A stretch of DNA of 64,000 nt from a filamentous cyanobacterium ESFC-1 (GTDB lineage Bacteria; Cyanobacteriota; Cyanobacteriia; Cyanobacteriales; Spirulinaceae): the NCBI GenBank assembly GCA_000380225.1, contig KB904821.1, positions 1-64,000 of the forward strand, read 5' to 3'. The translations under genes and the position numbers were made by a program. Every line of letters begins with the position of its first letter. Position 1 is the stretch's first letter. The notes under the pieces are model-generated. The model had not been told where the DNA came from. It ran no database searches and saw only the letters and a program-made list of their open reading frames with translations. Below, piece by piece: positions 1-64,000 of this stretch.

Positions 1-34
1 CTCCCACTGCCTACTGCCCACTGCCCACTGCCCC
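1..34. repeat. CTGCCCA heptamer repeat
   Basis: Short tandem run of the heptamer CTGCCCA in the 3' flank of the first minus-strand gene. The same heptamer recurs at 48000-48090 and, on the other strand, near 24445-24470, so it is one of the dispersed short repeat families of this genome. Confidence 0.75.
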
Positions 35-56
35 TTAGATGCTGATTACTGAAAAC

Positions 57-746
57 CTACCGACGGCGGCGGATAGCACTAGAGCGGGGATTGCGTCTAC
101 GAGCGCGACTACCGAGGTCTTCACTCACCTGTAAAAAGGCATCGCGGGCGGTGCAGGGGTATTCCCCGACCCAGAGGTCATGGCGGGGAAAGTAGGCTTC
201 AGAGGTCTTGTTGATGCGGCTGAGGTCTCTTTCGCTGGACATGACCAGCATTTCGGCGAGGTCGCCGGGTTGGATGGCTTTGTGAATGCGCTCTAGGGGG
301 GCTTGGATGACGGTGGCAAATCCGGTTTCGTCGCCGATTTCGAGGTTGATGCGTCTTTCGCGGTTTTCGATGATGACTAATTCGCCGCGATTGTTGACGG
401 TTTCTTCTTCGCCGATGATCTCGTCGGTGACGAAGACATCAAAAACTTCGCCTCGCAAAAAGCCACTGTAGGGATAGCGACGATAGGAACTGTTGCGAAT
501 ACTGGCCCAGTAAACGGGGGCCCATAACCAATATAATGCGGCCATAAAACCAATGATAATTTCAATGCCTTGGAAGGCTCCGCCGAGAATTAAACCGAGA
601 ATCCAGATAACAATGACGGAAACAACGGAAATTAGCAACCGTCGCAAGAAGTCGCGGGGTTTGCCCCAATAATAGCCGTATTGAGATGCGGTGGCGATGG
701 TGGGGATGAGTTGCTCGAATTTTTCGCGGGTGATGGGAACTAACAT
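57..746 (-). CDS. Conserved cyanobacterial membrane protein of unknown function
   Basis: 229 aa. Two hydrophobic segments lie at about residues 37-58 and 62-82. They are followed by a soluble, acidic C-terminal half and an arginine-rich tail (repeated Arg in the last 20 residues). This resembles a ~230-aa cyanobacterial family that is often labelled 'phosphate ABC transporter permease'; nothing here supports transport, since no permease loop or repeated bundle is seen. The ATG at 746 has no Shine-Dalgarno sequence: the leader is a run of AACCAAT/AACCAAC heptamers reaching almost to the start. The gene diverges from the TPR-like gene at 854. The function is unknown. Confidence 0.7.
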   Translation of the reverse strand: MLVPITREKFEQLIPTIATASQYGYYWGKPRDFLRRLLISVVSVIVIWILGLILGGAFQGIEIIIGFMAALYWLWAPVYWASIRNSSYRRYPYSGFLRGEVFDVFVTDEIIGEEETVNNRGELVIIENRERRINLEIGDETGFATVIQAPLERIHKAIQPGDLAEMLVMSSERDLSRINKTSEAYFPRHDLWVGEYPCTARDAFLQVSEDLGSRARRRNPRSSAIRRRR

Positions 747-841
747 TGTTGTTGGTTATTGGTTATTGGTTATTGGTTACTGGTTGTTGGTTGTTGATTG
801 AGTCACACAATTCTGTAATTGGTAATTGGTAATTGGTAATT
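747..841. repeat. Heptamer STRR block (TTATTGG / TAATTGG variants)
   Basis: The divergent intergenic region consists of GGTTATT/GGTTGTT heptamers (747-800) and a second array of TAATTGG (817-841). It forms the untranslated leader of both flanking genes. No clear promoter motif is distinguishable from the repeats. Confidence 0.8.
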
Positions 842-853
842 GATAGGAAAAGG

Positions 854-2707
854 ATGATGTACAATCGGGCGATCGCGATTTTAAGTTACAGTTTATTATT
901 TTGTGGGGGGATGGGGGCGATCGCGTCAGTGCCAGAAAGCCCCAAGGTGGTACAAGCTATGCCGTCTTGTCAAGGGGATTTGGAGCGCGATCGCTTTATC
1001 AGTCGGATTGCCGTTAATTTCGCGTTGGCTGGAGAATTTGAGCAAGCGATCGCGATGGCACAAAGTATTGAATCAACATTACAAGTTAATGCCTGGGTGG
1101 GAATTGCCGAAGCGATGTTGAGTCAGGGGGAATACAACCGCGCTTTGGCTTTGGCGGCTTGTTCTGATTTTAACGCGATTGAGGGGTGGAGTTATCCCGA
1201 TCTAATTTATGGCGCGATCGCGGCTTATGATGCGCGACAAGGACGAGGACAACGAGCAGTTGCGACGGCTAGAAATATCGATGCGGTGCAGTATGGTGGG
1301 GCGATTGAGACGGTTGTAGAGATTTTGCTGGAAAATGAGGCTTATACTCATGCTATCGATTTATTGTTAACCAATCCCCCGGCAGAAGCAGATTCTTTGA
1401 TGATTACGACTTTAGAACAAGCGGCAGGGCAGGTTAGTTTAAATCAATTGCAACCATTACAACAAACGTTAACGCCGCCGTTGCAAGCATTGGCTTTAAG
1501 TCGTATGGCGGTGGCATTACACGAAGCCGGAAACCCAGAGACAGCAGAGGCTTTGACGACTCAAGCCTTGGAGATTTTGGCGGGAGTTGAGGCGGGGGGC
1601 GATCGCACCACAGAGATTAAAATCGTTGAAACCTTGGCGAGTTTGGGTCAGTTTGAAAAGGCGATGTCGTTGTTGCCGCGATTTGTGGATACTCCGACGT
1701 TGTTTAATCGGGGTTGGCGGACGATTACCATTCAATTAGCCGAAAATGGGCGTTTTGATGAGGCGATCGCCATGAGTCGGAATTTGCCGGAGAATGCCCA
1801 GAAAGAGGTGTTGGCGGTGATTGCTATTAAATTTGTCGAAAATGGGGAACTGAGCCGAATCTCGCCCCTGCTAGAGCAGTTTGAGGGGATAAATCCGTTA
1901 GTGTTGCGGGAGTTATCGGTGGCGTTGACGTTGGCGGGAGAGGATGACCAAGCGTTAGAAGTCGCGCAACTTTATCAAGATGATGCTCAATATCCTGTGA
2001 CCTTGGGGCGTTTGGCAGTTGCGAAAGCCGAGCGAGGGGACATATCAGAAGCCAGGATAATGCTGCCGCAGATTTCCGGGCTTTACCGCCCTGAAGCAAT
2101 CAATAAGATTCTGCGACTGCTTTTAGATTCTAATGACTATAATACCGCAATTGCCCTGGCAAGGCAAGGGGAAGCTTTTCAAGATAGTTTGGGGGAAAAT
2201 TATTTAGTTTTGGTAATTTTTGAATTGGCGAAAGCGGGTTATGGCGACCGCGCTTTGGCTTTAGCCGCACAATTACCAGAAAGTGCGCGATCGCGCCAAG
2301 TTTACGATGTAATTGCGGCTTATTTAGCAAGGCAGGGCGATCGCGAGAATTTACTTTCATTAATCAACTCATGGGATGAGACGGAAAATCGCGATTCGGC
2401 TTGGATGTTAATTACGCAAGAATTAGCCGCAGTAGGGGATTTAGAATTGGCGTTACAATTCAACGAGCGCATTCAAAGTTTAGAAATGCGAGGGAATAAT
2501 TTGGGGGCGATCGCGCTGCAAATTTCTGATTCAACTCAAGCTAAAATGATACTCGATCGGGGCGTACAATGGGCGAAACAAATTGAAGATCGGCGCGATC
2601 GCGGTGAAACTTTTTTGAATTTAGCTGAGTATCATTTGGAGTTAGGGGAGTCAGAATCAGCCGTTCAATTATTGCAGCAAGCTATGATTTTATGGGAAAA
2701 CTGTTGA
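854..2707 (+). CDS. Secreted TPR-like helical-repeat protein
   Basis: About 617 aa. An N-terminal hydrophobic signal segment (residues ~5-25, ending near GAIASVPES) is followed by a solenoid of ~35-residue helical repeats. These carry recurring motifs such as FEQAIAMAQ, YNRALALA, FDEAIAMSR and DRALALAAQ, typical of TPR-like proteins. The reading frame continues upstream to a TTG at 833, but that TTG lies inside the TAATTGG repeat. The ATG pair at 854/857 follows a good AGGAAAAGG ribosome site and begins the signal peptide, so I start there. No catalytic motif is visible. It is probably an exported or envelope-associated protein-interaction scaffold, and several HIP1 octamers lie within the gene. 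Confidence 0.8.
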   Translation: MMYNRAIAILSYSLLFCGGMGAIASVPESPKVVQAMPSCQGDLERDRFISRIAVNFALAGEFEQAIAMAQSIESTLQVNAWVGIAEAMLSQGEYNRALALAACSDFNAIEGWSYPDLIYGAIAAYDARQGRGQRAVATARNIDAVQYGGAIETVVEILLENEAYTHAIDLLLTNPPAEADSLMITTLEQAAGQVSLNQLQPLQQTLTPPLQALALSRMAVALHEAGNPETAEALTTQALEILAGVEAGGDRTTEIKIVETLASLGQFEKAMSLLPRFVDTPTLFNRGWRTITIQLAENGRFDEAIAMSRNLPENAQKEVLAVIAIKFVENGELSRISPLLEQFEGINPLVLRELSVALTLAGEDDQALEVAQLYQDDAQYPVTLGRLAVAKAERGDISEARIMLPQISGLYRPEAINKILRLLLDSNDYNTAIALARQGEAFQDSLGENYLVLVIFELAKAGYGDRALALAAQLPESARSRQVYDVIAAYLARQGDRENLLSLINSWDETENRDSAWMLITQELAAVGDLELALQFNERIQSLEMRGNNLGAIALQISDSTQAKMILDRGVQWAKQIEDRRDRGETFLNLAEYHLELGESESAVQLLQQAMILWENC

Positions 2708-2926
2708 GACTCCAAAATCTAATTAGGGGTTAAAAAGCGCGATCGTCCGATTTGCTACCAATCATAAATTCTTTGTTAAAGCTTGTCTAGATGAGCCTAT
2801 TTTTTCTCATATCAAAGATAAAATAAGTACATCTCTAAAGCGTTATCCCCCTAATATTCTTTGAGAAAAGGAGAAAGTTGAGATAACCAGCGAGTGAAGA
2901 AGACAAACGAGCAAGAGGAAAGGACG

Positions 2927-3271
2927 ATGAATCGATGGTACAAGGCGATCGCAACAGCCGCTTTAGTCATAACGGTAGCCGCAGCCCCAGCGATGGCAGA
3001 AACCTATCGTGCGGGTAATTTTACGATTACCTTAACGGACGATTACGACGACGGACGGGTTTATTATGGCTGCGATTCGCGGGGAAATTGTTTGCGGTTA
3101 AAATACGGTACGGCTTGGCGAGATAATGGCTATCGGGGCATTACTTGGGAAAATGGCAATTACACTTACAGCGTTTCTTGGCAAGAAGGAAATCCCAACG
3201 CTCGGATGTATTTGAATGTGTTTGAGGGCGATCGCCGGATTGTCAGAGAAGCCATGTCTCCTATGCGTTAA
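2927..3271 (+). CDS. Small secreted protein of unknown function
   Basis: 114 aa from the ATG at 2927, preceded by GAGGAAAGG. An upstream in-frame GTG at 2894 would put charged residues before the signal peptide and is less likely. Residues 1-24 form a classic signal peptide with an AMA cleavage site. The mature part is small, Tyr/Gly/Asp-rich and contains one Cys pair (CDSRGNC), suggesting a compact beta-rich extracellular or periplasmic domain with a disulfide. I do not recognise the family. The gene is followed by a hairpin repeat at 3295-3344. Confidence 0.65.
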   Translation: MNRWYKAIATAALVITVAAAPAMAETYRAGNFTITLTDDYDDGRVYYGCDSRGNCLRLKYGTAWRDNGYRGITWENGNYTYSVSWQEGNPNARMYLNVFEGDRRIVREAMSPMR

Positions 3272-3294
3272 AGCATGAGAATTAAGAACCCTGA

Positions 3295-3344
3295 TTTCTG
3301 TTTAACTGACTTGGTTAGAATTTGACTCTAGAAACCGGGGTTCT
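3295..3344. repeat. Hairpin repeat, AGAACCC...GGGGTTCT family, copy 1
   Basis: Inverted repeat with arms AAGAACCCTGATTTCT and AGAAACCGGGGTTCT around an A/T-rich centre. Related copies lie at 10545-10609 and 11716-11780. This copy sits between convergent genes and could also act as a bidirectional terminator. Confidence 0.75.
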
Positions 3345-3363
3345 AGAACTGTCCGAATTTAAA

Positions 3364-4107
3364 CTACACACCAGAAGGAACAACAATATAGCCTGTCGAA
3401 ATATCTCCTAAAACCAGATTTTTCGCGCTTCCCCAATACCACCAATACGCCCCAATATAAGCACAGATTAAGCCGTCGAGTTGGTCTTCTACGGCTTTGG
3501 TTTGCTTTCCGGTTAAATTTTCAAAATCAATGGTTAAGGCTGTGTAGTCGGCAATATTCGCAAGATTCAGGGCAGGTTCGAGGTGAGGTAGCACCCCAAA
3601 GATATAATCTCGTAGTTGATTCAGTCCGATTTTGCGATCGCCCAGTCTGCCTTTTTTATATTTGAGAATGCGCGGCAGTTGGAATAAATTTACCATCGCG
3701 GGATGCGGGAAGACTTCGATTTGATAGCGTCCTTTTTGACGAGGATTAATGGTGTCTGCGTGTTGAAAACCCCGTTTTTCTAAACTGAGTCCCAGGTTAA
3801 TTGTACGTTGAGCAAAAGGGCGTTTCAAGTTGGCCGGATAACAGCCTGCGTGGTAGCGTCCGAAGTGTTGGTGGGTGAGTTTGTCGGGGAGTCGCATTCC
3901 GCTTTCATTGGGAATGAGGGTGGGGGCATCTACGGCAATTAAAGCGGCGGTTTCTGGGGTTATCCAACTGTCAATTAAGGCTAAGATTGTGTCGATTTCT
4001 GTGGCTTGGGTGAGGTGCTGTATATGGAGTTCGCGATCGCGCCATTCTAAGCAACACATCCCACTAGCCCCAGATGTCCAGCCCAAGTCAATTCCCAGAA
4101 ATTTCAT
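3364..4107 (-). CDS. DUF429-family predicted nuclease
   Basis: 247 aa. The N-terminus FLGIDLGWTSGASG and the later motif LIAVDAPTLIPN match the RNase H-like fold of DUF429 proteins, with predicted catalytic acidic residues in GIDLG and AVDAP. The later EDQLDGLICAYIGAYWW stretch matches the C-terminal acidic/aromatic block of the family. The substrate is not known. The ATG at 4107 directly follows an A/C-rich heptamer leader with no Shine-Dalgarno sequence. It stands alone as a transcription unit. Confidence 0.8.
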   Translation of the reverse strand: MKFLGIDLGWTSGASGMCCLEWRDRELHIQHLTQATEIDTILALIDSWITPETAALIAVDAPTLIPNESGMRLPDKLTHQHFGRYHAGCYPANLKRPFAQRTINLGLSLEKRGFQHADTINPRQKGRYQIEVFPHPAMVNLFQLPRILKYKKGRLGDRKIGLNQLRDYIFGVLPHLEPALNLANIADYTALTIDFENLTGKQTKAVEDQLDGLICAYIGAYWWYWGSAKNLVLGDISTGYIVVPSGV

Positions 4108-4171
4108 TTTGGTTGTTGGTTGTTAGTTGTTGGTTGTTGGTTGTTAGTTGTTAGTTGTTGGTTGTTGGTTC
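4108..4171. repeat. Heptamer STRR block (GGTTGTT)
   Basis: Nine or so GGTTGTT/AGTTGTT heptamers immediately upstream of the DUF429 gene. On the coding strand it reads as AACAACC repeats running into the ATG. Confidence 0.8.
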
Positions 4172-4213
4172 TCACAATTACTTTATTGTACATTGTTAAT
4201 TATTCACTGTTAA

Positions 4214-4576
4214 TTATTCACTGCGTTGTAAATAGTAATATTGATCGTTCTTGACACATTCTAAAATTTCGATGAGTTTGCCAATACGATAAGTCAACTC
4301 ATCGTGAATGGCTAAATCTTCAATTTGAAATAATAACTCTTTGGTTTCTTCCACGATAGTTTCGTGGAGAAAGCCAATCATTTTTGAACGTACAGAATCA
4401 TCCAAACTAACAACGGGTTTCTCCACGGCTTGGTCATTGATGTGCATCGTGTAAGATTCTTCTTTACCAATTTGAAAAAGTGCTGACTGACACAGCCACT
4501 GTTGAAAATTGGGGTTGAACTTAATCGCTTCATTCATTTCCTGTTCAACTGTATAAAAGTCAACACTTAACTTCAT
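4214..4576 (-). CDS. Small acidic helical protein of unknown function
   Basis: 120 aa from the ATG at 4576, which follows AAAGGA at good spacing; the upstream GTG at 4594 overlaps that ribosome site and is rejected. The protein is predicted mostly helical and acidic, with no signal peptide or membrane segment. I do not recognise the family. About 370 bases of gene-free DNA separate it from the end of uvrA. Confidence 0.55.
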   Translation of the reverse strand: MKLSVDFYTVEQEMNEAIKFNPNFQQWLCQSALFQIGKEESYTMHINDQAVEKPVVSLDDSVRSKMIGFLHETIVEETKELLFQIEDLAIHDELTYRIGKLIEILECVKNDQYYYLQRSE

Positions 4577-4946
4577 GTTTTGAGTTCCTTTCACGTCCGT
4601 ATCCTCTGAATCTAAACCTTTAATCGGCTGGTAAGAATTGACTTTAACCCAGATGATTTATGATGCTAACTACTCATCTCAACTTACTTTTATCTGGACT
4701 TTTAGAAAAAACCAAATTGTTTAATCTTTAACACAATTCCCAATCCCCTTTTGTTGACAGCATCTTTCCTCTACTCTCAATAACCCTACTCCTAGCAGCC
4801 CTCTTTTCCCTCAACCTCGTCAATAATTCGTAACATCCTCGCTTACAGTTGGCGATCGCGCTGTTGAGAGTAAGACACCTTGGTTCGGTGAAAATGATTG
4901 ATAACGGTTGAGAGAAATCGTCCTCGAAAACGTTTTACTTAACGTC
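4577..4946. other. Intergenic region, no gene recognised
   Basis: 370 bases between the small minus-strand gene and the 3' end of uvrA. It is A/T- and C-rich, with one HIP1 site at 4854. Any upstream signals of the small gene at 4576 must lie here, but no promoter, repeat family or terminator stands out by eye. Confidence 0.5.
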
Positions 4947-7900
4947 TTATCTAGGCTGAGGAGAAGGGGACTTTTTATCCTCTGGCGTTTCGGTGACGAC
5001 AGGATATTGTTCCAGGGCAACTTGGAGATACTGTCCGGTGTAAGATTTGGGATTTTGGGCTACATCTTCGGGTGTACCTTCGGCGATAATTTCACCGCCG
5101 CGATCGCCCCCTTCCGGGCCTAAGTCTACAATCCAATCGGCACAACGAATCACATCAAGATTGTGTTCAATCACAATAATTGAGTTGCCTTTATCCACTA
5201 AGCGCTGCAACACATTGAGGAGGTGATGTACATCATAAAAAGATAATCCCGTGGTCGGTTCATCAATCAGATAAAGGGTTTTCCCGGTAGCCCGTCGCGA
5301 TAACTCCGAAGCCAGTTTGACCCGTTGGGCTTCTCCCCCAGAAAGGGTAGGCGCAGGTTGGCCGAGTTTAATATAACCTAAACCCACATCAGCGAGGGTT
5401 TGTAAACGAGAGACAGCCCTGGGGATATTTTTAAACACTTCTAAGGCTTCTTCAACCGTCATATTCAAAACATCTGCAATGGAATAGTTTTTATATTTCA
5501 CTTGCAGAGTTTCCCGGTTATATCTTGCCCCTTTACAAACATCACACTGTACATAAACATCCGGGAGAAAGTTCATTTCGATAGTGTTTACCCCTTGTCC
5601 TCCGCAAGCTTCACAACGTCCCCCTTTGACGTTGAAAGAGAATCTTCCCGGCTTATAACCTCTGGCTTTAGCTTCAATCGTTTCGGTAAAAATTGCACGA
5701 ATCGCATCAAAAATTCCCGTATAAGTTGCGGGGTTAGAACGAGGTGTGCGACCGATGGGAGACTGGTCAATGACAATGGCTTTATCTACATCAGTCAGTC
5801 CTTTGACTTTACCTAAATCGTTCGGGAAAGGAACTTTTCGGGAGAGATGGTGTTGTAGGGATGGATACAGTAATTCATTGATTAAGGTAGACTTACCCGA
5901 CCCAGAAACCCCGGTAATACAAACTAATTTACCGAGGGGAATTTTGACATTAATATGTTGGAGGTTGTTGCGGGAACAATCGTGCAGAATTAAACTTCGC
6001 TTGTTACCCCGACGACGTTCGGCAGGTGTGGCAATGATTCTGCGGCCCGATAGATAAGCCCCGGTGAGAGATTCGGGAGTTTCGAGTAGGGTATGAATGT
6101 CTCCTTGGGCGACAATTTCTCCTCCGTGAATTCCGGCTTTTGGGCCAATATCAATAACGCGGTCGGCACTGCGAATTGTTTCTTCATCATGTTCGACCAC
6201 AATCAAAGTATTGCCTAAATCTCGCAGTTTTTTCAGGGTATTGAGTAAGCGATGATTATCCCGTTGATGTAAGCCAATACTCGGTTCATCGAGTACATAT
6301 AAAACCCCGGTTAATCCTGCTCCAATTTGGGTGGCTAAACGAATGCGTTGGGCTTCTCCCCCCGATAGGGTCATGGCGGCGCGATCGAGAGTTAAATAAT
6401 CTAAGCCAACATCGAGTAAAAAGTTTAAGCGGGCTTGAATTTCTTTGAGGGCTAATTCCCCAATAAGGGCTTGTCTTTGGGTGAGTTGAAAGTCATCAAT
6501 GCGGTTGAGGGTTTCGCGGATGGGAACGCTGGTTAATTCGTCGATATGATATTGCCCTAAACGCACCGCCAAGCTTTCGGGTTTGAGGCGTTTACCGTGA
6601 CAGACATCGCAGGTTTGATTGACGATATATTGCTCTAGTTTCTGTTTGTAGGATTCGGAGTTGGTGTCTTGATAATTGCGCTCCAACATCGTCAGAATCC
6701 CTGGATAATGGCGATGATAACCGTCTCTCCCGCCGCGACGAGAATCGGCTTGAAAGTAAATGGGTTCTTCGCTGCCGTGAAGTAGAACCTGCTGCTGTTC
6801 TTGCGTGAGTTGCTTCCAGGGGGTTTGAATTTCAAAGCCGTAAGCCTGACCGACGCTGTAGAGGAGGGAGAGGTAGAAAGAGTTGTCTTTGTCCGACCAG
6901 GGGGCGATCGCGCTGTATAAGGGTTGGTTGGGGTCGGGGATGACTAACTCCGGGGCAAATTTACGCAGTGTCCCTAAACCGTGACAGTGGGAACAAGCGC
7001 CGTATGGGGAATTAAAGGAAAACAAACGGGGAGATAATTCATCCATGACAGCCCCATGTTCGGGACAAGCAAAGTTTTCCGAAAAGACAATTTCTTGGGG
7101 GAATTCTTGTGTTGAAATATCCCCATTTTCTGTGCTATTTTGTATATACTTACTGTTTTGTCGGACTCCGGCTGTCTGTATGGATGTATCATTTAATACC
7201 TGGATGACGGCAATACCTTCGGATAACCGCAAGCAAGTTCCCAGAGAATCGGCTAAACGCTCTTCCAGTCCGGGTTTGAGAATAAGTCGGTCAACCACCA
7301 CTTCGATGGTGTGGGTATAATTTTTATCCAGAGAGATGTTATCTGAGAGGTCTAAAACCTCCTGATTTACCCTCACGCGCGCGAATCCTTGACTTGCTAA
7401 ACCGGACAATAATTTCTTGTGTGTCCCCTTCTTCCCTCGGACGACGGGGGCTAGGATGAGAAAGCGACTGCCTTCGGGTAGGGTCATCACGCGATCGCAC
7501 ATCTGGTCAATGGTTTGGGGGGCAATATTGCGATCGCACTGGGGACAATGAGGCATTCCCGCCCGTCCAAACAGCAAGCGTAGGTAATCATAAATTTCCG
7601 TCACCGTCCCCACCGTAGACCGGGGATTGTGGGACGTGGATTTTTGGTCAATGGAAATCGCCGGACTCAACCCCTCAATCGCGTCCACATCCGGCTTATC
7701 CAACTGTCCCAGGAATTGCCGGGCATAGGCGCTCAGAGATTCCACATAACGCCGTTGTCCCTCGGCAAAAATCGTATCAAAGGCGAGAGAGGATTTCCCC
7801 GACCCCGATACCCCAGTAAACACAATGAGGCGATCGCGCGGTAACTCCAGATTGACGTTTTTGAGGTTGTGTTGCCGGGCCCCGCGAATGCGAATGGTGT

Positions 7901-7967
7901 GGCGATCGCCACGTTCTGCGGCAGTAGCAGGAGCGATTGGATCGGCTCGATCGATTGAATCAGGCAT
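4947..7967 (-). CDS. uvrA: UvrA, excinuclease ABC subunit A
   Basis: 1006 aa. This is the DNA-damage recognition ATPase of nucleotide excision repair, loading UvrB at lesions. There are two ABC modules: Walker A motifs GVSGSGKSSLAFDT (~residue 53) and GVSGSGKSTLINEL (~residue 690), with the signatures LSGGEAQRIRLA and LSGGEAQRVKLA. Zinc modules include CDVCHGKRL and CEACGGQG...CDVCKGARYN. At the first zinc site the usual second Cys is His (CPEHG). It is ~65 residues longer than the E. coli protein, partly through a polar insert near residue 270 just before that zinc module and an N-terminal extension. The ATG at 7967 gives MPDSIDRAD. Confidence 0.97.
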   Translation of the reverse strand: MPDSIDRADPIAPATAAERGDRHTIRIRGARQHNLKNVNLELPRDRLIVFTGVSGSGKSSLAFDTIFAEGQRRYVESLSAYARQFLGQLDKPDVDAIEGLSPAISIDQKSTSHNPRSTVGTVTEIYDYLRLLFGRAGMPHCPQCDRNIAPQTIDQMCDRVMTLPEGSRFLILAPVVRGKKGTHKKLLSGLASQGFARVRVNQEVLDLSDNISLDKNYTHTIEVVVDRLILKPGLEERLADSLGTCLRLSEGIAVIQVLNDTSIQTAGVRQNSKYIQNSTENGDISTQEFPQEIVFSENFACPEHGAVMDELSPRLFSFNSPYGACSHCHGLGTLRKFAPELVIPDPNQPLYSAIAPWSDKDNSFYLSLLYSVGQAYGFEIQTPWKQLTQEQQQVLLHGSEEPIYFQADSRRGGRDGYHRHYPGILTMLERNYQDTNSESYKQKLEQYIVNQTCDVCHGKRLKPESLAVRLGQYHIDELTSVPIRETLNRIDDFQLTQRQALIGELALKEIQARLNFLLDVGLDYLTLDRAAMTLSGGEAQRIRLATQIGAGLTGVLYVLDEPSIGLHQRDNHRLLNTLKKLRDLGNTLIVVEHDEETIRSADRVIDIGPKAGIHGGEIVAQGDIHTLLETPESLTGAYLSGRRIIATPAERRRGNKRSLILHDCSRNNLQHINVKIPLGKLVCITGVSGSGKSTLINELLYPSLQHHLSRKVPFPNDLGKVKGLTDVDKAIVIDQSPIGRTPRSNPATYTGIFDAIRAIFTETIEAKARGYKPGRFSFNVKGGRCEACGGQGVNTIEMNFLPDVYVQCDVCKGARYNRETLQVKYKNYSIADVLNMTVEEALEVFKNIPRAVSRLQTLADVGLGYIKLGQPAPTLSGGEAQRVKLASELSRRATGKTLYLIDEPTTGLSFYDVHHLLNVLQRLVDKGNSIIVIEHNLDVIRCADWIVDLGPEGGDRGGEIIAEGTPEDVAQNPKSYTGQYLQVALEQYPVVTETPEDKKSPSPQPR

Positions 7968-8359
7968 GAAAGCTTTAGTTAACAGTCCTTTACAATTCTA
8001 TCGTTAGAGTTTCTTTTTGTTATTGGTTGTTGGTTGTTGGTTGTTGGTTGGGGGTAGTCTGTTGAAGCGTTGTCTGTCCTTGTCTCATCCGATTGTTATG
8101 CCAGCGCGATCGCCCTACCGTTGTTATTGGGTGTAGTCCGATTTAACTGTAGGTTGGGTTGAGGTCACGAAACCCAACAAGAATCAAGAATAAAGGGTGT
8201 TGGGTTTCACTTCGTTCTACCCAACCTACAGGGCTACTTTGTTATGTTAGCCCCGGATTTTTAATCCGTGGGCGGGTTGGTTGTTAATTGGAAGCGCGAT
8301 CGCGAAGATTGGACGAGGAAACCTCGCCCCTACAGAAATAAACGACAAATGACCAATAA
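7968..8359. other. Intergenic repeat cluster between uvrA and ligA
   Basis: No gene is seen. It holds a GGTTGTT heptamer block (8015-8048), a nested palindromic element (8147-8231), a fragment of the TAGCCCCGGATT...GGGCGGGTT repeat (8248-8278) and a GAGGAAACCTCGCCCC palindrome (8311-8335). Four repeat families are packed into 390 bases. Confidence 0.8.
8147..8231. repeat. 85-bp nested palindromic MITE-like element
   Basis: It has perfect 13-bp terminal inverted repeats, CTGTAGGTTGGGT and ACCCAACCTACAG. Inside is a second inverted pair, GAAACCCAACA (8169-8179) and TGTTGGGTTTC (8198-8208). A half-copy, reverse-complemented and almost exact, lies at 44528-44559, and a diverged half-copy at 37389-37417. 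It has no coding capacity. Confidence 0.85.
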
Positions 8360-10396
<2,037 letters not shown>

Positions 10397-10417
10397 TCAC
10401 GTTTTCCCAATAATTTA

Positions 10418-10516
10418 CTGGTTTTTTGTTATTTGTTGTTGGTGTCTTGCCGAGCATTCCCTTGCGCCTTTCGGCGACGCGGGGTCTCGGCGCTTGTTGG
10501 TTGTTAGTTGTTGGTT
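10418..10516. repeat. Degenerate GGTTGTT heptamer block
   Basis: G/T-rich heptamers upstream of ligA, interrupted by a 40-base segment containing the inverted pair GCCGAG...CTCGGC. On the ligA sense strand they are A/C-rich. Confidence 0.55.
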
Positions 10517-10544
10517 TGAGTCAGGGATGTAACAGTGAGGATTC

Positions 10545-10609
10545 AGAACCCCGGTTTCTTATCTGCTTACCCAATAAAGTTATAATTTGACCTCAGAAAC
10601 CGGGGTTCT
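10545..10609. repeat. Hairpin repeat, AGAACCCC...GGGGTTCT family, copy 2
   Basis: Arms AGAACCCCGGTTTCT and AGAAACCGGGGTTCT are perfect inverted repeats of 15 bases around a 35-base centre. It lies just past the toxin end of the Panacea module. Copy 3 lies on the other side of the module. Confidence 0.85.
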
Positions 10610-10644
10610 AAGACATTGATAATTTTCGCAAATTTTGTATAAAT

Positions 10645-11061
10645 TTAATCCGACAAATTTTCGTCTAAAAGCTCTCTTAATTCTTGGTCTGATGGACGTT
10701 TGGCAAACTGTTTGTGGCTGTAAATATAAACTGGCGTGATAATATAATCAATTTCATTAACAAGATACATCAATCTGATTTGACCGGAAGCACCTTTTCC
10801 GAAACGAATCTCTATCTTGCAGAAGTTTGTTCCTTCAGGCAGTTTGACTTTTCCGGGTAACGGCTCATAGCGAGAGTTGAGAGGATAAGAATCAGTTTTA
10901 AGTTCTAATAGTTGTTGTAATACCAACTCTTTCAACTGGTTTTGAACTGATTTGATTTTGTAAGTTTTAAGCAGTTTTCTAAAAGAGCGATTAAACCCCA
11001 TCGATTCTGCAATCGAAAACTCGTTGGGGTTTTCATTCGAGGAGGGAGTCAAGCCAGTCAC
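10645..11061 (-). CDS. Putative RelE/ParE-fold toxin paired with a Panacea antitoxin
   Basis: 138 aa with the first in-frame start at 11061, or 118 aa from the internal ATG at 11001. With the longer start the gene overlaps the 3' end of the antitoxin gene by 29 bases. The core KLPEGTNFCKIEIRFGKG...GQIRLMYLVN...YIYSHKQFAKRPSDQELRELL has the pattern of a RelE-like ribonuclease: a central basic beta-strand, then a helix after a Lys-rich turn. Family-level assignment is tentative. In known Panacea modules the second gene is a toxin of varied family, so the partner gene strengthens the call. Confidence 0.65.
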   Translation of the reverse strand: MTGLTPSSNENPNEFSIAESMGFNRSFRKLLKTYKIKSVQNQLKELVLQQLLELKTDSYPLNSRYEPLPGKVKLPEGTNFCKIEIRFGKGASGQIRLMYLVNEIDYIITPVYIYSHKQFAKRPSDQELRELLDENLSD

Positions 11062-11617
11062 GGATTTCTCCTTCGGTATTATGTTGTTGAGAATTAGAGG
11101 TGAGTGCGGATTGCAAAGCGGATTTGATGGCTAATGGATATGCGGGATTATCTCGTTCTATTTGTTCGAGTTTTGCATATCCCAATTGCTTCATATCTGC
11201 TAATGAAATGGGTTCTCGCGATGGGGCTTCTGAGGGGAGTCCTTTACGCGCTTTTTTCCAGGGAAATTCTGTATGGGTCATGCTGCTAAGTTGATAAGCA
11301 TGATAGCGACCGAAATATTCCCAAACTTCTTCTAACAATTCCTGGATTTCTTCAGCGTCAGAAATTACGTTTTCTTTCGGGACAGGGAGTTGTTTTTCTT
11401 CAAATTCAGAATATTTTTTATAAGCGGGATAACAAACGGGACCATATCGCCAAGCTTGAATTTCTTCAGCAAACAATGGCTCATCGTAAAGAGCGAGATG
11501 AAGACTTTGGGCATAATACAAAAGTTTCTGAACTTTCATATTAGTTATATCGTTTTCAAGGCCATCTTCGTAAGCTTTTTTTATAAAGTAGTTGGCTACA
11601 TCTAGACAGCTAATCAT
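11033..11617 (-). CDS. Panacea-domain (DUF4065/SocA-like) antitoxin
   Basis: 194 aa. The N-terminal 120 residues fit the Panacea signature: DVANYFIKKA...ITNMKVQKLLYYAQSLHLALYDEPLFAEEIQAWRYGPVCYPAY, followed by a helical region. Panacea proteins are antitoxins that neutralise unrelated toxins through direct binding (established for the family). The C-terminal ~60 residues may carry toxin specificity. The gene is the first of a two-gene minus-strand operon whose second gene starts within it. A GGAG lies 12 bases before the ATG. Hairpin repeats flank the module on both sides. Confidence 0.85.
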   Translation of the reverse strand: MISCLDVANYFIKKAYEDGLENDITNMKVQKLLYYAQSLHLALYDEPLFAEEIQAWRYGPVCYPAYKKYSEFEEKQLPVPKENVISDAEEIQELLEEVWEYFGRYHAYQLSSMTHTEFPWKKARKGLPSEAPSREPISLADMKQLGYAKLEQIERDNPAYPLAIKSALQSALTSNSQQHNTEGEIRDWLDSLLE

Positions 11618-11715
11618 GGTTTTTTGTAGCTCCAGATTGGCTAGTTTTAGTTTTATTGTACTACAAAGTTAAGCCAACGAAAGGAGAGACAAGACTCAAA
11701 TGTCATAAAAGGTTA

Positions 11716-11780
11716 AGAACCCCGGTGTCTTATCTGCTTAAACGATAAAGTTAGAGTACTAAGACAGAAACCTGGGTTCT
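11716..11780. repeat. Hairpin repeat, AGAACCCC...GGGTTCT family, copy 3
   Basis: Diverged copy of the element at 10545-10609, with the same internal TATCTGCTTA segment next to the left arm. It lies between the RM gene and the Panacea antitoxin gene, so the toxin-antitoxin pair is bracketed by two copies in the same orientation. Confidence 0.8.
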
Positions 11781-11793
11781 GGTGTTGAATGGT

Positions 11794-14700
11794 TTAATCG
11801 TCTGGGTTCATTTGGTTGATAATTTGCATGGTTTGGACGGAAACGGTGCAGACGCGCATTAAAAGGTCAATGACTTTTTCTTTATAATCTGCGAATTTAT
11901 AGGTATTGAATTTCTCGCGGATGGTTGCGTCTCGCGGTTTCTTTTCTTTGTGTTGGTCGAGTATCCATTCGAGGGCGCTACGATTGCCGAGTTTATAGTC
12001 CCAAACAATGGCAGGAATGTTTTGTAGGGTGGTGATATTGTCGAGGGTAATTGTGTTTTTGGTTTTGTCGGCTTTGAGTTTGGGTTTGTTGAGTTTACCG
12101 GGTTTTAAGGGGATGTCAATGCGTTGCAGGGGATAGGGTTCGATGGTTTCGTAATTGAGGTGAAGTTCCATGAGTTGTTGTCCCCAGTTTGACCATTGCC
12201 AAAAGTCGTCATAAAAGGGTAAGCGGGGAAAGTCGCGTTTGAGGTTTTGTTCGTATTTTTGGCGGTATTGGGGGTTATGTAAAACGGCGTAAGTGTAGTG
12301 GAAGATGTCGATTTTTTGGATAGATGCCCTCACCCTAAATCCCTCTCCCACGGGAGAGGGACTTTGATTGGAAGCCCTCACTCTCAATTCTGCTTCTACG
12401 GGAGAGGGACTTTGATTGGAAGCCCTCACTCTCAATTCTGCTTCTACGGGAGAGGGGCTTGGGTTGGAAGCCCTCACCCTCAATTCTTCGTCCACGGGAG
12501 AGGGGCTTGGATGGGGTTGTGAAGTGGAGGAGGTTGCGTTTCCTGATTCTTCTCCCCTCTCCTGCGGGAGAGGGGTTGGGGGTGAGGGGATATCTAGGGC
12601 TGTGGCTATTAATTCTAAGGAGTCAATGAGGTTATCGGTAATGGCTTTGTTGGGAAAACGCAATACTCTGATATTGTGAGATTGTAGCCAAATTTCGCGA
12701 TCGCGATCGCGTTCTTGTTGCTGTTGGTGAATCTCTCCGTCTAACTCGATAACCAACTTCGCATCATGGCAGTAAAAATCAACAATGAACTGGCCAATGT
12801 TATGTTGTCGGCGGAATTTGGCATTATTCAATTGTCGGTTTCTTAAACATTGCCAAAGCAACTTTTCGGCATGGGTTTCGGTTTGACGCAACTCTTTTGC
12901 TTTTTGTAATAATACCCTCGGAATTGCCCGTCTCGCACCCGCAACTTCGCTAAATTCCGCAGCCGTTAAAGATGCCCTCACCCTCAATTCTTCGTCCACG
13001 GGAGAGGGACTTTGATTAGAAGATGCCCTCACCCTCAATTCTTCGTCCACGGGAGAGGGACTTTGATTAGAAGATGCCCTCACCCTCAATTCTTCGTCCA
13101 CGGGAGAGGGACTTTGATTAGAAGATGCCCTCACCCTCAATTCTTCGTCCACGGGAGAGGGTTTTTGATTAGAAGATGCCCTCACCCTAAATCCCTCTCC
13201 CACGGGAGAGGGACTTTGACTTTGACTTTGACTTTGGCTTTGATTGGGGTTTGGGGTGGAAGGGTGTGGGGAGTTGGGGAGAGTAGGGTCTGCTGATTCT
13301 TCCTCAGCAAAAACAGAACTTCCTTCTCCCCTCTCCCGTGGGAGAGGGGTTGGGGGTGAGGGCAAATAACGCTGACGAAACAACGCCAACGCCCAATCGG
13401 TAATATTATCTTGGCGGTTTCCCTCTTTGTCGTAGCGGTAGAGGGGGAGACATTGGGTTGCACGACCTCCAACATCTAAAGAAGGAATGGTATTAGTCGC
13501 TTGGACTAAAAACGGAATTTGTGTGTGATTAGTGACGGCAATGACCAAATTTTTAAATTGAGAAGATGGGAATAGACTAGGAATTTGATAAGTCATCCCG
13601 TTAAAATGCTTATCAAAATAAAGATATTTTTTGGTAAAAGGTCGATAAAGACTTTTTGTATTGCAGCTTTCGTTAAACTTCTTTTCAATCTTTCTTCCTA
13701 AATATTTTCTTAACTCACGATCCCATTTAATCTTATTTTTATCTAAATAATCCGGGTCTTTTAGTGTCGCTTGATAAGTTTCAACAAAAAACTCCATCTT
13801 TGCCGTTAACGACTCCTGAGAAAAATCATAAACCCATTCATCTCGATAAGTACCGACACCCCGTGAAAACAACTGAAAAACTGCCTCATCAGAACGTCCC
13901 GCTTTCACTTCCTTATCAATCAATGGTAACAACTCATCAAAATCATTATCCGTTAAATTAATCCAATTATGCTTTTTATCTGGTCGTATATGGTCAAAGG
14001 GTAAATCTTGTAATTTATTAGCCACAAAGTAAGCTTGCTTTTCTTCGGATTTAGCGTAATCAGCAAGGGCATTGTAGTAAACTTTAAATCCTTCTAGCTT
14101 TTCACTTCGGACTAAAAAATAAACTGCAATTCCTACCTTTATTTCATCATTAAAAACATTCCCACCTTCTTTGCGTCTTCGTTCGCCTGAATTTCTGGCA
14201 TTTCCTTTTGTATCAATCATCCAAATTTCATTAAATTCTTGTGCAATAACCTTGCGAAAACCATCAAAAGCAAATCCATCAATAAAAGACGAATTAGAAA
14301 CAAAAGCAATAACGCCATTCTTGCTAATCCTATCAGAAGCCCAACGAACAAAGCGCACATACATATCATAAAGTGCATTTTGATTCTGAGCCTTCCCTTG
14401 CTTTACATAAGTCCCACGAATCCGATTATCAATCGAACCATAAGCCCGATTCGCATTATTTTGATTAAAACTCTCTTGCCAGGCATTGTAAGGCGGATTG
14501 CCAATAATCACGGAAATTTCCCGGTCATTTTGACGATTAATCCGTTGGGTATTTTCCATCGTCATCGCAAACAAATCCATCTGTTTGTAATGATAAGACG
14601 TATGATCCAACGTATCCACTAAACAGATATTCTGAAACTCTTGATACTGTCCCATCTTCTGCTGATAGGTGTATTCAATATTCAAATTCGCAATGTAATA

Positions 14701-15825
14701 CGGCAGAATCGCCACTTCATTACAATGAATCTCATTGAGATATTTATATTCCAAACGAGACGCGGGTAAATATTCAATCAACTCGGTAATAAATGTCCCT
14801 GTCCCCGTTGCAGGGTCGAGAATTTCTACCTGTTCGTCTGCTAGAATCTTGCCAAAATGACGGTGTAATAAATAATCCGTACTTTCGAGCATAAAGCGGA
14901 CAATTTCATTCGGAGTATAAACAATCCCCAATCGGTCTGCGGCTTTGGGGTTATAAGCTTTGTAGAAGTTTTCATACACCACCTTGAGAAACTTTTGCTT
15001 TTCGTGGTGATTGGCAATATTAACCGATTCTCGCTTAATTACCGCGTAATAATGCTCGATACTTTTGAGGGTATCTCGTCGTAAAGAAAAATTAAAAAAG
15101 GTGGCGATAACTTGGGATAAAGACCGAGCAATATTATTTTCTCGGTGAAAGTAAGACTCATTGAAAATATTAGTAAAGATATCCTCCGAGAGAATATGCT
15201 GCACCATCATTTCCGTCACATCTTCTAAGGAAACTTCCGGGTTTATCGACTCGCGACATAAAGACAAAAAAGCATCCCGTTTGATTTGAAATTCCCCATT
15301 ATTACGAGAAGCTTCTGCAATGCGACTCCGCAATTCTGCTGCAATTTCAGGGACATCGGTTTTAAACTGTTCTAAGGCTTCGCGAAACCCTTTGACCTCT
15401 GGACGTACATAGTCCGTAAACGCCAGTAAGAGCTTGTCTAGGGCTTCTGCATCCTCCATCGAAACCCGTTGCTGTTCCTCTCCTCCCTGGATTAAAATCG
15501 CCGTCTGGGAGTCCTCAAAAATAATGTTGTCTTTGGGATACCCCTTGGCAAATTTCTCCTCAATTTCTGCGTCTAAGTCGTCGTATTCGTCCTTGCTTTC
15601 CCAGTAACCCCAATCCAACCGCAACGCATCTTTGACTGTCCCATCGGGACGAATGCGCGAGTCGCGATATTCCAATTCGGGAATCAGTCGAAAGTCCCGC
15701 GTTTTACAATATTCCCCCAAAAGTCGCTGAAATGCCGCACGAATCGAGCTTTCGTTGCGAGAACCGCTATAACGCTTGAGTTCTTCGAGTTCCCGTTGAT
15801 ATTGCGACACCAACAGCTTCGACAT
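11794..15825 (-). CDS. Type ISP/IIG-like restriction-modification enzyme with in-frame DUF559 insert
   Basis: 1343 aa single-chain enzyme. The N-terminal ~110 residues look like a PD-(D/E)XK nuclease (RPDGTVKDALRLDWGYWESKD; the ESK is the likely catalytic E-x-K). No helicase motifs are present. The adenine-methyltransferase core has motif I DPATGTGTFITE (~residue 340) and motif IV GNPPYNAW (~residue 445). The C-terminal part fits the type ISP specificity domain. Residues 822-1167 are foreign: low-complexity units PSPVDEELRVRAS in two arrays plus a complete DUF559 endonuclease domain (~953-1078). Removing them joins ITDWALALFRQRY to IQKIDIFHYTYAVLHNP and leaves ~997 aa, a normal size for helicase-less relatives. 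There is no stop or frameshift. Whether the enzyme still works cannot be judged from sequence. Confidence 0.88.
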   Translation of the reverse strand: MSKLLVSQYQRELEELKRYSGSRNESSIRAAFQRLLGEYCKTRDFRLIPELEYRDSRIRPDGTVKDALRLDWGYWESKDEYDDLDAEIEEKFAKGYPKDNIIFEDSQTAILIQGGEEQQRVSMEDAEALDKLLLAFTDYVRPEVKGFREALEQFKTDVPEIAAELRSRIAEASRNNGEFQIKRDAFLSLCRESINPEVSLEDVTEMMVQHILSEDIFTNIFNESYFHRENNIARSLSQVIATFFNFSLRRDTLKSIEHYYAVIKRESVNIANHHEKQKFLKVVYENFYKAYNPKAADRLGIVYTPNEIVRFMLESTDYLLHRHFGKILADEQVEILDPATGTGTFITELIEYLPASRLEYKYLNEIHCNEVAILPYYIANLNIEYTYQQKMGQYQEFQNICLVDTLDHTSYHYKQMDLFAMTMENTQRINRQNDREISVIIGNPPYNAWQESFNQNNANRAYGSIDNRIRGTYVKQGKAQNQNALYDMYVRFVRWASDRISKNGVIAFVSNSSFIDGFAFDGFRKVIAQEFNEIWMIDTKGNARNSGERRRKEGGNVFNDEIKVGIAVYFLVRSEKLEGFKVYYNALADYAKSEEKQAYFVANKLQDLPFDHIRPDKKHNWINLTDNDFDELLPLIDKEVKAGRSDEAVFQLFSRGVGTYRDEWVYDFSQESLTAKMEFFVETYQATLKDPDYLDKNKIKWDRELRKYLGRKIEKKFNESCNTKSLYRPFTKKYLYFDKHFNGMTYQIPSLFPSSQFKNLVIAVTNHTQIPFLVQATNTIPSLDVGGRATQCLPLYRYDKEGNRQDNITDWALALFRQRYLPSPPTPLPRERGEGSSVFAEEESADPTLPNSPHPSTPNPNQSQSQSQSQSPSPVGEGFRVRASSNQKPSPVDEELRVRASSNQSPSPVDEELRVRASSNQSPSPVDEELRVRASSNQSPSPVDEELRVRASLTAAEFSEVAGARRAIPRVLLQKAKELRQTETHAEKLLWQCLRNRQLNNAKFRRQHNIGQFIVDFYCHDAKLVIELDGEIHQQQQERDRDREIWLQSHNIRVLRFPNKAITDNLIDSLELIATALDIPSPPTPLPQERGEESGNATSSTSQPHPSPSPVDEELRVRASNPSPSPVEAELRVRASNQSPSPVEAELRVRASNQSPSPVGEGFRVRASIQKIDIFHYTYAVLHNPQYRQKYEQNLKRDFPRLPFYDDFWQWSNWGQQLMELHLNYETIEPYPLQRIDIPLKPGKLNKPKLKADKTKNTITLDNITTLQNIPAIVWDYKLGNRSALEWILDQHKEKKPRDATIREKFNTYKFADYKEKVIDLLMRVCTVSVQTMQIINQMNPDD
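12326..12514 (-). repeat. Four-unit 48-bp tandem repeat in coding frame (B array, C-terminal side)
   Basis: Units start at 12323, 12371, 12419 and 12467, a strict 48-base (16-codon) period, encoding SPSPVDEELRVRASN, two copies of SPSPVEAELRVRASN and SPSPVGEGFRVRAS. Only the outermost unit (VGEG) keeps an intact CCCTCTCCCACGGGAGAGGG palindrome. The others have its left arm changed. Confidence 0.9.
12591..12970 (-). other. DUF559 (Vsr-like endonuclease) domain coding segment
   Basis: Encodes ~126 residues that contain a full DUF559 domain: AEKLLWQCLRNRQL, then KFRRQHNIGQFIVDFYC, LVIELDGEIH and a final IRVLRFPN block. Asp in VDFY and Glu/Asp in IELDG are the expected metal-binding residues of the Vsr/PD-(D/E)XK-like fold. 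All key residues appear intact, so the domain could be active. It lacks its own obvious start within the fused frame. Confidence 0.85.
12974..13219 (-). repeat. Five-unit 51-bp tandem repeat in coding frame (B array, N-terminal side)
   Basis: Units start at 12971, 13022, 13073, 13124 and 13175 with a 51-base (17-codon) period, encoding PSPVGEGFRVRASSNQ once and PSPVDEELRVRASSNQ four times. The VGEG unit, farthest from the DUF559 domain, keeps the intact palindrome. The four VDEEL units are nearly identical to each other, so they arose by recent amplification of one mutated unit. Confidence 0.9.
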
Positions 15826-15873
15826 GACGGTTTCTCCGATTCGTAATAATAAGGTCTATGATAAAGCAGAATT

Positions 15874-15910
15874 GCCCTCACCCCCAACCCCTCTCCCACG
15901 GGAGAGGGGC
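15874..15910. repeat. Palindromic element GCCCTCACCCCC...GGGAGAGGGG, free copy
   Basis: 37-base non-coding copy of the palindrome that bounds the DUF559 insert, located between the RM gene start and the LysR gene. The stem is CCCCTCTCCC/GGGAGAGGGG with a 2-base loop. It lies in the leader of the RM gene, so it may affect its expression or act as a terminator for the LysR transcript. Confidence 0.85.
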
Positions 15911-15952
15911 TTATTTTCGTCCCTGAGTAAAACCCAGGAACGAGGTTAATAA

Positions 15953-16882
15953 TCAAGCCACTTCTGTAATTTCTGAATGAGTCGATGAAGTCGAACTAAC
16001 CGACTTCAAAATCTCCCAAAACGCATAAACTGCTGGGGGGTGTAACGCCTCTTTGTGCATGGCTGCGCCGATGGTACGATAAAAAGGAATGGGGAAGTGA
16101 CAAACCTTGCTTTCGGGGGGTAACGGTTCGGCGGCTAAACGGGGTAAAATAGACGCACCTAAACCCTGTCTAACCATACTTAAAATCGTCGAATCATCCC
16201 GCATTTCATAACGGACTTGTTGGGGACAATCGGCTTGGGCTAAGTTGTTGTGAATGAGACGAGAACAACTACCAATCGATGAAATAATCAGGGGATATTG
16301 GGCTAATTCTTGCCAAGTGAGTTGACAGTTATTGTGGGGAGAATTGGGGGGAAGAACGACAATATATTCGTCGTGTAGAACTTCCCAGGTGTCAAATTCT
16401 TCTCTGGCAGGAATGTGAATAAAACCAATGTCGGCTTGTCCCCGTTTGAGGGCTTGTTCGATGTCTCCTAATTCGTCTAATTCGTTGACGGTAACTGTGC
16501 CGTGGGGGACTTTTTGATGAAACTGCGCGATCGCGAGGGGTAAGATATGAGTAGCGACACTGCGAAACGAGGCGATTCTAACTTTACCGCCTTGTAAACC
16601 TTTGGCGCGATCGGCTTCCTGGGCCAATTCTACCAGGGATGCCATCACGGTATTCGCTTTGGCCAGAATGCGATCGCCCACAGGGGTCAAACTAGCCCCA
16701 TGTCGTCCCCGCGACAAGAGTATCACACCGAGTTCATTTTCTAAGCCTGCGATCGCGTGACTAATCGCCGATTGCGAAATCTCCAAAGCCAAAGCCGCTT
16801 CGCTAAAATTCCCCTGTTCGGCCACGGCAATCAAAGCCCGCAGTTGTGATATTTTCAGTTTGTGGGGGTTAATGGGACTCAT
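15953..16882 (-). CDS. LysR-family transcriptional regulator
   Basis: 309 aa. A winged helix-turn-helix lies at residues ~11-68 (SQLRALIAVAEQGNFSEAALALEISQSAISHAIAGLE), followed by the periplasmic-binding-like effector domain (VRIASFRSVATHILPLAIAQF to the C-terminus). It would bind DNA as a tetramer with a small-molecule co-inducer. The target cannot be told from the sequence. The divergent neighbour is the DUF92/VTE6-like gene, 75 bases away, which is the usual arrangement for a LysR target and makes it the first candidate. Confidence 0.92.
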   Translation of the reverse strand: MSPINPHKLKISQLRALIAVAEQGNFSEAALALEISQSAISHAIAGLENELGVILLSRGRHGASLTPVGDRILAKANTVMASLVELAQEADRAKGLQGGKVRIASFRSVATHILPLAIAQFHQKVPHGTVTVNELDELGDIEQALKRGQADIGFIHIPAREEFDTWEVLHDEYIVVLPPNSPHNNCQLTWQELAQYPLIISSIGSCSRLIHNNLAQADCPQQVRYEMRDDSTILSMVRQGLGASILPRLAAEPLPPESKVCHFPIPFYRTIGAAMHKEALHPPAVYAFWEILKSVSSTSSTHSEITEVA

Positions 16883-16884
16883 AA

Positions 16885-16957
16885 TTTATAATTTACAATT
16901 TACAATTTACAACGACCGACCAATAACCCCTAACAAATAACTAATAACAAATAACCC
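16885..16957. repeat. A/C-rich heptamer-like leader (ATTTACA and AATAACA units)
   Basis: The shared divergent region consists of ATTTACA repeats followed by degenerate AATAACA/AATAACC units that run up to the ATG at 16958. No Shine-Dalgarno sequence precedes that ATG. Confidence 0.6.
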
Positions 16958-17707
16958 ATGTCTATTTTTAATGAATATAATCCCTGGTTGATCGGTGCGG
17001 GCTTAAATGCTATTTTACTGACAATTGTTGCCTTTGCCCCGAAAAAACTACTGACCCTTGCCGGAATCATTCACGCTTGGATTCTAGGCGTAATTATTTG
17101 GGCAACCCTTGGCTGGCCGGGCTATGTTATTGTGGCATTTTATTTTATTATCGGGTCTGGCGTAACGCGCATTGGTTTGGCGCAAAAGGAAGCCGCAGGA
17201 ATCGCGGAAAAGCGCTCTGGGGCAAGAGGCCCCGAAAACGTCTGGGGATCGGCGTTAACGGCGGCTTTATGTGCCGTTGGGACGCTATTTGTAGACCCCC
17301 CGATGCAGAGTTTATTAATCTTGGGTTATGTGGCCAGTTTCAGCACAAAATTAGCCGATACGACAGCGAGTGAAGTGGGGAAAGCTTATGGCAAACGCAC
17401 CTTTTTAATTACAACTTTAAAACCTGTTCCTCCCGGCACAGAAGGGGCGGTGAGTTTAGAAGGAACCCTTGCAGGAATTGTAGCAGCAGGCGCGATCGCC
17501 CTATTAGGTTGGGGTGTGGGTTTAATTTCCCTGTGGGGCGTGTTGTGGTCGGTTTTAGCGGCATTTATCGCCACGAATATCGAAAGTTTAATCGGGGCAA
17601 CGTTACAAGAAAAATTCGACTGGCTGACCAATGAAGTTGTTAATATTATTAATACCTTAATCGGGGGCGCGATCGCGATCGGATTAGGTGCTTTTATTCT
17701 GATTTAA
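16958..17707 (+). CDS. DUF92 membrane protein, VTE6-like (phytyl-phosphate kinase family)
   Basis: 249 aa with about six or seven membrane helices. It contains the family blocks RSGARGPENVWGSALTAALCAVG, KLADTTASEVGKAYGKRTFLITTLKPVPPGTEGAVSLEGT and a C-terminal NIESLIGATLQEK. DUF92 proteins include plant and cyanobacterial VTE6, which phosphorylates phytyl phosphate to phytyl diphosphate for tocopherol and phylloquinone synthesis from salvaged phytol. That role is by family inference. The start is the ATG after an A/C-rich leader. Confidence 0.8.
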   Translation: MSIFNEYNPWLIGAGLNAILLTIVAFAPKKLLTLAGIIHAWILGVIIWATLGWPGYVIVAFYFIIGSGVTRIGLAQKEAAGIAEKRSGARGPENVWGSALTAALCAVGTLFVDPPMQSLLILGYVASFSTKLADTTASEVGKAYGKRTFLITTLKPVPPGTEGAVSLEGTLAGIVAAGAIALLGWGVGLISLWGVLWSVLAAFIATNIESLIGATLQEKFDWLTNEVVNIINTLIGGAIAIGLGAFILI

Positions 17708-17713
17708 TCCTGT

Positions 17714-17809
17714 TATACCAAATCGGCTTACCACAACCCACTCCTAATTTAGTCCGCGAAGACGGACTTTGCCTCCATTAGCCCCGGATTTTAATCCGTG
17801 GGCGGGTTA
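17714..17809. repeat. ~95-bp dispersed repeat (TACCAAATCGGCTTACC...GGGCGGGTTA)
   Basis: Contains an internal hairpin AGTCCGC...GCGGACT-like segment and ends with CCGGATTTTAATCCGTGGGCGGGTT. A related copy in the opposite orientation is at 53706-53804 and a fragment at 8248-8278. It lies directly after a stop codon, as the 53.7-kb copy also follows a gene end. Confidence 0.8.
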
Positions 17810-17884
17810 ACGAGATAAATTCAAAAGTAAAAAGGGTGGGCATTATCTACCCTACCTCTATAAAACTGGAGTTTTGATATTCAA

Positions 17885-18796
17885 TTAAATCTCAACTTTA
17901 AACACCCAATCCTGATAAGCTGGATCGCGATTTTCAGTGATTGCCGTTAACTTATCCCGTAACTTATTGGTAATGGGTTTATCTTGCGGCAATTGATAAT
18001 TTTCAATCTGCTTAACCGGGGTCACTTTTGCGGCGGTTCCGCTTAAAAATACCTCATCCGCAATCAGTAATTCCGTCTTATCCACCGGACGCTCAATCAC
18101 CTCAAAACCCAAATCCCGCGCAATTTTAATCACGCTGTCGCGGGTAATCCCTTCGAGGATATCTTGATCGAAACCAGGGGTAATAATTTGGGAATTTCGG
18201 ACGACAAAAATATTCATCCCCGATGCTTCGCAAACCTTCCCTTGGGAATTCATCAAAATCGCTTCATCAAATCCCGCTTCCACGGCTTCTGTTTTGGCCA
18301 AAGAGGAGGTAATATACGCACCACTAATTTTACCCCGTAACGGGAAACTACGGTCTTCTTGGCGATACCAAGAACTAATGCGACAACTTACCCCATCGGG
18401 GGATAAATAATCGCCTAATTCCAAACCATAAACAAAAAAGTCTTTCTCAATTTTATGCAAACGGGGGGCAATGCCCAAGTCGGAAGTATAAACAAAAGGG
18501 CGAATATAAAAAGAGGTTTTGGGGCTGTTTTTTTGAATAAAATCAACAATAACGCTTTGAATTTTAGCGGCAGAAATATCAAATTGGAGAAAGCGGGCGC
18601 TATTACTTAAACGTTGACAATGACGGTCTAAACGAAAGAGTAAAATTTGATTGGGATTACTGGGGTCTGGGATGCCGCGCAAGCCACCAAATGCCCCGGT
18701 ACCATAGTGTAGGGCATGAGTCGCGATGGAAATATTGGCATTTTGAAACTCAACAAATTGATTTTGAAAGTAAGCAAAGGGAAGAAAGTTGTGCAT
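17885..18796 (-). CDS. ilvE: Branched-chain amino acid aminotransferase (class IV PLP enzyme)
   Basis: 303 aa. It transfers the amino group between glutamate and the 2-oxo acids of Leu, Ile and Val. It has fold type IV PLP features: HYGTGAFGGLRG near the N-terminus, the PLP lysine in SLAKTEAVEAGFDEAI (~residue 160), EASGMNIFVV, EGITRDSVI and the phosphate-binding SGTAAKVTPV. The Lys and the EXXG-type glutamate region are present. The ATG at 18796 gives MHNFLPFAYF. Confidence 0.9.
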   Translation of the reverse strand: MHNFLPFAYFQNQFVEFQNANISIATHALHYGTGAFGGLRGIPDPSNPNQILLFRLDRHCQRLSNSARFLQFDISAAKIQSVIVDFIQKNSPKTSFYIRPFVYTSDLGIAPRLHKIEKDFFVYGLELGDYLSPDGVSCRISSWYRQEDRSFPLRGKISGAYITSSLAKTEAVEAGFDEAILMNSQGKVCEASGMNIFVVRNSQIITPGFDQDILEGITRDSVIKIARDLGFEVIERPVDKTELLIADEVFLSGTAAKVTPVKQIENYQLPQDKPITNKLRDKLTAITENRDPAYQDWVFKVEI

Positions 18797-18882
18797 CGGA
18801 AATAGATAAGACAGTCAAGGTTAAAAATAAAAGTCGATCGCTTCAATATAATCTCGCATTAGAGTTTTGTCAAACCGGAGAA

Positions 18883-20136
18883 TCAGGGGTTTTGGCGGCT
18901 ACGACGAGCGAGTAAAGCCGTACCATAAGCAGCCGCAGCGTGACGAGAAATCGCGACAGGGACGCGCAATTGCCGTTGACGAATTTTGACCCAAGTTGGA
19001 TTTTTTGCGCCGCCTCCTGCGGTATAAACTTGCGTGAGAGGTGTTGCGCCGAAGTCTTGCAAGAGTTGATAACCTTGGGCTTCAATGCGGGCGATACTTT
19101 CGAGTAATCCGTGGAGAAATTGTACCGAATCATCGGGACGGGGGTCGAGTTGGGGGGCTAATTCTGGGTCGTTGACGGGGAAGCGATCGCCCTTACTCAA
19201 AAGGGGATAATATTCGAGGGGACTTTCTACGTCGGGATCGATTTCTTGACTAATCGAATCTAACATCTCATCGCTGAAAAAGTGCCGCAACACCGCCCCT
19301 CCGGTATTAGATGCCCCTCCCGTCAACCACAAATCTCCGAAACGATGGCTATAAATACCATAACGACTGTTATCGACGGGGGTTTGGCTGAGGAGTTTAA
19401 TCACCAGAGTAGACCCCAGGGAAGTTACCGCTTCTCCCGGTTGCGTCGCACCACTGGCGTTAAAAGCGGCGATACTGTCCGTTGTCCCGGTGCAAACTTG
19501 GCAGGTATCCGGGAAGCCAAACCGCCGCACTAAATCGGGTTTGAGGGGGCTGACGGGACTACCGGGGGCGTAAACTTGAGGTAATAGGGAAAAACTCGGC
19601 AGCGATCGCAACCAATCGGGATAAGTGAGATTATGAACATCGTAACCTAACTTTAAGGCGTTGTGATAGTCGCTAATTCCTAATTGACCGTGGAGTAAAA
19701 AGCCCAACCAATCCGCTTGATGCAGCAAATAATGAGCTTGAGTGGTTTTTCCCTGGTTTTGCCACCACAGCAGCTTGGCAAGGCTAGAAGTGGCACTCTG
19801 GACAACATTTTGAGGGGGGGCGATTTCTTGGAGTTGTGCTTTCACCGCTATGCCGCGAGCATCATTGTACAGCAGGGGTTTGTCCATGGGATTGCCTGCG
19901 CGATCGCACAGTAACACCGTTGAAGATGTCCCGTCAATCGCGATCGCGTCAATTTGACTACGGATGTTTCCCGGTAGTTGCTCAAGCAAAGCCAACAAAG
20001 CATTGCGCCACAATAGAGTGAGGGCTTTAGCATTAAGAAAATGAGATTGGGCTTCGGCTTGAATCTTGCCTGCGTCATCAATCGCGATCGCCCTAGCCCC
20101 CGATGTACCAAAATCGATACCTAAATACAAACCCAT
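18883..20136 (-). CDS. FGGY-family sugar kinase (D-ribulose-kinase-like)
   Basis: 417 aa from the ATG at 20136; a TTG two codons upstream is less likely. It has an actin-like ATPase fold: phosphate-1 loop YLGIDFGTSGARAIAID, a second phosphate segment CTGTTDSIAAFNASG, and the adenosine motif VYTAGGGAKNPTWVKIRQRQL. At ~420 aa it is shorter than bacterial xylulokinases (~490 aa) and fits the compact cyanobacterial/plant subgroup whose Synechococcus member phosphorylates D-ribulose. Substrate assignment is by family only. It is separated by 86 bases from ilvE. Confidence 0.82.
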   Translation of the reverse strand: MGLYLGIDFGTSGARAIAIDDAGKIQAEAQSHFLNAKALTLLWRNALLALLEQLPGNIRSQIDAIAIDGTSSTVLLCDRAGNPMDKPLLYNDARGIAVKAQLQEIAPPQNVVQSATSSLAKLLWWQNQGKTTQAHYLLHQADWLGFLLHGQLGISDYHNALKLGYDVHNLTYPDWLRSLPSFSLLPQVYAPGSPVSPLKPDLVRRFGFPDTCQVCTGTTDSIAAFNASGATQPGEAVTSLGSTLVIKLLSQTPVDNSRYGIYSHRFGDLWLTGGASNTGGAVLRHFFSDEMLDSISQEIDPDVESPLEYYPLLSKGDRFPVNDPELAPQLDPRPDDSVQFLHGLLESIARIEAQGYQLLQDFGATPLTQVYTAGGGAKNPTWVKIRQRQLRVPVAISRHAAAAYGTALLARRSRQNP

Positions 20137-20175
20137 GCCCAAGTTATTTTTCTGGCTGCGATCCTAGTGTATCGA

Positions 20176-20346
20176 TTAATGGGAAGGTTTTGGATTGGGC
20201 TTATTTTTTGATTGTAAACGCTCACTCAGTTTACGAATGCGCCAGCTAATGCCCCGCACCATAGCCCGACGATATTTTTCCAAGTAATTTAAATACAAAT
20301 AATCCCCTTGAGTCATTCCTGTTTTTGCGGGATTAATTAACAGCAT
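20176..20346 (-). CDS. Small basic protein of unknown function
   Basis: 56 aa from the ATG at 20346, with the frame open to a TTG at 20391. The composition (LINPAKTGMTQGDYLYLNYLEKYRRAMVRGISWRIRKL) looks protein-like: a helix-forming basic segment with alternating hydrophobics. There is no clear ribosome site. It lies 40 bases upstream of the sugar kinase on the same strand. I cannot name a family, and it could be spurious. Confidence 0.4.
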   Translation of the reverse strand: MLLINPAKTGMTQGDYLYLNYLEKYRRAMVRGISWRIRKLSERLQSKNKPNPKPSH

Positions 20347-20458
20347 ATCCGCATGGGAGAAAATCGAAAAGGAAATGATATAATTGCCCAAAAACTGTTG
20401 ACTGATGACTGATTACTGATTACTGAAAAAGCCTACTGCCTAAAAAACTGACAACTGA

Positions 20459-21457
20459 TTATTCGTGCCTTTTCTGATGCCATTGCCAAGCGTGGGCGAT
20501 AATAGCTTTAACATCAGCAAATCGGGGATTCCAGCCTAAAACTTCCTTGGCTTTTGCCGCACTTCCTACTAACATGGGGGGGTCTCCGGGACGGCGATCG
20601 CACTCTATCGCTTTAATTTCTTTCCCCGTGACAGCCCGACTCGCTTCGATAATTTCTTTCACCGAAAAGCCACTACCATTGCCTAAATTAAAAGCGGCAG
20701 TTTCCCCCCCTTTGAGCAAGTATTCCAAGCCCAAAACATGAGCATCGGCCAAATCGCTAACGTGGATATAATCTCGTACACAAGTGCCGTCAGGGGTGGG
20801 ATAATCTGTCCCGAAAATGGAAATAGAGTCTCGTTTTCCGAGGGCAGTTAACAACACCAAGGGAATGAGATGGGTTTCAGGGGTATGATCTTCACCTAAG
20901 TTACCACTGGGGTCGGCTCCGGCGGCGTTAAAATAGCGAAAGCGTACCGAGCGAAAATCGTAAGCGGTATCGAAGTCTTCGAGAATATCCTCCACCATTA
21001 ACTTCGTTTTGCCATAGGGGTTAATCGGCTTTTGGGATTCGTCTTCGGTAATCGGTACATTCTCAGGGACTCCGTAAGTCGCGCAAGTCGAGGAAAAGAC
21101 GAAATGCTTAATTCCGGCGGCTAACATGGCTTCAAGCAGCGTCAGCGTCCCCAGAACGTTGTTGCGGTAATATTTATCCGGGGTTTGTACCGATTCCCCC
21201 ACATAGGCATAAGCAGCAAAGTGCATCACCGCCGCAATGTCATGGTTTGCAAACAAATCGTCTAAAAGGGCGCGATCGCTCGTATCCCCAACAATTAACT
21301 TAACCTTAAGAACGTCCTCAGCAATCTCTTGATGGCCGTAAACCAAATTATCCAGAACAATCACGCCGTAGCCCGCTTTTTGTAGGGCTAAAACGGCGTG
21401 AGAACCGATATAACCCGCCCCCCCCGTCACTAAAACCGTTGGCTTGCTCGATGACAC
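20459..21457 (-). CDS. galE: UDP-glucose 4-epimerase
   Basis: 332 aa extended short-chain dehydrogenase. It has the NAD-binding VTGGAGYIGSHAV at the N-terminus, the catalytic SSTCATYG and the YGKTK catalytic Tyr-Lys pair (NPYGKTKLMVEDIL), then DYIHVSDLADAH and RRPGDPPMLVGSA near the C-terminus. It interconverts UDP-glucose and UDP-galactose, supplying galactose for the polysaccharide genes around it. The start is GTG at 21457, supported by AAGGAG eight bases upstream. It is last in a minus-strand run with the GT-A and sulfotransferase genes. Confidence 0.95.
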   Translation of the reverse strand: MSSSKPTVLVTGGAGYIGSHAVLALQKAGYGVIVLDNLVYGHQEIAEDVLKVKLIVGDTSDRALLDDLFANHDIAAVMHFAAYAYVGESVQTPDKYYRNNVLGTLTLLEAMLAAGIKHFVFSSTCATYGVPENVPITEDESQKPINPYGKTKLMVEDILEDFDTAYDFRSVRFRYFNAAGADPSGNLGEDHTPETHLIPLVLLTALGKRDSISIFGTDYPTPDGTCVRDYIHVSDLADAHVLGLEYLLKGGETAAFNLGNGSGFSVKEIIEASRAVTGKEIKAIECDRRPGDPPMLVGSAAKAKEVLGWNPRFADVKAIIAHAWQWHQKRHE

Positions 21458-21510
21458 GCTTCAAACTCCTTCTCGCAATAAGATAAAAAATGGTGAAACT
21501 CGACACCAGC

Positions 21511-22452
21511 TTATTTCGCTTTGACCAAATTGCCCAACTTCTTCCGCACTTTCTTGTTATAGACAAAGAAATTGCGTTGAATATCCTCTAATTGCAGCAT
21601 CGCATCTGCCACCAAACCTGTATTTCCGGTGGCATCTTTAACGGCTTTACGACGAAAGAAAGTCATCGGTTCGGCATAGGTTTTATTCGTTGAAAGAGTC
21701 GGTTTCGGGCCAGCCCAGTGAATCACCGTACCATCATTTTCCTGTGCGATTGGCCCGTCTGCGCCCATGGGGAAACGTTTTTTTACATCTTCTAAAGGAA
21801 AATCCTTGACAATATACTGAATATCTGCACTCCCCAAGCGCAATTTGCCCTCATCATCTCCCTTGAACATCATGTAGTTAATAAAGCCCATATCGCCATA
21901 TTTAAAAACATTGGGCTTTTCGTCTACATAATCGAGAATTTTGACATATTCATCCAGGTCAAAAACCCCGCGTTTGGCGAATAATACCGCCGGACAAACA
22001 AAAGGTCGGTCTTGCCATTCAAACCCGGCATAATCTTTCTCAAATACAGGTAAATTGAAAAAGTATTCTTGCACCATTTCCTGAGAATAGCCGTAACAGG
22101 GTTGGTCAATAATAATGTCGTATTCGTCAAAATTCGCGTGTTGCAGGACATTTCCCCATATCGCCGCATCCGAGTCAATAATCAAAAAGCGCTCAAACGG
22201 GCTTTCCCAAAAAGCAATCATGCGGGTGGTTCCCCAGCCAAAACTGCGCTTTTTGAGGACATCATATTTCATGTTGTCGCGATTAATGACCTTGACGTTA
22301 TACGCCTTTTTCATATCGTCAACATTCAACGGGCCGTCAATTAGCAAACAAATCGGAACATCCCCTAGAAAATAGCGAATACTGGCGCAAGTTCCCTTCG
22401 CCAGCGCATAATCTTGATCGCAACAGATAACGATAATTCCAAAGTCTTCCAT
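21511..22452 (-). CDS. GT-A-fold nucleotide-sugar transferase-like protein
   Basis: 313 aa. The fold looks like a GT-A glycosyltransferase: an N-terminal Rossmann-like IIVICCDQDYALAKGTCASI, then RFLIIDSDAAIWG, whose DSD fits the metal-binding DxD motif, and a late GTVIHWAGPKP resembling the His-containing closing loop of GT8-like enzymes. Donor and acceptor are unknown. It lies between galE and the sulfotransferase gene, 53 and 15 bases away, so the three probably form one transcription unit for a surface glycan. Confidence 0.7.
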   Translation of the reverse strand: MEDFGIIVICCDQDYALAKGTCASIRYFLGDVPICLLIDGPLNVDDMKKAYNVKVINRDNMKYDVLKKRSFGWGTTRMIAFWESPFERFLIIDSDAAIWGNVLQHANFDEYDIIIDQPCYGYSQEMVQEYFFNLPVFEKDYAGFEWQDRPFVCPAVLFAKRGVFDLDEYVKILDYVDEKPNVFKYGDMGFINYMMFKGDDEGKLRLGSADIQYIVKDFPLEDVKKRFPMGADGPIAQENDGTVIHWAGPKPTLSTNKTYAEPMTFFRRKAVKDATGNTGLVADAMLQLEDIQRNFFVYNKKVRKKLGNLVKAK

Positions 22453-22467
22453 TGTTATTTTGTTGAG

Positions 22468-23193
22468 TTAAAAATACTGTTTCAGCCCGGAATTTTGCTC
22501 GAATACAAAATTCATCACTTTCTCGCCATGTTTCTCGGTGAAAACTTCTCGCGAGTCGGCATAGTTATCGCTACGATTAATCACCCTTTGGTCGTGGGCG
22601 GTTTTCTTTTTCACTTCTTCTTTAGAAACTTTTGCCGCCACTTCTCTCAGTTTTTCGGGGTTTAATTCTTGGTCGAAATGGGCGGTTACTTTGGCAAATT
22701 CACTTTCTAAGTTTTTGGTCATATTTTCGTAACGCAGAATAGTTTTCTTTTCCGTCCATTCTTCGTCAATCAACCATTTACTGAGATGTTTACCATACAG
22801 CACCGACCATTTTTTTATACATTCAAGGTCGTTGGTATCTTCATTATAAAATTTAAGCTGTGAGTAAATTGTCGGGATCGGATTGCGATATAAATACAAA
22901 ACATTTTTGCGATCGCCCACATCCAAATCTTCATCATGAGTATGGAGCGAGATAAAATCCCGCGAATCCTTGTAGTAAAAAATCCGTACCAAGGAAGGAC
23001 GCTCAAAATAAAGCTCCATCAACAAGCGTAACCAATGGCTGCCCGTCCGGGGAAAACTAATAAAAAAGGGAAAATAAGGATCGTCGATATACTGTTGTAA
23101 GGTTTTTTCATCGCGAATCCGTACTGATAAATCTTTCACCGAACTGGGGTCAGCCACTAACTGCTGAATCAGTTTTAAAGTTCTACCCATCAT
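22468..23193 (-). CDS. PAPS-dependent sulfotransferase-like protein
   Basis: 241 aa. The 5'-phosphosulfate loop FFISFPRTGSHWLRLLMELYF (~residues 43-63) and the 3'-phosphate motif VLYLYRNPIPTIYSQLKFY (~residues 98-116) match cytosolic-type sulfotransferases. RTILRYENM-like residues follow (KKTILRYENM). It would move sulfate from PAPS to a glycan or lipid acceptor. Its place among glycosyltransferases suggests sulfation of the exopolysaccharide. The ATG at 23193 has AAGGAG upstream. It diverges from the GT2 gene at 23526. Confidence 0.82.
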   Translation of the reverse strand: MMGRTLKLIQQLVADPSSVKDLSVRIRDEKTLQQYIDDPYFPFFISFPRTGSHWLRLLMELYFERPSLVRIFYYKDSRDFISLHTHDEDLDVGDRKNVLYLYRNPIPTIYSQLKFYNEDTNDLECIKKWSVLYGKHLSKWLIDEEWTEKKTILRYENMTKNLESEFAKVTAHFDQELNPEKLREVAAKVSKEEVKKKTAHDQRVINRSDNYADSREVFTEKHGEKVMNFVFEQNSGLKQYF

Positions 23194-23525
23194 CGTCGGA
23201 TCGTCTCCTTATTGAGCAATTTAAATTGAAAAAAGATAAAAAATGGTTAAAAAGTTGACCATTGATTACCATCAGAACGGTAATTTCACTTAGATCGAAA
23301 TAACCCAGGTGACGCGATCGCGCTTGCCGCGTAACGTCTACCCTGTTATATCAAATCCCCGCTATCTCCACCAACAAAATCCACCCCTTTATCACTTCTT
23401 AACAAAGCAGCCCCAATAACTTAAAGATTTCTCTCTAAGTATTCCCCCCTTTTCGACGAACAAAAACAATGCTCTTATAATGATGGTCGATTAACCTTCC
23501 TCGCCTGAAGGGAAACAAGTTGACC
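23194..23525. promoter_or_regulatory. Divergent intergenic region of the polysaccharide locus
   Basis: 332 bases between the sulfotransferase (minus) and GT2 (plus) genes, so it must hold promoters for both arms. It is A/T-rich and has a HIP1-containing patch near 23316. I cannot assign -10/-35 elements with confidence. AAGGGA at 23508-23513 is the ribosome site of the GT2 gene. Confidence 0.5.
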
Positions 23526-24407
23526 ATGACTTTAACTGCTCAAATCGCCGTTTTATTAACCTGTTTCAACCGCAAAGACAAAACCATGGAGTGTTTGCGG
23601 TTACTCTTTGCCCAAAACGGCATTACCGATATCGCCCTCCAAGTCTACTTAGTAGACGATGGCAGCACCGATGGCACAGCCGCCGCCGTAGCCCAAGCTT
23701 ACCCCCAAGTCACCCTCCTCACCGGGACGGGTAACCTATTCTGGAATGGCGGCATGAGAATGGCTTGGGATGCAGCCCTGAAGACAGACCCAGATTATTA
23801 CCTCTGGCTGAATGACGACACCCTGCTGTACCCCGATGCCCTCAAAACGCTTTTGGAGACATCCGAGAAACTCACTCAGCAAGGAGAAAACGCCGCCATT
23901 GTGGCCGCCTCCGTCCAAGACCCCAACACCCAGGAATTAACCTACGGTGGATTGCGCCAAAAAGGCCCCCTGTATCCCCCCTTCAAAGCCCAGAAAGTCC
24001 CCCCCACCGACGAACCCCAAGCCTGCGATATGATGTGTGGCAACTTCGTCCTCATTCCTCGGACTGTCGTACAGAAAATCGGCAACCTCGACCCCCAACT
24101 CACCCATTATGCCGGGGATTGGGATTACGGTTTACGGGCTAGACAAGCAGGCTGTAGCGTTTGGATTGCCCCTGGTTTCCAAGGCACTTGTCCGCGCAAC
24201 CCTAAACCCAGTCCCACCAATACCCCCGATTTACAAAAAGGTCTGAAAAAAATGGCCACTCCCAAGGGACTCGATTTACAAACCGTGACCCTCCAACCGA
24301 TGGAGGAATGGAAAATCTTAATGCAGCGTCACGGCGGGGTTTTGTGGCCGGTTTTCTGGCTTCTGCCTTATCGAAAACTGCTGCTGGAGGGTTTGTTTAA
24401 GCGCTAG
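23526..24407 (+). CDS. Glycosyltransferase family 2
   Basis: 293 aa. A GT-A fold with VLLTCFNRKDKTMECLRLL, VYLVDDGSTDGT and the DxD-type YYLWLNDDTLLYPDAL, then MMCGNFVLIPR and GDWDYGLRARQAGC (ED-like catalytic acid segment). This pattern is typical of rhamnosyl-type GT2 enzymes in surface polysaccharide synthesis. A TTG at 23520 sits at better spacing from AAGGGA (6 bases) than the ATG at 23526 (12 bases), so the start is uncertain by two codons. It opens the plus-strand arm of the locus. Confidence 0.88.
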   Translation: MTLTAQIAVLLTCFNRKDKTMECLRLLFAQNGITDIALQVYLVDDGSTDGTAAAVAQAYPQVTLLTGTGNLFWNGGMRMAWDAALKTDPDYYLWLNDDTLLYPDALKTLLETSEKLTQQGENAAIVAASVQDPNTQELTYGGLRQKGPLYPPFKAQKVPPTDEPQACDMMCGNFVLIPRTVVQKIGNLDPQLTHYAGDWDYGLRARQAGCSVWIAPGFQGTCPRNPKPSPTNTPDLQKGLKKMATPKGLDLQTVTLQPMEEWKILMQRHGGVLWPVFWLLPYRKLLLEGLFKR

Positions 24408-24609
24408 GGCTTTTTCAGTAATCAGTCATCAGTCATCAGTTTTTGGGCAGTGGGCAGTAGGCAGTGGGCAATCGGTGTGTAGGGGCGGGGTTTCCCCGCC
24501 CAATAACCAATAACCAATAACCAAGAAAGGGCTAAAGCCCTTACTACGAACTAATAACCAATAACAAACAACCAACAACCAACAACCAACAACCAACAAC
24601 CAACAACAA
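24408..24609. repeat. Repeat cluster upstream of GT4 gene
   Basis: Contains an ATCAGTC run (24418-24440), CAGTGGG heptamers (24445-24470), the palindrome GGGGCGGGGTTTCCCCGCCC (24478-24505) and AATAACC/CAACAAC heptamers (24504-24608) that abut the ATG at 24610. No Shine-Dalgarno sequence is present before that ATG. Confidence 0.8.
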
Positions 24610-25764
24610 ATGAAAGAAACTCGTATTGCTTGGCTGGTTCCAGCGATTATGCGGGGGGCGTACTGGCAACCCGTTTTGCGGGAATTTATTAAAACCTTTC
24701 CGCAGACGGTATTTTACACCAGTCAAGTTTGGCCGGATTTCAACCCGGAGTTGCCTGGGGCTTCGGTGATTCAAGTGATTGGCAAATATCGCTTTGCCAA
24801 AACCCAAAAAATTGATACAGGTTACAGTCGCGGCTTTATTTTGACTTCTCCCACGGCGATTTTTCCGGTGTTACGCTACAAGCCCGATGTAGTGTTTGTG
24901 AGTAGCTTTTCTTTGTGGACGCTGCTGGCGATTTTATTTAAGCCGATTGGCGGTTGGAAGTTGATTTTGGTGTATGACGGGGGTTCCCCGAATGTGGATT
25001 TTCGCGATGATAATTTCCGCATCAACAGCCGTCGCTGGATGGTGAAATCGGTAGACGCTTTTGCGACGAATAGTGAAGCGGGGAAAGAATACCTGATTGA
25101 TTTAATTGGTGTCCCTCCTGAGAAAATCGAAGCCCGTCCTTATATCGTCCCGGATACGGAAGTTTTGCTGCAACGACAAGCCCAGATGGAGGCGGCGGAA
25201 TTAAACGCGAAACGCCCGATTTTCCTCTGTGTGGGCTTGCTGATTCCCCGGAAGGGGGTGAAGTACCTTTTAGAAGCTTGCACCCGCCTGAAGCAGCAAG
25301 GAATAGAGGGCTACACGGTGATTTTTGTCGGGGATGGGGATGAGCGAGAAGCCCTCCAAGCTTATGCGAAGGAGCAAGGACTCGATAAGCAGTTGATGTG
25401 GACGGGTTGGCTTGAATACAGTCGCTTGGGGGCGTATTTTCAAGCGGCAGATGTGTTTGTGTTCCCTACCCTAGAGGATATTTGGGGAATGGTGATTCCT
25501 GAAGCGATGGCGTTTGGGAAGGCAATGCTTTGCTCGAAGTGGGCAGGGGCGGTAGAAATGATGGTAGACGGGGAAACGGGTTATGTGATTGACCCTTACG
25601 ATACCGAGGTTTTAGCCGAGAAAATGAAGCTGTTTATTGAAAATCCTGAGTTAGCGACAACGATGGGTCAGAAATCCCAAGAGCGTGTAGCTGATTATAA
25701 CCCAGTTACGGCGGCCAAGTTTTTGAGCGATCGCGTCCAGTCTGTATTGAGTAGCGAACCATGA
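24610..25764 (+). CDS. Glycosyltransferase family 4
   Basis: 384 aa GT-B fold. The C-terminal nucleotide-binding half shows FLCVGLLIPRKGVKYLLEA, VIFVGDGDEREAL and the EX7E-type signature in FVFPTLEDIWGMVIPEAMAFGKAMLCSK. The N-terminal half binds the acceptor. It probably adds a hexose to a lipid-linked glycan on the cytoplasmic face. Its stop overlaps the start of the next gene by four bases (ATGA), showing translational coupling. The leader is made only of CAACAAC heptamers. Confidence 0.9.
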   Translation: MKETRIAWLVPAIMRGAYWQPVLREFIKTFPQTVFYTSQVWPDFNPELPGASVIQVIGKYRFAKTQKIDTGYSRGFILTSPTAIFPVLRYKPDVVFVSSFSLWTLLAILFKPIGGWKLILVYDGGSPNVDFRDDNFRINSRRWMVKSVDAFATNSEAGKEYLIDLIGVPPEKIEARPYIVPDTEVLLQRQAQMEAAELNAKRPIFLCVGLLIPRKGVKYLLEACTRLKQQGIEGYTVIFVGDGDEREALQAYAKEQGLDKQLMWTGWLEYSRLGAYFQAADVFVFPTLEDIWGMVIPEAMAFGKAMLCSKWAGAVEMMVDGETGYVIDPYDTEVLAEKMKLFIENPELATTMGQKSQERVADYNPVTAAKFLSDRVQSVLSSEP

Positions 25765-27446
25765 TATTACAGCATAAAGATTGGAAAAGTGGTTTTTACC
25801 AAGCTTATCTTAAAGTCGCGGCGGTAATTTGCGCGATCGCGATTTTGGGTTTTTCGGTTGTGGGAAATTACGGCGTATCCTGGGACGAAAGCCTGGAAAT
25901 CGGCATGGTTAAAAATAACTTCGATTTAATTACCGAAGGGAAGCCGTTACCCACAGATTTAAAGCATTACGGCGTATTATTTAACCTCAGCGCTGAAGTT
26001 GCCTTTCAAGCTACCCAATTTACCCAACAAGGCTTAGATTATGACCCTTTAGCCGATAGTCGTATTAATGTTAGTAATGACCAGGCTAGTTTCCAAAATA
26101 TTGTCTATCAAAGACTGCGCGATCGCATTGCTGTTAAACATCCTTTTACTTTTTTAGTCTCCCTCATTACTTATATCTCAGTTGCCGGGTTAGTTGGCAT
26201 TTTAGCCGGGAAGCAATACGCTTGGTTTGCGCCGATTATCATGGCGTTATTTCCCCGCTTTTGGGGTCACAGTTTCTTCAATCCCAAAGACATCCCTTTC
26301 GCGGCCATGTTTACCCTAGGGACGCTGGCGAGTGCCTTTTTAGTCAACTATTACATCCAAAAAGAAGACCGCCAAGAAACCCAATTCGGCTTTAATCAAA
26401 TTACCCTATATTCATTTTTATATGGCCTCTTAATTGGCTTAGTAACCAGTACCCGGATTGGCGGCTTTTTCCTATTATTTTACTTCGGCTTAACTCACCT
26501 CATCCTGCGCTTATTACAAGGCAACTTTCTCGACTATATCCGCCGCTTCTGGAAATTTTATCTCCTCATCGGTTTAGCTTGGGGAATCACCACCACTATT
26601 TTTCATCCCGCTTCTTGGTCAAATCCCGTTTTTTGGTTTATTGAAACCCTGCAATATTTATCCGCCCATGTGCGCGATGCCGGGGACTTTTTCATGGGGC
26701 AAAATTGGAGTTCTAAAGACCTCCCCTGGTATTATTTACCCCGTTGGCTAACCATTAGTATTCCCGTCTTTTTCCAATTTTTCTTTTGGATTGGCATTGG
26801 CTTTATTTTTGTTAAATTTCAGCGCTTTACCTCCCTCCAAAAAGCCACAATTTTACTGGTTTTACTGCAAGTTTTTTTTATCCCCATCCTCGCCATTCTG
26901 CGAGATTCTACGATTTATGGAGGAATGCGCCAATTTCTCTTTGTCCTTCCCGGTATTGCCGTGATTACCAGTAGCGCTTTAATCTGGGTTTACCAACTCC
27001 TAAAACTCCAATTTCTGCGTTGGTTTGCCGTAGGTTTAACCGCCGTCATCCTCAGCATTACTGTCACGGATATGATTGCCCTACACCCCTACGAATATAG
27101 TTACTTTAATCGCGCCGTCGGGGGAATTGCCCAAGCCGGAAAATACTACGATACGGATTACTGGGGAACCAGTTTAAGTGAAGGGATGAAATGGTTAAAT
27201 GAAAATGGCGAACCCAACTCAACCGTATTAGTAGGCGGTTCCTTCCATTCCGCCCGAATTTATGCCGACAGCGAAAAATTTACCCTGTATGAAATGGAGA
27301 ATCCCGAACAACAATTAACCGGTAATCCCGATTATTACCTAACCTTACATCGTTGGGAATTGCCCCAAAAATACCCAGAATGCGAGACAATCCACGCAGT
27401 CCAGCGTCAAGGCATTACCTTAACCAGTATCAAACAATGTCCTTAA
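25761..27446 (+). CDS. GT39-like (PMT/ArnT-type) membrane glycosyltransferase
   Basis: 561 aa polytopic protein with about 10-12 membrane helices. The first extracytoplasmic loop begins NYGVSWDESLEIGM, where the Asp-Glu pair is the expected metal/catalytic acid of GT-C enzymes. FWGHSFFNPKDIPFAAMFTLG is a second family block. A C-terminal soluble domain of ~100 residues follows the last helix. It would transfer a sugar from a polyprenyl-phosphate donor on the outer side of the membrane. It is coupled to the upstream GT4 gene by a 4-base overlap. Confidence 0.8.
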   Translation: MILQHKDWKSGFYQAYLKVAAVICAIAILGFSVVGNYGVSWDESLEIGMVKNNFDLITEGKPLPTDLKHYGVLFNLSAEVAFQATQFTQQGLDYDPLADSRINVSNDQASFQNIVYQRLRDRIAVKHPFTFLVSLITYISVAGLVGILAGKQYAWFAPIIMALFPRFWGHSFFNPKDIPFAAMFTLGTLASAFLVNYYIQKEDRQETQFGFNQITLYSFLYGLLIGLVTSTRIGGFFLLFYFGLTHLILRLLQGNFLDYIRRFWKFYLLIGLAWGITTTIFHPASWSNPVFWFIETLQYLSAHVRDAGDFFMGQNWSSKDLPWYYLPRWLTISIPVFFQFFFWIGIGFIFVKFQRFTSLQKATILLVLLQVFFIPILAILRDSTIYGGMRQFLFVLPGIAVITSSALIWVYQLLKLQFLRWFAVGLTAVILSITVTDMIALHPYEYSYFNRAVGGIAQAGKYYDTDYWGTSLSEGMKWLNENGEPNSTVLVGGSFHSARIYADSEKFTLYEMENPEQQLTGNPDYYLTLHRWELPQKYPECETIHAVQRQGITLTSIKQCP

Positions 27447-27459
27447 TTCCCCTCTATCC

Positions 27460-28689
27460 ATGAAAATTCTACTCTCTTGTTTTGCTTGCGAACCCGGTCA
27501 AGGTTCCGAAGAAGGTGTGGGTTGGAATGTTGCCGTCCAATCGGCACGATTTAACGAAGTTTGGGTCGTGACGCGAGAATTTTGTCGCCCACCGATTGAA
27601 GCTGAATTACAACGCAATCCTAACCCCAATCTTCACTTTATTTTCGTCGAGCCCTTCAACTGGCAAGAAAATTTTAAAGGCAGACAAGGGGGCTTACAAC
27701 TGCACTATTATATGTGGCAAGTTCTGGCTTATCGCGCTGCGAAAAAAGTACATCAAAAAGTTAAATTTGATGTCGCCCGTCATGTCACCTATGTTAAGTT
27801 TTGGTCGCCCAGTTTAATCTGCTTACTGCCAATTCCCTTTATTTGGGGCCCCATTGGTGGGGGAGAAGCCGCCCCCAAACCCTTTTGGCGGGATTTTAAC
27901 TCAAAAGCCAAACTATATGAAACTGCTCGCGATATTGCTCAACGAATCGGGGCCGCAGACCCCTTTACGCGCATTACCGCCAAAAAGAGCGTCTATACCC
28001 CCGTCACCACCGAAGACACCGCCAAGCGAGTGCGTCCGATGGGGGCAAAAAATATCGAGATTTACGGCGAAGCGGGCTTATCTACCGCCAGAATCAACCA
28101 ACTCGCCCAATATCCCCTCCCAGACAGTCAACCCATCCGTTTTATTAGTTTGGGTCGGTTGCTGCATTGGAAAGGCTATCATCTCTCTGTGCGGGCGTTT
28201 GCGGCGGCGAATTTGCCCAATGCTGAATACTGGCTGTTAGGGGACGGGCCGTATCGGGAACAGTTAGAACAAATCGCCCAGGATGCTGGCTTGGGAGACA
28301 AAATCAAGTTTTGGGGGCGCATCCCCCGCGAAGATACCCTGAAAAAACTGGGTCAATCTCACGTTTTGGTGCATCCGAGTTTACACGATTCGGGGGGGTG
28401 GACTTGCTTAGAAGGCATGGCCGCAGGACGACCGATTTTGTGTTTGGCTTTGGGGGGCCCTGATACCCAAGTGACTGAGGAAACGGGAATTAAAATTCCT
28501 GCCCATAATCCCGACCAAGTGGTGCAAGATATGGCCGCGGCCATGACTCGCTTGGCTACCGATGGGGAGTTGCGTCAGCGTTTGGGAAAAGGGGGGCGCG
28601 ATCGCGTCCGGACTGTATATGATTGGGATAAGAAGGGGGAGTTTTTCGCGCAATTGTACGAAAAAGTCAGTCAAACCTCAAATTTATAA
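27460..28689 (+). CDS. Glycosyltransferase family 4
   Basis: 409 aa GT-B enzyme. The N-terminus LLSCFACEPGQGSEEGVGWN is a common start of the GT4 group with a glycine-rich acceptor loop. The C-terminal half has FISLGRLLHWKGYHLSVRAF, YWLLGDGPYREQLEQIA and the signature HPSLHDSGGWTCLEGMAAGRPILC. It is cytoplasmic or membrane-associated. It follows the membrane transferase gene by 13 bases and precedes the epimerase by 50, within the same plus-strand run. Confidence 0.9.
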   Translation: MKILLSCFACEPGQGSEEGVGWNVAVQSARFNEVWVVTREFCRPPIEAELQRNPNPNLHFIFVEPFNWQENFKGRQGGLQLHYYMWQVLAYRAAKKVHQKVKFDVARHVTYVKFWSPSLICLLPIPFIWGPIGGGEAAPKPFWRDFNSKAKLYETARDIAQRIGAADPFTRITAKKSVYTPVTTEDTAKRVRPMGAKNIEIYGEAGLSTARINQLAQYPLPDSQPIRFISLGRLLHWKGYHLSVRAFAAANLPNAEYWLLGDGPYREQLEQIAQDAGLGDKIKFWGRIPREDTLKKLGQSHVLVHPSLHDSGGWTCLEGMAAGRPILCLALGGPDTQVTEETGIKIPAHNPDQVVQDMAAAMTRLATDGELRQRLGKGGRDRVRTVYDWDKKGEFFAQLYEKVSQTSNL

Positions 28690-28739
28690 GCTTTCGTTCG
28701 CTCTAACTCTATTTTCACCTTATTACTCTTTAAATTTCC

Positions 28740-29816
28740 ATGACTGTAGCAATTATCACTGGTTCTGCTGGCTTAATTGGTTCGGAAGCCTCTAAATTCT
28801 TCGCCGGACAAGGAATGGATGTGGTGGGTATCGACAACGATATGCGGCGCGTCTTTTTCGGAGATGATGCTTCCACCACCTGGAATCGTCAACGCCTGGA
28901 AAAAGAACTCGGCGGCAAATACACCCACTGCGAAATCGATATCCGCGACCAAGAGGCAATTTCCCAACTCTTTCAAAAATACGGCAAAGACATCTCCCTG
29001 ATTATCCACACCGCCGCCCAACCCTCCCACGATTGGGCAGCCCGCGACCCCCAGATGGATTTCTCAGTCAACGCCAACGGCACATTAAACCTCCTCGAAG
29101 CCACCCGTCAACACGCCATTGAAGCGCCATTTATCTTCACCTCCACCAACAAAGTCTACGGCGACACCCCCAACCGCCTCCCCCTGATTGAAAAGGAAAC
29201 CCGTTGGGAAATTGACCCCAATCATACCTACGTCGGCGGCATTCGCGAAGATATGTCCATCGACCAAACCACCCACAGCTTATTTGGTGCGTCGAAAGTG
29301 GCCGCGGATGTTTTGGTACAGGAATACGGTCGCTATTTCGACATGAAAACCGCTTGTTTCCGGGGGGGCTGTCTCACGGGGCCAAATCACTCTGGGACGC
29401 AGTTACACGGCTTTTTGGCTTATTTAATGAAGTGTGCGGCGACGGGGAAATCCTACACGGTCTTCGGCTACAAAGGTAAACAAGTCCGCGACAACATCCA
29501 CAGCGCCGATTTAATTAACATTTTCTACGAGTTTTATAAAGCCCCCCGCGTAGCTGAAGTATACAACGCAGGCGGTGGTCGTCACAGTAATTGTTCGATG
29601 TTAGAAGCGATTCAAATGTGCGAAGAAATTACTGGGAATAAGATGAATTATACCTATTCGGAAACTAATCGCGTTGGGGATCATATTTGGTGGATTAGCG
29701 ATAACGGACGTTTCCAAGAACATTATCCCAACTGGAAAATGAAGTACAATGTGCGTCAGATTTTAGAGGAGATTTACGGGTTTAATAAAGAGCGTTGGGC
29801 AAAAGAAGCGGCGTAA
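28740..29816 (+). CDS. NAD-dependent nucleotide-sugar epimerase/dehydratase (paratose-epimerase-like)
   Basis: 358 aa extended SDR. It has the NAD loop [15 protein letters not shown], the catalytic Ser/Thr region [15 protein letters not shown], the substrate-side RDNIHSADL, and the Lys of the active site in [18 protein letters not shown]. It resembles CDP-paratose 2-epimerase relatives. The position of the usual catalytic Tyr in YxxxK is Phe (FGASK), so the chemistry may differ from classic SDR epimerases. It probably makes a modified sugar nucleotide for the adjacent glycosyltransferases and is last in the plus-strand run. Confidence 0.85.
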
Positions 29817-29985
29817 TTCTTAACTGTAGGGTGGGCAATGCCCACCATTTCAGCTTAAGAGAACTTACAGTTAAACTGGGTAAATATAACACCGATTTCC
29901 CTCAACCACCTAACAACCCGAAAAATTTAATTCTTATATTACCAAGAAAAATATAGATGTAAGTTTAGCTTTTAGATAAAAAAGT
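29817..29985. other. Convergent intergenic region with a small palindrome
   Basis: TGTAGGGTGGGCAATGCCCACC at 29824-29845 contains the inverted repeat GTGGGCAATGCCCAC, related to the other TGTAGGG palindromes. Nothing else is seen. Confidence 0.5.
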
Positions 29986-30231
29986 TTATTGAACTTCAAT
30001 AAGAGAACGAACAGACAAAATTTCATCAGCTTTTAAAGAAACAACAGAAGACTTCGGGACAATAACAGTATTGATGGATTCTCCTAAAGCATTAAAAACT
30101 TCAAGAACGTAGCCTTCTTCACCTCCTGCGGGATGAGGAACAGTATCTATGAAAGTCGCAATGTCTCCTTTCTTGAGAGAATGTTCGGGAAAGTCTCGAT
30201 CTAAAGCAACTCTTTGATATAGTTCAATCAT
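29986..30231 (-). CDS. DUF4926-domain protein (probable antitoxin/partner)
   Basis: 81 aa from the ATG at 30231; the longer frame to 30300 runs into the upstream gene and is rejected. The sequence IELYQRVALDRDFPEHSLKKGDIATFIDTVPHPAGGEEGYVLEVF fits the DUF4926 fold, a small SH3-like beta-barrel. It overlaps the preceding DUF6883 gene by four bases (ATGA). Such pairs are found widely in cyanobacteria as small two-gene units; the partner relation suggests a toxin-antitoxin or toxin-immunity role, which is inference. Confidence 0.75.
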   Translation of the reverse strand: MIELYQRVALDRDFPEHSLKKGDIATFIDTVPHPAGGEEGYVLEVFNALGESINTVIVPKSSVVSLKADEILSVRSLIEVQ

Positions 30232-30563
30232 GATTTTTTCTCTTTTTTGGGTTTTAGGGTGATAAACTGGATTTGCCGATCGGTTTTGCGTTCTAGCCAA
30301 ATTGTAACAACAGCTAGTTTTTGATTATTTACACCTTCTAAATCTCCTTCTACTCGATAAAATAGGCCATATTCGTTATTTTTGTCTTCGATAGCTTCTT
30401 GATTTTGGATCAGTTGCAGAATTGCTGCTTCTAATTGTTCTGGGTTATCTTGAGTAAATCCAGCTTGGGCTAGAAATTTAGATTTATCATCTTGTTCTCG
30501 ATAAATTAAAAGATAATGGGCAATCTTTGCATTGGGAATAATTACATTGGGGGGGAGTTTCAT
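30228..30563 (-). CDS. DUF6883-domain protein
   Basis: 111 aa from the ATG at 30563, which begins MKLPPNVIIPNAKIAHYLL. DUF6883 proteins share this N-terminus (a Lys-Leu turn followed by IPxAKIxxYLL) and a later GLFYRVEGDLEGVNNQKLAVVTIWL strand block. The family is associated with toxin-like modules, but its activity is unestablished. It forms a translationally coupled pair with the DUF4926 gene, antisense to the glycosyltransferase genes on both sides. Confidence 0.75.
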   Translation of the reverse strand: MKLPPNVIIPNAKIAHYLLIYREQDDKSKFLAQAGFTQDNPEQLEAAILQLIQNQEAIEDKNNEYGLFYRVEGDLEGVNNQKLAVVTIWLERKTDRQIQFITLKPKKEKKS

Positions 30564-30653
30564 ACAATATAGCGCGAAAGACTTATTCCGCTTTAAAAAA
30601 CTTACAGCCAATGTTGAGTAAAGATAACACCGATTTCCCACAACTAAAAAAAA

Positions 30654-30947
30654 TCAAATTCGATCGTCCCAGTAATTGGGTTTAAGCTGCCAGTGCATCA
30701 AAGCAATAATTAAAAGTTTTTCTTCTTCTTGAATTTGATAAATAATACTATAAGGAAAACGACCCATGCGACAAGATCGGGTATTTGCTGATAATAGAGA
30801 CCAGGCTTTAGGAAACTGTTGGATACGCTCTACAGTTCGCTCAAATTCGTCTAAAAAAGTGTCTCCCAAGTCATGATTAATATTGTCGTAATAGCTAACT
30901 ATATTGTTTAACTCTTGTTTAGCGACGGGATGAAAATCATAAATCAT
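30654..30947 (-). CDS. RelE/ParE-family toxin
   Basis: 97 aa from the ATG at 30947. It has the ParE/RelE pattern: N-terminal helices YDFHPVAKQELNNIVSYYDNINHDLGDTFLDEFERTVERIQQFP, then SCRMGRFPYSIIYQIQEEEKLLIIALMHWQLKPNYW, where the Arg-rich strand and final His/Pro motif are typical. It is a probable toxin acting on translation or DNA gyrase. It overlaps the antitoxin gene by four bases. Confidence 0.88.
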   Translation of the reverse strand: MIYDFHPVAKQELNNIVSYYDNINHDLGDTFLDEFERTVERIQQFPKAWSLLSANTRSCRMGRFPYSIIYQIQEEEKLLIIALMHWQLKPNYWDDRI

Positions 30948-31180
30948 TTTTGATGTCTCATCCGCAACTCTTGAATAACGTCTGACCCAGAAATGGGTGT
31001 CACTCGATTTTCTTGAATCTCTAATGCTCGTTTCTCGGCTTCTTCTGCCCAAGCTGCCTTAATTTCATTTTGTTCTTCTGTATCCAGACTGTTTAATAAC
31101 TGTTCTGCTAACATGACTCTTAAATGGGGAGATAAGTTGATAGCCGCGCTAAAAATATCATCGTAAGTTGTATTAACCAT
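30944..31180 (-). CDS. Addiction-module antitoxin (Unstab_antitox family)
   Basis: 78 aa from the ATG at 31180. The longer frame to 31312 has an unlikely Cys/Leu-rich start. It fits the small helical antitoxins that pair with ParE: IFSAAINLSPHLRVMLAEQLLNSLD, then an acidic helix EIKAAWAEEAEKRALEIQ and a flexible tail that wraps the toxin. It is expected to be degraded rapidly and to repress its own operon. It is the first gene of the overlapping two-gene operon. Confidence 0.85.
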   Translation of the reverse strand: MVNTTYDDIFSAAINLSPHLRVMLAEQLLNSLDTEEQNEIKAAWAEEAEKRALEIQENRVTPISGSDVIQELRMRHQK

Positions 31181-31273
31181 AAAAAATTGTGGATAAGGTA
31201 CGTTTTCTTGGATTATAGTTGATTTAATTTTGAAGATGGGCAAACTTGAGTAAGTAAGGCTGGCAAATCCATA

Positions 31274-31318
31274 GCAAGAATTAACAAACAACCAACAACA
31301 AACAACCAACAACTAACT
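31274..31318. repeat. CAACAAC/CAACCAA heptamer leader
   Basis: A/C-rich heptamers run directly into the ATG at 31319 of the WecG-type gene. There is no Shine-Dalgarno sequence. Confidence 0.75.
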
Positions 31319-32125
31319 ATGATTGATGCAGGAAAACGTAACGTATTAGGTGTAAATGTCAACGTTATTGACTACGAAGCCGCCGTTGAACGAATTGTGC
31401 AAGCGGGGAAAAACAGTCAAGGGCTGTCTGTGTCGGCGTTGGCGGTACATGGGGTGATGACGGGGGCGTTGGATGATACCCACCGTTACCGTCTCAACCA
31501 TTTTGATTTGATTTGCCCAGATGGTCAGCCGGTGCGCTGGGCGCTGAATATGATGTATAAGGCTCAGTTGCGCGATCGCGTCTACGGGCCAAATTTGACC
31601 CTCTACACCGCCGAAAGAGCCGCCGAGGAAGGATTACCCATTTACCTGTATGGTAGCCGTGTGGAGGTTTTAACGGCGTTTTCCAAGAACTTGCGATCGC
31701 GCTACCCCAAACTCGAAATCGCAGGCTACCAACCCTCCCGTTTCCGCAACGTCACCCCCGAAGAAAAACAAGAAATTGTCGAGCAAATCCACAATAGCGG
31801 TGCTGCTATTACCTTTGTCGGCTTGGGTTGTCCGCGTCAGGAAGTCTGGGCCTATGAATACCGAGATGCCCTCTCAATGCCCCTCCTCGCCGTGGGTGCA
31901 GCTTTTGACTTCCATGCCGGACTCCTCGCCCAAGCCCCCAAATATATGCAGGATGCGGGGTTGGAGTGGTTATTTCGCCTGACCAAAGAGCCGAAACGCC
32001 TTTGGAAGCGTTATGTCCTACTCAACCCCCATTACGTTTGGCTGCTGAGTCAGCAAATGGCGGGGCTGCGGCGATTTGACCCAGAAACCGCCCGCGCCCC
32101 CCAAGGCGAGATTTTATACGGCTAA
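31319..32125 (+). CDS. WecG/TagA/CpsF-family glycosyltransferase
   Basis: 268 aa GT26-type enzyme. It has family blocks NVNVIDYEAAVERIV, FDLICPDGQPVRWALNMM, RVYGPNLTL, IYLYGSRVEVL and FVGLGCPRQEVWAYEYRD, then AVGAAFDFHAGLLAQAPKYMQDAGLEWLFRL. The family adds N-acetylmannosamine or similar sugars to an undecaprenyl-diphosphate-linked sugar on the cytoplasmic face. The Asp in CPDG is the predicted catalytic base. It is isolated on the plus strand within the polysaccharide locus. Confidence 0.93.
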   Translation: MIDAGKRNVLGVNVNVIDYEAAVERIVQAGKNSQGLSVSALAVHGVMTGALDDTHRYRLNHFDLICPDGQPVRWALNMMYKAQLRDRVYGPNLTLYTAERAAEEGLPIYLYGSRVEVLTAFSKNLRSRYPKLEIAGYQPSRFRNVTPEEKQEIVEQIHNSGAAITFVGLGCPRQEVWAYEYRDALSMPLLAVGAAFDFHAGLLAQAPKYMQDAGLEWLFRLTKEPKRLWKRYVLLNPHYVWLLSQQMAGLRRFDPETARAPQGEILYG

Positions 32126-32130
32126 AGCCT

Positions 32131-33819
32131 TTATTCAACGCCCGTTTCTGTGATAATCGGCTCAACTTGAACCTGGCGAGTCGGGGTGAGCGTCACGCTA
32201 AATTTAGCAATGCGTTTGGGTGCAATCTCTTCATTTCGCAGTTGCGGTAAAGGAGTCGTACTTGCGAGTTCTTCGGCATTGGGGTCGGTAGCCGTATAGT
32301 CCACTACGATGCCATTACCATCTGTCGTGACTTGATAAACCAAGTTATCGGTAAATTCTACGCCTTCTTCCCAATTTTCCGCGATATTTTGCTGGATTCG
32401 GCTGGCAATATCGTCCAGCTTGTTGGCATTCTTAACAGTACCAACTTCCTGGGCTTGTTCATCCTCATCCGCCACCAAACCACTGACATTGATTTTGGTT
32501 TGGGTGATGGCATATTCGTCAATGTCGGTTAAAAAGGCATACTCAGCCACAGTTTCCGGTTTGGCTGACTTAAAACAAAAATCAAAATAAGGTTGTGCGG
32601 CCTCAGCATCGGTATAACTCAAAACGCGACCGAGATAACATTGACTCATCCCCCAACCCGGCATATCGTTAGAGGCTTTGGCTTGTAAATCAATGGCTTG
32701 TTCGAGATTATTGCGGGATGCAGCGAGAAGGTCTTGAACTACCGGACTTTCAACGGTTTCCCCTTGATTAATTAAATTCTGAACCCGAAGGAAATCGACC
32801 CAACCCATATCGCGCCGAATCCTTAACTGTAGGCGATCGCTATTAGGAGTATTGTCACCCACTAAATCGCCTCCTACCAACAAGTAATTTTTAGCAGTTG
32901 CCAGTTGATTTTCGTCGGCTGGGCTTTTGAGAGCTAAAGTTTTACCATAACCATGAAAAGCGGCAGGATTGCCTTTAATCATGCCTTTTTTGTAATGTTC
33001 GACTGCCTTATCATATTCTTGGAGAGATTCGTAAATACGGCCTTTGTAAACGCTGACATTTTCGGATTGAGGATTAAAACGTAAAGCTTCTTCGTATTTA
33101 TCCAAAGCCACAGCCATGCGTCCTTTACGATAGTATTCCGTACCTTGAACAGCATACAAATCCCCCAAGCGGGGTAAGGAACTATTAACTCCGCCTGCGA
33201 CCAAAAGTAAAGCAAAAGACATCCCAAAGGTCGCTTCAGCGTGATAATAAGGCGGAATATTCAGATTATTCAGCGTATTTTTAACTTGTTCGTGACCTTT
33301 CTGGGTCAAAGCCCCTTTAGCCACGACTGCTAACCCTGCGCCTTGGGCTACCGTCCCGAAGGTTTGCGCTAAGTCGAAACCCTCAGTAGAAAAGGCTCTG
33401 GCGGTGTTCACCATAAAGGTTGTTGCCCCGACTAAACACAGTCCACTCAAGACATTCCACGCCCAATCAAAGCGATCGCGACGGTCTTTTTGGACTGGGG
33501 GAGTGGGTGCTGCGAGATACCACCACCACGCCGCTTCCGGGGGTTGGACGCTTTGCCGACAAGCGGCTAGTTTGTCGTCATCATTCAAGCGGTCTTTATT
33601 ACTTTTCAGCAAGCTGTCTAAGGCAATTAATTTGGCACAATTTTCCGGGGAGGCTTTGCTTTGTTCGAGGACATTTTGAACTTCATCTCTGGCCAACATT
33701 ATGGCTAATACGTCAGCTAAATTCGGCTTATAGTTGGGGTCTTCTAATAAACTCAAAGTGTGGGCATACTTCGCGATCGCGTCTTCGAGAGTAGCTGTAT
33801 CCGGTGACTTTGCTAACAT
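32131..33819 (-). CDS. Membrane-anchored TPR protein of unknown function
   Basis: 562 aa. The N-terminal ~120 residues are polar and helical. They are followed by two hydrophobic segments (around WNVLSGLCLVGATTFMVNTA and TFGMSFALLLVAGGV) and a TPR stretch (YRKGRMAVALDKYEEALRFNPQ, IYESLQEYDKAVEHYKKG). The C-terminal ~150 residues carry a repeated beta-rich pattern and end with an acidic tail. No enzyme motif is seen. It ends six bases from the convergent WecG gene. It may be an accessory protein of polysaccharide assembly, but that rests only on position. Confidence 0.7.
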   Translation of the reverse strand: MLAKSPDTATLEDAIAKYAHTLSLLEDPNYKPNLADVLAIMLARDEVQNVLEQSKASPENCAKLIALDSLLKSNKDRLNDDDKLAACRQSVQPPEAAWWWYLAAPTPPVQKDRRDRFDWAWNVLSGLCLVGATTFMVNTARAFSTEGFDLAQTFGTVAQGAGLAVVAKGALTQKGHEQVKNTLNNLNIPPYYHAEATFGMSFALLLVAGGVNSSLPRLGDLYAVQGTEYYRKGRMAVALDKYEEALRFNPQSENVSVYKGRIYESLQEYDKAVEHYKKGMIKGNPAAFHGYGKTLALKSPADENQLATAKNYLLVGGDLVGDNTPNSDRLQLRIRRDMGWVDFLRVQNLINQGETVESPVVQDLLAASRNNLEQAIDLQAKASNDMPGWGMSQCYLGRVLSYTDAEAAQPYFDFCFKSAKPETVAEYAFLTDIDEYAITQTKINVSGLVADEDEQAQEVGTVKNANKLDDIASRIQQNIAENWEEGVEFTDNLVYQVTTDGNGIVVDYTATDPNAEELASTTPLPQLRNEEIAPKRIAKFSVTLTPTRQVQVEPIITETGVE

Positions 33820-33937
33820 TATTTTCTGAGTAGATTCCTTAAGTTACCTAAAATAATTAGGATGATTTTAGCCAATTTTTTGTACTCGAATCAGTTACTT
33901 TACAATAACTTCAAAGGCTTTAGCTAAAACTTTAATA

Positions 33938-35425
33938 TTAGTAAGCACCCTTACTGCCTAGTACCACTTGAACAGTTTTCATGAGAATTTGAAAATCCAG
34001 GGCTAAAGACCAATTTTGAATATAAGCCATATCCAAACGGAAAGCATATTCAAAATCGTTAATATCCGATCGCCCTGAAACCTGCCATAGCCCCGTAATT
34101 CCCGGCAAAACGTTGTGACGGACATAGTGATGAGGGGCAAAGCCTTCGACATCCCGCAGGGGTAAAGGCCGCGGCCCCACCAAGCTCATTTCACCAATCA
34201 AAACATTAATCAACTGGGGCAATTCATCCAAGCTATAACGCCGCAAAACTCGCCCCACCTTGGTAATGCGGGGGTCATTTTTCATCTTGAATAATACCCC
34301 CCCTTTGATTTCGTTTTTGGCTTCTAATTCTTTGAGCAATTGATCGGCATTAATGACCATGGTGCGGAATTTCCAAACCTTAATATGGCGACCCCGCAAG
34401 CCCATCCGGGTTTGTTTAAAGAAAACAGGGCCGGGGGAATCTAACTTAATTAAAATCGCGATTGTAATCAAAATTGGACTCAGCACAATCATCAAACCTG
34501 TAGCAACAATCAAGTCAAAAATGCGCTTTGTCCAAAAATCGCTGCCCACCAAAGCCGGAGGATGAAACTGAATGGTCAGTAAACCGCCAATCATTTCAAT
34601 TTTCGGGGATTGGTGGGGGACTTCTAACCCAATGGGCAAGATTCGTAAGTGAATCCCGGCAGTTTTCAAACTCCAATACAAGGCCATAGGGTCTTCAATA
34701 GATTGCCAGGAACATACAAATACTTCCCCTACCCCTTGTGCGGCAATTTCTTGAACAATATCAGCCCAGCGATCGCGGGTGTGCCGATTTGATAAATCCA
34801 ATTGTCCGACAATTTTAAACTCGTTATTGCTAATCAGTTTTAAAGCAATTTGAGCAACCAGGCGATCGCGAGGAGTGCCTACCAAATAAATCGGTCGCGA
34901 AATCGTCCCTTTTTGTCTTAGGGTCGTAATCACGGCTTCGGCAATTAAACGCCCCGTTACCACAAATAAAATATTAAAAATCCAGGCTAAAACAAAGGTC
35001 GAACGGGACAAAATCAAGCCGGGGTCTTCTAGATAAGCTAAAGCCAGGATAACGCATTGAGCTACCGTTAAATACTGAAATAACCGCGCAAAGCGACGAC
35101 GACTTTCTCTTTGGCTATATAACCCGGCCGATGCCAAAGTTACGACAGTCACCACCAAAATCGGGATGAGAAAACCCGGTGTATTGAAGTCTTCTCCTAA
35201 AAGTTGAAAATCCCCAACCGCTTGAAACCAACGAACATTAAAAACAATGGTTTGCGCGGTTTTCCAACTCAGAGCAATCAGAACCGTATCGAGGAGGATG
35301 AAAATTAAACTTCTCAACCAGCCAATAATCGTACCGCGACCAAAGTTAAAAGAACTCGGCGCTCGTTGGTCTTGTTGATAACCAGAAGGCGGGGTTGAGG
35401 ATAAGGGAAGTTTGGGATCGGGCAT
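33938..35425 (-). CDS. Polyprenyl-phosphate sugar-1-phosphate transferase (initiating exopolysaccharide enzyme)
   Basis: 495 aa. Four or five membrane helices and a CoA-binding-like central domain (PIYLVGTPRDRLVAQIALKLI) precede the catalytic PglC/WcaJ-type domain: KRIFDLIVATGLMIVLSPILI, PVFFKQTRMGLRGRHIKVWKFRTM and SLVGPRPLPLRDVEGF...PGITGLWQVSGRSDI. It transfers a sugar-1-phosphate to undecaprenyl phosphate, starting the repeat unit. It belongs with the neighbouring transferases as the probable first step. Confidence 0.93.
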   Translation of the reverse strand: MPDPKLPLSSTPPSGYQQDQRAPSSFNFGRGTIIGWLRSLIFILLDTVLIALSWKTAQTIVFNVRWFQAVGDFQLLGEDFNTPGFLIPILVVTVVTLASAGLYSQRESRRRFARLFQYLTVAQCVILALAYLEDPGLILSRSTFVLAWIFNILFVVTGRLIAEAVITTLRQKGTISRPIYLVGTPRDRLVAQIALKLISNNEFKIVGQLDLSNRHTRDRWADIVQEIAAQGVGEVFVCSWQSIEDPMALYWSLKTAGIHLRILPIGLEVPHQSPKIEMIGGLLTIQFHPPALVGSDFWTKRIFDLIVATGLMIVLSPILITIAILIKLDSPGPVFFKQTRMGLRGRHIKVWKFRTMVINADQLLKELEAKNEIKGGVLFKMKNDPRITKVGRVLRRYSLDELPQLINVLIGEMSLVGPRPLPLRDVEGFAPHHYVRHNVLPGITGLWQVSGRSDINDFEYAFRLDMAYIQNWSLALDFQILMKTVQVVLGSKGAY

Positions 35426-35652
35426 TGCCTTTAATGGCCTTTATTGCAGGGTCATAATTAGGGATAACAAGGGCAGTGAAATCAAAAGCAAAACCTAGAA
35501 AACTGTGATTACTATGTTAAGTGATTTCACGCCTGAGTCAGTTAAGAAATAACATTTTTATACTCTGAGCCGTATCTTGACACCTGATTTATGCTCAGAC
35601 ATCAAAATGTATTGTCGTAGATGCTTTGTTTCAATTTTGCCAGGCGATCGCC

Positions 35653-36072
35653 CTAAATGCCACTCACATGAACAACAATTTCCCGTTGATGGGGGTAAGC
35701 CCGATGTTCCCACAAATAAATCCCTTGCCAGGTTCCCAAAGCCAAGCGATGATTAGTAATCGGAATTTGCTCGCAGGTGTGAGTCAACGCCGAACGAATG
35801 TGAGCAGGCATATCGTCGGGGCCTTCAGTATCGTGAATATACGAGCGACTTTCTGGCACTAAATCAGCGAAAAAACTCGCTAAATCTTTCAAAACATCCG
35901 GGTCGGCATTTTCTTGGATAATCAGAGAAGCCGAGGTATGACGGACAAATACGGTACACAGTCCGGTACTAATACCCGCCGTCGCAACGACATCGCGAAC
36001 TTGCGGGGTGATTTTGTGTAAAGATTTTGCCTGGGTTCTAATTTTGAGGGTGTCTTGGTGATGTTGAGTCAT
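35653..36072 (-). CDS. YjbQ-family protein (UPF0047)
   Basis: 139 aa, the family's normal size. It has family blocks ITPQVRDVVATAGISTGLCTVFVRHTSASLIIQENADPDVLKDL and GPDDMPAHIRSALTHTCEQIPITNHRLALGTWQGIYLWEHR. His and Glu/Asp residues in VRHTSASL, ENADP, PAHIRS and WEHR form the conserved metal site. Members have weak thiamine-phosphate synthase activity ('secondary ThiE'); the true role is unsettled. It stands alone downstream of a terminator. Confidence 0.93.
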   Translation of the reverse strand: MTQHHQDTLKIRTQAKSLHKITPQVRDVVATAGISTGLCTVFVRHTSASLIIQENADPDVLKDLASFFADLVPESRSYIHDTEGPDDMPAHIRSALTHTCEQIPITNHRLALGTWQGIYLWEHRAYPHQREIVVHVSGI

Positions 36073-36135
36073 AAACTTGGAAAATACACAGCCAATAGCA
36101 TTTTATGGGTTCAAGCCGTGCAACGCACTTCCCCT

Positions 36136-36170
36136 AAAAAAAGACGCAACTTCGTTCAAAGCTGCGTCTT
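36136..36170 (-). terminator. Intrinsic terminator downstream of the outer-membrane-like gene
   Basis: The inverted repeat AAGACGCA...TGCGTCTT (36141-36170), with an A-run at 36136-36142 that becomes a U-run on the minus-strand transcript, fits a rho-independent terminator for the gene at 36481-37020. The reverse strand has few Us. Confidence 0.8.
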
Positions 36171-36480
36171 CAACCACTCTATGTTGCTGTTATTCCGTTC
36201 TATAAAACTTACTTAAACCTATCTAAACAGATTTAACGTTTACTTCTTGCTTCAACCTTGCAGTGTCGGCACTATCAAGTCCACAAGCTGACACGGTAGA
36301 ACTTACCGCCATTAATAACTGCGTTTTCTAACACTATTACGCCGTGGTTTTTGGCAAAATAAGTGTTTAGATACTTACGCATACAACCATTCGCTTCACA
36401 AGAAATGAAGAATGTTGCATAGGTTTGAAAAGATTTTGCATTACTGTTCACACCCCCAAATTGATGCACCCTAATCAAAG
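36171..36480. other. 310-base 3' region between the beta-rich gene and its terminator
   Basis: Within the minus-strand transcript this is a long untranslated tail. A 67-codon frame (TTG start at 36478, stop at 36275) ends NGGKFYRVSLWT and looks somewhat protein-like, but it has no ribosome site. It could be a small gene or a 3'-derived RNA. Confidence 0.35.
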
Positions 36481-37020
36481 CTATTGCGGGAAGCGGTAGC
36501 CCACACCCGCTTGCATGGTGAAGGAATCAGCCTGGCTGTCGCGATAAGCATTAATGCCCCACTTGCCATCACCGTAGACGACGACATCGCCAAAGTTGGC
36601 TTCACCCCCAACGACAACCAAGGGTGCATCTTCGTTACCCATCGGTGTCGGTTCGCCATTATCTTCGACAAAAGAGTAACCGCCACCGACGTAAACATTG
36701 GCTCGGTTGGTAATCGGTACGTCATAGGAAACCATCGGCATAATCGCGCTGGTTTCGCCACTGTATAACACTGCGCCTCTGACAGAAACGGGAGCATTGG
36801 GAACGGCAAAACGACCTTGTAAGTTCCCGCCTAAGTTGGCAGCATCGCCGGTTTGACCGCCATTGGTCACGCCTGCGGCCACACCCGCCCCCACATAACT
36901 AGAGTTCATGCCTCGTTGTTCGACTTCCACTTGATAGGGATTAGCCGAGGCGACTCCTGCTGATAAAATTGCGGCGGATACCGCAGCAAGTGCAATTGTT
37001 GATTTAAGAATGTTCATCAT
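36481..37020 (-). CDS. Exported beta-rich (outer-membrane-like) protein
   Basis: 179 aa. Residues 1-26 are a signal peptide (MMNILKSTIALAAVSAAILSAGVASA). The mature part alternates hydrophobic and polar residues in strands ending in aromatic or Gly motifs (YVGAGVAAG, NVYVGGGYSF, WGINAYRD, MQAGVGYRF). The last residues end in Phe-Pro-Gln, close to the C-terminal aromatic signature of beta-barrels, so a small outer-membrane barrel is likely. AAGGAT precedes the ATG pair at 37020/37017. It has its own terminator. Confidence 0.7.
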   Translation of the reverse strand: MMNILKSTIALAAVSAAILSAGVASANPYQVEVEQRGMNSSYVGAGVAAGVTNGGQTGDAANLGGNLQGRFAVPNAPVSVRGAVLYSGETSAIMPMVSYDVPITNRANVYVGGGYSFVEDNGEPTPMGNEDAPLVVVGGEANFGDVVVYGDGKWGINAYRDSQADSFTMQAGVGYRFPQ

Positions 37021-37427
37021 TTTTTATCCTTAATAGCTAGGTAAGTAAGCGCTCTCATTGTTGTTGTTCTCTAGGTCGTTTGTGGAGAGATGAAAGTTCC
37101 CGAAAAACTGTTTTTTGTTCTTGGCAAACTAACAGTAACTTCCTCAAAGTTTCTCAGAGACTTAAGTTCGGAGATGACGCGATCGCTTTGAGTTGATAAG
37201 GCTTAAAACGATCCGTTATGCTGTCTATGACCTAAAAGCAGGATAAAGGTTTCCTTTTTTGCTCAAGAGTGGACTCTTTTCAAACTGTCACGCGATTAAT
37301 TCAAATTAACAGACAGGATCAATACAGTTCCCTCGTACAAAAATTGTTCGCTGTTGGTTGACGAGGGGGGATTCCTATTTATTATCTTTTGGGTTTCATG
37401 CTTCAACCCAACCTACGACTTGATTGA
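37021..37427. other. Intergenic leader of the beta-rich gene with a repeat fragment
   Basis: 407 bases. A diverged half-copy of the GTAGGTTGGGTT element lies at 37389-37417. The rest would hold the promoter of the minus-strand gene at 37020. I see no named regulatory motif. Confidence 0.45.
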
Positions 37428-38129
37428 TTAAGCGCCACTGGCATAAAATTGGCGGCCTTGGGGAGTGGCGAGTTGAGGATAACCGGCTTCGACCAAGGCG
37501 CGATCGCGAATGCGACAAGAATCACATAAACCGCAAGGCTTTTCGCCCCCTTGATAACAAGACCAAGTAAGCTCGATTGGCACATTAAGGGCGATCGCCC
37601 GCTCGACAATCTCTTTTTTACTATCTTTGACCAATGGCGCAATTAAGCGGGGTGCATGACCCTCTAAACCCGCTTTTGAGGAGAGACGGGCTAGGGTTTG
37701 GTAGGCTTCGAGGTATTCCGGGCGACAATCGGGATAACCGGAATAATCCACGGCGTTGATACCGAGATATATGGCTTCGGCGTTTTGGGCTTCGGCTAAA
37801 GATAGGGCGATCGCGATAAAAACCGTATTGCGTCCCGGCACATAAGTTGAAGGAATCACATCGGGATTCACCCCGGTTTGGGGAATATGAGCATCGCGAT
37901 CGGTTAAAGACGATCCCCCCCATTGGGCTAAGTTAATATCAACAATATGATGCTGCGTGATGCCCAGATGAGCGGCGATTTGTTTCGCGGCCAGCAATTC
38001 TCGCTCATGACGCTGGCCATAACGGAAAGAAAGGGCGATCGCGTCGTAACCTTCAGAAATCGCGATCGCGGCAGATGTGGCGGAATCAAGTCCTCCAGAC
38101 AGTAAAACAACGGCTTTGGGTTGAGTCAT
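37428..38129 (-). CDS. queC: QueC, 7-cyano-7-deazaguanine synthase
   Basis: 233 aa. An ATP-dependent enzyme that converts 7-carboxy-7-deazaguanine to preQ0 in queuosine synthesis. It has the PP-loop [17 protein letters not shown] at the N-terminus, [14 protein letters not shown], the [15 protein letters not shown] block and the zinc site [18 protein letters not shown] with four cysteines. The length is normal for the family. It is a single gene here with no other queuosine gene nearby. Confidence 0.96.
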
Positions 38130-38236
38130 AAATCCTTCGTGAAGCTACTCTTTATTTTAGATGGACTCAACCACAGAATCTATAGGGTGAGGTTTCGCGC
38201 GCCTACCCAAAATCGACAAGGTATTAAGATCAAATT

Positions 38237-38260
38237 GGGCAGGGAAACCCAGCCCCTACG
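38237..38260. repeat. GGGCAGGGAAACCCAGCCCCTAC palindromic repeat
   Basis: A member of the GGGGCG-AGGTTT-CCTCGCCC palindrome family also found at 8311-8335, 24478-24505, 47694-47712 and 47769-47793. It lies between queC and the holin-like gene. Confidence 0.7.
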
Positions 38261-38279
38261 CCGGATTTGACGCTTGGCA

Positions 38280-38645
38280 TTAACTAAAATAATTAGGGAA
38301 GGCAGAAGCCAAGAATGTATTTAACAATGAGTTGACTAACGTGAGTGCCACCGACCCTAAAACCGCACTCCAAAAGCCCCACTTCAAGCGGAATCCTGAG
38401 ACTAACCAAGCGGCTAAACCGAAAATAATCGGGTTGATCAGCAACAAAAACAAGCCAAAGGTAAAAATGGTTATGGGTAAAGTAAAAATTACCAAAAGTG
38501 GCTTACCCACGGCATTCAATACCCCAAACACCAATCCTGCCACAATTGCTTTGCCGGTGCTATCCACTTCAATTCCCAGGGGAAGCCGCGAAATGATGAG
38601 CAAACTGGCCGCCGTCACCAAACAGGTAATCAAAAAAGGAATCAT
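38280..38645 (-). CDS. Four-helix membrane protein, phage holin 4 family (PF04020-like)
   Basis: 121 aa from the ATG at 38645, preceded by AAGGAG. The frame extends through the neighbouring tRNA gene, but that part is a read-through artefact. There are four hydrophobic segments, with the conserved central AGLVFGVLNAVGKPLLVIFTLPITIFTFGLFLLLINPIIFGLAAWLV. This 'holin-like' family is widespread in free-living bacteria and is not evidence of a prophage. The function is unknown. Confidence 0.85.
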   Translation of the reverse strand: MIPFLITCLVTAASLLIISRLPLGIEVDSTGKAIVAGLVFGVLNAVGKPLLVIFTLPITIFTFGLFLLLINPIIFGLAAWLVSGFRLKWGFWSAVLGSVALTLVNSLLNTFLASAFPNYFS

Positions 38646-38723
38646 AATCCATTTACTCCTTAAACTTAACGATGCGCTCAACTTCAATATAACTTCGTTG
38701 AATTTAGGAGAATTTTCAAGAAT

Positions 38724-38796
38724 GGACGCAACTGGACTCGAACCAGTGACCCCCACGATGTCAACGTGGTACTCTAACCAACTGAGCTATGCGTCC
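38724..38796 (-). tRNA. tRNA-Val (anticodon GAC)
   Basis: 73-base cloverleaf on the minus strand. It has acceptor stem GGACGCA/TGCGTCC, D-arm GCTCAGTTGGTTAGAGT, anticodon arm CCACG-TTGACAT-CGTGG with anticodon GAC, and T-arm ACTGG-TTCGAGT-CCAGT. CCA is not encoded. It is upstream of the holin-like gene on the same strand. Confidence 0.95.
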
Positions 38797-38970
38797 TTGT
38801 GTCACGGTTTATTACAATAGCACAATTTCCTTAACAGAAGCAAGAGTTAAGCGAAAGTTTCTGAATTAATCGCGATCGCGCAATATTTTTTGGCGATCGC
38901 GGCTCGGTGAGGGAAAGGGTTTGCTACAATAGCTTGGGTCATTCAGCCCATTATCGTAAATTTTAAGAGA

Positions 38971-39486
38971 TTGAGTCAATCCGTTAATCTTCCAGAACAA
39001 GGTCAAAGTATAGATACCCTTGCTCAAGAACTGTCCGCTATTCAGCAAACCAGTTCTAAACGTATCGCGATCCTAGGGTCGCGTCACGTTCCGATCACTC
39101 ATCAAAAACTAATCGAAATGATGAGTTATGCCCTCGTCCTGGGGGGAAATCGGTTAACCACATCCGGAGCAACGGGAACCAATTTCGCCGCGATTCGAGG
39201 AGCAATGCGGGCCGACCCGAACTTGCTGACGGTGATCTTACCTCAAAGCTTAGAGCGTCAACCCAGAGAATCTCGCGACCAACTCGAACACGTTTTACAT
39301 TTAGTAGAAAACTCCGACAACAATCATTTGTCGTTAGGAGAAGCCAGTGCGTTGTGTAACCGCGAGATTATTTCTCGGTGTCAGCAACTGATCTGCTTTG
39401 CCTTTCACGACAGCACCACCTTGCTCAAAACCTGCGAGGAAGCTGAAGAGTTAGGTAAGCTTGTTACTCTGTTTTACTTCGACTAA
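38971..39486 (+). CDS. SLOG/DprA-like Rossmann protein ('DNA recombination-mediator protein A')
   Basis: 171 aa starting at TTG 38971. It has nucleotide-binding features of the SLOG/DprA superfamily: KRIAILGSRHVP, then a Gly-rich NRLTTSGATGTNFAAIRGAM and a C-terminal SLGEASALCNREIISRCQQLICFAF block. It is much shorter than full DprA and lacks the other DprA domains. The annotation as a recombination mediator is by family name; nucleotide or ligand binding is all that the sequence supports. It lies 12 bases upstream of the MAPEG gene. Confidence 0.8.
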   Translation: MSQSVNLPEQGQSIDTLAQELSAIQQTSSKRIAILGSRHVPITHQKLIEMMSYALVLGGNRLTTSGATGTNFAAIRGAMRADPNLLTVILPQSLERQPRESRDQLEHVLHLVENSDNNHLSLGEASALCNREIISRCQQLICFAFHDSTTLLKTCEEAEELGKLVTLFYFD

Positions 39487-39497
39487 AATCTGCGAGC

Positions 39498-39905
39498 ATG
39501 AATATTTCTGTCAACGCCGTTCTGCTATATTCCCTAGCAGGGGCAATTGCTTTAGTTTATGTACCTTTTTTAGTAGTTGGCTATGGTCGCGCTCAAATTG
39601 GCTACGATTCGAGCGCTCCTAGAGCCATGTTTGATAAACTTCCCCCCTACGCTCAACGAGCGACTTGGGCCCATCAAAACGCTTTTGAAGCGCTGATTAT
39701 TTATGGGTTTGCCGTATTGAGTGCTTATGTGACTCAGGTTGATTCTATGGGGGCCATGGTTGCCGCGATCGCGTTTTTGGGGGCGCGGTTGCTGTATTCT
39801 GTGTTTTATATTGCTAACATTCCTCTAGCGCGATCGCTGATGTTTGCCATCGGCTCATTGTGTAACATAACTTTATTCGCTCTGAGCGTTTTAAATCTAC
39901 AGTAA
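39498..39905 (+). CDS. MAPEG-family membrane protein
   Basis: 135 aa with four hydrophobic segments. It has family motifs RAQIGYDSSAPRAMFDKLPPYAQRATWAHQNAFEALIIYGFAVL and ARLLYSVFYIANIPLARSLMFAIG, where the Asn-Ala-Phe-Glu block and the Arg-Ser/Tyr pair are MAPEG hallmarks. Eukaryotic relatives are glutathione-dependent enzymes; the bacterial role is unknown. It sits in a plus-strand run with the SLOG and YajQ genes. Confidence 0.88.
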   Translation: MNISVNAVLLYSLAGAIALVYVPFLVVGYGRAQIGYDSSAPRAMFDKLPPYAQRATWAHQNAFEALIIYGFAVLSAYVTQVDSMGAMVAAIAFLGARLLYSVFYIANIPLARSLMFAIGSLCNITLFALSVLNLQ

Positions 39906-39926
39906 AGTTGTTATCTCCCTTGACTT

Positions 39927-40418
39927 ATGGCTTCGACCTACTCCTTTGATATTGTTAGCGATTTCGACCACCAAGAAATGGTGAATGCTGTCGATCAAAC
40001 CATGCGTGAGGTCAGAAATCGCTACGATCTCAAAAACACTGATAGTAATGTCGAATTACAAGAAAACACAATTACCATCAGCACCGACAGCGAGTTTACC
40101 CTCGATACCATCCAAGACATCCTTCGCACTAAAGCGGCAAAACGGGGTTTATCCCAAAAAGTCTTTGATTACGGCAAAACCGAGTCAGCGAGTGGTAACC
40201 GCGTGCGTCAAGAAATTACCCTAAAACAAGGGATTGAAAAAGAGATCGCTAAAAAAATCAGCAAAAGCATTCGCGATAATCTCAAAAAAACCCAAGCATC
40301 AATTCAAGGAGATGCGGTGCGAGTTACGAGTAAATCTAAAGATGATTTACAAGATGCGATGCAGTTAATCAAACAAGAGGATTTCCCCATTCCTTTGCAA
40401 TTCACAAATTATCGTTAA
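39927..40418 (+). CDS. YajQ-family nucleotide-binding protein
   Basis: 163 aa, the usual length. It has an N-terminal [34 protein letters not shown] with two RRM-like modules. It ends with the conserved [28 protein letters not shown]. Some members bind cyclic di-GMP or act as phage/transcription cofactors, so the exact role here is open. It starts 21 bases after the MAPEG gene. Confidence 0.95.
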
Positions 40419-40436
40419 AACCGAAAGCAGTGCTTT

Positions 40437-40511
40437 GTGATTGGTTATTAGTCATTTGTCCTTGGTAAGTACAAATGACTAATGACGAATGACCAATGAC
40501 CAATGACAATT
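40437..40511. repeat. TGACCAA heptamer repeat (STRR2-like)
   Basis: Inverted ATTTGTCC...GTACAAATGACTAATGACG segments followed by TGACCAA units ending near 40511, upstream of the rhomboid gene. TGACCAA is the reverse complement of TTGGTCA, a known cyanobacterial STRR unit. Confidence 0.7.
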
Positions 40512-40536
40512 TGGTTAGTTGCGGTTGAACTTACTT

Positions 40537-41403
40537 ATGCTGAAACGTCAAACCGAAGGGCTAGTTGCTTGTCCTTCTTGTCAAAAAATTGTCAAAGTCA
40601 CCGAGAAAAAATGCCCTCACTGCGATCGCCAACACCCAGCAATGTGGGGTTATGCGCGGAGTCTACGTCAACTCGGGCCCGATTATGGCTTTATTCGCGG
40701 GGTGATGTGGGGCTGCGGTATTTTGTATCTCGCGGCTTTACTTTTGGATATTCCAGGGATTAGAAACGAAGGCTTTTTAGATTTACTGGCTCCTAGCGGC
40801 CCGAGTTTGTTTTTACTGGGGTCTACGGGGTCATTACCGGTTTACGATATAGGACGCTGGTGGACGGTATTGAGTGCGGGGTGGCTGCATGGTAGTTTGC
40901 TCCACATTACCTTTAACTTGCTGTGGGTGCGCGATTTAGCCCCGGTTGTGGCACGTTTTTATGGGGGAGCGCGGTTGATTATTATTTATAGCGCCGCAAC
41001 CATTGTTGGCTCGTTGTTTAGCAGCACTGCTGGCCAATATCTCGACGCTTTACCGGATGTTTTTCACGGGGCTACTCTTTCGGTGGGGGCTTCGGGGGCG
41101 ATTTTTGGTTTGTTTGGGGCGATGGTGACTTATGGGCAACGTCTCAAAAACAACGAGATCGCCCAACGGGCTTGGACGTATGCCATTGTTTTGTTTGTGT
41201 TTGGTGTCATTATGCCCAATGTGGACAATTGGGGGCATTTAGGGGGCTTTGTGGGCGGCTATGGGGTGACTAAACTCCCAGGTTTCGACCCCCTTAAAAA
41301 AGAAAAGCACGATCATGTACTGCTGGCGATCGCTTGTTTAATCGCAACAGTTTTATCAGTTATTGCTTCTGTGGGTCACGGCTTATCTTTAGGCATTCTG
41401 TGA
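40537..41403 (+). CDS. Rhomboid-family intramembrane serine protease with zinc ribbon
   Basis: 288 aa from the ATG at 40537; the frame opens at a TTG at 40519 without a ribosome site. An N-terminal zinc ribbon (CPSCQKIV...KCPHC) precedes about six or seven membrane helices. The catalytic serine is in SVGASGAIFGLFGAM (GASG) and the catalytic histidine in NWGHLGGFVGG. The ILHITFNLLW-type helix (LLHITFNLLWVRDLAP) supplies the oxyanion Asn region. It cleaves substrates in the membrane; targets are unknown. The gene converges with the hybrid kinase two bases downstream. Confidence 0.92.
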   Translation: MLKRQTEGLVACPSCQKIVKVTEKKCPHCDRQHPAMWGYARSLRQLGPDYGFIRGVMWGCGILYLAALLLDIPGIRNEGFLDLLAPSGPSLFLLGSTGSLPVYDIGRWWTVLSAGWLHGSLLHITFNLLWVRDLAPVVARFYGGARLIIIYSAATIVGSLFSSTAGQYLDALPDVFHGATLSVGASGAIFGLFGAMVTYGQRLKNNEIAQRAWTYAIVLFVFGVIMPNVDNWGHLGGFVGGYGVTKLPGFDPLKKEKHDHVLLAIACLIATVLSVIASVGHGLSLGIL

Positions 41404-41405
41404 GG

Positions 41406-43400
41406 TTAGAGAATGTCTGCGAGACGATGGCGAATCTTGGGAAAAGAAGCTACTGTATCCGGTAAGTTTTGCCAATCAAACGCGGTAAGTTGATGTTTTA
41501 AACAAGTGGCATAATCCAACAATACTTGACATTGATATTCGATCGCCCAATCATATAAACGTTGACTGAAGGCGATTAGGCTGCGTCGCGTTAAAGTGTA
41601 GCGAATTTCTTGCCATTCTGATGTTTCTACTTGTTTTAATTTTTGCAATAATTCCGACCAACGGGCTAGGGTTTTAGCATCGGGTTTGAGGGGGGCGATC
41701 GCGGAGTCAGAAGACGCAATCAAATGGGGTGAAGCTAGGGGCAAGAATTCTGCTAAAACGTTCACTAATTCTTGATAGTCTAAGGGTTTGCGTAAAAAGC
41801 CTTGACAATACTTGTCTACCACAGCTTTATCGCGATCGCGAGTCGAAGCTACGATCGTAATCAGGGGAATTTCGCGACATTGCGGCTGTTGTTTGAGGGC
41901 TTTGGCAACTTCTAAGCTGGTTGTTTCAGATAGCCACGAATTGAGAAGAATGACATCGGGTTGCTGCGCGATCGCCATCTCAATTGCATCTTGACCCCGA
42001 TCTGTTGTTAACAATTGATGTTGTGTATCGGCAAAATATTCTGAGACAGTATGCAGATTAGACGGTACATCATCTACGACTAAAACGGTAGCTTTTTTAA
42101 ACTGGCTGAGATGAGTGGCACTCTGGGCTGAAGAAGCCTCACGAAGATATGAAGACGCGATCGCTACTTCTGTAAAAATAAACCTAAATGTACTACCGCG
42201 ATCGACTTCACTTTCTAACTCAATCCTACCGCCTAAAATTTCCGTCAGTCGCTTGGTAATCGATAATCCTAATCCCGTCCCACCATACTTTGAGCTTTGG
42301 TTTTTACTCTGCACAAACGCCTCAAAAATTGCTTCTTGTTGGTCGGGACTAATGCCAATTCCTGTATCTTCTACCGCGATCGTTAAAGTAATGGTTTCAG
42401 AAGCGTAAGGTTGAGAAATGACGGTCACTTTCACAAAACCCGATTCAGTAAATTTTAATGAATTGCCAATGGCATTAAAGAGAATTTGACGCAAACGTAC
42501 CGCATCGAAAATAATACCAACCGGAACTGCATCATCCACTTCAAAGATAATTGCAACTCCCTTATTTTCCGCCTGATACCAAAAAATCTGCTGAATTTCT
42601 TGTAAAAAAGTACGAAGATTAAGCGGTTCCCATTGCAACTGAATCTTTCCGGCTTCGATTTTAGACAAATCCAGAATATCATTAATTAAAACCAACAAAT
42701 TCTTGCCATTACTGGCAACAATATCTACATATTTTCGGGCTTGCTCTTGATGAACTAAATTTTTCAGTAAATCACTAAACCCCAAAATAGCATTCATCGG
42801 AGTCCGAATTTCATGGCTCATATTCGCCAAAAATTGACTTTTGGCTTGATTCGCAACTTCAGCTTTTTCTTTCGCTTTTTGTAAGGCAACATTAGCCGTG
42901 ACTAAATCAGCAGTTCGCTCTTGTACCCGTTGTTCGAGTTCATCATAAGCTTTGAGCAAAGCTGCTTCTGCGGTTTCTTTTTCTCGGATTTCTTGCTGTA
43001 ATTTAACATTAATTGCGGCGAGTTCTTCAGGACTTCTTAATGCTAGAAATTGGGGTAAAAGTATCGCTAATTCAAACGCAGTGTAACAAGAAATTAAAGC
43101 GGTTAATGCTCCTTCAAAACCCGACAACCAATAAGCCGGATGCCACAATGTCCAAACATCTAATAAATGACCGAAACCGCAACTTAAAATAAAAGCACTA
43201 AACAGAATAAAAACGTGATGAAAAGGTGCGCCTCGGCGCTGTGAGACATAATAAACCAAGATTATCGGAATCGAAAAGTAGGCGATCGCGGTAAAAGCAT
43301 CCCCCAGAACGTGCAGCCAAACTAGCGGGGTTTCCCACAGATAGCAACTACCGTGGGGCATATAATAATCGGGAGATAAGAGATTTTTTAGCCAGATCAT
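41406..43400 (-). CDS. Ethylene-receptor-like hybrid histidine kinase with degenerate receiver
   Basis: 664 aa from the ATG at 43400. The N-terminal three-helix domain (residues 1-125) matches the ethylene-binding domain of plant ETR1: Asp34, Cys74 and His78 have the same 40- and 4-residue spacing as Asp25, Cys65 and His69, with the diagnostic [11 protein letters not shown] and [11 protein letters not shown] coiled coil is followed by HisKA (His196 in [13 protein letters not shown]) and HATPase ([19 protein letters not shown]). The receiver (~435-555) has the acidic pair (VVDD) and Lys538 but Asn487 where the phospho-Asp belongs (VILLNSW). An unassigned helical C-terminus follows. It probably senses ethylene or a similar ligand through copper; there is no GAF domain. 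Confidence 0.88.
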
Positions 43401-43562
43401 GTTGAATTTTTTGACATAAAAAGTTGTACTCAAATCCTTTTTTTTATAAAAAGGGGAACTTGAGCAACATTATTATCATAATCCTTTTATTATAGCTGTA
43501 GCTACCGGATTTCATCCCCCGATTGTTGTATCCCCACCGATAGATAGTGAGGATAGATTAGA

Positions 43563-44333
43563 CTAAGCTGTTTTAAAAAAGCGGATAATTTCGCGAACGT
43601 GACCTAAAAATTGGCTATCTTCTGTTAGTTGTGAAATCGATTGTTGTGCTTCACGGGCAATTTTTTGGTGTTCTAGAGCGTTGTTAGCGCGATCTTGGTC
43701 AAGTTGCGCCTGTAATGCTGCCAAATTTTCTCGTTGTTTAGCCATATCTCTTGTCGTTGTCGCGACCCAAGAATGGGGTTCGTGGGGGTCTAGTTTTTCT
43801 TCAATTTGTCGTACTGTTGCTGTTACCATCTCTAAGCGACTGCGTAAATCTAAAACGTCCTCGCGGGGATATTTGATTTCGCGACGAATTGCCATTAAGC
43901 GGGCGGCTAAATATTGATAAGCTCGAAAGGCAGGGCGTAAAATTGTGAGTAATAAAGTAGCCGCCGATGCAACATAACCCACTGCACTAATTCCCGCGAT
44001 CGCCAAGCTATATAAACCTACGGCTGAAAGGAAATGCAGCGCGATCGCTAATAGTAAAGACCATCGGGCTACTTTCTGCACATAACGAACTTGTTTATCT
44101 TCAACGGGTATGCCTTTTTCTAAGGATTGTTCGGCTTCGGCGATCGCGGTTTTCGCATCAAAATAAACATTCCAAGGAACCGTTACAATGGTAATCAACC
44201 ACCAAAAACTCGCCACCCCAATTAACCAATCTACAATATTTCCCGAAGGAATATGTAGCCACTGTAATATTCCAAAAAAGAGTAGGGTTACAATACCCAA
44301 ACCAAAACTATAAAGGGTGTAATTCCACATCAT
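43563..44333 (-). CDS. Membrane protein with C-terminal coiled coil, unknown function
   Basis: 256 aa from the ATG pair at 44333/44330, preceded by AGAAGG. There are four hydrophobic segments in residues 1-145, then ~110 residues of charged heptad-rich helix (RREIKYPREDVLDLRSRLEMVTATVRQIEEKLD...). No enzyme motif is seen. The gene is preceded by an A/C-rich heptamer block on its sense strand at 44474-44506. It might be an organising or tethering protein of the inner membrane. I do not recognise the family. Confidence 0.65.
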   Translation of the reverse strand: MMWNYTLYSFGLGIVTLLFFGILQWLHIPSGNIVDWLIGVASFWWLITIVTVPWNVYFDAKTAIAEAEQSLEKGIPVEDKQVRYVQKVARWSLLLAIALHFLSAVGLYSLAIAGISAVGYVASAATLLLTILRPAFRAYQYLAARLMAIRREIKYPREDVLDLRSRLEMVTATVRQIEEKLDPHEPHSWVATTTRDMAKQRENLAALQAQLDQDRANNALEHQKIAREAQQSISQLTEDSQFLGHVREIIRFFKTA

Positions 44334-44473
44334 ATTTTTACCTTCTGAAATAGTATTGCTTTTAATCCTTAAGGATAGGAAACAAAACGGCAATTCAGAT
44401 GTGCTACTACTTCAACTGACCCCCTTTTACAGTTGTCAGCACCTAAGTGGAACGTTTATTTCATAGGATACTG

Positions 44474-44506
44474 GTTTTTTGTTATTGGTTATTGGTTATT
44501 GGTTTT
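44474..44506. repeat. GGTTATT heptamer repeat
   Basis: Four to five TTATTGG units 140 bases upstream of the membrane-coiled-coil gene and beside a half-copy of the GTAGGTTGGGT element (44528-44559). Confidence 0.75.
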
Positions 44507-44527
44507 TCGCTTTGAACGAGTTAGCAG

Positions 44528-44559
44528 TAGGTTGGGTAGAACGAAGTGAAACCCAACAA
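44528..44559. repeat. Half-copy of the 85-bp palindromic element
   Basis: The exact reverse complement of one arm of the element at 8147-8231: GTAGGTTGGGTAGAACGAAG followed by TGAAACCCAACA. Confidence 0.85.
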
Positions 44560-44670
44560 CAAACAACAAACAACGAATAACCAATTAAATAACTGTCACA
44601 CTACAACCCACAAATCGCGCTTGGGAAACAAGCCCCAAACGCGATCGCGAATCTATTAAACTAATTCAAA

Positions 44671-45153
44671 TTACAGTTCAGAACCCGACTTCGGTTCGCT
44701 ACCTGAATCCGTAACAATATTACGGAGGAAAGTAATTTGTTGCTCAAACTCCATCGATTCTAAAGCAGCCAAAAGTTGACGGCCTTCTTCAGGGAGTTCA
44801 TAATCTTCGGGCATCGGAATGATCGTTTCTTTTTCCATACCTTGTGCCAGACGATACCAGAATAACAGCTTGGTATTGTCACTCAAAGAACCATATTCGC
44901 GAGAAATTAAAGTGTCGCGGCCTTTGAGAAGATTGCGTTGAACTTCGAGTTGTTCTTGGTGAGAAAGAGCTTTGACTTGCTCAAACAAACCTCCGGCAAT
45001 TTCCGGTTCTGCGGTTCCTGGTGCGGCGGGAGTAATGCGATCGCCCATTTCTGTATAAACATACCATAATAAGGCGAGTTGATCGTCGATTTTTAAACTC
45101 TGGAATCTTTCAACAGATTTACTCGTATCCATGCGTAAGTTAGCAAAAGTCAT
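44671..45153 (-). CDS. Helical carotenoid protein (OCP N-terminal-domain homologue)
   Basis: 160 aa. It aligns with the N-terminal domain of the orange carotenoid protein: DDQLALLWYVYTEMGDRITPAAPG, then SDNTKLLFWYRLAQGMEKETIIPMPEDYEL and ESMEFEQQITFLRNIV. There is no C-terminal NTF2-like domain, so it is a single-domain helical carotenoid protein. Such proteins bind a ketocarotenoid and quench singlet oxygen or phycobilisome excitation, depending on clade. AAAGGAG with 8-base spacing precedes the ATG. No FRP or C-terminal-domain partner is encoded in this window. Confidence 0.92.
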   Translation of the reverse strand: MTFANLRMDTSKSVERFQSLKIDDQLALLWYVYTEMGDRITPAAPGTAEPEIAGGLFEQVKALSHQEQLEVQRNLLKGRDTLISREYGSLSDNTKLLFWYRLAQGMEKETIIPMPEDYELPEEGRQLLAALESMEFEQQITFLRNIVTDSGSEPKSGSEL

Positions 45154-45582
45154 ATAATTTTCTCCTTTAGGGTCTACATTTACTTGAATATCGATTTTAT
45201 AATCTTGATATCAAGCTTTAGCAAATTTTTTATTGATGAATTGCAGTAGAAATGTAAGCAAAGTTACATCTCCAACTGTTTTTAGACTAGATGCGATCGC
45301 CCCCCGACTACACCTACACAAAGTTAGAGATTGCGAAATCGCCCCTCTGTATTAAGTTTTATAAAGTTCGCGATCGCCCCCCCTCAAAGCTGGAGATTGA
45401 CTGGCTGCCAATCCCCCCCAAGATAGAGAAAAAGCACTTGACAAAATCTCACAAATTCCCACTTTTAAGAGACGATTCAAAAAATACCAGGCCCTAACCT
45501 GAAAGTACATCCCCAAGATACACAATGCTGAATCTTGGCTAATAAAAAATATGTTGAAGAATTTAGGAGAATTAAATATATT
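45154..45582. other. Intergenic region with two GCGATCGCCCCCC-headed repeats
   Basis: 429 bases between divergent genes. Two imperfect repeats occur, 45294-45330 and 45369-45400, each starting with GATCGCCCCCC and carrying AAAG(T/C)T(A/G)GAGATTG. No gene is supported. Promoters for the carotenoid protein gene (minus) and the secreted gene (plus) must lie here. Confidence 0.5.
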
Positions 45583-46056
45583 ATGAAACGCTTTTTAAGT
45601 ATACTCGGTTTAATCGGTATCGCTGCCGTTCCTAGTGCCGCGATCGCCGAAGGAATCGCCCCCAAACAAATGCGAACTCCGAGCGCCGATCCTAGCTACG
45701 AAAGTAACTACTATCGCTATTACGAAAGCATCCCGCAAACCACCCTTTCTTATGTAGAACCGACTTCCGGTGATGTCCAAATTCGCCTTAATAATATGAC
45801 CAATAGCACAATTAGCTATCAAGTGGTCGGCGATACGGGTGAAATTATGTTAGAACCCGGTAGTGAAGTGATGCTCGATGATATCGAAGCCCCGGTTAGT
45901 GTCTTTGTTTATCGTGAAGACAACGGCTTGATTCAAGCCACCGCTACCTCCCCCGAACCGGGAATGTTGAATGTGAACTTGGACGAAACCGAAATTTTCC
46001 AAGCCGCAGATTTATCGATTCGCATCAGTCCCGAAGGCGCGGTTTATGTGCGCTAG
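45583..46056 (+). CDS. Small secreted beta-rich protein, unknown function
   Basis: 157 aa from the ATG at 45583. Residues 1-22 form a signal peptide with cleavage after AIA. The mature protein has an N-terminal Tyr/Pro-rich stretch and a beta-sandwich-like remainder (SGDVQIRLNNMTNSTISYQVVGDTGEIMLEPGSEVMLDDI). AGGAG is 14 bases upstream, longer than usual. An intrinsic terminator follows directly. I do not recognise a named family. Confidence 0.7.
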   Translation: MKRFLSILGLIGIAAVPSAAIAEGIAPKQMRTPSADPSYESNYYRYYESIPQTTLSYVEPTSGDVQIRLNNMTNSTISYQVVGDTGEIMLEPGSEVMLDDIEAPVSVFVYREDNGLIQATATSPEPGMLNVNLDETEIFQAADLSIRISPEGAVYVR

Positions 46057-46072
46057 AAATAATTGAAAAAAG

Positions 46073-46099
46073 AAAAGGCGGGTCGATCCCGCCTTTTTT
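46073..46099 (+). terminator. Intrinsic terminator after the secreted protein gene
   Basis: AAAAGGCGGG-TCGAT-CCCGCCTTTTTT: a stem with GC-rich base and U-run. It works in either direction and also separates the convergent fumC transcript. Confidence 0.92.
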
Positions 46100-46154
46100 G
46101 TTATTGGTTATTTGTTATTACCACCATTATACCCCGTAAATCGTTCAATGTTCA

Positions 46155-47537
46155 TTAATGGGTCATATCCGCCGGACGCACCCATTGATCGAACTGTTCT
46201 CCGGTGAGCATTCCCGACTCAATGCAAGCTTGGCGGAGAGTTTTGCCTTCGGTATAGGCTTTTTTCGCCACTTTAGCGGCATTGTCGTAGCCAATATGGG
46301 GATTTAACGCCGTGACCAACATCAGAGAATTATTGAGAAACTGCTCGATTTGCGGGCGATTCGCTTCTAACCCGACAACAAGATAATCCGTAAACGACCC
46401 ACAAGCATCAGACAACAAGCGAATCGAGTTGAGTAAATTAAAAATCATCATCGGTTTGAAGACATTTAACTCAAAATTGCCCTGAGTTCCCGCAAAGCCA
46501 ATCGCCGCATCATTGCCCAAAACCTGAACGCAAACCATCGTCATTGCTTCGCATTGGGTGGGGTTGACTTTCCCCGGCATAATCGACGAACCCGGTTCAT
46601 TGGCAGGTAGTTTCAATTCCCCCAAGCCACAACGAGGGCCAGACCCCAACCAGCGCAAATCGTTGGCAATTTTCATCAGGGAACAAGCCAGAGTTTTGAG
46701 CGTACCACTGGCCATCACAATGGCATCATGGGCGGCAAGGGCGGCAAATTTATTCTCGGCGCTGACAAAGGGAAGCCCGGTAAAATCAGCAATTTGGGCG
46801 GCAACGCGATCGCTAAATTCCGGGTGAGCATTCAAACCCGTCCCTACCGCCGTTCCCCCGATTGCTAATTCGTACAAATCCGGCAAAAGCCGATGAAGGC
46901 AATTCCTATCTTTATCCAACTGGGCTACATAGCCAGAAAATTCTTGGCCGAGGGTGAGGGGAACTGCATCCATCAGATGAGTGCGACCAATTTTGACAAT
47001 ATCTTGAAACTCTTTTTGCTTGCCTTCGAGGGCGTTGCGGAGTTGAGTCACCATCGGCAACAATCTCTGCTGCATTTGTTCGGCGGCGGCGATGTGCATG
47101 GCGGTGGGAAAGGTATCGTTAGACGATTGGGACATATTGACATGATCGTTGGGGTGAATGGGGGTTTTGCTGCCCATTTCCCCCCCGGCAATCTCGATGG
47201 CGCGATTGGCGATGACTTCGTTGGCGTTCATATTGGTTTGCGTACCGCTTCCAGTTTGCCAAATCCGCAGGGGGAAGTGGTCGTTCAGTTTGCCGGAAAT
47301 GACTTCTTCTGCGGCTTGGACGATGAGTTGGGCTTTGTCGGGGGGGAGTTTGCCCAGATCGCTATTTACCCTGGCGGTGGCTTTTTTGAGGATACCAAAA
47401 GCGCGGATGAGTTCGGGGGGCATGATATCGTCGCCAATATCAAAGTAAAGAAGCGATCGCTGAGTTTGTGCGCCCCAATAGCGATCGCCCTCGACCGCGA
47501 TCGCGCCCATGCTGTCGGTTTCTGTACGAGTCGTCAT
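46155..47537 (-). CDS. fumC: FumC, class II fumarate hydratase
   Basis: 460 aa from the ATG at 47537 (the frame also contains a GTG at 47552). A tricarboxylic-acid-cycle enzyme interconverting fumarate and malate. It has the superfamily signature [15 protein letters not shown] (residues ~313-327), the N-terminal [11 protein letters not shown]...YWGAQTQRS start, and the active-site [12 protein letters not shown] and [15 protein letters not shown] blocks. The length is normal. The first ~20 codons are duplicated at 51057-51109 on the other side of the P-type ATPase gene. The leader contains A/C-rich heptamers. Confidence 0.97.
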
Positions 47538-48098
47538 TTCAGTTATCAGCACCTCAGTAGAACGTTTTTCCGATAGTTTACTGGTTTTTTGTTGTTGGTT
47601 GTTGGTTGTTGGTTATTGGTTATTGGTTATTGGTGACAAGTTAAGGCGAAAAGCAGGATGTCAAGAAAACATAAAACCGTTATTGTAGGGGCGAGGTCTC
47701 CTCGCCCAATCTCAACTTGGGGGAAACCACGATGGGATGTTATTATCGCGTTGCTAAAACGTAAACTTGGACGGGGAAACCCCGCCCCTACGGAAACTTG
47801 ACAAAAACGATCTAACCTTAACTTGTCACGGTTGGTTATTGGTTGTTGGTTATTGGTTATTGGTTGTTGGTTGTTGGTTATTGGTTGTTGGTTGTTTGTA
47901 CCGTTTTCCCTAAATCCCTCAATTGGTAATTGGTAATTGGTAATTTCCTCCCACTCCTCCCCCTCCTCCCCCTCTTCCCCCTCTTCCCCCTCTTCCCCTA
48001 CTGCCCACTGCCCACTGCCCACTGCCCAAGAAAGCCGACTGCCCACTGCCCAAGAAAGCCGACTGCCCAAGAAAGCCGACTGCCCAAAAAACTGATTA
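47538..48098. repeat. Repeat-rich intergenic region upstream of fumC
   Basis: 560 bases without a gene. Contents: GGTTGTT/GGTTATT heptamers (47583-47634), a MITE-like 100-bp element with ends at 47694 and 47793, another heptamer block (47828-47942), a CTCCTCCC/CTCTTCC polypyrimidine run (47943-48000) and CTGCCCA/GAAAGCCGA repeats (48001-48090). Frames across it are simple-sequence artefacts. Confidence 0.85.
47694..47793. repeat. ~100-bp MITE-like element with palindromic ends
   Basis: The left end TGTAGGGGCGAGGTCTCC and right end (reverse complement) CGTAGGGGCGGGGTTTCC are inverted copies, and each arm is itself a short palindrome (AGG..CCT, GGGG..CCCC). Both arms continue into a CAACTTGG / AAACTTGG segment. 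Solo arms occur at 8311-8335, 24478-24505 and 38237-38260. Confidence 0.75.
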
Positions 48099-50828
48099 CT
48101 AATTACTAACATTCGGTGGATCGATGCGATTGGCGATCGCGGCCACCACGACAATCGGCAGTCCAACCGCCAAACAAATCAGCCATTGATTCAAATTCAA
48201 CGGGGAAGTTGCAAATAAGTTATTCATCACGCCCCATTGACTGAAAATCACCTGTAACACAATCGTTACGCCAATCCCCACCCAAATCATCGGTACAGAC
48301 GCAACGCGATCGACACGACCACGCAATTTCCCCCACAAGGTCAGCCCGATTTGACTCAAACTGAGTAAGTAGAAAATCCGTCCGGCGACTAAGGCTTGAA
48401 TTGCCATCGTCCGGGCTAAATCGATGTTTCCCGTGGTCGTGCGAATCCACTCAAAAACGCCAAAAATCACAATCCAATTAAACAGCGAAATTAGCAAAAT
48501 GCGTTTAATCAAACTGCCATTGAGTAACGGTTGATTGGGCGATAAGGGCGGTTGTTGCATAACGTTACTGGCTTTCGGTTCAAAAGCCAAAGGAACGGTC
48601 ATGGCAATGGAGTTCACCATATTGAGCCACAACACCTGCAACGATAAAATGGGTAAAAACTCAGCGCGACCGAGTAATACACTGATAAAAATCGTCATCG
48701 ACTCGCCGCCATTAACAGGCAGAATAAACGCGATCGCCTTCATTAAGTTGCGATACACTGTGCGTCCTTCTTCTACCGCCGCTTCAATCGAAGCAAAGTT
48801 ATCATCCGTGAGAATCATATCCGCCGCTTCTTTAGCCACTTCGGTTCCCGCTTTCCCCATCGCAATGCCAATATCCGCGCTTTTAAGCGCCGGGGCATCA
48901 TTCACCCCATCCCCCGTCATCGCGACGATATTGCCTTTCGATTGTAAAGCTTCGACGAGGCGCAATTTTTGTTCGGGAGCGACGCGAGCAAATACAACCC
49001 CATCCTCAACCGCATTGGCTAACTCGCTTTCGTTCATTTCAGCAAGTTCTTGACCCGTAAACGCGATCGTCTCTCCTTGGCGTTTTAAGCGCATTTGCAG
49101 CGCGATCGCCTTGGCTGTGACCTTATGATCCCCTGTAATCATTTTGACGCGGATTCCAGCGTTTTTACAGGCTTCTACGGCTTTAATCGCTTCTTGGCGC
49201 GGCGGATCGATCATGCCCTGCAAGCCCAAAAATTGAAACCCACTCTCGATATTTTCTGGCTCAATTAGGTTTTGCTGTACGGTTTTACGAGCTAAGGCCA
49301 AAACACGCAAGCCTTCTGCGGCCATGGTTTCGACGGTTTCGTGAATTTGCGCGGCGTTGAGGGCTTGAGGGCGATAATCGGTATCTAAAACCGCATCGCA
49401 CCGAGACAACACCGCTTCGACTGACCCTTTCAAATAAACCACTTTCTCCCCTTGCTGTTTATCTTCGTGCAAGGTAGCCATATACTGATGCTCGGATTCA
49501 AAGGGAATGGTATCTAAGCGGGGTTGCTTTTCTTCTAGCTCATTCGCCCAAAATCCGGCTTTGCGTGCGGCGGTAATCAATGCGCCTTCGGTGGGGTCTC
49601 CGACGACTTTCCAAGTGTCTTCCTGTTGGTCTACATGGGAGTCATTACATAGTAAACCGGCAATCAGACAATCTTTGAGAACAGGGGTTTCTTTAACCTC
49701 GATCGTGTTCTTGTCCTGGGAAATTTGGCCTTCGGGGGTGTAACCGCTTCCCGACAGGCGATAATGTTGATGGCCTGCATAGATACTTTGCACCGTCATT
49801 TGGTTTTCCGTCAGAGTTCCGGTTTTGTCCGAACAAATAACCGTGGCGCTTCCTAGGGTTTCGACGGCGGGCAATTTACGGATAATGGCGTGACGATTGG
49901 CCATGCGCGAAACCCCAATGGCCAGGGCAATGGTAACAACGGCGGGTAAGCCTTCGGGAATGGCACTAACGGCTAAAGCAATGGTGGCTTCAAACATCGA
50001 TGTCCAGGTTTCCCCGTAACCCAAACCCACGATAAAGGTAAAGGTGGCAACCCCTAAAATAACGTAGAGCAGTTGGCGGCTAAATTTATCGAATTTGCGG
50101 GTGAGGGGAGTTGTCAGATTCGCTTGTTTTTCCATTAATTGGGAAATACGCCCGGTTTCGGTGTTTTTCCCAATGGCAACGACTACGCCTTGAGCTTGAC
50201 CTGCCGTGACAAAACTGCCCGCATAAGCCATACTTTTACGATCGCCTAGGGCAGCATCAGTATTAACCGCTTTGGCATTTTTTTCAACTGCTGTTGATTC
50301 TCCGGTTAATGCCGATTCATTGACTTGTAAGTTTTTGACTTCAACTAAGCGTAAATCCGCCGGGACTTTATCACCAGAGGTTAAAAAGACTAAATCCCCT
50401 GGCACTAATTCAGCCGAAGAAACGGTGGTTTTATTGCCGTCGCGACGAACGGTTGCATCGGTTTGAACCGAGGAAGATAAGGCCGCGATCGCGTTTTCGG
50501 CTTTCATTTCTTGGACAAAGCCGACAACAGCGTTAATAAAAACAACGCCCCAAATCACCCAAGCATTTGTCCATTCATTTAAAAAGGCTTTAACAATTCC
50601 GGCTAGAATTAATATATAAAGTAGCGGTTGATTAAACTGTTCTAAAAACTTGAGAACTGGATTTTTTCCCCCTTTGGCTTCGATGGTATTAGCACCAAAT
50701 TGATTTTTTCGTTCTTTAACTTCCGCTTGGCTTAAACCTTTCTTAAGATCGAGTTTAACTTGTTCTAAGGTTTCTGGCACGGATACAGAATGCCATTGAC
50801 GATCGTGGATTTTCTCTAAATTGGTCAT
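48099..50828 (-). CDS. P2-type cation-transporting ATPase
   Basis: 909 aa. It has the phosphorylation motif [13 protein letters not shown], actuator TGES, hinge [11 protein letters not shown] and ten predicted membrane helices. M4 has AIPEGLP and M5 PVNGGESM, keeping the Glu/Asn ligands of SERCA-like pumps. M6 reads [11 protein letters not shown], whereas Ca2+ pumps have an Asp two residues after the Asn-x-x-Thr motif. One of the usual two Ca2+ sites is therefore probably absent, and the transported cation is uncertain (Ca2+, Na+ or other). The gene lies between fumC and a duplicated fumC 5' fragment. Confidence 0.93.
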
Positions 50829-51331
50829 AGGTTAAACACGGTTAAATTGCCGTTGATAAAGACTGCTGGACAAGCCAAATCATGAATTACGCTCGCGGAA
50901 TAATGCCATCATTCAGTTTAACAACGCGCCCTACCCCAAGTCACCGAAAGCGATCGCGTTGCCCAGTCATTGAATGGGTGGGAGGGACTCATGCTGCGAT
51001 CGCGACGGGCAAAGTGGCAAGCAATGCGGAGATCGCGCCTGTCCTTTATCCTAAGTCAATAGCGATCGCGATCGCGCCCATGCTGTCGGTTTCTGTACGG
51101 GTAGTCATTGTTTTTACCATTGAGCGAGTATTTTTCTATTTTCATGGAAATACTATAGATCATTGCAAAATTTAACAATTGACTTGAGTTCGGCACTTAT
51201 TTTATTAAAGGATATCTTGGTTTTTCTCAAGCTTAATTATACGAATATTTATTAAGTTTTTAAAATGTATTTTGAACCCTAATCAAAAAACGTTAAAATC
51301 AATAAATTAAAAACATAAAGGCTCGGTTAGT
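50829..51331. other. Intergenic region with duplicated fumC 5' end
   Basis: 503 bases. A short copy of the fumC start lies at 51057-51109. The region also carries HIP1 clusters near 50952, 51000 and 51063. No complete gene is supported; long frames over it have no ribosome sites or recognisable family. Confidence 0.6.
51057..51109 (-). pseudogene. Duplicated 5' fragment of fumC
   Basis: On the minus strand the segment reads ATGAC(T/C)...ACAGAAACCGACAGCATGGGCGCGATCGCG and continues to GATCGCTATTG, matching fumC codons 1-~20 (47476-47538) except for two synonymous or near-silent changes and a short deletion between the two HIP1 cores. It then runs into an unrelated stop. The translation begins [22 protein letters not shown]. 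Confidence 0.85.
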
Positions 51332-52780
51332 ATGAAAATGAATCTCAAGCAAATTGTTCCTTTAGGGTTTGGAAGTATTTTTATATTAACGGCGATTGGT
51401 ACAGCAGCATCCCAATTTAGCATCGTTACTTTGAATGCAGCCAGAGAAGCCATCAACCAAGCTTATCTCGTCAGGCTCGAATTACAAGCGCTGGAAAAAA
51501 ATCTAGTTGACGCTGAAACCGGACAAAGGGGTTTTTTATTAACGAATAATCCGAGTTTCTTAGAACCTTATACTGACTCTCTGAGTGAAATCCCCGCTCA
51601 TTTTCAAAACTTAGAAGCCTTATTAGCCGACACGCCACAACAACAACAAAAGTTAGAGCAACTTCGCGCTGTGACTCAGCAAAAACAAGCGGAACTGGCC
51701 CAAACCATAAACCTCAAAAGAGCCGGAAGAATAGACGAAAGTTTAGCCATTGTTATAAGTGGCGAAGGCAAAGAATACATGGATGCAATTCGCGCCATTC
51801 TGGCCGAAACCATTAGATACGAAGAACAGAACATCGCTGAACGTCAAGAAGGCGCTCAACTAGCCCAACGCATTGTTACCGTTATTAACTACAGTAATGC
51901 TATCCTCATTGTGATCGTCGGCTGTGCGGCAATTGTAACCATTAATCGCATTGCGATCGCACCCATCAACCTAATCGTCAGTAATTTAGCTCAATCCTCC
52001 AGTCAAATCGCCACGGCAGTTGAACAGCAAGAACAAACCGCATCTCAACAAGCCGCCATTGTCAACGAAACGGCAACCACCATGGATGAACTCAATCATT
52101 CATCCCGTCAATCGAGCGAATACGCCACTAATGCCGCAGCCAACGCTCAAAAAACCCTCGAACTCACCGAAAAAGGCTCTCAGGAAGTGAACGAAAGTCT
52201 GCAAGGGATGACCCTACTCCAAGACAAGGTAAATCATATTGATACCCAAATTGATCAACTCAAAGCCCAAACTCAGCAAATTGGTAGTATTTCTCAAGTG
52301 GTGTCGGAATTGGCCAACCAAACCAATATGTTAGCGCTCAATGCGGCGGTAGAAGCGGCTCGCGCTGGCGAAAGAGGTCAGGGTTTTGCAGTTGTAGCCA
52401 CAGAAATTCGCAAGTTAGCCGACCGCAGCAATCAATCGGCTCAAAGTATTAATACATTGGTAAGTGATATTCAGAATGCGATTGTTACAACTTCTGTGGC
52501 AACGACAGCCGGCCGAGAAACCGCAAGTTCGGGCTTAAAGACCGCAGAACGTACCGTCCAAACTTTTACCGATGTGGCTGAAGCTGTCACAGCGATGGCA
52601 ACGAATAACCAACATATTTCTTTGAACCTGAAACAACAACTTGATGCCATTCAACAAGTTGTGCAAAGCATGAATCAAATTAACCAAGGGGCCAGAGAAA
52701 ACACCACAGGGATTAGTCAGACCAAAACTGGAACTGAAGCCCTTAATTTAGCGGCTCAAGAGCTTAAATCCATTGTCTAG
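51332..52780 (+). CDS. Methyl-accepting chemotaxis-type receptor with CHASE3 domain
   Basis: 482 aa. TM1 is at ~10-30 and TM2 at ~190-212, bracketing a CHASE3 four-helix sensor ([28 protein letters not shown]). The cytoplasmic part lacks an obvious HAMP domain and goes directly to the signalling coiled coil with the conserved hairpin [43 protein letters not shown]. It would signal through CheA/CheW-type partners, probably for type IV pilus motility. No che genes are adjacent. The ribosome site is weak. Confidence 0.92.
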
Positions 52781-52918
52781 GGCGATTAAAACCGATTATT
52801 AATTATGGGCAGTGGAGTGGGCGCGATCGCGTTTCTCAAAACTGTATTTATGTCAACCAAACTTCTAAAAATTTATTATAATAGTTAACAAAGCTTAATA
52901 TTCTACGCAATTATAATC

Positions 52919-53584
52919 ATGCAAACAATCAAATACGAAACTTTCTTTCGGCGAAGCGCCACGTTTCTCGCCGTAGCAATCCTGACATTCGTGCTTCTGG
53001 CCGCCGGAACAGGCATTTTACTCGCCTATTACTACCAACCCGCCGCCGGAGGCGCTTATGAATCCCTCAGCCACATCAATAACACCGTTTCCTACGGTTG
53101 GTTTGTTCGCAGCGTCCACAACGTCGCGGGTAACGGCATCATCGTCGCAGCCTTAGTACAAATTATTGTTATGTTCCTAGGGCGGCAGTTACGTCCGAGT
53201 TGGTTTTTCGGTTGGGTGAGTGGCTTTTTACTCGCCCTCAACGCCATTGGTTTAGGCTGGACTGCTATGATCCTCAATTGGTCTCAAGAAGGCTTCTGGC
53301 GGCTCAAAATTGAACTCGCGACCCTGCAATCAATTCCTTTAATTGGTAACACCATCCGCGACATTCTCACCGGAGGCGGCGGCATTAATAGCGACACAGT
53401 AATGCACTTCTACACTCTCCACAGCTATGTTTTATCCTTGGGTGCAGTGCTTTTATCCGTCGTACATCTCGGTAGCTTAATTATCCAGAAGCGCGATCGC
53501 CGTCGTCAACTGGTCGAACAATTAGAACGATTAGTTCCCACCGCCGAAACCGAAGAAAGCGAAGCAGAAACAGTCGCTCAATAA
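52919..53584 (+). CDS. Cytochrome b6-like protein lacking one haem ligand
   Basis: 221 aa with four membrane helices and clear homology to the N-terminal cytochrome b fold (AYESLSHINNTVSYGWFVRSVHN, LHSYVLSLGAVLLSVVHLGSL). Counting from PetB, the histidines equivalent to His86, His187 and His202 are present, but the partner of His202 (His100) is Gln in VAALVQIIV. The protein has no cysteine, so the thioether of haem c_n is also absent. It therefore binds at most one complete b-haem pair plus a partial site. It is a paralogue, not the photosynthetic PetB. A strong terminator follows. Confidence 0.85.
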   Translation: MQTIKYETFFRRSATFLAVAILTFVLLAAGTGILLAYYYQPAAGGAYESLSHINNTVSYGWFVRSVHNVAGNGIIVAALVQIIVMFLGRQLRPSWFFGWVSGFLLALNAIGLGWTAMILNWSQEGFWRLKIELATLQSIPLIGNTIRDILTGGGGINSDTVMHFYTLHSYVLSLGAVLLSVVHLGSLIIQKRDRRRQLVEQLERLVPTAETEESEAETVAQ

Positions 53585-53616
53585 CTTTAATATTTTTGCT
53601 TTTGTTGGCAACTGTT

Positions 53617-53641
53617 AAGGAGGCTTCGGCCTCCTTTTTTT
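53617..53641 (+). terminator. Intrinsic terminator after the cytochrome b6-like gene
   Basis: AAGGAGGC-TTCG-GCCTCCTT followed by a T-run. The TTCG tetraloop is typical of strong bacterial terminators. Confidence 0.95.
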
Positions 53642-53705
53642 GTTGTCATTGGGCGGGAGATTTGGGGTAATACCAAATCCGGTTTCGATACACCTTCTAT
53701 TCCGA

Positions 53706-53804
53706 TAACCCACCCTCGGATTGGTAATCCGGGGAACCAATGAGGGCAAAGTCCGCCCTTGCGGACTAAAAAATAGGCGGGTTGTGGTAAGCGGATTTAG
53801 TATA
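53706..53804. repeat. Inverted copy of the 17.7-kb dispersed repeat
   Basis: The reverse complement aligns with 17714-17809 over most of its length (ATACTAAATCCGCTTACC; AGTCCGC..GCGGACT hairpin; CGGATT.AATCCG...GGGTTA). The central part carries its own hairpin around GTCCGCCCTTGCGGAC. Confidence 0.8.
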
Positions 53805-53954
53805 AAGGCTCGAAGCCAAAACCAAAAAATATTTTCAACAAAGAGAAATGAGCAACTTTTTAAACTGTCCTTTTCACAAAAAAAAAGTAAAATTTGCGAA
53901 ATAACCCCAATCCACTTGTATAGCTAATACAGATTCAGATTCGCTTTCTTGCCC

Positions 53955-54008
53955 AAAACTTTTAAGATTGTCGCGACGTTGTGACAGTCTTAAAAGTTTC
54001 TGTTTTTA
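53955..54008 (+). promoter_or_regulatory. Strong hairpin in the leader of the amidase gene
   Basis: The 17-bp stem AAACTTTTAAGATTGTC (53956-53972) pairs with GACAGTCTTAAAAGTTT (53983-53999) with one G-T pair and a 10-base loop, followed by CTGTTTTTA. It could be an intrinsic terminator or an attenuator 120 bases before the amidase ATG. The upstream gene already has its own terminator. Confidence 0.7.
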
Positions 54009-54126
54009 GTACGAATCTTTCTGATCGTTTGTGCGTCACAGAGAAATACGAACCTAAGCGCGAAGTTAGTTTCAGTTGAGTTTAGCTTCGTGGGCTGGCA
54101 AGACCTAAGCGAATCACGAAAATATC

Positions 54127-55644
54127 ATGCGACTTCCAAGCCTTCTTTTAAGTGCGACAAGTGTATTAGTTTCTGCTGTGGCTGCATCCCCCGCAGAAGC
54201 AGCAAACCTGCTCAGTTGGCAATTTGATGCGTCTCAAAACAAACTCACCTTCACTACAGACGCAGGGGTACAACCCACCGCCAAACTGATTCCGAGTCCG
54301 AATCGAATCGTTGTTGATTTGCCCGGTGTCCGACTGGGAGGGGCAACAATGCGCGACAACTTCGGCGGCGCGATCGCCAGCGCCAGGGCAGGGCAGTTTA
54401 ACGCCAATACAACCCGCATTGTTATAGAACTGGCCGAAGGCTACACCGTCGATTCGCAACAGGTGAAAGTCGTTGGGGTTAACCCCACCCAATGGTCGGT
54501 ACAGTTGCCAACCCCGAAGCGTATCAGTCAAGCGGGGGGCAATGTTTCCGTTCCCACAACGCCCCAAAATCAGACTTACAATCCTAACTTTCAAATTACC
54601 AGCAGTGGCTTTTATGTCCGCTTAGATGACTCTGGCGACGATCGCGTTAGTATTCAGCGCAGTGGCGATCGCAAAACCATCAACATTGACCTACCGGGTG
54701 TCAAACTGCCCAACTCCCTCACCGGACGAGTCTTACCCGTCAGTCGTTACGGCGTGAGTCAGGTACAATTCGCCCAAACCGGAGCTTCTGGAGCGCGTTT
54801 GACCCTCTCAGTAGACCCCATAAGTCCCGATTGGCAAGCCTCGGTGAGTCGCTTGGGTGGCGTAGTTTTGATGCCCCGTGGTGGCTTGTATGCAATTCGC
54901 AGCAACACCCCAACCCCCGAACCCGCAACCCCGGTGGTTACGCGACCCACACAACCCGTCGTCTCGATTCCGGTGCCGCAACCCTTGAATCCGACCCCGC
55001 CCCCCGTAACCCGTCCCACACCGCCGCCCCAGAGTCGCCCAAATCCCACACCAACCCCACCGCCAGCAACCAAGCCCTCGCCCTCGTTACCGCAAATCAA
55101 CAACAGTCGCATTGTCGTGACCATCGATCCGGGTCATGGGGGACGCGATCCCGGTGCTGTGGGGATTGGCGGTTTGAAAGAAACCGATGTCGTCTTGCCG
55201 ATTTCTTTAGAAGTCGCCCGTATCCTGGAACGTCAGGGCGTGGGGGTACAGTTAACCCGCAGTAGCGATCGCTTTATTTCCCTTTCGGGACGTACCGCCA
55301 TGGCCAATCGGGCTGATACAGACTTATTTGTGAGTATCCACGCCAATGCGGTAGCCAATCGTTCGAGTGTGAATGGGGCAGAAACCTTTTATTTCTCTAG
55401 CGGTCGCGGTTTAGCCCAAAGCATTCAAGAAAGCATGATTCGCCGCACGAGACTGAACAATCGCGGCGTGAAACAAGCCCGTTTTTATGTGTTACGCAAT
55501 ACGGCGATGCCTGCGGCGTTGGTAGAAGTGGGTTTTGTGACGGGTAATTCTGATTCGCGCAAGCTATCCGATCCGGCGTTTCGGGATGACATGGCCGAGG
55601 CGATCGCGGAGGGTATTTTGAACTACGTTAAACGCAATTATTAG
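54127..55644 (+). CDS. N-acetylmuramoyl-L-alanine amidase with AMIN domains (AmiC-type)
   Basis: 505 aa. A signal peptide (residues 1-25) precedes two AMIN domains (~28-115 and ~150-255, marked by IVVDLPGVRLGG and INIDLPGVKLPN), which target septal peptidoglycan. A Pro/Thr-rich linker (~265-330) follows, then an Amidase_3 catalytic domain: VTIDPGHGGRDPGAVG (metal His), LKETDVVLPISLE (metal Glu), FVSIHANA (second metal His) and VEVGFVTGNSDS (catalytic Glu). It cleaves the stem peptide from glycan during cell separation or septal-junction pore formation in filaments. It has a leader hairpin upstream. Confidence 0.95.
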   Translation: MRLPSLLLSATSVLVSAVAASPAEAANLLSWQFDASQNKLTFTTDAGVQPTAKLIPSPNRIVVDLPGVRLGGATMRDNFGGAIASARAGQFNANTTRIVIELAEGYTVDSQQVKVVGVNPTQWSVQLPTPKRISQAGGNVSVPTTPQNQTYNPNFQITSSGFYVRLDDSGDDRVSIQRSGDRKTINIDLPGVKLPNSLTGRVLPVSRYGVSQVQFAQTGASGARLTLSVDPISPDWQASVSRLGGVVLMPRGGLYAIRSNTPTPEPATPVVTRPTQPVVSIPVPQPLNPTPPPVTRPTPPPQSRPNPTPTPPPATKPSPSLPQINNSRIVVTIDPGHGGRDPGAVGIGGLKETDVVLPISLEVARILERQGVGVQLTRSSDRFISLSGRTAMANRADTDLFVSIHANAVANRSSVNGAETFYFSSGRGLAQSIQESMIRRTRLNNRGVKQARFYVLRNTAMPAALVEVGFVTGNSDSRKLSDPAFRDDMAEAIAEGILNYVKRNY

Positions 55645-55648
55645 CCTC

Positions 55649-55776
55649 GTTGGTTGTTGGTTGTTGGTTGTTGGTTGTTGGTTGTTGGTTGTTGGTTGTT
55701 GGTTGTTGGTTATTGGTTGTTGGTTGTTGGTTGTTGGTTGTTGGTTGTTGGTTGTTGGTTGTTGGTTGTTGGTTAT
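55649..55776. repeat. Long GGTTGTT heptamer array
   Basis: About 18 consecutive TTGGTTG units (one variant TTGGTTA). This is the longest STRR block in the window and begins four bases after the amidase stop. It is G/T-rich on the plus strand, unlike most other blocks, which are A/C-rich on the sense strand of a downstream gene. Confidence 0.9.
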
Positions 55777-56081
55777 TATCAGAATGCTCAATTGGTAATT
55801 GGTAACTGGTAATTGATAATTTTCTCCCCCTCCTCCCACTCTCCCCACTCTCCCCACTCTCCCCACTCCTCCCACTCCTCCCACTCTCCCCACTCTCCCC
55901 ACTCCTCCCACTCTCCCCACTCCTCCCCCTCTCCCCACTCCCCACTCCTCCCACGACAAACTCTAGCCTTGGAGTTTGGCTTTGAGACATAATGTAAAAG
56001 CGCAAAGGCTCGAAAGCGTTGTCGATCGTTAACCTGTGGGGTTAGCGGTGAGAGGATAGATTTGTTAGGGGATACACTTAA
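55777..56081. repeat. TAATTGG array, polypyrimidine CTCCCCA array and HstK leader
   Basis: AATTGGT units (55792-55822) are followed by tandem CTCCCCA/CTCCTCCCA repeats (55824-55950) with an extreme purine/pyrimidine strand asymmetry. The remaining 130 bases hold the HstK leader with AGGGG before the ATG at 56082. Confidence 0.8.
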
Positions 56082-59000
56082 ATGAGTCTCAAAATTGCCG
56101 ATTACGAAGTTTCAAAAGTAATTGCCGAAAGTGAAAACTCGATTGTCTATCAAGCCCGCGATCGCGATCGCGAGGTCGTCCTTAAAGTCTTTCGCCGGGA
56201 TTATCCCACCCCCCAAGACCTCAGCCGTTATCAAAACGAATATGAATTAGTGAGGTCTTTAAACATTCAAGGAGTCATCCAAGCCTACGAGATGATTCCG
56301 CATCAACGGGGGCGATCGCCTGCCACCATTGTTTTTGAAAGTTTTGGCGGGATGTCCCTCAAGCACATCTTAGCGGCTCGTCAAAACCAACCCTTTTCTG
56401 GGGCAGAATTTTTAAACATTGCCATTGAGATCACCCAAATTTTAGGGGAACTCCACAGCCAGCAAATCATTCACAAAGATATCAACCCCACCAACATCCT
56501 CTACAACCCAGACACCGAAAAAATCAAAATCATTGACTTTGGCATTGCCACCCGCAACCTACGTCAAGCCCCCAAGCGATCGCAAGTCGGGATTCTCGAA
56601 GGCACCTTAACTTATATTGCCCCCGAACAAACCGGTCGCATGAATCACAGCCTGGATTCTCGTAGCGATTTATATTCCCTCGGCATCACCTTTTATGAAT
56701 TGCTCACAGGTCAACCCCCCTTTTCCGGCACCACCCCCACCGAATTAATCCACGCCCACATCGCTCAACAGCCCCCACCGCCTCAACGCCAAAATCCAGA
56801 GATTCCGCCGCCCCTAGCTGGCATCATTCTGAAATTATTAGCCAAAAACCCTGAAGACCGCTACCAAAGCGCTTGGGGATTGCAGTTTGATTTGATTATC
56901 TGCCAAATGCAACTCGAAGCCACCGGAGAAATCAGCGATTTAACGCCGGGGGAAAACGATGTCTGCGAACAATTCCAACTGTCTCAAAAAATCTACGGTC
57001 GCGATGTCATCATCGAAGCTGTGCTGGCCCGTCTAACCCTGGCCATCAACCAAAGAAGTCCGCAACTGCTCTTAATCTCAGGCGCAACCGGGATAGGAAA
57101 AACCGCTTTCGGAAAAGCCCTAGAGCAAGCCATCACTGCTTATCAAGACGGCGCGACCTCGCCGCAATTTATCGCGGGTAAGTTTACCTCCCAAGGGAGA
57201 GCATTCGCTTATGGGATGTTCAAAAGTATGATTGCTGATTGGTTGCAGCAACTCCGATGGGAAACCCATCCCACCGGCCAGCAACGCTGCCAAAAACTGG
57301 TTCAGCGCTTAGGTTCGCGGGTGAATGCCCTCTCACAAATTTTTCCTGAATTAGCAGACTCATTCTCAGCCCTCCCCTCAACCCCCTTAGAAACCCGTCG
57401 CAGCCCTACTTTTGAAATCGAAGATTTATTGCCGATTTTGGGAGAAGTGCTAACTTCACCCCAGCAGCCTTTAGTCGTGTTTTTAGATAATCTGCAATGG
57501 GCCAACCGCCCCACAATCGAGATGATACAACGCTGGCTGTATCGTCCCCAGACTCAGCCTCAGTTTGTGTTATTGGTGGGAACCTATTGTCCAGAGGAAG
57601 TTCAGCCCCACTCTCCCTTTAGCCAATGGTCGGTGGCTGATTCCAAAGTTGGCAAAATGGTGTTACCGCCTCTGACCCTCGCGGACATCACGCAATGGTT
57701 AGTTGAGAGTTTTCGGGGTTCGCCGGACTCGATTCAACCCCTAGCCGCCCAAGTGCAACAAAAAACCCAAGGGTTTCCTTTTTTCGTGAAACAGTTTTTA
57801 AAGCGTCTGGTGCAAGATGGGTTGTTATTTTTTGACCGCAATACCTTAAGCTGGCAATGGGAGATAGAATCAATTAAACGCGAAGATTTGACCGAAAATG
57901 CCGTGGAATTAATCTTAGCTGAACTAAACCAGTTATCTCCTACGACTCAACAATTGCTCCAACAAGCGGCCTGTTTGGGAACCGAGTTTAATCTCACAGC
58001 TTTGGCAGCTTTGAGCAATCGTGAGACCGCCGATTTAGAGGGATATCTACAAGAAGCGATCGCGCTTTCGGTAATTATCCCCGTTAGCAACGGCGAAACC
58101 TTGACCTATGCGTTCAGCCACGACCGGATTCAGCAAAGTTTATACGACGGCTTCGACCCCCACTATGCCCTCAGCCTGCATTATCAAATTGGTCAGCGAT
58201 TGTTACAAGAATGGCAGCAGCAACCGCCGGAAGCTCAACCCGCAGTCGAGTCAGTTTTAGAGCATTTAAACCTGGTACTAGACCGCCTTACCCCAGCCGA
58301 GCGTTATGCCGTGGCGCGTCTGAACTATCAAGCCGCCCAAACTGCTCGTTCAACCCAAGCTGACGATCTGGCCCTCACTTATTACCAAGCGGGCTTAAAC
58401 CTACTCGATCGCTCCAGTTGGGAATCGGAATACAAATTTACCTGGACGCTGCACTTTGAAGCCTGGGAAATCGCCCAAATGCGGCGAGAAGCAGCTCTGG
58501 CGACGCAACTCTATACCCAACTGTGCGATCGCGCTCGTTCTCCCCAAGAGCAAGCAACGGTTTACATCCAGCAAATTCAACACCTCACCGCCAGCGAGCA
58601 ACCCCAACAAGCCCTAACCCTAGGCGATCGCGCTTTGGCGTTACTTCATCTCACTTTGCCCGAAACCACCTCCCTCGATCTCAGTCCCTTAAATTACCAA
58701 GCCTTAATTGCCTTTAGCCCCATTACTCAACCCCCTTTCCCCGACGAATATCTCGCCCTTCAGTATCAACTGCTGTCCCATTTACTCTTAGCCGCAAGTG
58801 ATGCCCAACCGCAACAAGTGGCTTTGATTTTGGCGAAAATGCAGCAAATTTGCGAAGAATCGTCCACCGTCTTGGGGTGTGCGGTTAACCAACATCAAAG
58901 CCTCCGCAGCGATCGCCTCAGAGCGATGTTTGAAACCAACCTCAACGGCGGCAATCGCAACTACAGCCGTTATACCCTGCTGGCTTATTGTGCCGCCAGC

Positions 59001-62000
59001 GTGCTATCGGGGCAACCCCTAGGCCAAGTGATCCCAGCTTTAACCAGCGCGATCGAAGCCGCCGAACAACAAGGCATTGCCACCAAGGGGGCCCGTTATT
59101 GGCTCCACCTAGCCGAACAACTCCACGCCCAACAACCCGCCCCGGCTTTTCAGGACTTACAAAGCCAAGCCCCCCTCTCGGTGCAGTTTTCTTATCATTT
59201 CACGCGGGGGTTGTGGTATTACTTTACCGACAACGCCGACCTCGCCCGGATTCACTGGCAACAAGCCGACCAAATTCGGCAACAGGGTTTGGTGTTTCCC
59301 GAAGACCACCAACTGAGCTTTTATCAAGCCCTGGCTGAATTTGCTTTATACCCCAATGCCTTGCCCGTCCAACAAGCCCACATTCGCTCGACGCTCTACC
59401 GCTTCACCGCCGAAGTCGAACGTTTGGCGGTACTGTATCCCGACGAATTTAGCCATCGCTACGACTTGATCGTGGCCGAACAGGGGCGGTTGAGCGATCG
59501 CCCTTGGGATGCAGTCCAAGCCTACGACCGCGCCATCGAACAAGCCAAAGAAGGGGGTTTTCTCCACGAAGAAGCCCAAAGCTGCGAACTGGCCGCCCAA
59601 TTTTATCGCGAACAGGGCATCAAGCGGTCGGCACAACTCTACGAGCGCGATTGTTATTATGCCTTGCAATACTGGCAAGGTTGGGCTAAACTGAGCCGAC
59701 CCGAGCGCGATCGCCCACCTCATCGGGCGATTCCCTACCAGATACAAAACCCCGAAACTCTCTCGGCTGCGGCTTTAGCTCAAACCGCTTCGGGGACTTA
59801 TAACAGTCCGACCTTAGATTTTGAGGCCGCCCTCGAAGCCTCGGGCGCGATCGCTTCAGAAATCATCCTCGAACGCTTGCTGGGCAAACTCATGGAGATT
59901 TTAATTGAAAATGTGGGCGCACAACGGGGTCATCTGTTGATGAATCACGATAACCGATGGCAGATTGAAGCTTCGAGTATCATTCAAGGGGCTGTAACGG
60001 TTTCTGAACCCATCGAGCAATGCGTTTCTCTCAAAGTCGTTGAATATGTCGCCCAGACTCAAAAAGCCTTGGTTTGTGACGAAGCCACGCAAGACTTGAA
60101 AGATTTTAACGACCCTTATCTGCAACAACACCAACCGCGATCGCTTCTATGTGCGCCCCTGATTAATCAAGGTCATCTCGAAGGCATTATTTACCTAGAA
60201 AATAACCTGGCGAATGGCGCATTTACCGCCGAACGCCTCGAACTCACCCGTTTTTTGGCAGCCCAAGCGGCCATTGCCATTGCTAACGCTCGTTTATACG
60301 CCACTACCAAGGAAGGGGAAAACCGCCTCAACCAAATTATTAACGCCATGCCAGTTGGGGTGTTTGTGATCGATCGTCCAGCCCAAGCCCCCTATATCAA
60401 CGCCTGTGGCCGCGAGTTATTAGTCGGGAACAGCAACATTCCCCCCGAAACCTTGGTACGAGACAATCCCGCCCTCAATCACTTAGTCATGCAAGCCCTC
60501 CAAGGTCAAAGCATCCATACCGACACTATCGAACTGCAATACACCGATTCGCCTTTGCCCCTGGAAGCTTGGGGAACGCCGATTTATGACCGGGAAGGTA
60601 ATGTCCAGTATGCGATCTTGACCTTTAGCGATATTCGCGATCGCAAACAAAGCGAAAAACTAATCGCTGACTACAACCGCACCCTGGAAACTCAAGTGCG
60701 AGAGCGTACCGAAGCCCTAGGACAAAGTGAAGCCCAAAATCGTGCGTTACTTGCGGCCATTCCCGATTTGTTATTCCGTATCAACAAAGATGGTACTTAT
60801 GTTGGCTATGTCAGCACCCGCAAAGCCTTTGATTTGTTACCCCCCGGTTACGACCCCGTGGGCTGTCATATTAGCGAATACTTGCCCCCGGATGTGGCGC
60901 AACGGCAACTCAATGTTATCGACCAAGTGTTAACTCATAAAGAAACTTGCATTTACGAGCAAAGCTTCGAGCAAGATGGGGTGACGGTGTACGAAGAAGT
61001 GCGAGTGGTTCAGAGTGGTGAGAATGAAGTGTTGTTCATGGTGCGCGATATTAGCGATCGCAAACGGGCCGAAGAAGCCCTGCGCTTGTCTGAAGAAAAG
61101 TTCTCGAAAGCCTTTCGTTCTAGCCCCAGCAGCATCACCATCACATCCCTCGATGACGGTAAACACCTCGAAGCCAATGAAACCTTTTGTCAGATGATTG
61201 GTTACAGTGTCGAGGAAATTATCGGTCGGACGGCGGTGGACTTAAATCTCTGGGTCAATAGCGAAGACCGTCACAATTTATTTATGGCGTTGCAAAATAA
61301 TAACGTGATTCGTAACTACGAGTTTGCTTTTAAAACCAAATCTGGCGATGTTCGCAACGCCTTACTGTCTGCCGAACGGATTAATATTAACGGCCAAGCC
61401 TGTTTGCTGTCTTTGTCCAATGATATTAGCGATCGCGTCCAAGCCGAAGCCGCCCTGCGCCAAAAAAACCAAGAACTCGAACTCGCCCTCGACCAACTAC
61501 AAACGGCGCAAACCGAGTTAATTCAAGCCGAGAAGATGGCGGTTTTGGGTCAGTTGATTGCCGGAGTCGCCCACGAAATTAACACGCCCCTGGGGGCAAT
61601 TCGCGCCGCCGCCAGCAACACCGCCCAAGCCCTCCAAGAATCCTTGTCCCAACTGCCGGATTTAGTACAGCGCCTTTCCCCGACCCAACAACAACAGTTT
61701 TTCGACCTGATCCAAAAATCTGTCAGCAATCAGAAGAAACTCACCGCCCGCGAACAACGCACCGCCAAGCGATCGCTGGCGAAAGTTCTCAAAACCGCCA
61801 ATATTGAAAGTTCCCGCCGTTTTGCTGATACTCTTATTGATATGGGGATTTATGACAACATCGAGCCTCATCTCGCCTTGTTTCAAACGGCTGCCAGCGA
61901 TTGGATTTTACAACTGGCGTATAATCTCACCCGACTTCAGCGCAACAGTCGCACCATTCTCACCGCCATCGAACGAGCTGCCAAAGTGGTGTTTGCCCTG

Positions 62001-62513
62001 AAGACCTACGCTCACCAATCCAGTAGCGATCGCAAAGAAGTGGCACAAGTGACCCACAGCATTGAAACGGTGTTGGAATTGTATTACAACCAACTCAAAA
62101 AAGGGGTAGAAGTCAATCGCGATTATCAAGAAGTCCCGCCCATTCCTTGTTATCCTGACGAACTGATGCAAGTCTGGACAAATTTAATTCATAATGCTTT
62201 GCAAGCGATGAATTATCAAGGTACATTAGATATCCGTGTTTTCCCGGAAGGAAATGATCTCGCTGTGGCAATTTCAGATTCGGGTTGTGGTATTTCCGAT
62301 GAACTCAAAGCTAAAATATTTGAACCCTTTTTTACAACAAAAGCAGCAGGAGAAGGCAGTGGCTTAGGATTAGATATTGTGCATAAAATCGTCAAAAAAC
62401 ACGAAGGACGCATTGATTTAACCAGTCAACCCGGACAAACAACGTTTACTGTTTGGTTACCCATTAATGATACCGACTCCCCTTCAATTTTGCCGGAATC
62501 TCCGACTACCTAG
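56082..62513 (+). CDS. HstK-type multidomain kinase (Ser/Thr kinase, ATPase, GAF, PAS, histidine kinase)
   Basis: 2143 aa. Order: Ser/Thr kinase (1-270; Lys in VVLKVFRRD, catalytic HKDINPTN, DFG in IIDFGIA, APE in IAPEQ); AAA-type ATPase module with P-loop SGATGIGKTAFGK (~333) and Walker B LVVFLDNLQW; ~700 residues of TPR-like helices; GAF (~1255-1405); three PAS-like domains (~1430-1790); HisKA with GVAHEINTPLG (~1829); a ~110-residue insertion; HATPase with NLIHNALQAM and SDSGCGISDE/GEGSGLGLDIV. All catalytic residues of both kinase modules are present. HstK proteins are linked to heterocyst, metal or stress signalling in other cyanobacteria; the stimulus here is unknown. The adjacent receiver is the probable partner. 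Confidence 0.95.
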   Translation: MSLKIADYEVSKVIAESENSIVYQARDRDREVVLKVFRRDYPTPQDLSRYQNEYELVRSLNIQGVIQAYEMIPHQRGRSPATIVFESFGGMSLKHILAARQNQPFSGAEFLNIAIEITQILGELHSQQIIHKDINPTNILYNPDTEKIKIIDFGIATRNLRQAPKRSQVGILEGTLTYIAPEQTGRMNHSLDSRSDLYSLGITFYELLTGQPPFSGTTPTELIHAHIAQQPPPPQRQNPEIPPPLAGIILKLLAKNPEDRYQSAWGLQFDLIICQMQLEATGEISDLTPGENDVCEQFQLSQKIYGRDVIIEAVLARLTLAINQRSPQLLLISGATGIGKTAFGKALEQAITAYQDGATSPQFIAGKFTSQGRAFAYGMFKSMIADWLQQLRWETHPTGQQRCQKLVQRLGSRVNALSQIFPELADSFSALPSTPLETRRSPTFEIEDLLPILGEVLTSPQQPLVVFLDNLQWANRPTIEMIQRWLYRPQTQPQFVLLVGTYCPEEVQPHSPFSQWSVADSKVGKMVLPPLTLADITQWLVESFRGSPDSIQPLAAQVQQKTQGFPFFVKQFLKRLVQDGLLFFDRNTLSWQWEIESIKREDLTENAVELILAELNQLSPTTQQLLQQAACLGTEFNLTALAALSNRETADLEGYLQEAIALSVIIPVSNGETLTYAFSHDRIQQSLYDGFDPHYALSLHYQIGQRLLQEWQQQPPEAQPAVESVLEHLNLVLDRLTPAERYAVARLNYQAAQTARSTQADDLALTYYQAGLNLLDRSSWESEYKFTWTLHFEAWEIAQMRREAALATQLYTQLCDRARSPQEQATVYIQQIQHLTASEQPQQALTLGDRALALLHLTLPETTSLDLSPLNYQALIAFSPITQPPFPDEYLALQYQLLSHLLLAASDAQPQQVALILAKMQQICEESSTVLGCAVNQHQSLRSDRLRAMFETNLNGGNRNYSRYTLLAYCAASVLSGQPLGQVIPALTSAIEAAEQQGIATKGARYWLHLAEQLHAQQPAPAFQDLQSQAPLSVQFSYHFTRGLWYYFTDNADLARIHWQQADQIRQQGLVFPEDHQLSFYQALAEFALYPNALPVQQAHIRSTLYRFTAEVERLAVLYPDEFSHRYDLIVAEQGRLSDRPWDAVQAYDRAIEQAKEGGFLHEEAQSCELAAQFYREQGIKRSAQLYERDCYYALQYWQGWAKLSRPERDRPPHRAIPYQIQNPETLSAAALAQTASGTYNSPTLDFEAALEASGAIASEIILERLLGKLMEILIENVGAQRGHLLMNHDNRWQIEASSIIQGAVTVSEPIEQCVSLKVVEYVAQTQKALVCDEATQDLKDFNDPYLQQHQPRSLLCAPLINQGHLEGIIYLENNLANGAFTAERLELTRFLAAQAAIAIANARLYATTKEGENRLNQIINAMPVGVFVIDRPAQAPYINACGRELLVGNSNIPPETLVRDNPALNHLVMQALQGQSIHTDTIELQYTDSPLPLEAWGTPIYDREGNVQYAILTFSDIRDRKQSEKLIADYNRTLETQVRERTEALGQSEAQNRALLAAIPDLLFRINKDGTYVGYVSTRKAFDLLPPGYDPVGCHISEYLPPDVAQRQLNVIDQVLTHKETCIYEQSFEQDGVTVYEEVRVVQSGENEVLFMVRDISDRKRAEEALRLSEEKFSKAFRSSPSSITITSLDDGKHLEANETFCQMIGYSVEEIIGRTAVDLNLWVNSEDRHNLFMALQNNNVIRNYEFAFKTKSGDVRNALLSAERININGQACLLSLSNDISDRVQAEAALRQKNQELELALDQLQTAQTELIQAEKMAVLGQLIAGVAHEINTPLGAIRAAASNTAQALQESLSQLPDLVQRLSPTQQQQFFDLIQKSVSNQKKLTAREQRTAKRSLAKVLKTANIESSRRFADTLIDMGIYDNIEPHLALFQTAASDWILQLAYNLTRLQRNSRTILTAIERAAKVVFALKTYAHQSSSDRKEVAQVTHSIETVLELYYNQLKKGVEVNRDYQEVPPIPCYPDELMQVWTNLIHNALQAMNYQGTLDIRVFPEGNDLAVAISDSGCGISDELKAKIFEPFFTTKAAGEGSGLGLDIVHKIVKKHEGRIDLTSQPGQTTFTVWLPINDTDSPSILPESPTT

Positions 62514-62607
62514 GCCGGTTTCCCTAAACCGCAAAAATTCCGTTTAAAATAAAGTCAAAGTCCTTAATATCTTTATCCTTATAGATTTTAGTTGAATTTC
62601 TAAGCCC

Positions 62608-62997
62608 ATGGCTAATACTGCAATTTTATGTGTTGATGACGAACCTGTGATTTTAGATAGTCTCAAAGAGCAATTGCGTCGTCGTTTTGGCAATCGCTAT
62701 CTTTATGAAGTCGCCGAATGTGCTGATGATGCTTGGGAAATTATCGAAGAATTAAACGAGGAAGAAGTGGAAATTCTCGTCATTGTTTCCGATTGGTTGA
62801 TGCCGGGAATCAAAGGGGATGAATTTTTAACAAAGGTTCATCAAAAGTATCCCAAAATTGTGAAAGTAATGCTCACAGGTCAAGCGGATGCTGAGGCCAT
62901 AAAACGAGCAACGCGGGATGCAAATTTACACGGTTGCTTGTATAAACCTTGGTCAGAAGATGAGTTAGCCGAAACGATTATTTCAGGACTGGAGTAA
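62608..62997 (+). CDS. Stand-alone response-regulator receiver
   Basis: 129 aa CheY-like domain. The acidic pair is Asp10-Asp11 (CVDDEP), the phosphoacceptor Asp62 (VSDWLMPG), Thr90 (VMLTGQ) and Lys113 (YKPW), all intact. It has no output domain. It lies 94 bases after the HstK gene and three bases before the next receiver-kinase, so it probably relays phosphate between the two. It closely resembles the receiver of the next gene. Confidence 0.93.
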   Translation: MANTAILCVDDEPVILDSLKEQLRRRFGNRYLYEVAECADDAWEIIEELNEEEVEILVIVSDWLMPGIKGDEFLTKVHQKYPKIVKVMLTGQADAEAIKRATRDANLHGCLYKPWSEDELAETIISGLE

Positions 62998-63000
62998 ATC

Positions 63001-64000
63001 ATGAATCGTTTGACCATTGTTTGTGTGGACGATGAGCCGATTATTTTAGATAGTCTCAAAGAACAGCTTAAGCGATCGCTACCCGATACCATTGACATCG
63101 AAATCGCAGATAGTGGTGAAGAAGCCCTAGAGATTATCGAAGACTTGGCCGAGGAGGACATTGAAGTTCCGGTGATTGTGTCGGATCAGTTGATGCCGGA
63201 TATGCCAGGGGATGTGTTATTGACGATTTTACACGAAAATTACCCCAAAATGCTCAAAGTCATGCTCACGGGGCAAGCAGACGCGCAAGCGGTGGGAAAT
63301 GCGGTCAATACGGCGAATTTATATCGCTATATTGCCAAGCCTTGGGACGAAACTGATTTGATGTTGACGATTAAAGAGGCGTTGCGGTGTTACGAACAAG
63401 ACCGACAATTAGCCGAACAAAATCACATTTTACAAGAATTGAATGCGTCCTTAGAGCAGAAAGTGATCGATCGCACCCAAGCCCTAGAAAAAGAAATTAG
63501 CGATCGCAAGCGGGCCGAAATCGCCCTCAAACAAGCCAAGGAAGCCGCAGAAGCCGCCAGTCACGCTAAAAGTGAGTTTTTAGCCAATATGAGCCATGAG
63601 TTGCGAACGCCCCTTAATTCCATCTTAGGCTTTACCCAAATACTCGATCGCGATCGCACCCTCGGCGCACCTCAAAAACAATACCTCAACATTATCAGCA
63701 GCAGCAGCGAGCATTTACTCGATCTGATTAACGATGTGTTGGAAATGTCGAAAATCGAAGCGCGACGCATCACCCTCAATACCACCCAGTTTGATTTATT
63801 AGAATTGCTCAACGCCCTTGAATCCATGCTGCGTCTCAAAGCCGAGGCCAAAGATTTACAATTCGATTTTGACCTGGCCGCGGATTTACCCAGCTACATC
63901 GAAGGGGATGAAAGTAAATTGCGTCAAGTGTTGCTGAATTTACTCAGCAATGCCATTAAATTTACCCATCAGGGTAGCGTCAGCCTCAAAGTCAGCCATC
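63001..64000 (+). CDS. Receiver-histidine kinase, cut by the window end
   Basis: Frame open from the ATG at 63001 to the window end (333 codons). The N-terminal receiver (CVDDEPIILDSL; VSDQLMPDMPG; VMLTGQADA; AKPW) is ~50% like the preceding stand-alone receiver, which suggests tandem duplication. A coiled coil of ~70 residues follows (ISDRKRAEIALKQAKEAAEAASHAKSEF), then HisKA (NMSHELRTPLNSILGF) and the start of HATPase (DESKLRQVLLNLLSNAIKFT). GGAG precedes the start by eight bases. The C-terminus is not in the window. Confidence 0.92.
   Translation, partial: MNRLTIVCVDDEPIILDSLKEQLKRSLPDTIDIEIADSGEEALEIIEDLAEEDIEVPVIVSDQLMPDMPGDVLLTILHENYPKMLKVMLTGQADAQAVGNAVNTANLYRYIAKPWDETDLMLTIKEALRCYEQDRQLAEQNHILQELNASLEQKVIDRTQALEKEISDRKRAEIALKQAKEAAEAASHAKSEFLANMSHELRTPLNSILGFTQILDRDRTLGAPQKQYLNIISSSSEHLLDLINDVLEMSKIEARRITLNTTQFDLLELLNALESMLRLKAEAKDLQFDFDLAADLPSYIEGDESKLRQVLLNLLSNAIKFTHQGSVSLKVSH

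Follow-up and report, generated by a model that had tools for sequence, protein, structure and literature searches.

The window, the whole 64,000-nucleotide stretch of DNA from the filamentous cyanobacterium ESFC-1 analysed here, contains a gene for a paralogue of cytochrome b6, named b6L here (Table 1). On its upstream side lies the gene of a CHASE3 chemotaxis receptor, on its downstream side that of an AMIN-amidase. A weak promoter-like match precedes the gene. The terminator-like hairpin with a T run just 3' of it suggests that transcription would end there, and b6L is on this account probably its own transcription unit. The canonical petB and petD of the host genome (5.6 Mb) lie elsewhere on the same contig, at 3.577-3.579 Mb, and its nine Rieske matches all fall outside the window; a scan of every frame of the window gave neither a Rieske motif nor PEWY. 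Elsewhere in the window there are intergenic seven-base tandem repeats (GTTGGTT and similar) of up to 18 copies with adjoining 9-base arrays (47831-47896, 55649-55774 and others), as well as 48- and 51-base tandem repeats which are 93-95% identical (12350-12512 and 12969-13219). Positions 56082-62513 encode a protein of 2143 amino acids resembling a fusion of kinase, AAA, GAF, PAS and histidine-kinase domains, as judged by eye.

Table 1. Coordinates of b6L and its features in the window, and of genes adjoining b6L in other cyanobacteria
Feature	Position	Strand	Remarks
Sigma-70-like promoter match, upstream of b6L	52850..52879	+	Weak (9/12); pattern only
b6L gene	52919..53584	+	ATG start, TAA stop, 221 aa; cytochrome b6 paralogue
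Helix A (transmembrane), residues 2-36	52922..53026	+	Limits from AlphaFold2 model
Helix B, residues 60-87	53096..53179	+	His67 (PetB His86), Gln81 (PetB His100), Val84 (PetB Arg103)
His67 codon	53117..53119	+	p-side haem b_p ligand; His 107/108, Tyr 1/108
Gln81 codon (CAA)	53159..53161	+	PetB His100 position; Gln 99, Glu 8, Ala 1 of 108
Helix C, residues 93-119	53195..53275	+	Model and alignment
p-side helix cd1, residues 123-137	53285..53329	+	Model and alignment
p-side helix cd2, residues 143-151	53345..53371	+	Arg147 in 97/108; PetB has Val166
Helix D, residues 158-205	53390..53533	+	His168 (PetB His187, b_p ligand; His 103/108, Asn 5/108), His183 (PetB His202; His 103/108, Asn 5/108)
Intrinsic-terminator-like hairpin with T run, just 3' of b6L	53617..53636	+	Pattern only
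petD2, directly upstream of b6L, Chamaesiphon	L111:8868-9353, L107:1799-2275, L222:1501-1983
Ketolase-like gene, downstream of b6L, Pleurocapsales	L032:9468-10253, L037, L050, L051, L052

The b6L protein matches the superfamily profile PF00033 (Pfam Cytochrome_B) at 92 bits (cut-off 27.2) and the Cytochrom_B_N_2 profile at 53 bits. To judge from an E value of 6e-27 against solved PetB chains, its resemblance to PetB is far above the chance level; the identity is 29% to the PetB of its own genome (28-30% to PetB). It scores below the cut-off of the curated NCBIfam cytochrome b6 model PRK03735 (108.6 bits, cut-off 325), and the features of PetB which it lacks are one of the four haem histidines, Cys35 for covalent haem c_n, the N-terminal segment, the C-terminal end and, outside Chamaesiphon, an adjoining petD. 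The best NCBIfam match is to ExtP, the b-type cytochrome of the selenite/tellurite reduction operons (NF040969), again far below the cut-off (114.6 bits, cut-off 290), and b6L does not lie in such an operon. An AlphaFold2 model built on 55 members of the b6L family (mean pLDDT 93.2, pTM 0.85) predicts that the four-helix fold of PetB is kept. The model matches Synechocystis PetB (7r0w_A) over 187 residues at 2.3 Å (Z 20.4), and Foldseek gave an E value of 6e-10 against PetB. Every one of the closest solved structures is a PetB, with bc1 cytochrome b coming next.

In a gap-free alignment His67, Gln81, His168 and His183 of b6L correspond to His86, His100, His187 and His202 of PetB, with the spacing His67-x13-Gln81 and His168-x14-His183. 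The two proteins have in common the haem b_p ligands (PetB His86 and His187) and, in the loop on the p-side (lumen or periplasm), the PetB residues Trp140, Gln142, Gly144, Trp146, Pro159 and Gly162. His100 and His202 are the haem b_n ligands of PetB (PMC5730185). The sequence-only reading had described a b6 paralogue with PetB spacing, Gln for the second helix-B histidine and no Cys, and all of this is seen in the window protein, in which the number of Cys residues is zero.

Homologs of b6L occur at E < 1e-30 in 79 of 388 cyanobacterial genomes of the class, or about one in five, and 217 stretches encoding them were collected from a genome collection; the residue counts given here rest on 108 distinct b6L proteins and 41 distinct PetB. 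The earlier reading had proposed alignment with PetB and a check of the Gln in orthologues. When this was done none of the 108 proteins was found to keep His at the PetB His100 position, so the reading stands, and a sequencing error or local substitution is rejected because every member has Gln, Glu or Ala there. The Glu form (Ala once) belongs to L034, L035, L036, L040, L041, L049, L068, L077 and L109; Glu forms include second copies, and two genomes (G023 and G050) have two b6L copies each, both of the Glu/Ala type. In the tree b6L is monophyletic against PetB with a support of 100/100 and a very long branch between them. The median dN/dS over 379 b6L pairs is 0.11, indicating purifying selection, and it is 0.114 over pairs taking in six of the ten haem-ligand variants. 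The want of His at the His100 position, the fully supported separation from PetB and the low dN/dS together mark an old family maintained by selection, yet one that is patchy and sometimes broken. Copies with a split frame or in-frame stop were found at L048:8926-9539 (genome G022) and in G207, G260, G067, G235 and G201, which is consistent with sporadic loss; for the family as a whole a pseudogene is rejected on the dN/dS value. A plasmid or phage gene was also rejected: phage sequences gave no match, and plasmids a single distant one (28.7%).

The loss in b6L extends beyond a single ligand. Seven positions invariant in the 41 PetB (Cys35, Gly37, His100, Arg103, Arg114, Arg207 and Lys208) are all replaced. 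Cys35, on helix A, has no counterpart in the window protein and no Cys stands at its place in any of the 108 proteins; Gly37 is Ala in the window protein and Ser or Ala across the family; Arg103 is replaced by Val; Arg114 by Trp95 of helix C in 108/108; and on helix D hydrophobic residues stand for Arg207 (Leu, Val or Ile) and Lys208 (Trp, Phe or Leu). By homology we take Arg103 and Arg114 of PetB to face b_n. Asp20 and Lys24 of PetB are likewise missing. Solved b6f structures show the propionate of haem c_n held by Arg207 (Arg214 in Synechocystis) and the proton path on the n-side (cytoplasmic side) lined by this residue and Asp20 (PMC9342900, PMC9162462). With n-side and p-side boundaries set by hand, 22 of the 83 p-side positions conserved in PetB persist in 90% or more of b6L, vs 6 of 66 on the n-side (Fisher p = 0.01). 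The p-side features retained include much of the cd1/cd2 region, with Gln123, Gly125 and Trp127 of cd1 kept from PetB, and both p-side histidines in 102 of the 108 proteins, at least one being present in all. PetB Gly51 is kept on helix A as Gly32, and Trp114 of helix C is invariant. New to the family are the cd1 invariants Arg128 (PetB Ala147) and Glu132 (PetB Val151). The p-side site is altered too, Gly135 near haem b_p having become Ala (Ala116) and Arg83 being variable.

Judged by these residues, the n-side site that would house haems b_n and c_n appears to be wholly lost; the earlier statement that one b-haem ligand is missing is right for Gln81 and too narrow for the site. Ligation of haem b_n by Gln is for this reason unlikely as the main reading. 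The protein most likely binds one haem, b_p, and the family pattern agrees with the earlier proposal of a modified membrane protein with one intact haem site, although we infer its haem content, quinone binding and any pairing with PetD. His183 is retained in 103 of the 108 though its partner ligand is lost, and it may be structural or bind another cofactor; five members (Gln81/Asn183) have no histidine of the n-side pair at all. The ligand variants belong to the Nostocales: His168Asn in L091, L112, L079, L126 and L078, His183Asn in L122, L083, L103, L100 and L108, and His67Tyr in L108. From their scatter in the tree, read by eye, each of the two Asn changes seems to have arisen at least twice. 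Homologous ligand losses are known from the bc1 mutants H212N (n-side) and H198N (p-side), to which the natural His183Asn and His168Asn correspond (PMC4330944, PMC8138165). Those are laboratory changes in a complete bc1, whereas b6L is a natural family in which the opposite n-side ligand, that on helix B, has been lost.

The neighbours of b6L vary between genomes. A PGAP1-like alpha/beta hydrolase gene lies upstream at 53 of 108 distinct loci in several orders, with a median gap of 102 bp; it was rejected as an obligate partner, being common in genomes without b6L. A convergent cation/proton antiporter is found at 54 loci, and an FAD enzyme follows b6L at one. In the Pleurocapsales, whose b6L are the nearest tree relatives of the window gene with weak support (94/56), a di-iron membrane enzyme of the FA_desaturase family (Pfam), which we read as carotenoid-ketolase-like, is encoded directly 3' at distances of -13 to +97 bp. 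It too was rejected as a general partner, the window genome having no close homolog. Some 3-5 kb upstream of b6L, psbV, petE (plastocyanin) and petJ (cytochrome c6)-like genes are present at about 30-35 loci of the Nostocales (e.g. L102:4899-6650); with an opposing gene between them and b6L this linkage was set aside as neighbourhood only. Outside Chamaesiphon no Rieske, cytochrome f or PEWY gene was found within a few kb of the b6L loci. The exception is one Microcoleus-type locus with two Rieske-motif genes 5-6 kb away.

That neither petD nor a Rieske gene adjoins b6L, as claimed from the sequence, is correct for the window; in three Chamaesiphon genomes, on the other hand, a petD-type gene (PetD2) ends 9-12 bp before b6L, the order petD-b6L being the reverse of petB-petD. 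Each of the three also has a canonical petD. PetD2 scores 61 bits with the Pfam profile Cytochrom_B_C and is approximately 50% identical to PetD (subunit IV), with which it shares PEWY and the EF loop; the N-terminal segment has diverged and the sequence conservation of the FG loop is lost. Of the positions conserved in PetD, again divided by hand-set boundaries, 33 of 48 on the p-side are kept vs 14 of 62 on the n-side (p = 2e-6). This matching one-sided loss in b6L and PetD2, whose subunit types interact, is the strongest sign of what would be a pair acting at the p-side quinol site. No dedicated PetD for b6L was found outside Chamaesiphon in the 388 genomes; a general one was rejected, and where a few genomes with b6L (e.g. 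G050) have a second PetD, it looks canonical.

Our best explanation, in which belief and doubt are evenly balanced, is that b6L is an ancient selected paralogue cut down to the p-side half of cytochrome b6, a p-side quinol/haem b_p device without a Q cycle. The bis-histidine haem b_p site would be kept in nearly all members, the n-side b_n/c_n and quinone sites having been lost. With one b haem only there would be no electron path across the membrane, and b6L could therefore not run a proton-pumping Q cycle. It would work at the Qp site with a PetD-type subunit, which in Chamaesiphon would be its own; in other genomes it would use the canonical PetD or act without a partner. Haem b_p, in electron exchange with plastoquinol or semiquinone, would either deliver the electrons to a different acceptor on the p-side or signal the redox state of the pool, no protons being pumped. 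A precedent is the order of haem binding in cytochrome b6 on its own, which takes up b_L first (PMC5730185). Several findings count against this explanation: the persistence of His183, which leaves room for something bound in the n-side pocket; the dedicated PetD restricted to Chamaesiphon, so that PetD pairing is not general; the want of a linked acceptor gene in most genomes; and the alterations to the p-side site itself, including the five Nostocales with His168Asn. We put forward only tentatively, as rather less than probable, that b6L and a PetD-type subunit form a natural stand-alone quinol device with haem b_p and Qp alone, alongside the normal b6f.

The PetB fold of b6L, and the presence in most b6L genomes of only a canonical petD which could be shared, would also suit a mixed dimer in which b6L substitutes for PetB in one half of b6f, leaving a single transmembrane branch via a b_p-b_p bridge, and expression of which tunes or parks b6f. 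This rival, though in our estimate unlikely, should be taken seriously because bc1 dimers engineered to carry H212N in one half still assemble, and in them electrons move from one b_L haem to the other within milliseconds (PMC4330944). Set against it are the low identity to PetB, the missing terminal regions, and the supply of a separate PetD in Chamaesiphon. Furthermore, the new residues Arg128, Glu132 and Arg147 of b6L fall in the cd1/cd2 p-side region, which in PetB adjoins the Rieske protein. That region bears also on whether b6L instead carries electrons in the membrane to enzymes that modify lipids or isoprenoids, in the manner of cytochrome b5, and is not a quinol oxidase, since the conserved features of the region would then not be needed. 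The ketolase-like, hydrolase and FAD-enzyme neighbours all speak for such a carrier, but with the first limited to one clade and the second so common without b6L we regard this as quite improbable.

The retention of His183 invites another interpretation, namely that the n-side site holds a second haem or pigment on this residue alone with Gln/Glu81 beside it, either a five-coordinate, ligand-binding b_n or a chlorophyll. In R. capsulatus bc1 a haem does outlast a ligand: on changing His to Asn at haem b_L (H198N, equivalent to His168Asn of b6L) it stays and turns high-spin and high-potential (PMC8138165). Against this, every PetB-invariant charged n-side residue has gone as well, and purifying selection is undisturbed by the five members without His183; we consider such a cofactor distinctly unlikely. 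The natural His168Asn (five) and His67Tyr (one) variants, with dN/dS still near 0.11, speak for a further reading, in which b6L is a PetB derivative with a non-redox role in assembly, sensing or structure and its haem is dispensable. A p-side histidine in all members, and both in nearly all, makes this very unlikely.

No description of the b6L family was found in the open-access papers searched. In bc1 and b6f, cytochrome b is the textbook transmembrane wire of two haems. That a widespread family under selection has had one end of this wire removed implies that the p-side half is useful by itself, and it would make b6L a natural counterpart of the laboratory haem-knockout mutants and a means of testing how far haem b_p and Qp can function without a Q cycle. 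In many cyanobacteria, many Nostocales included, b6L may represent an unrecognised branch point on the plastoquinone pool.
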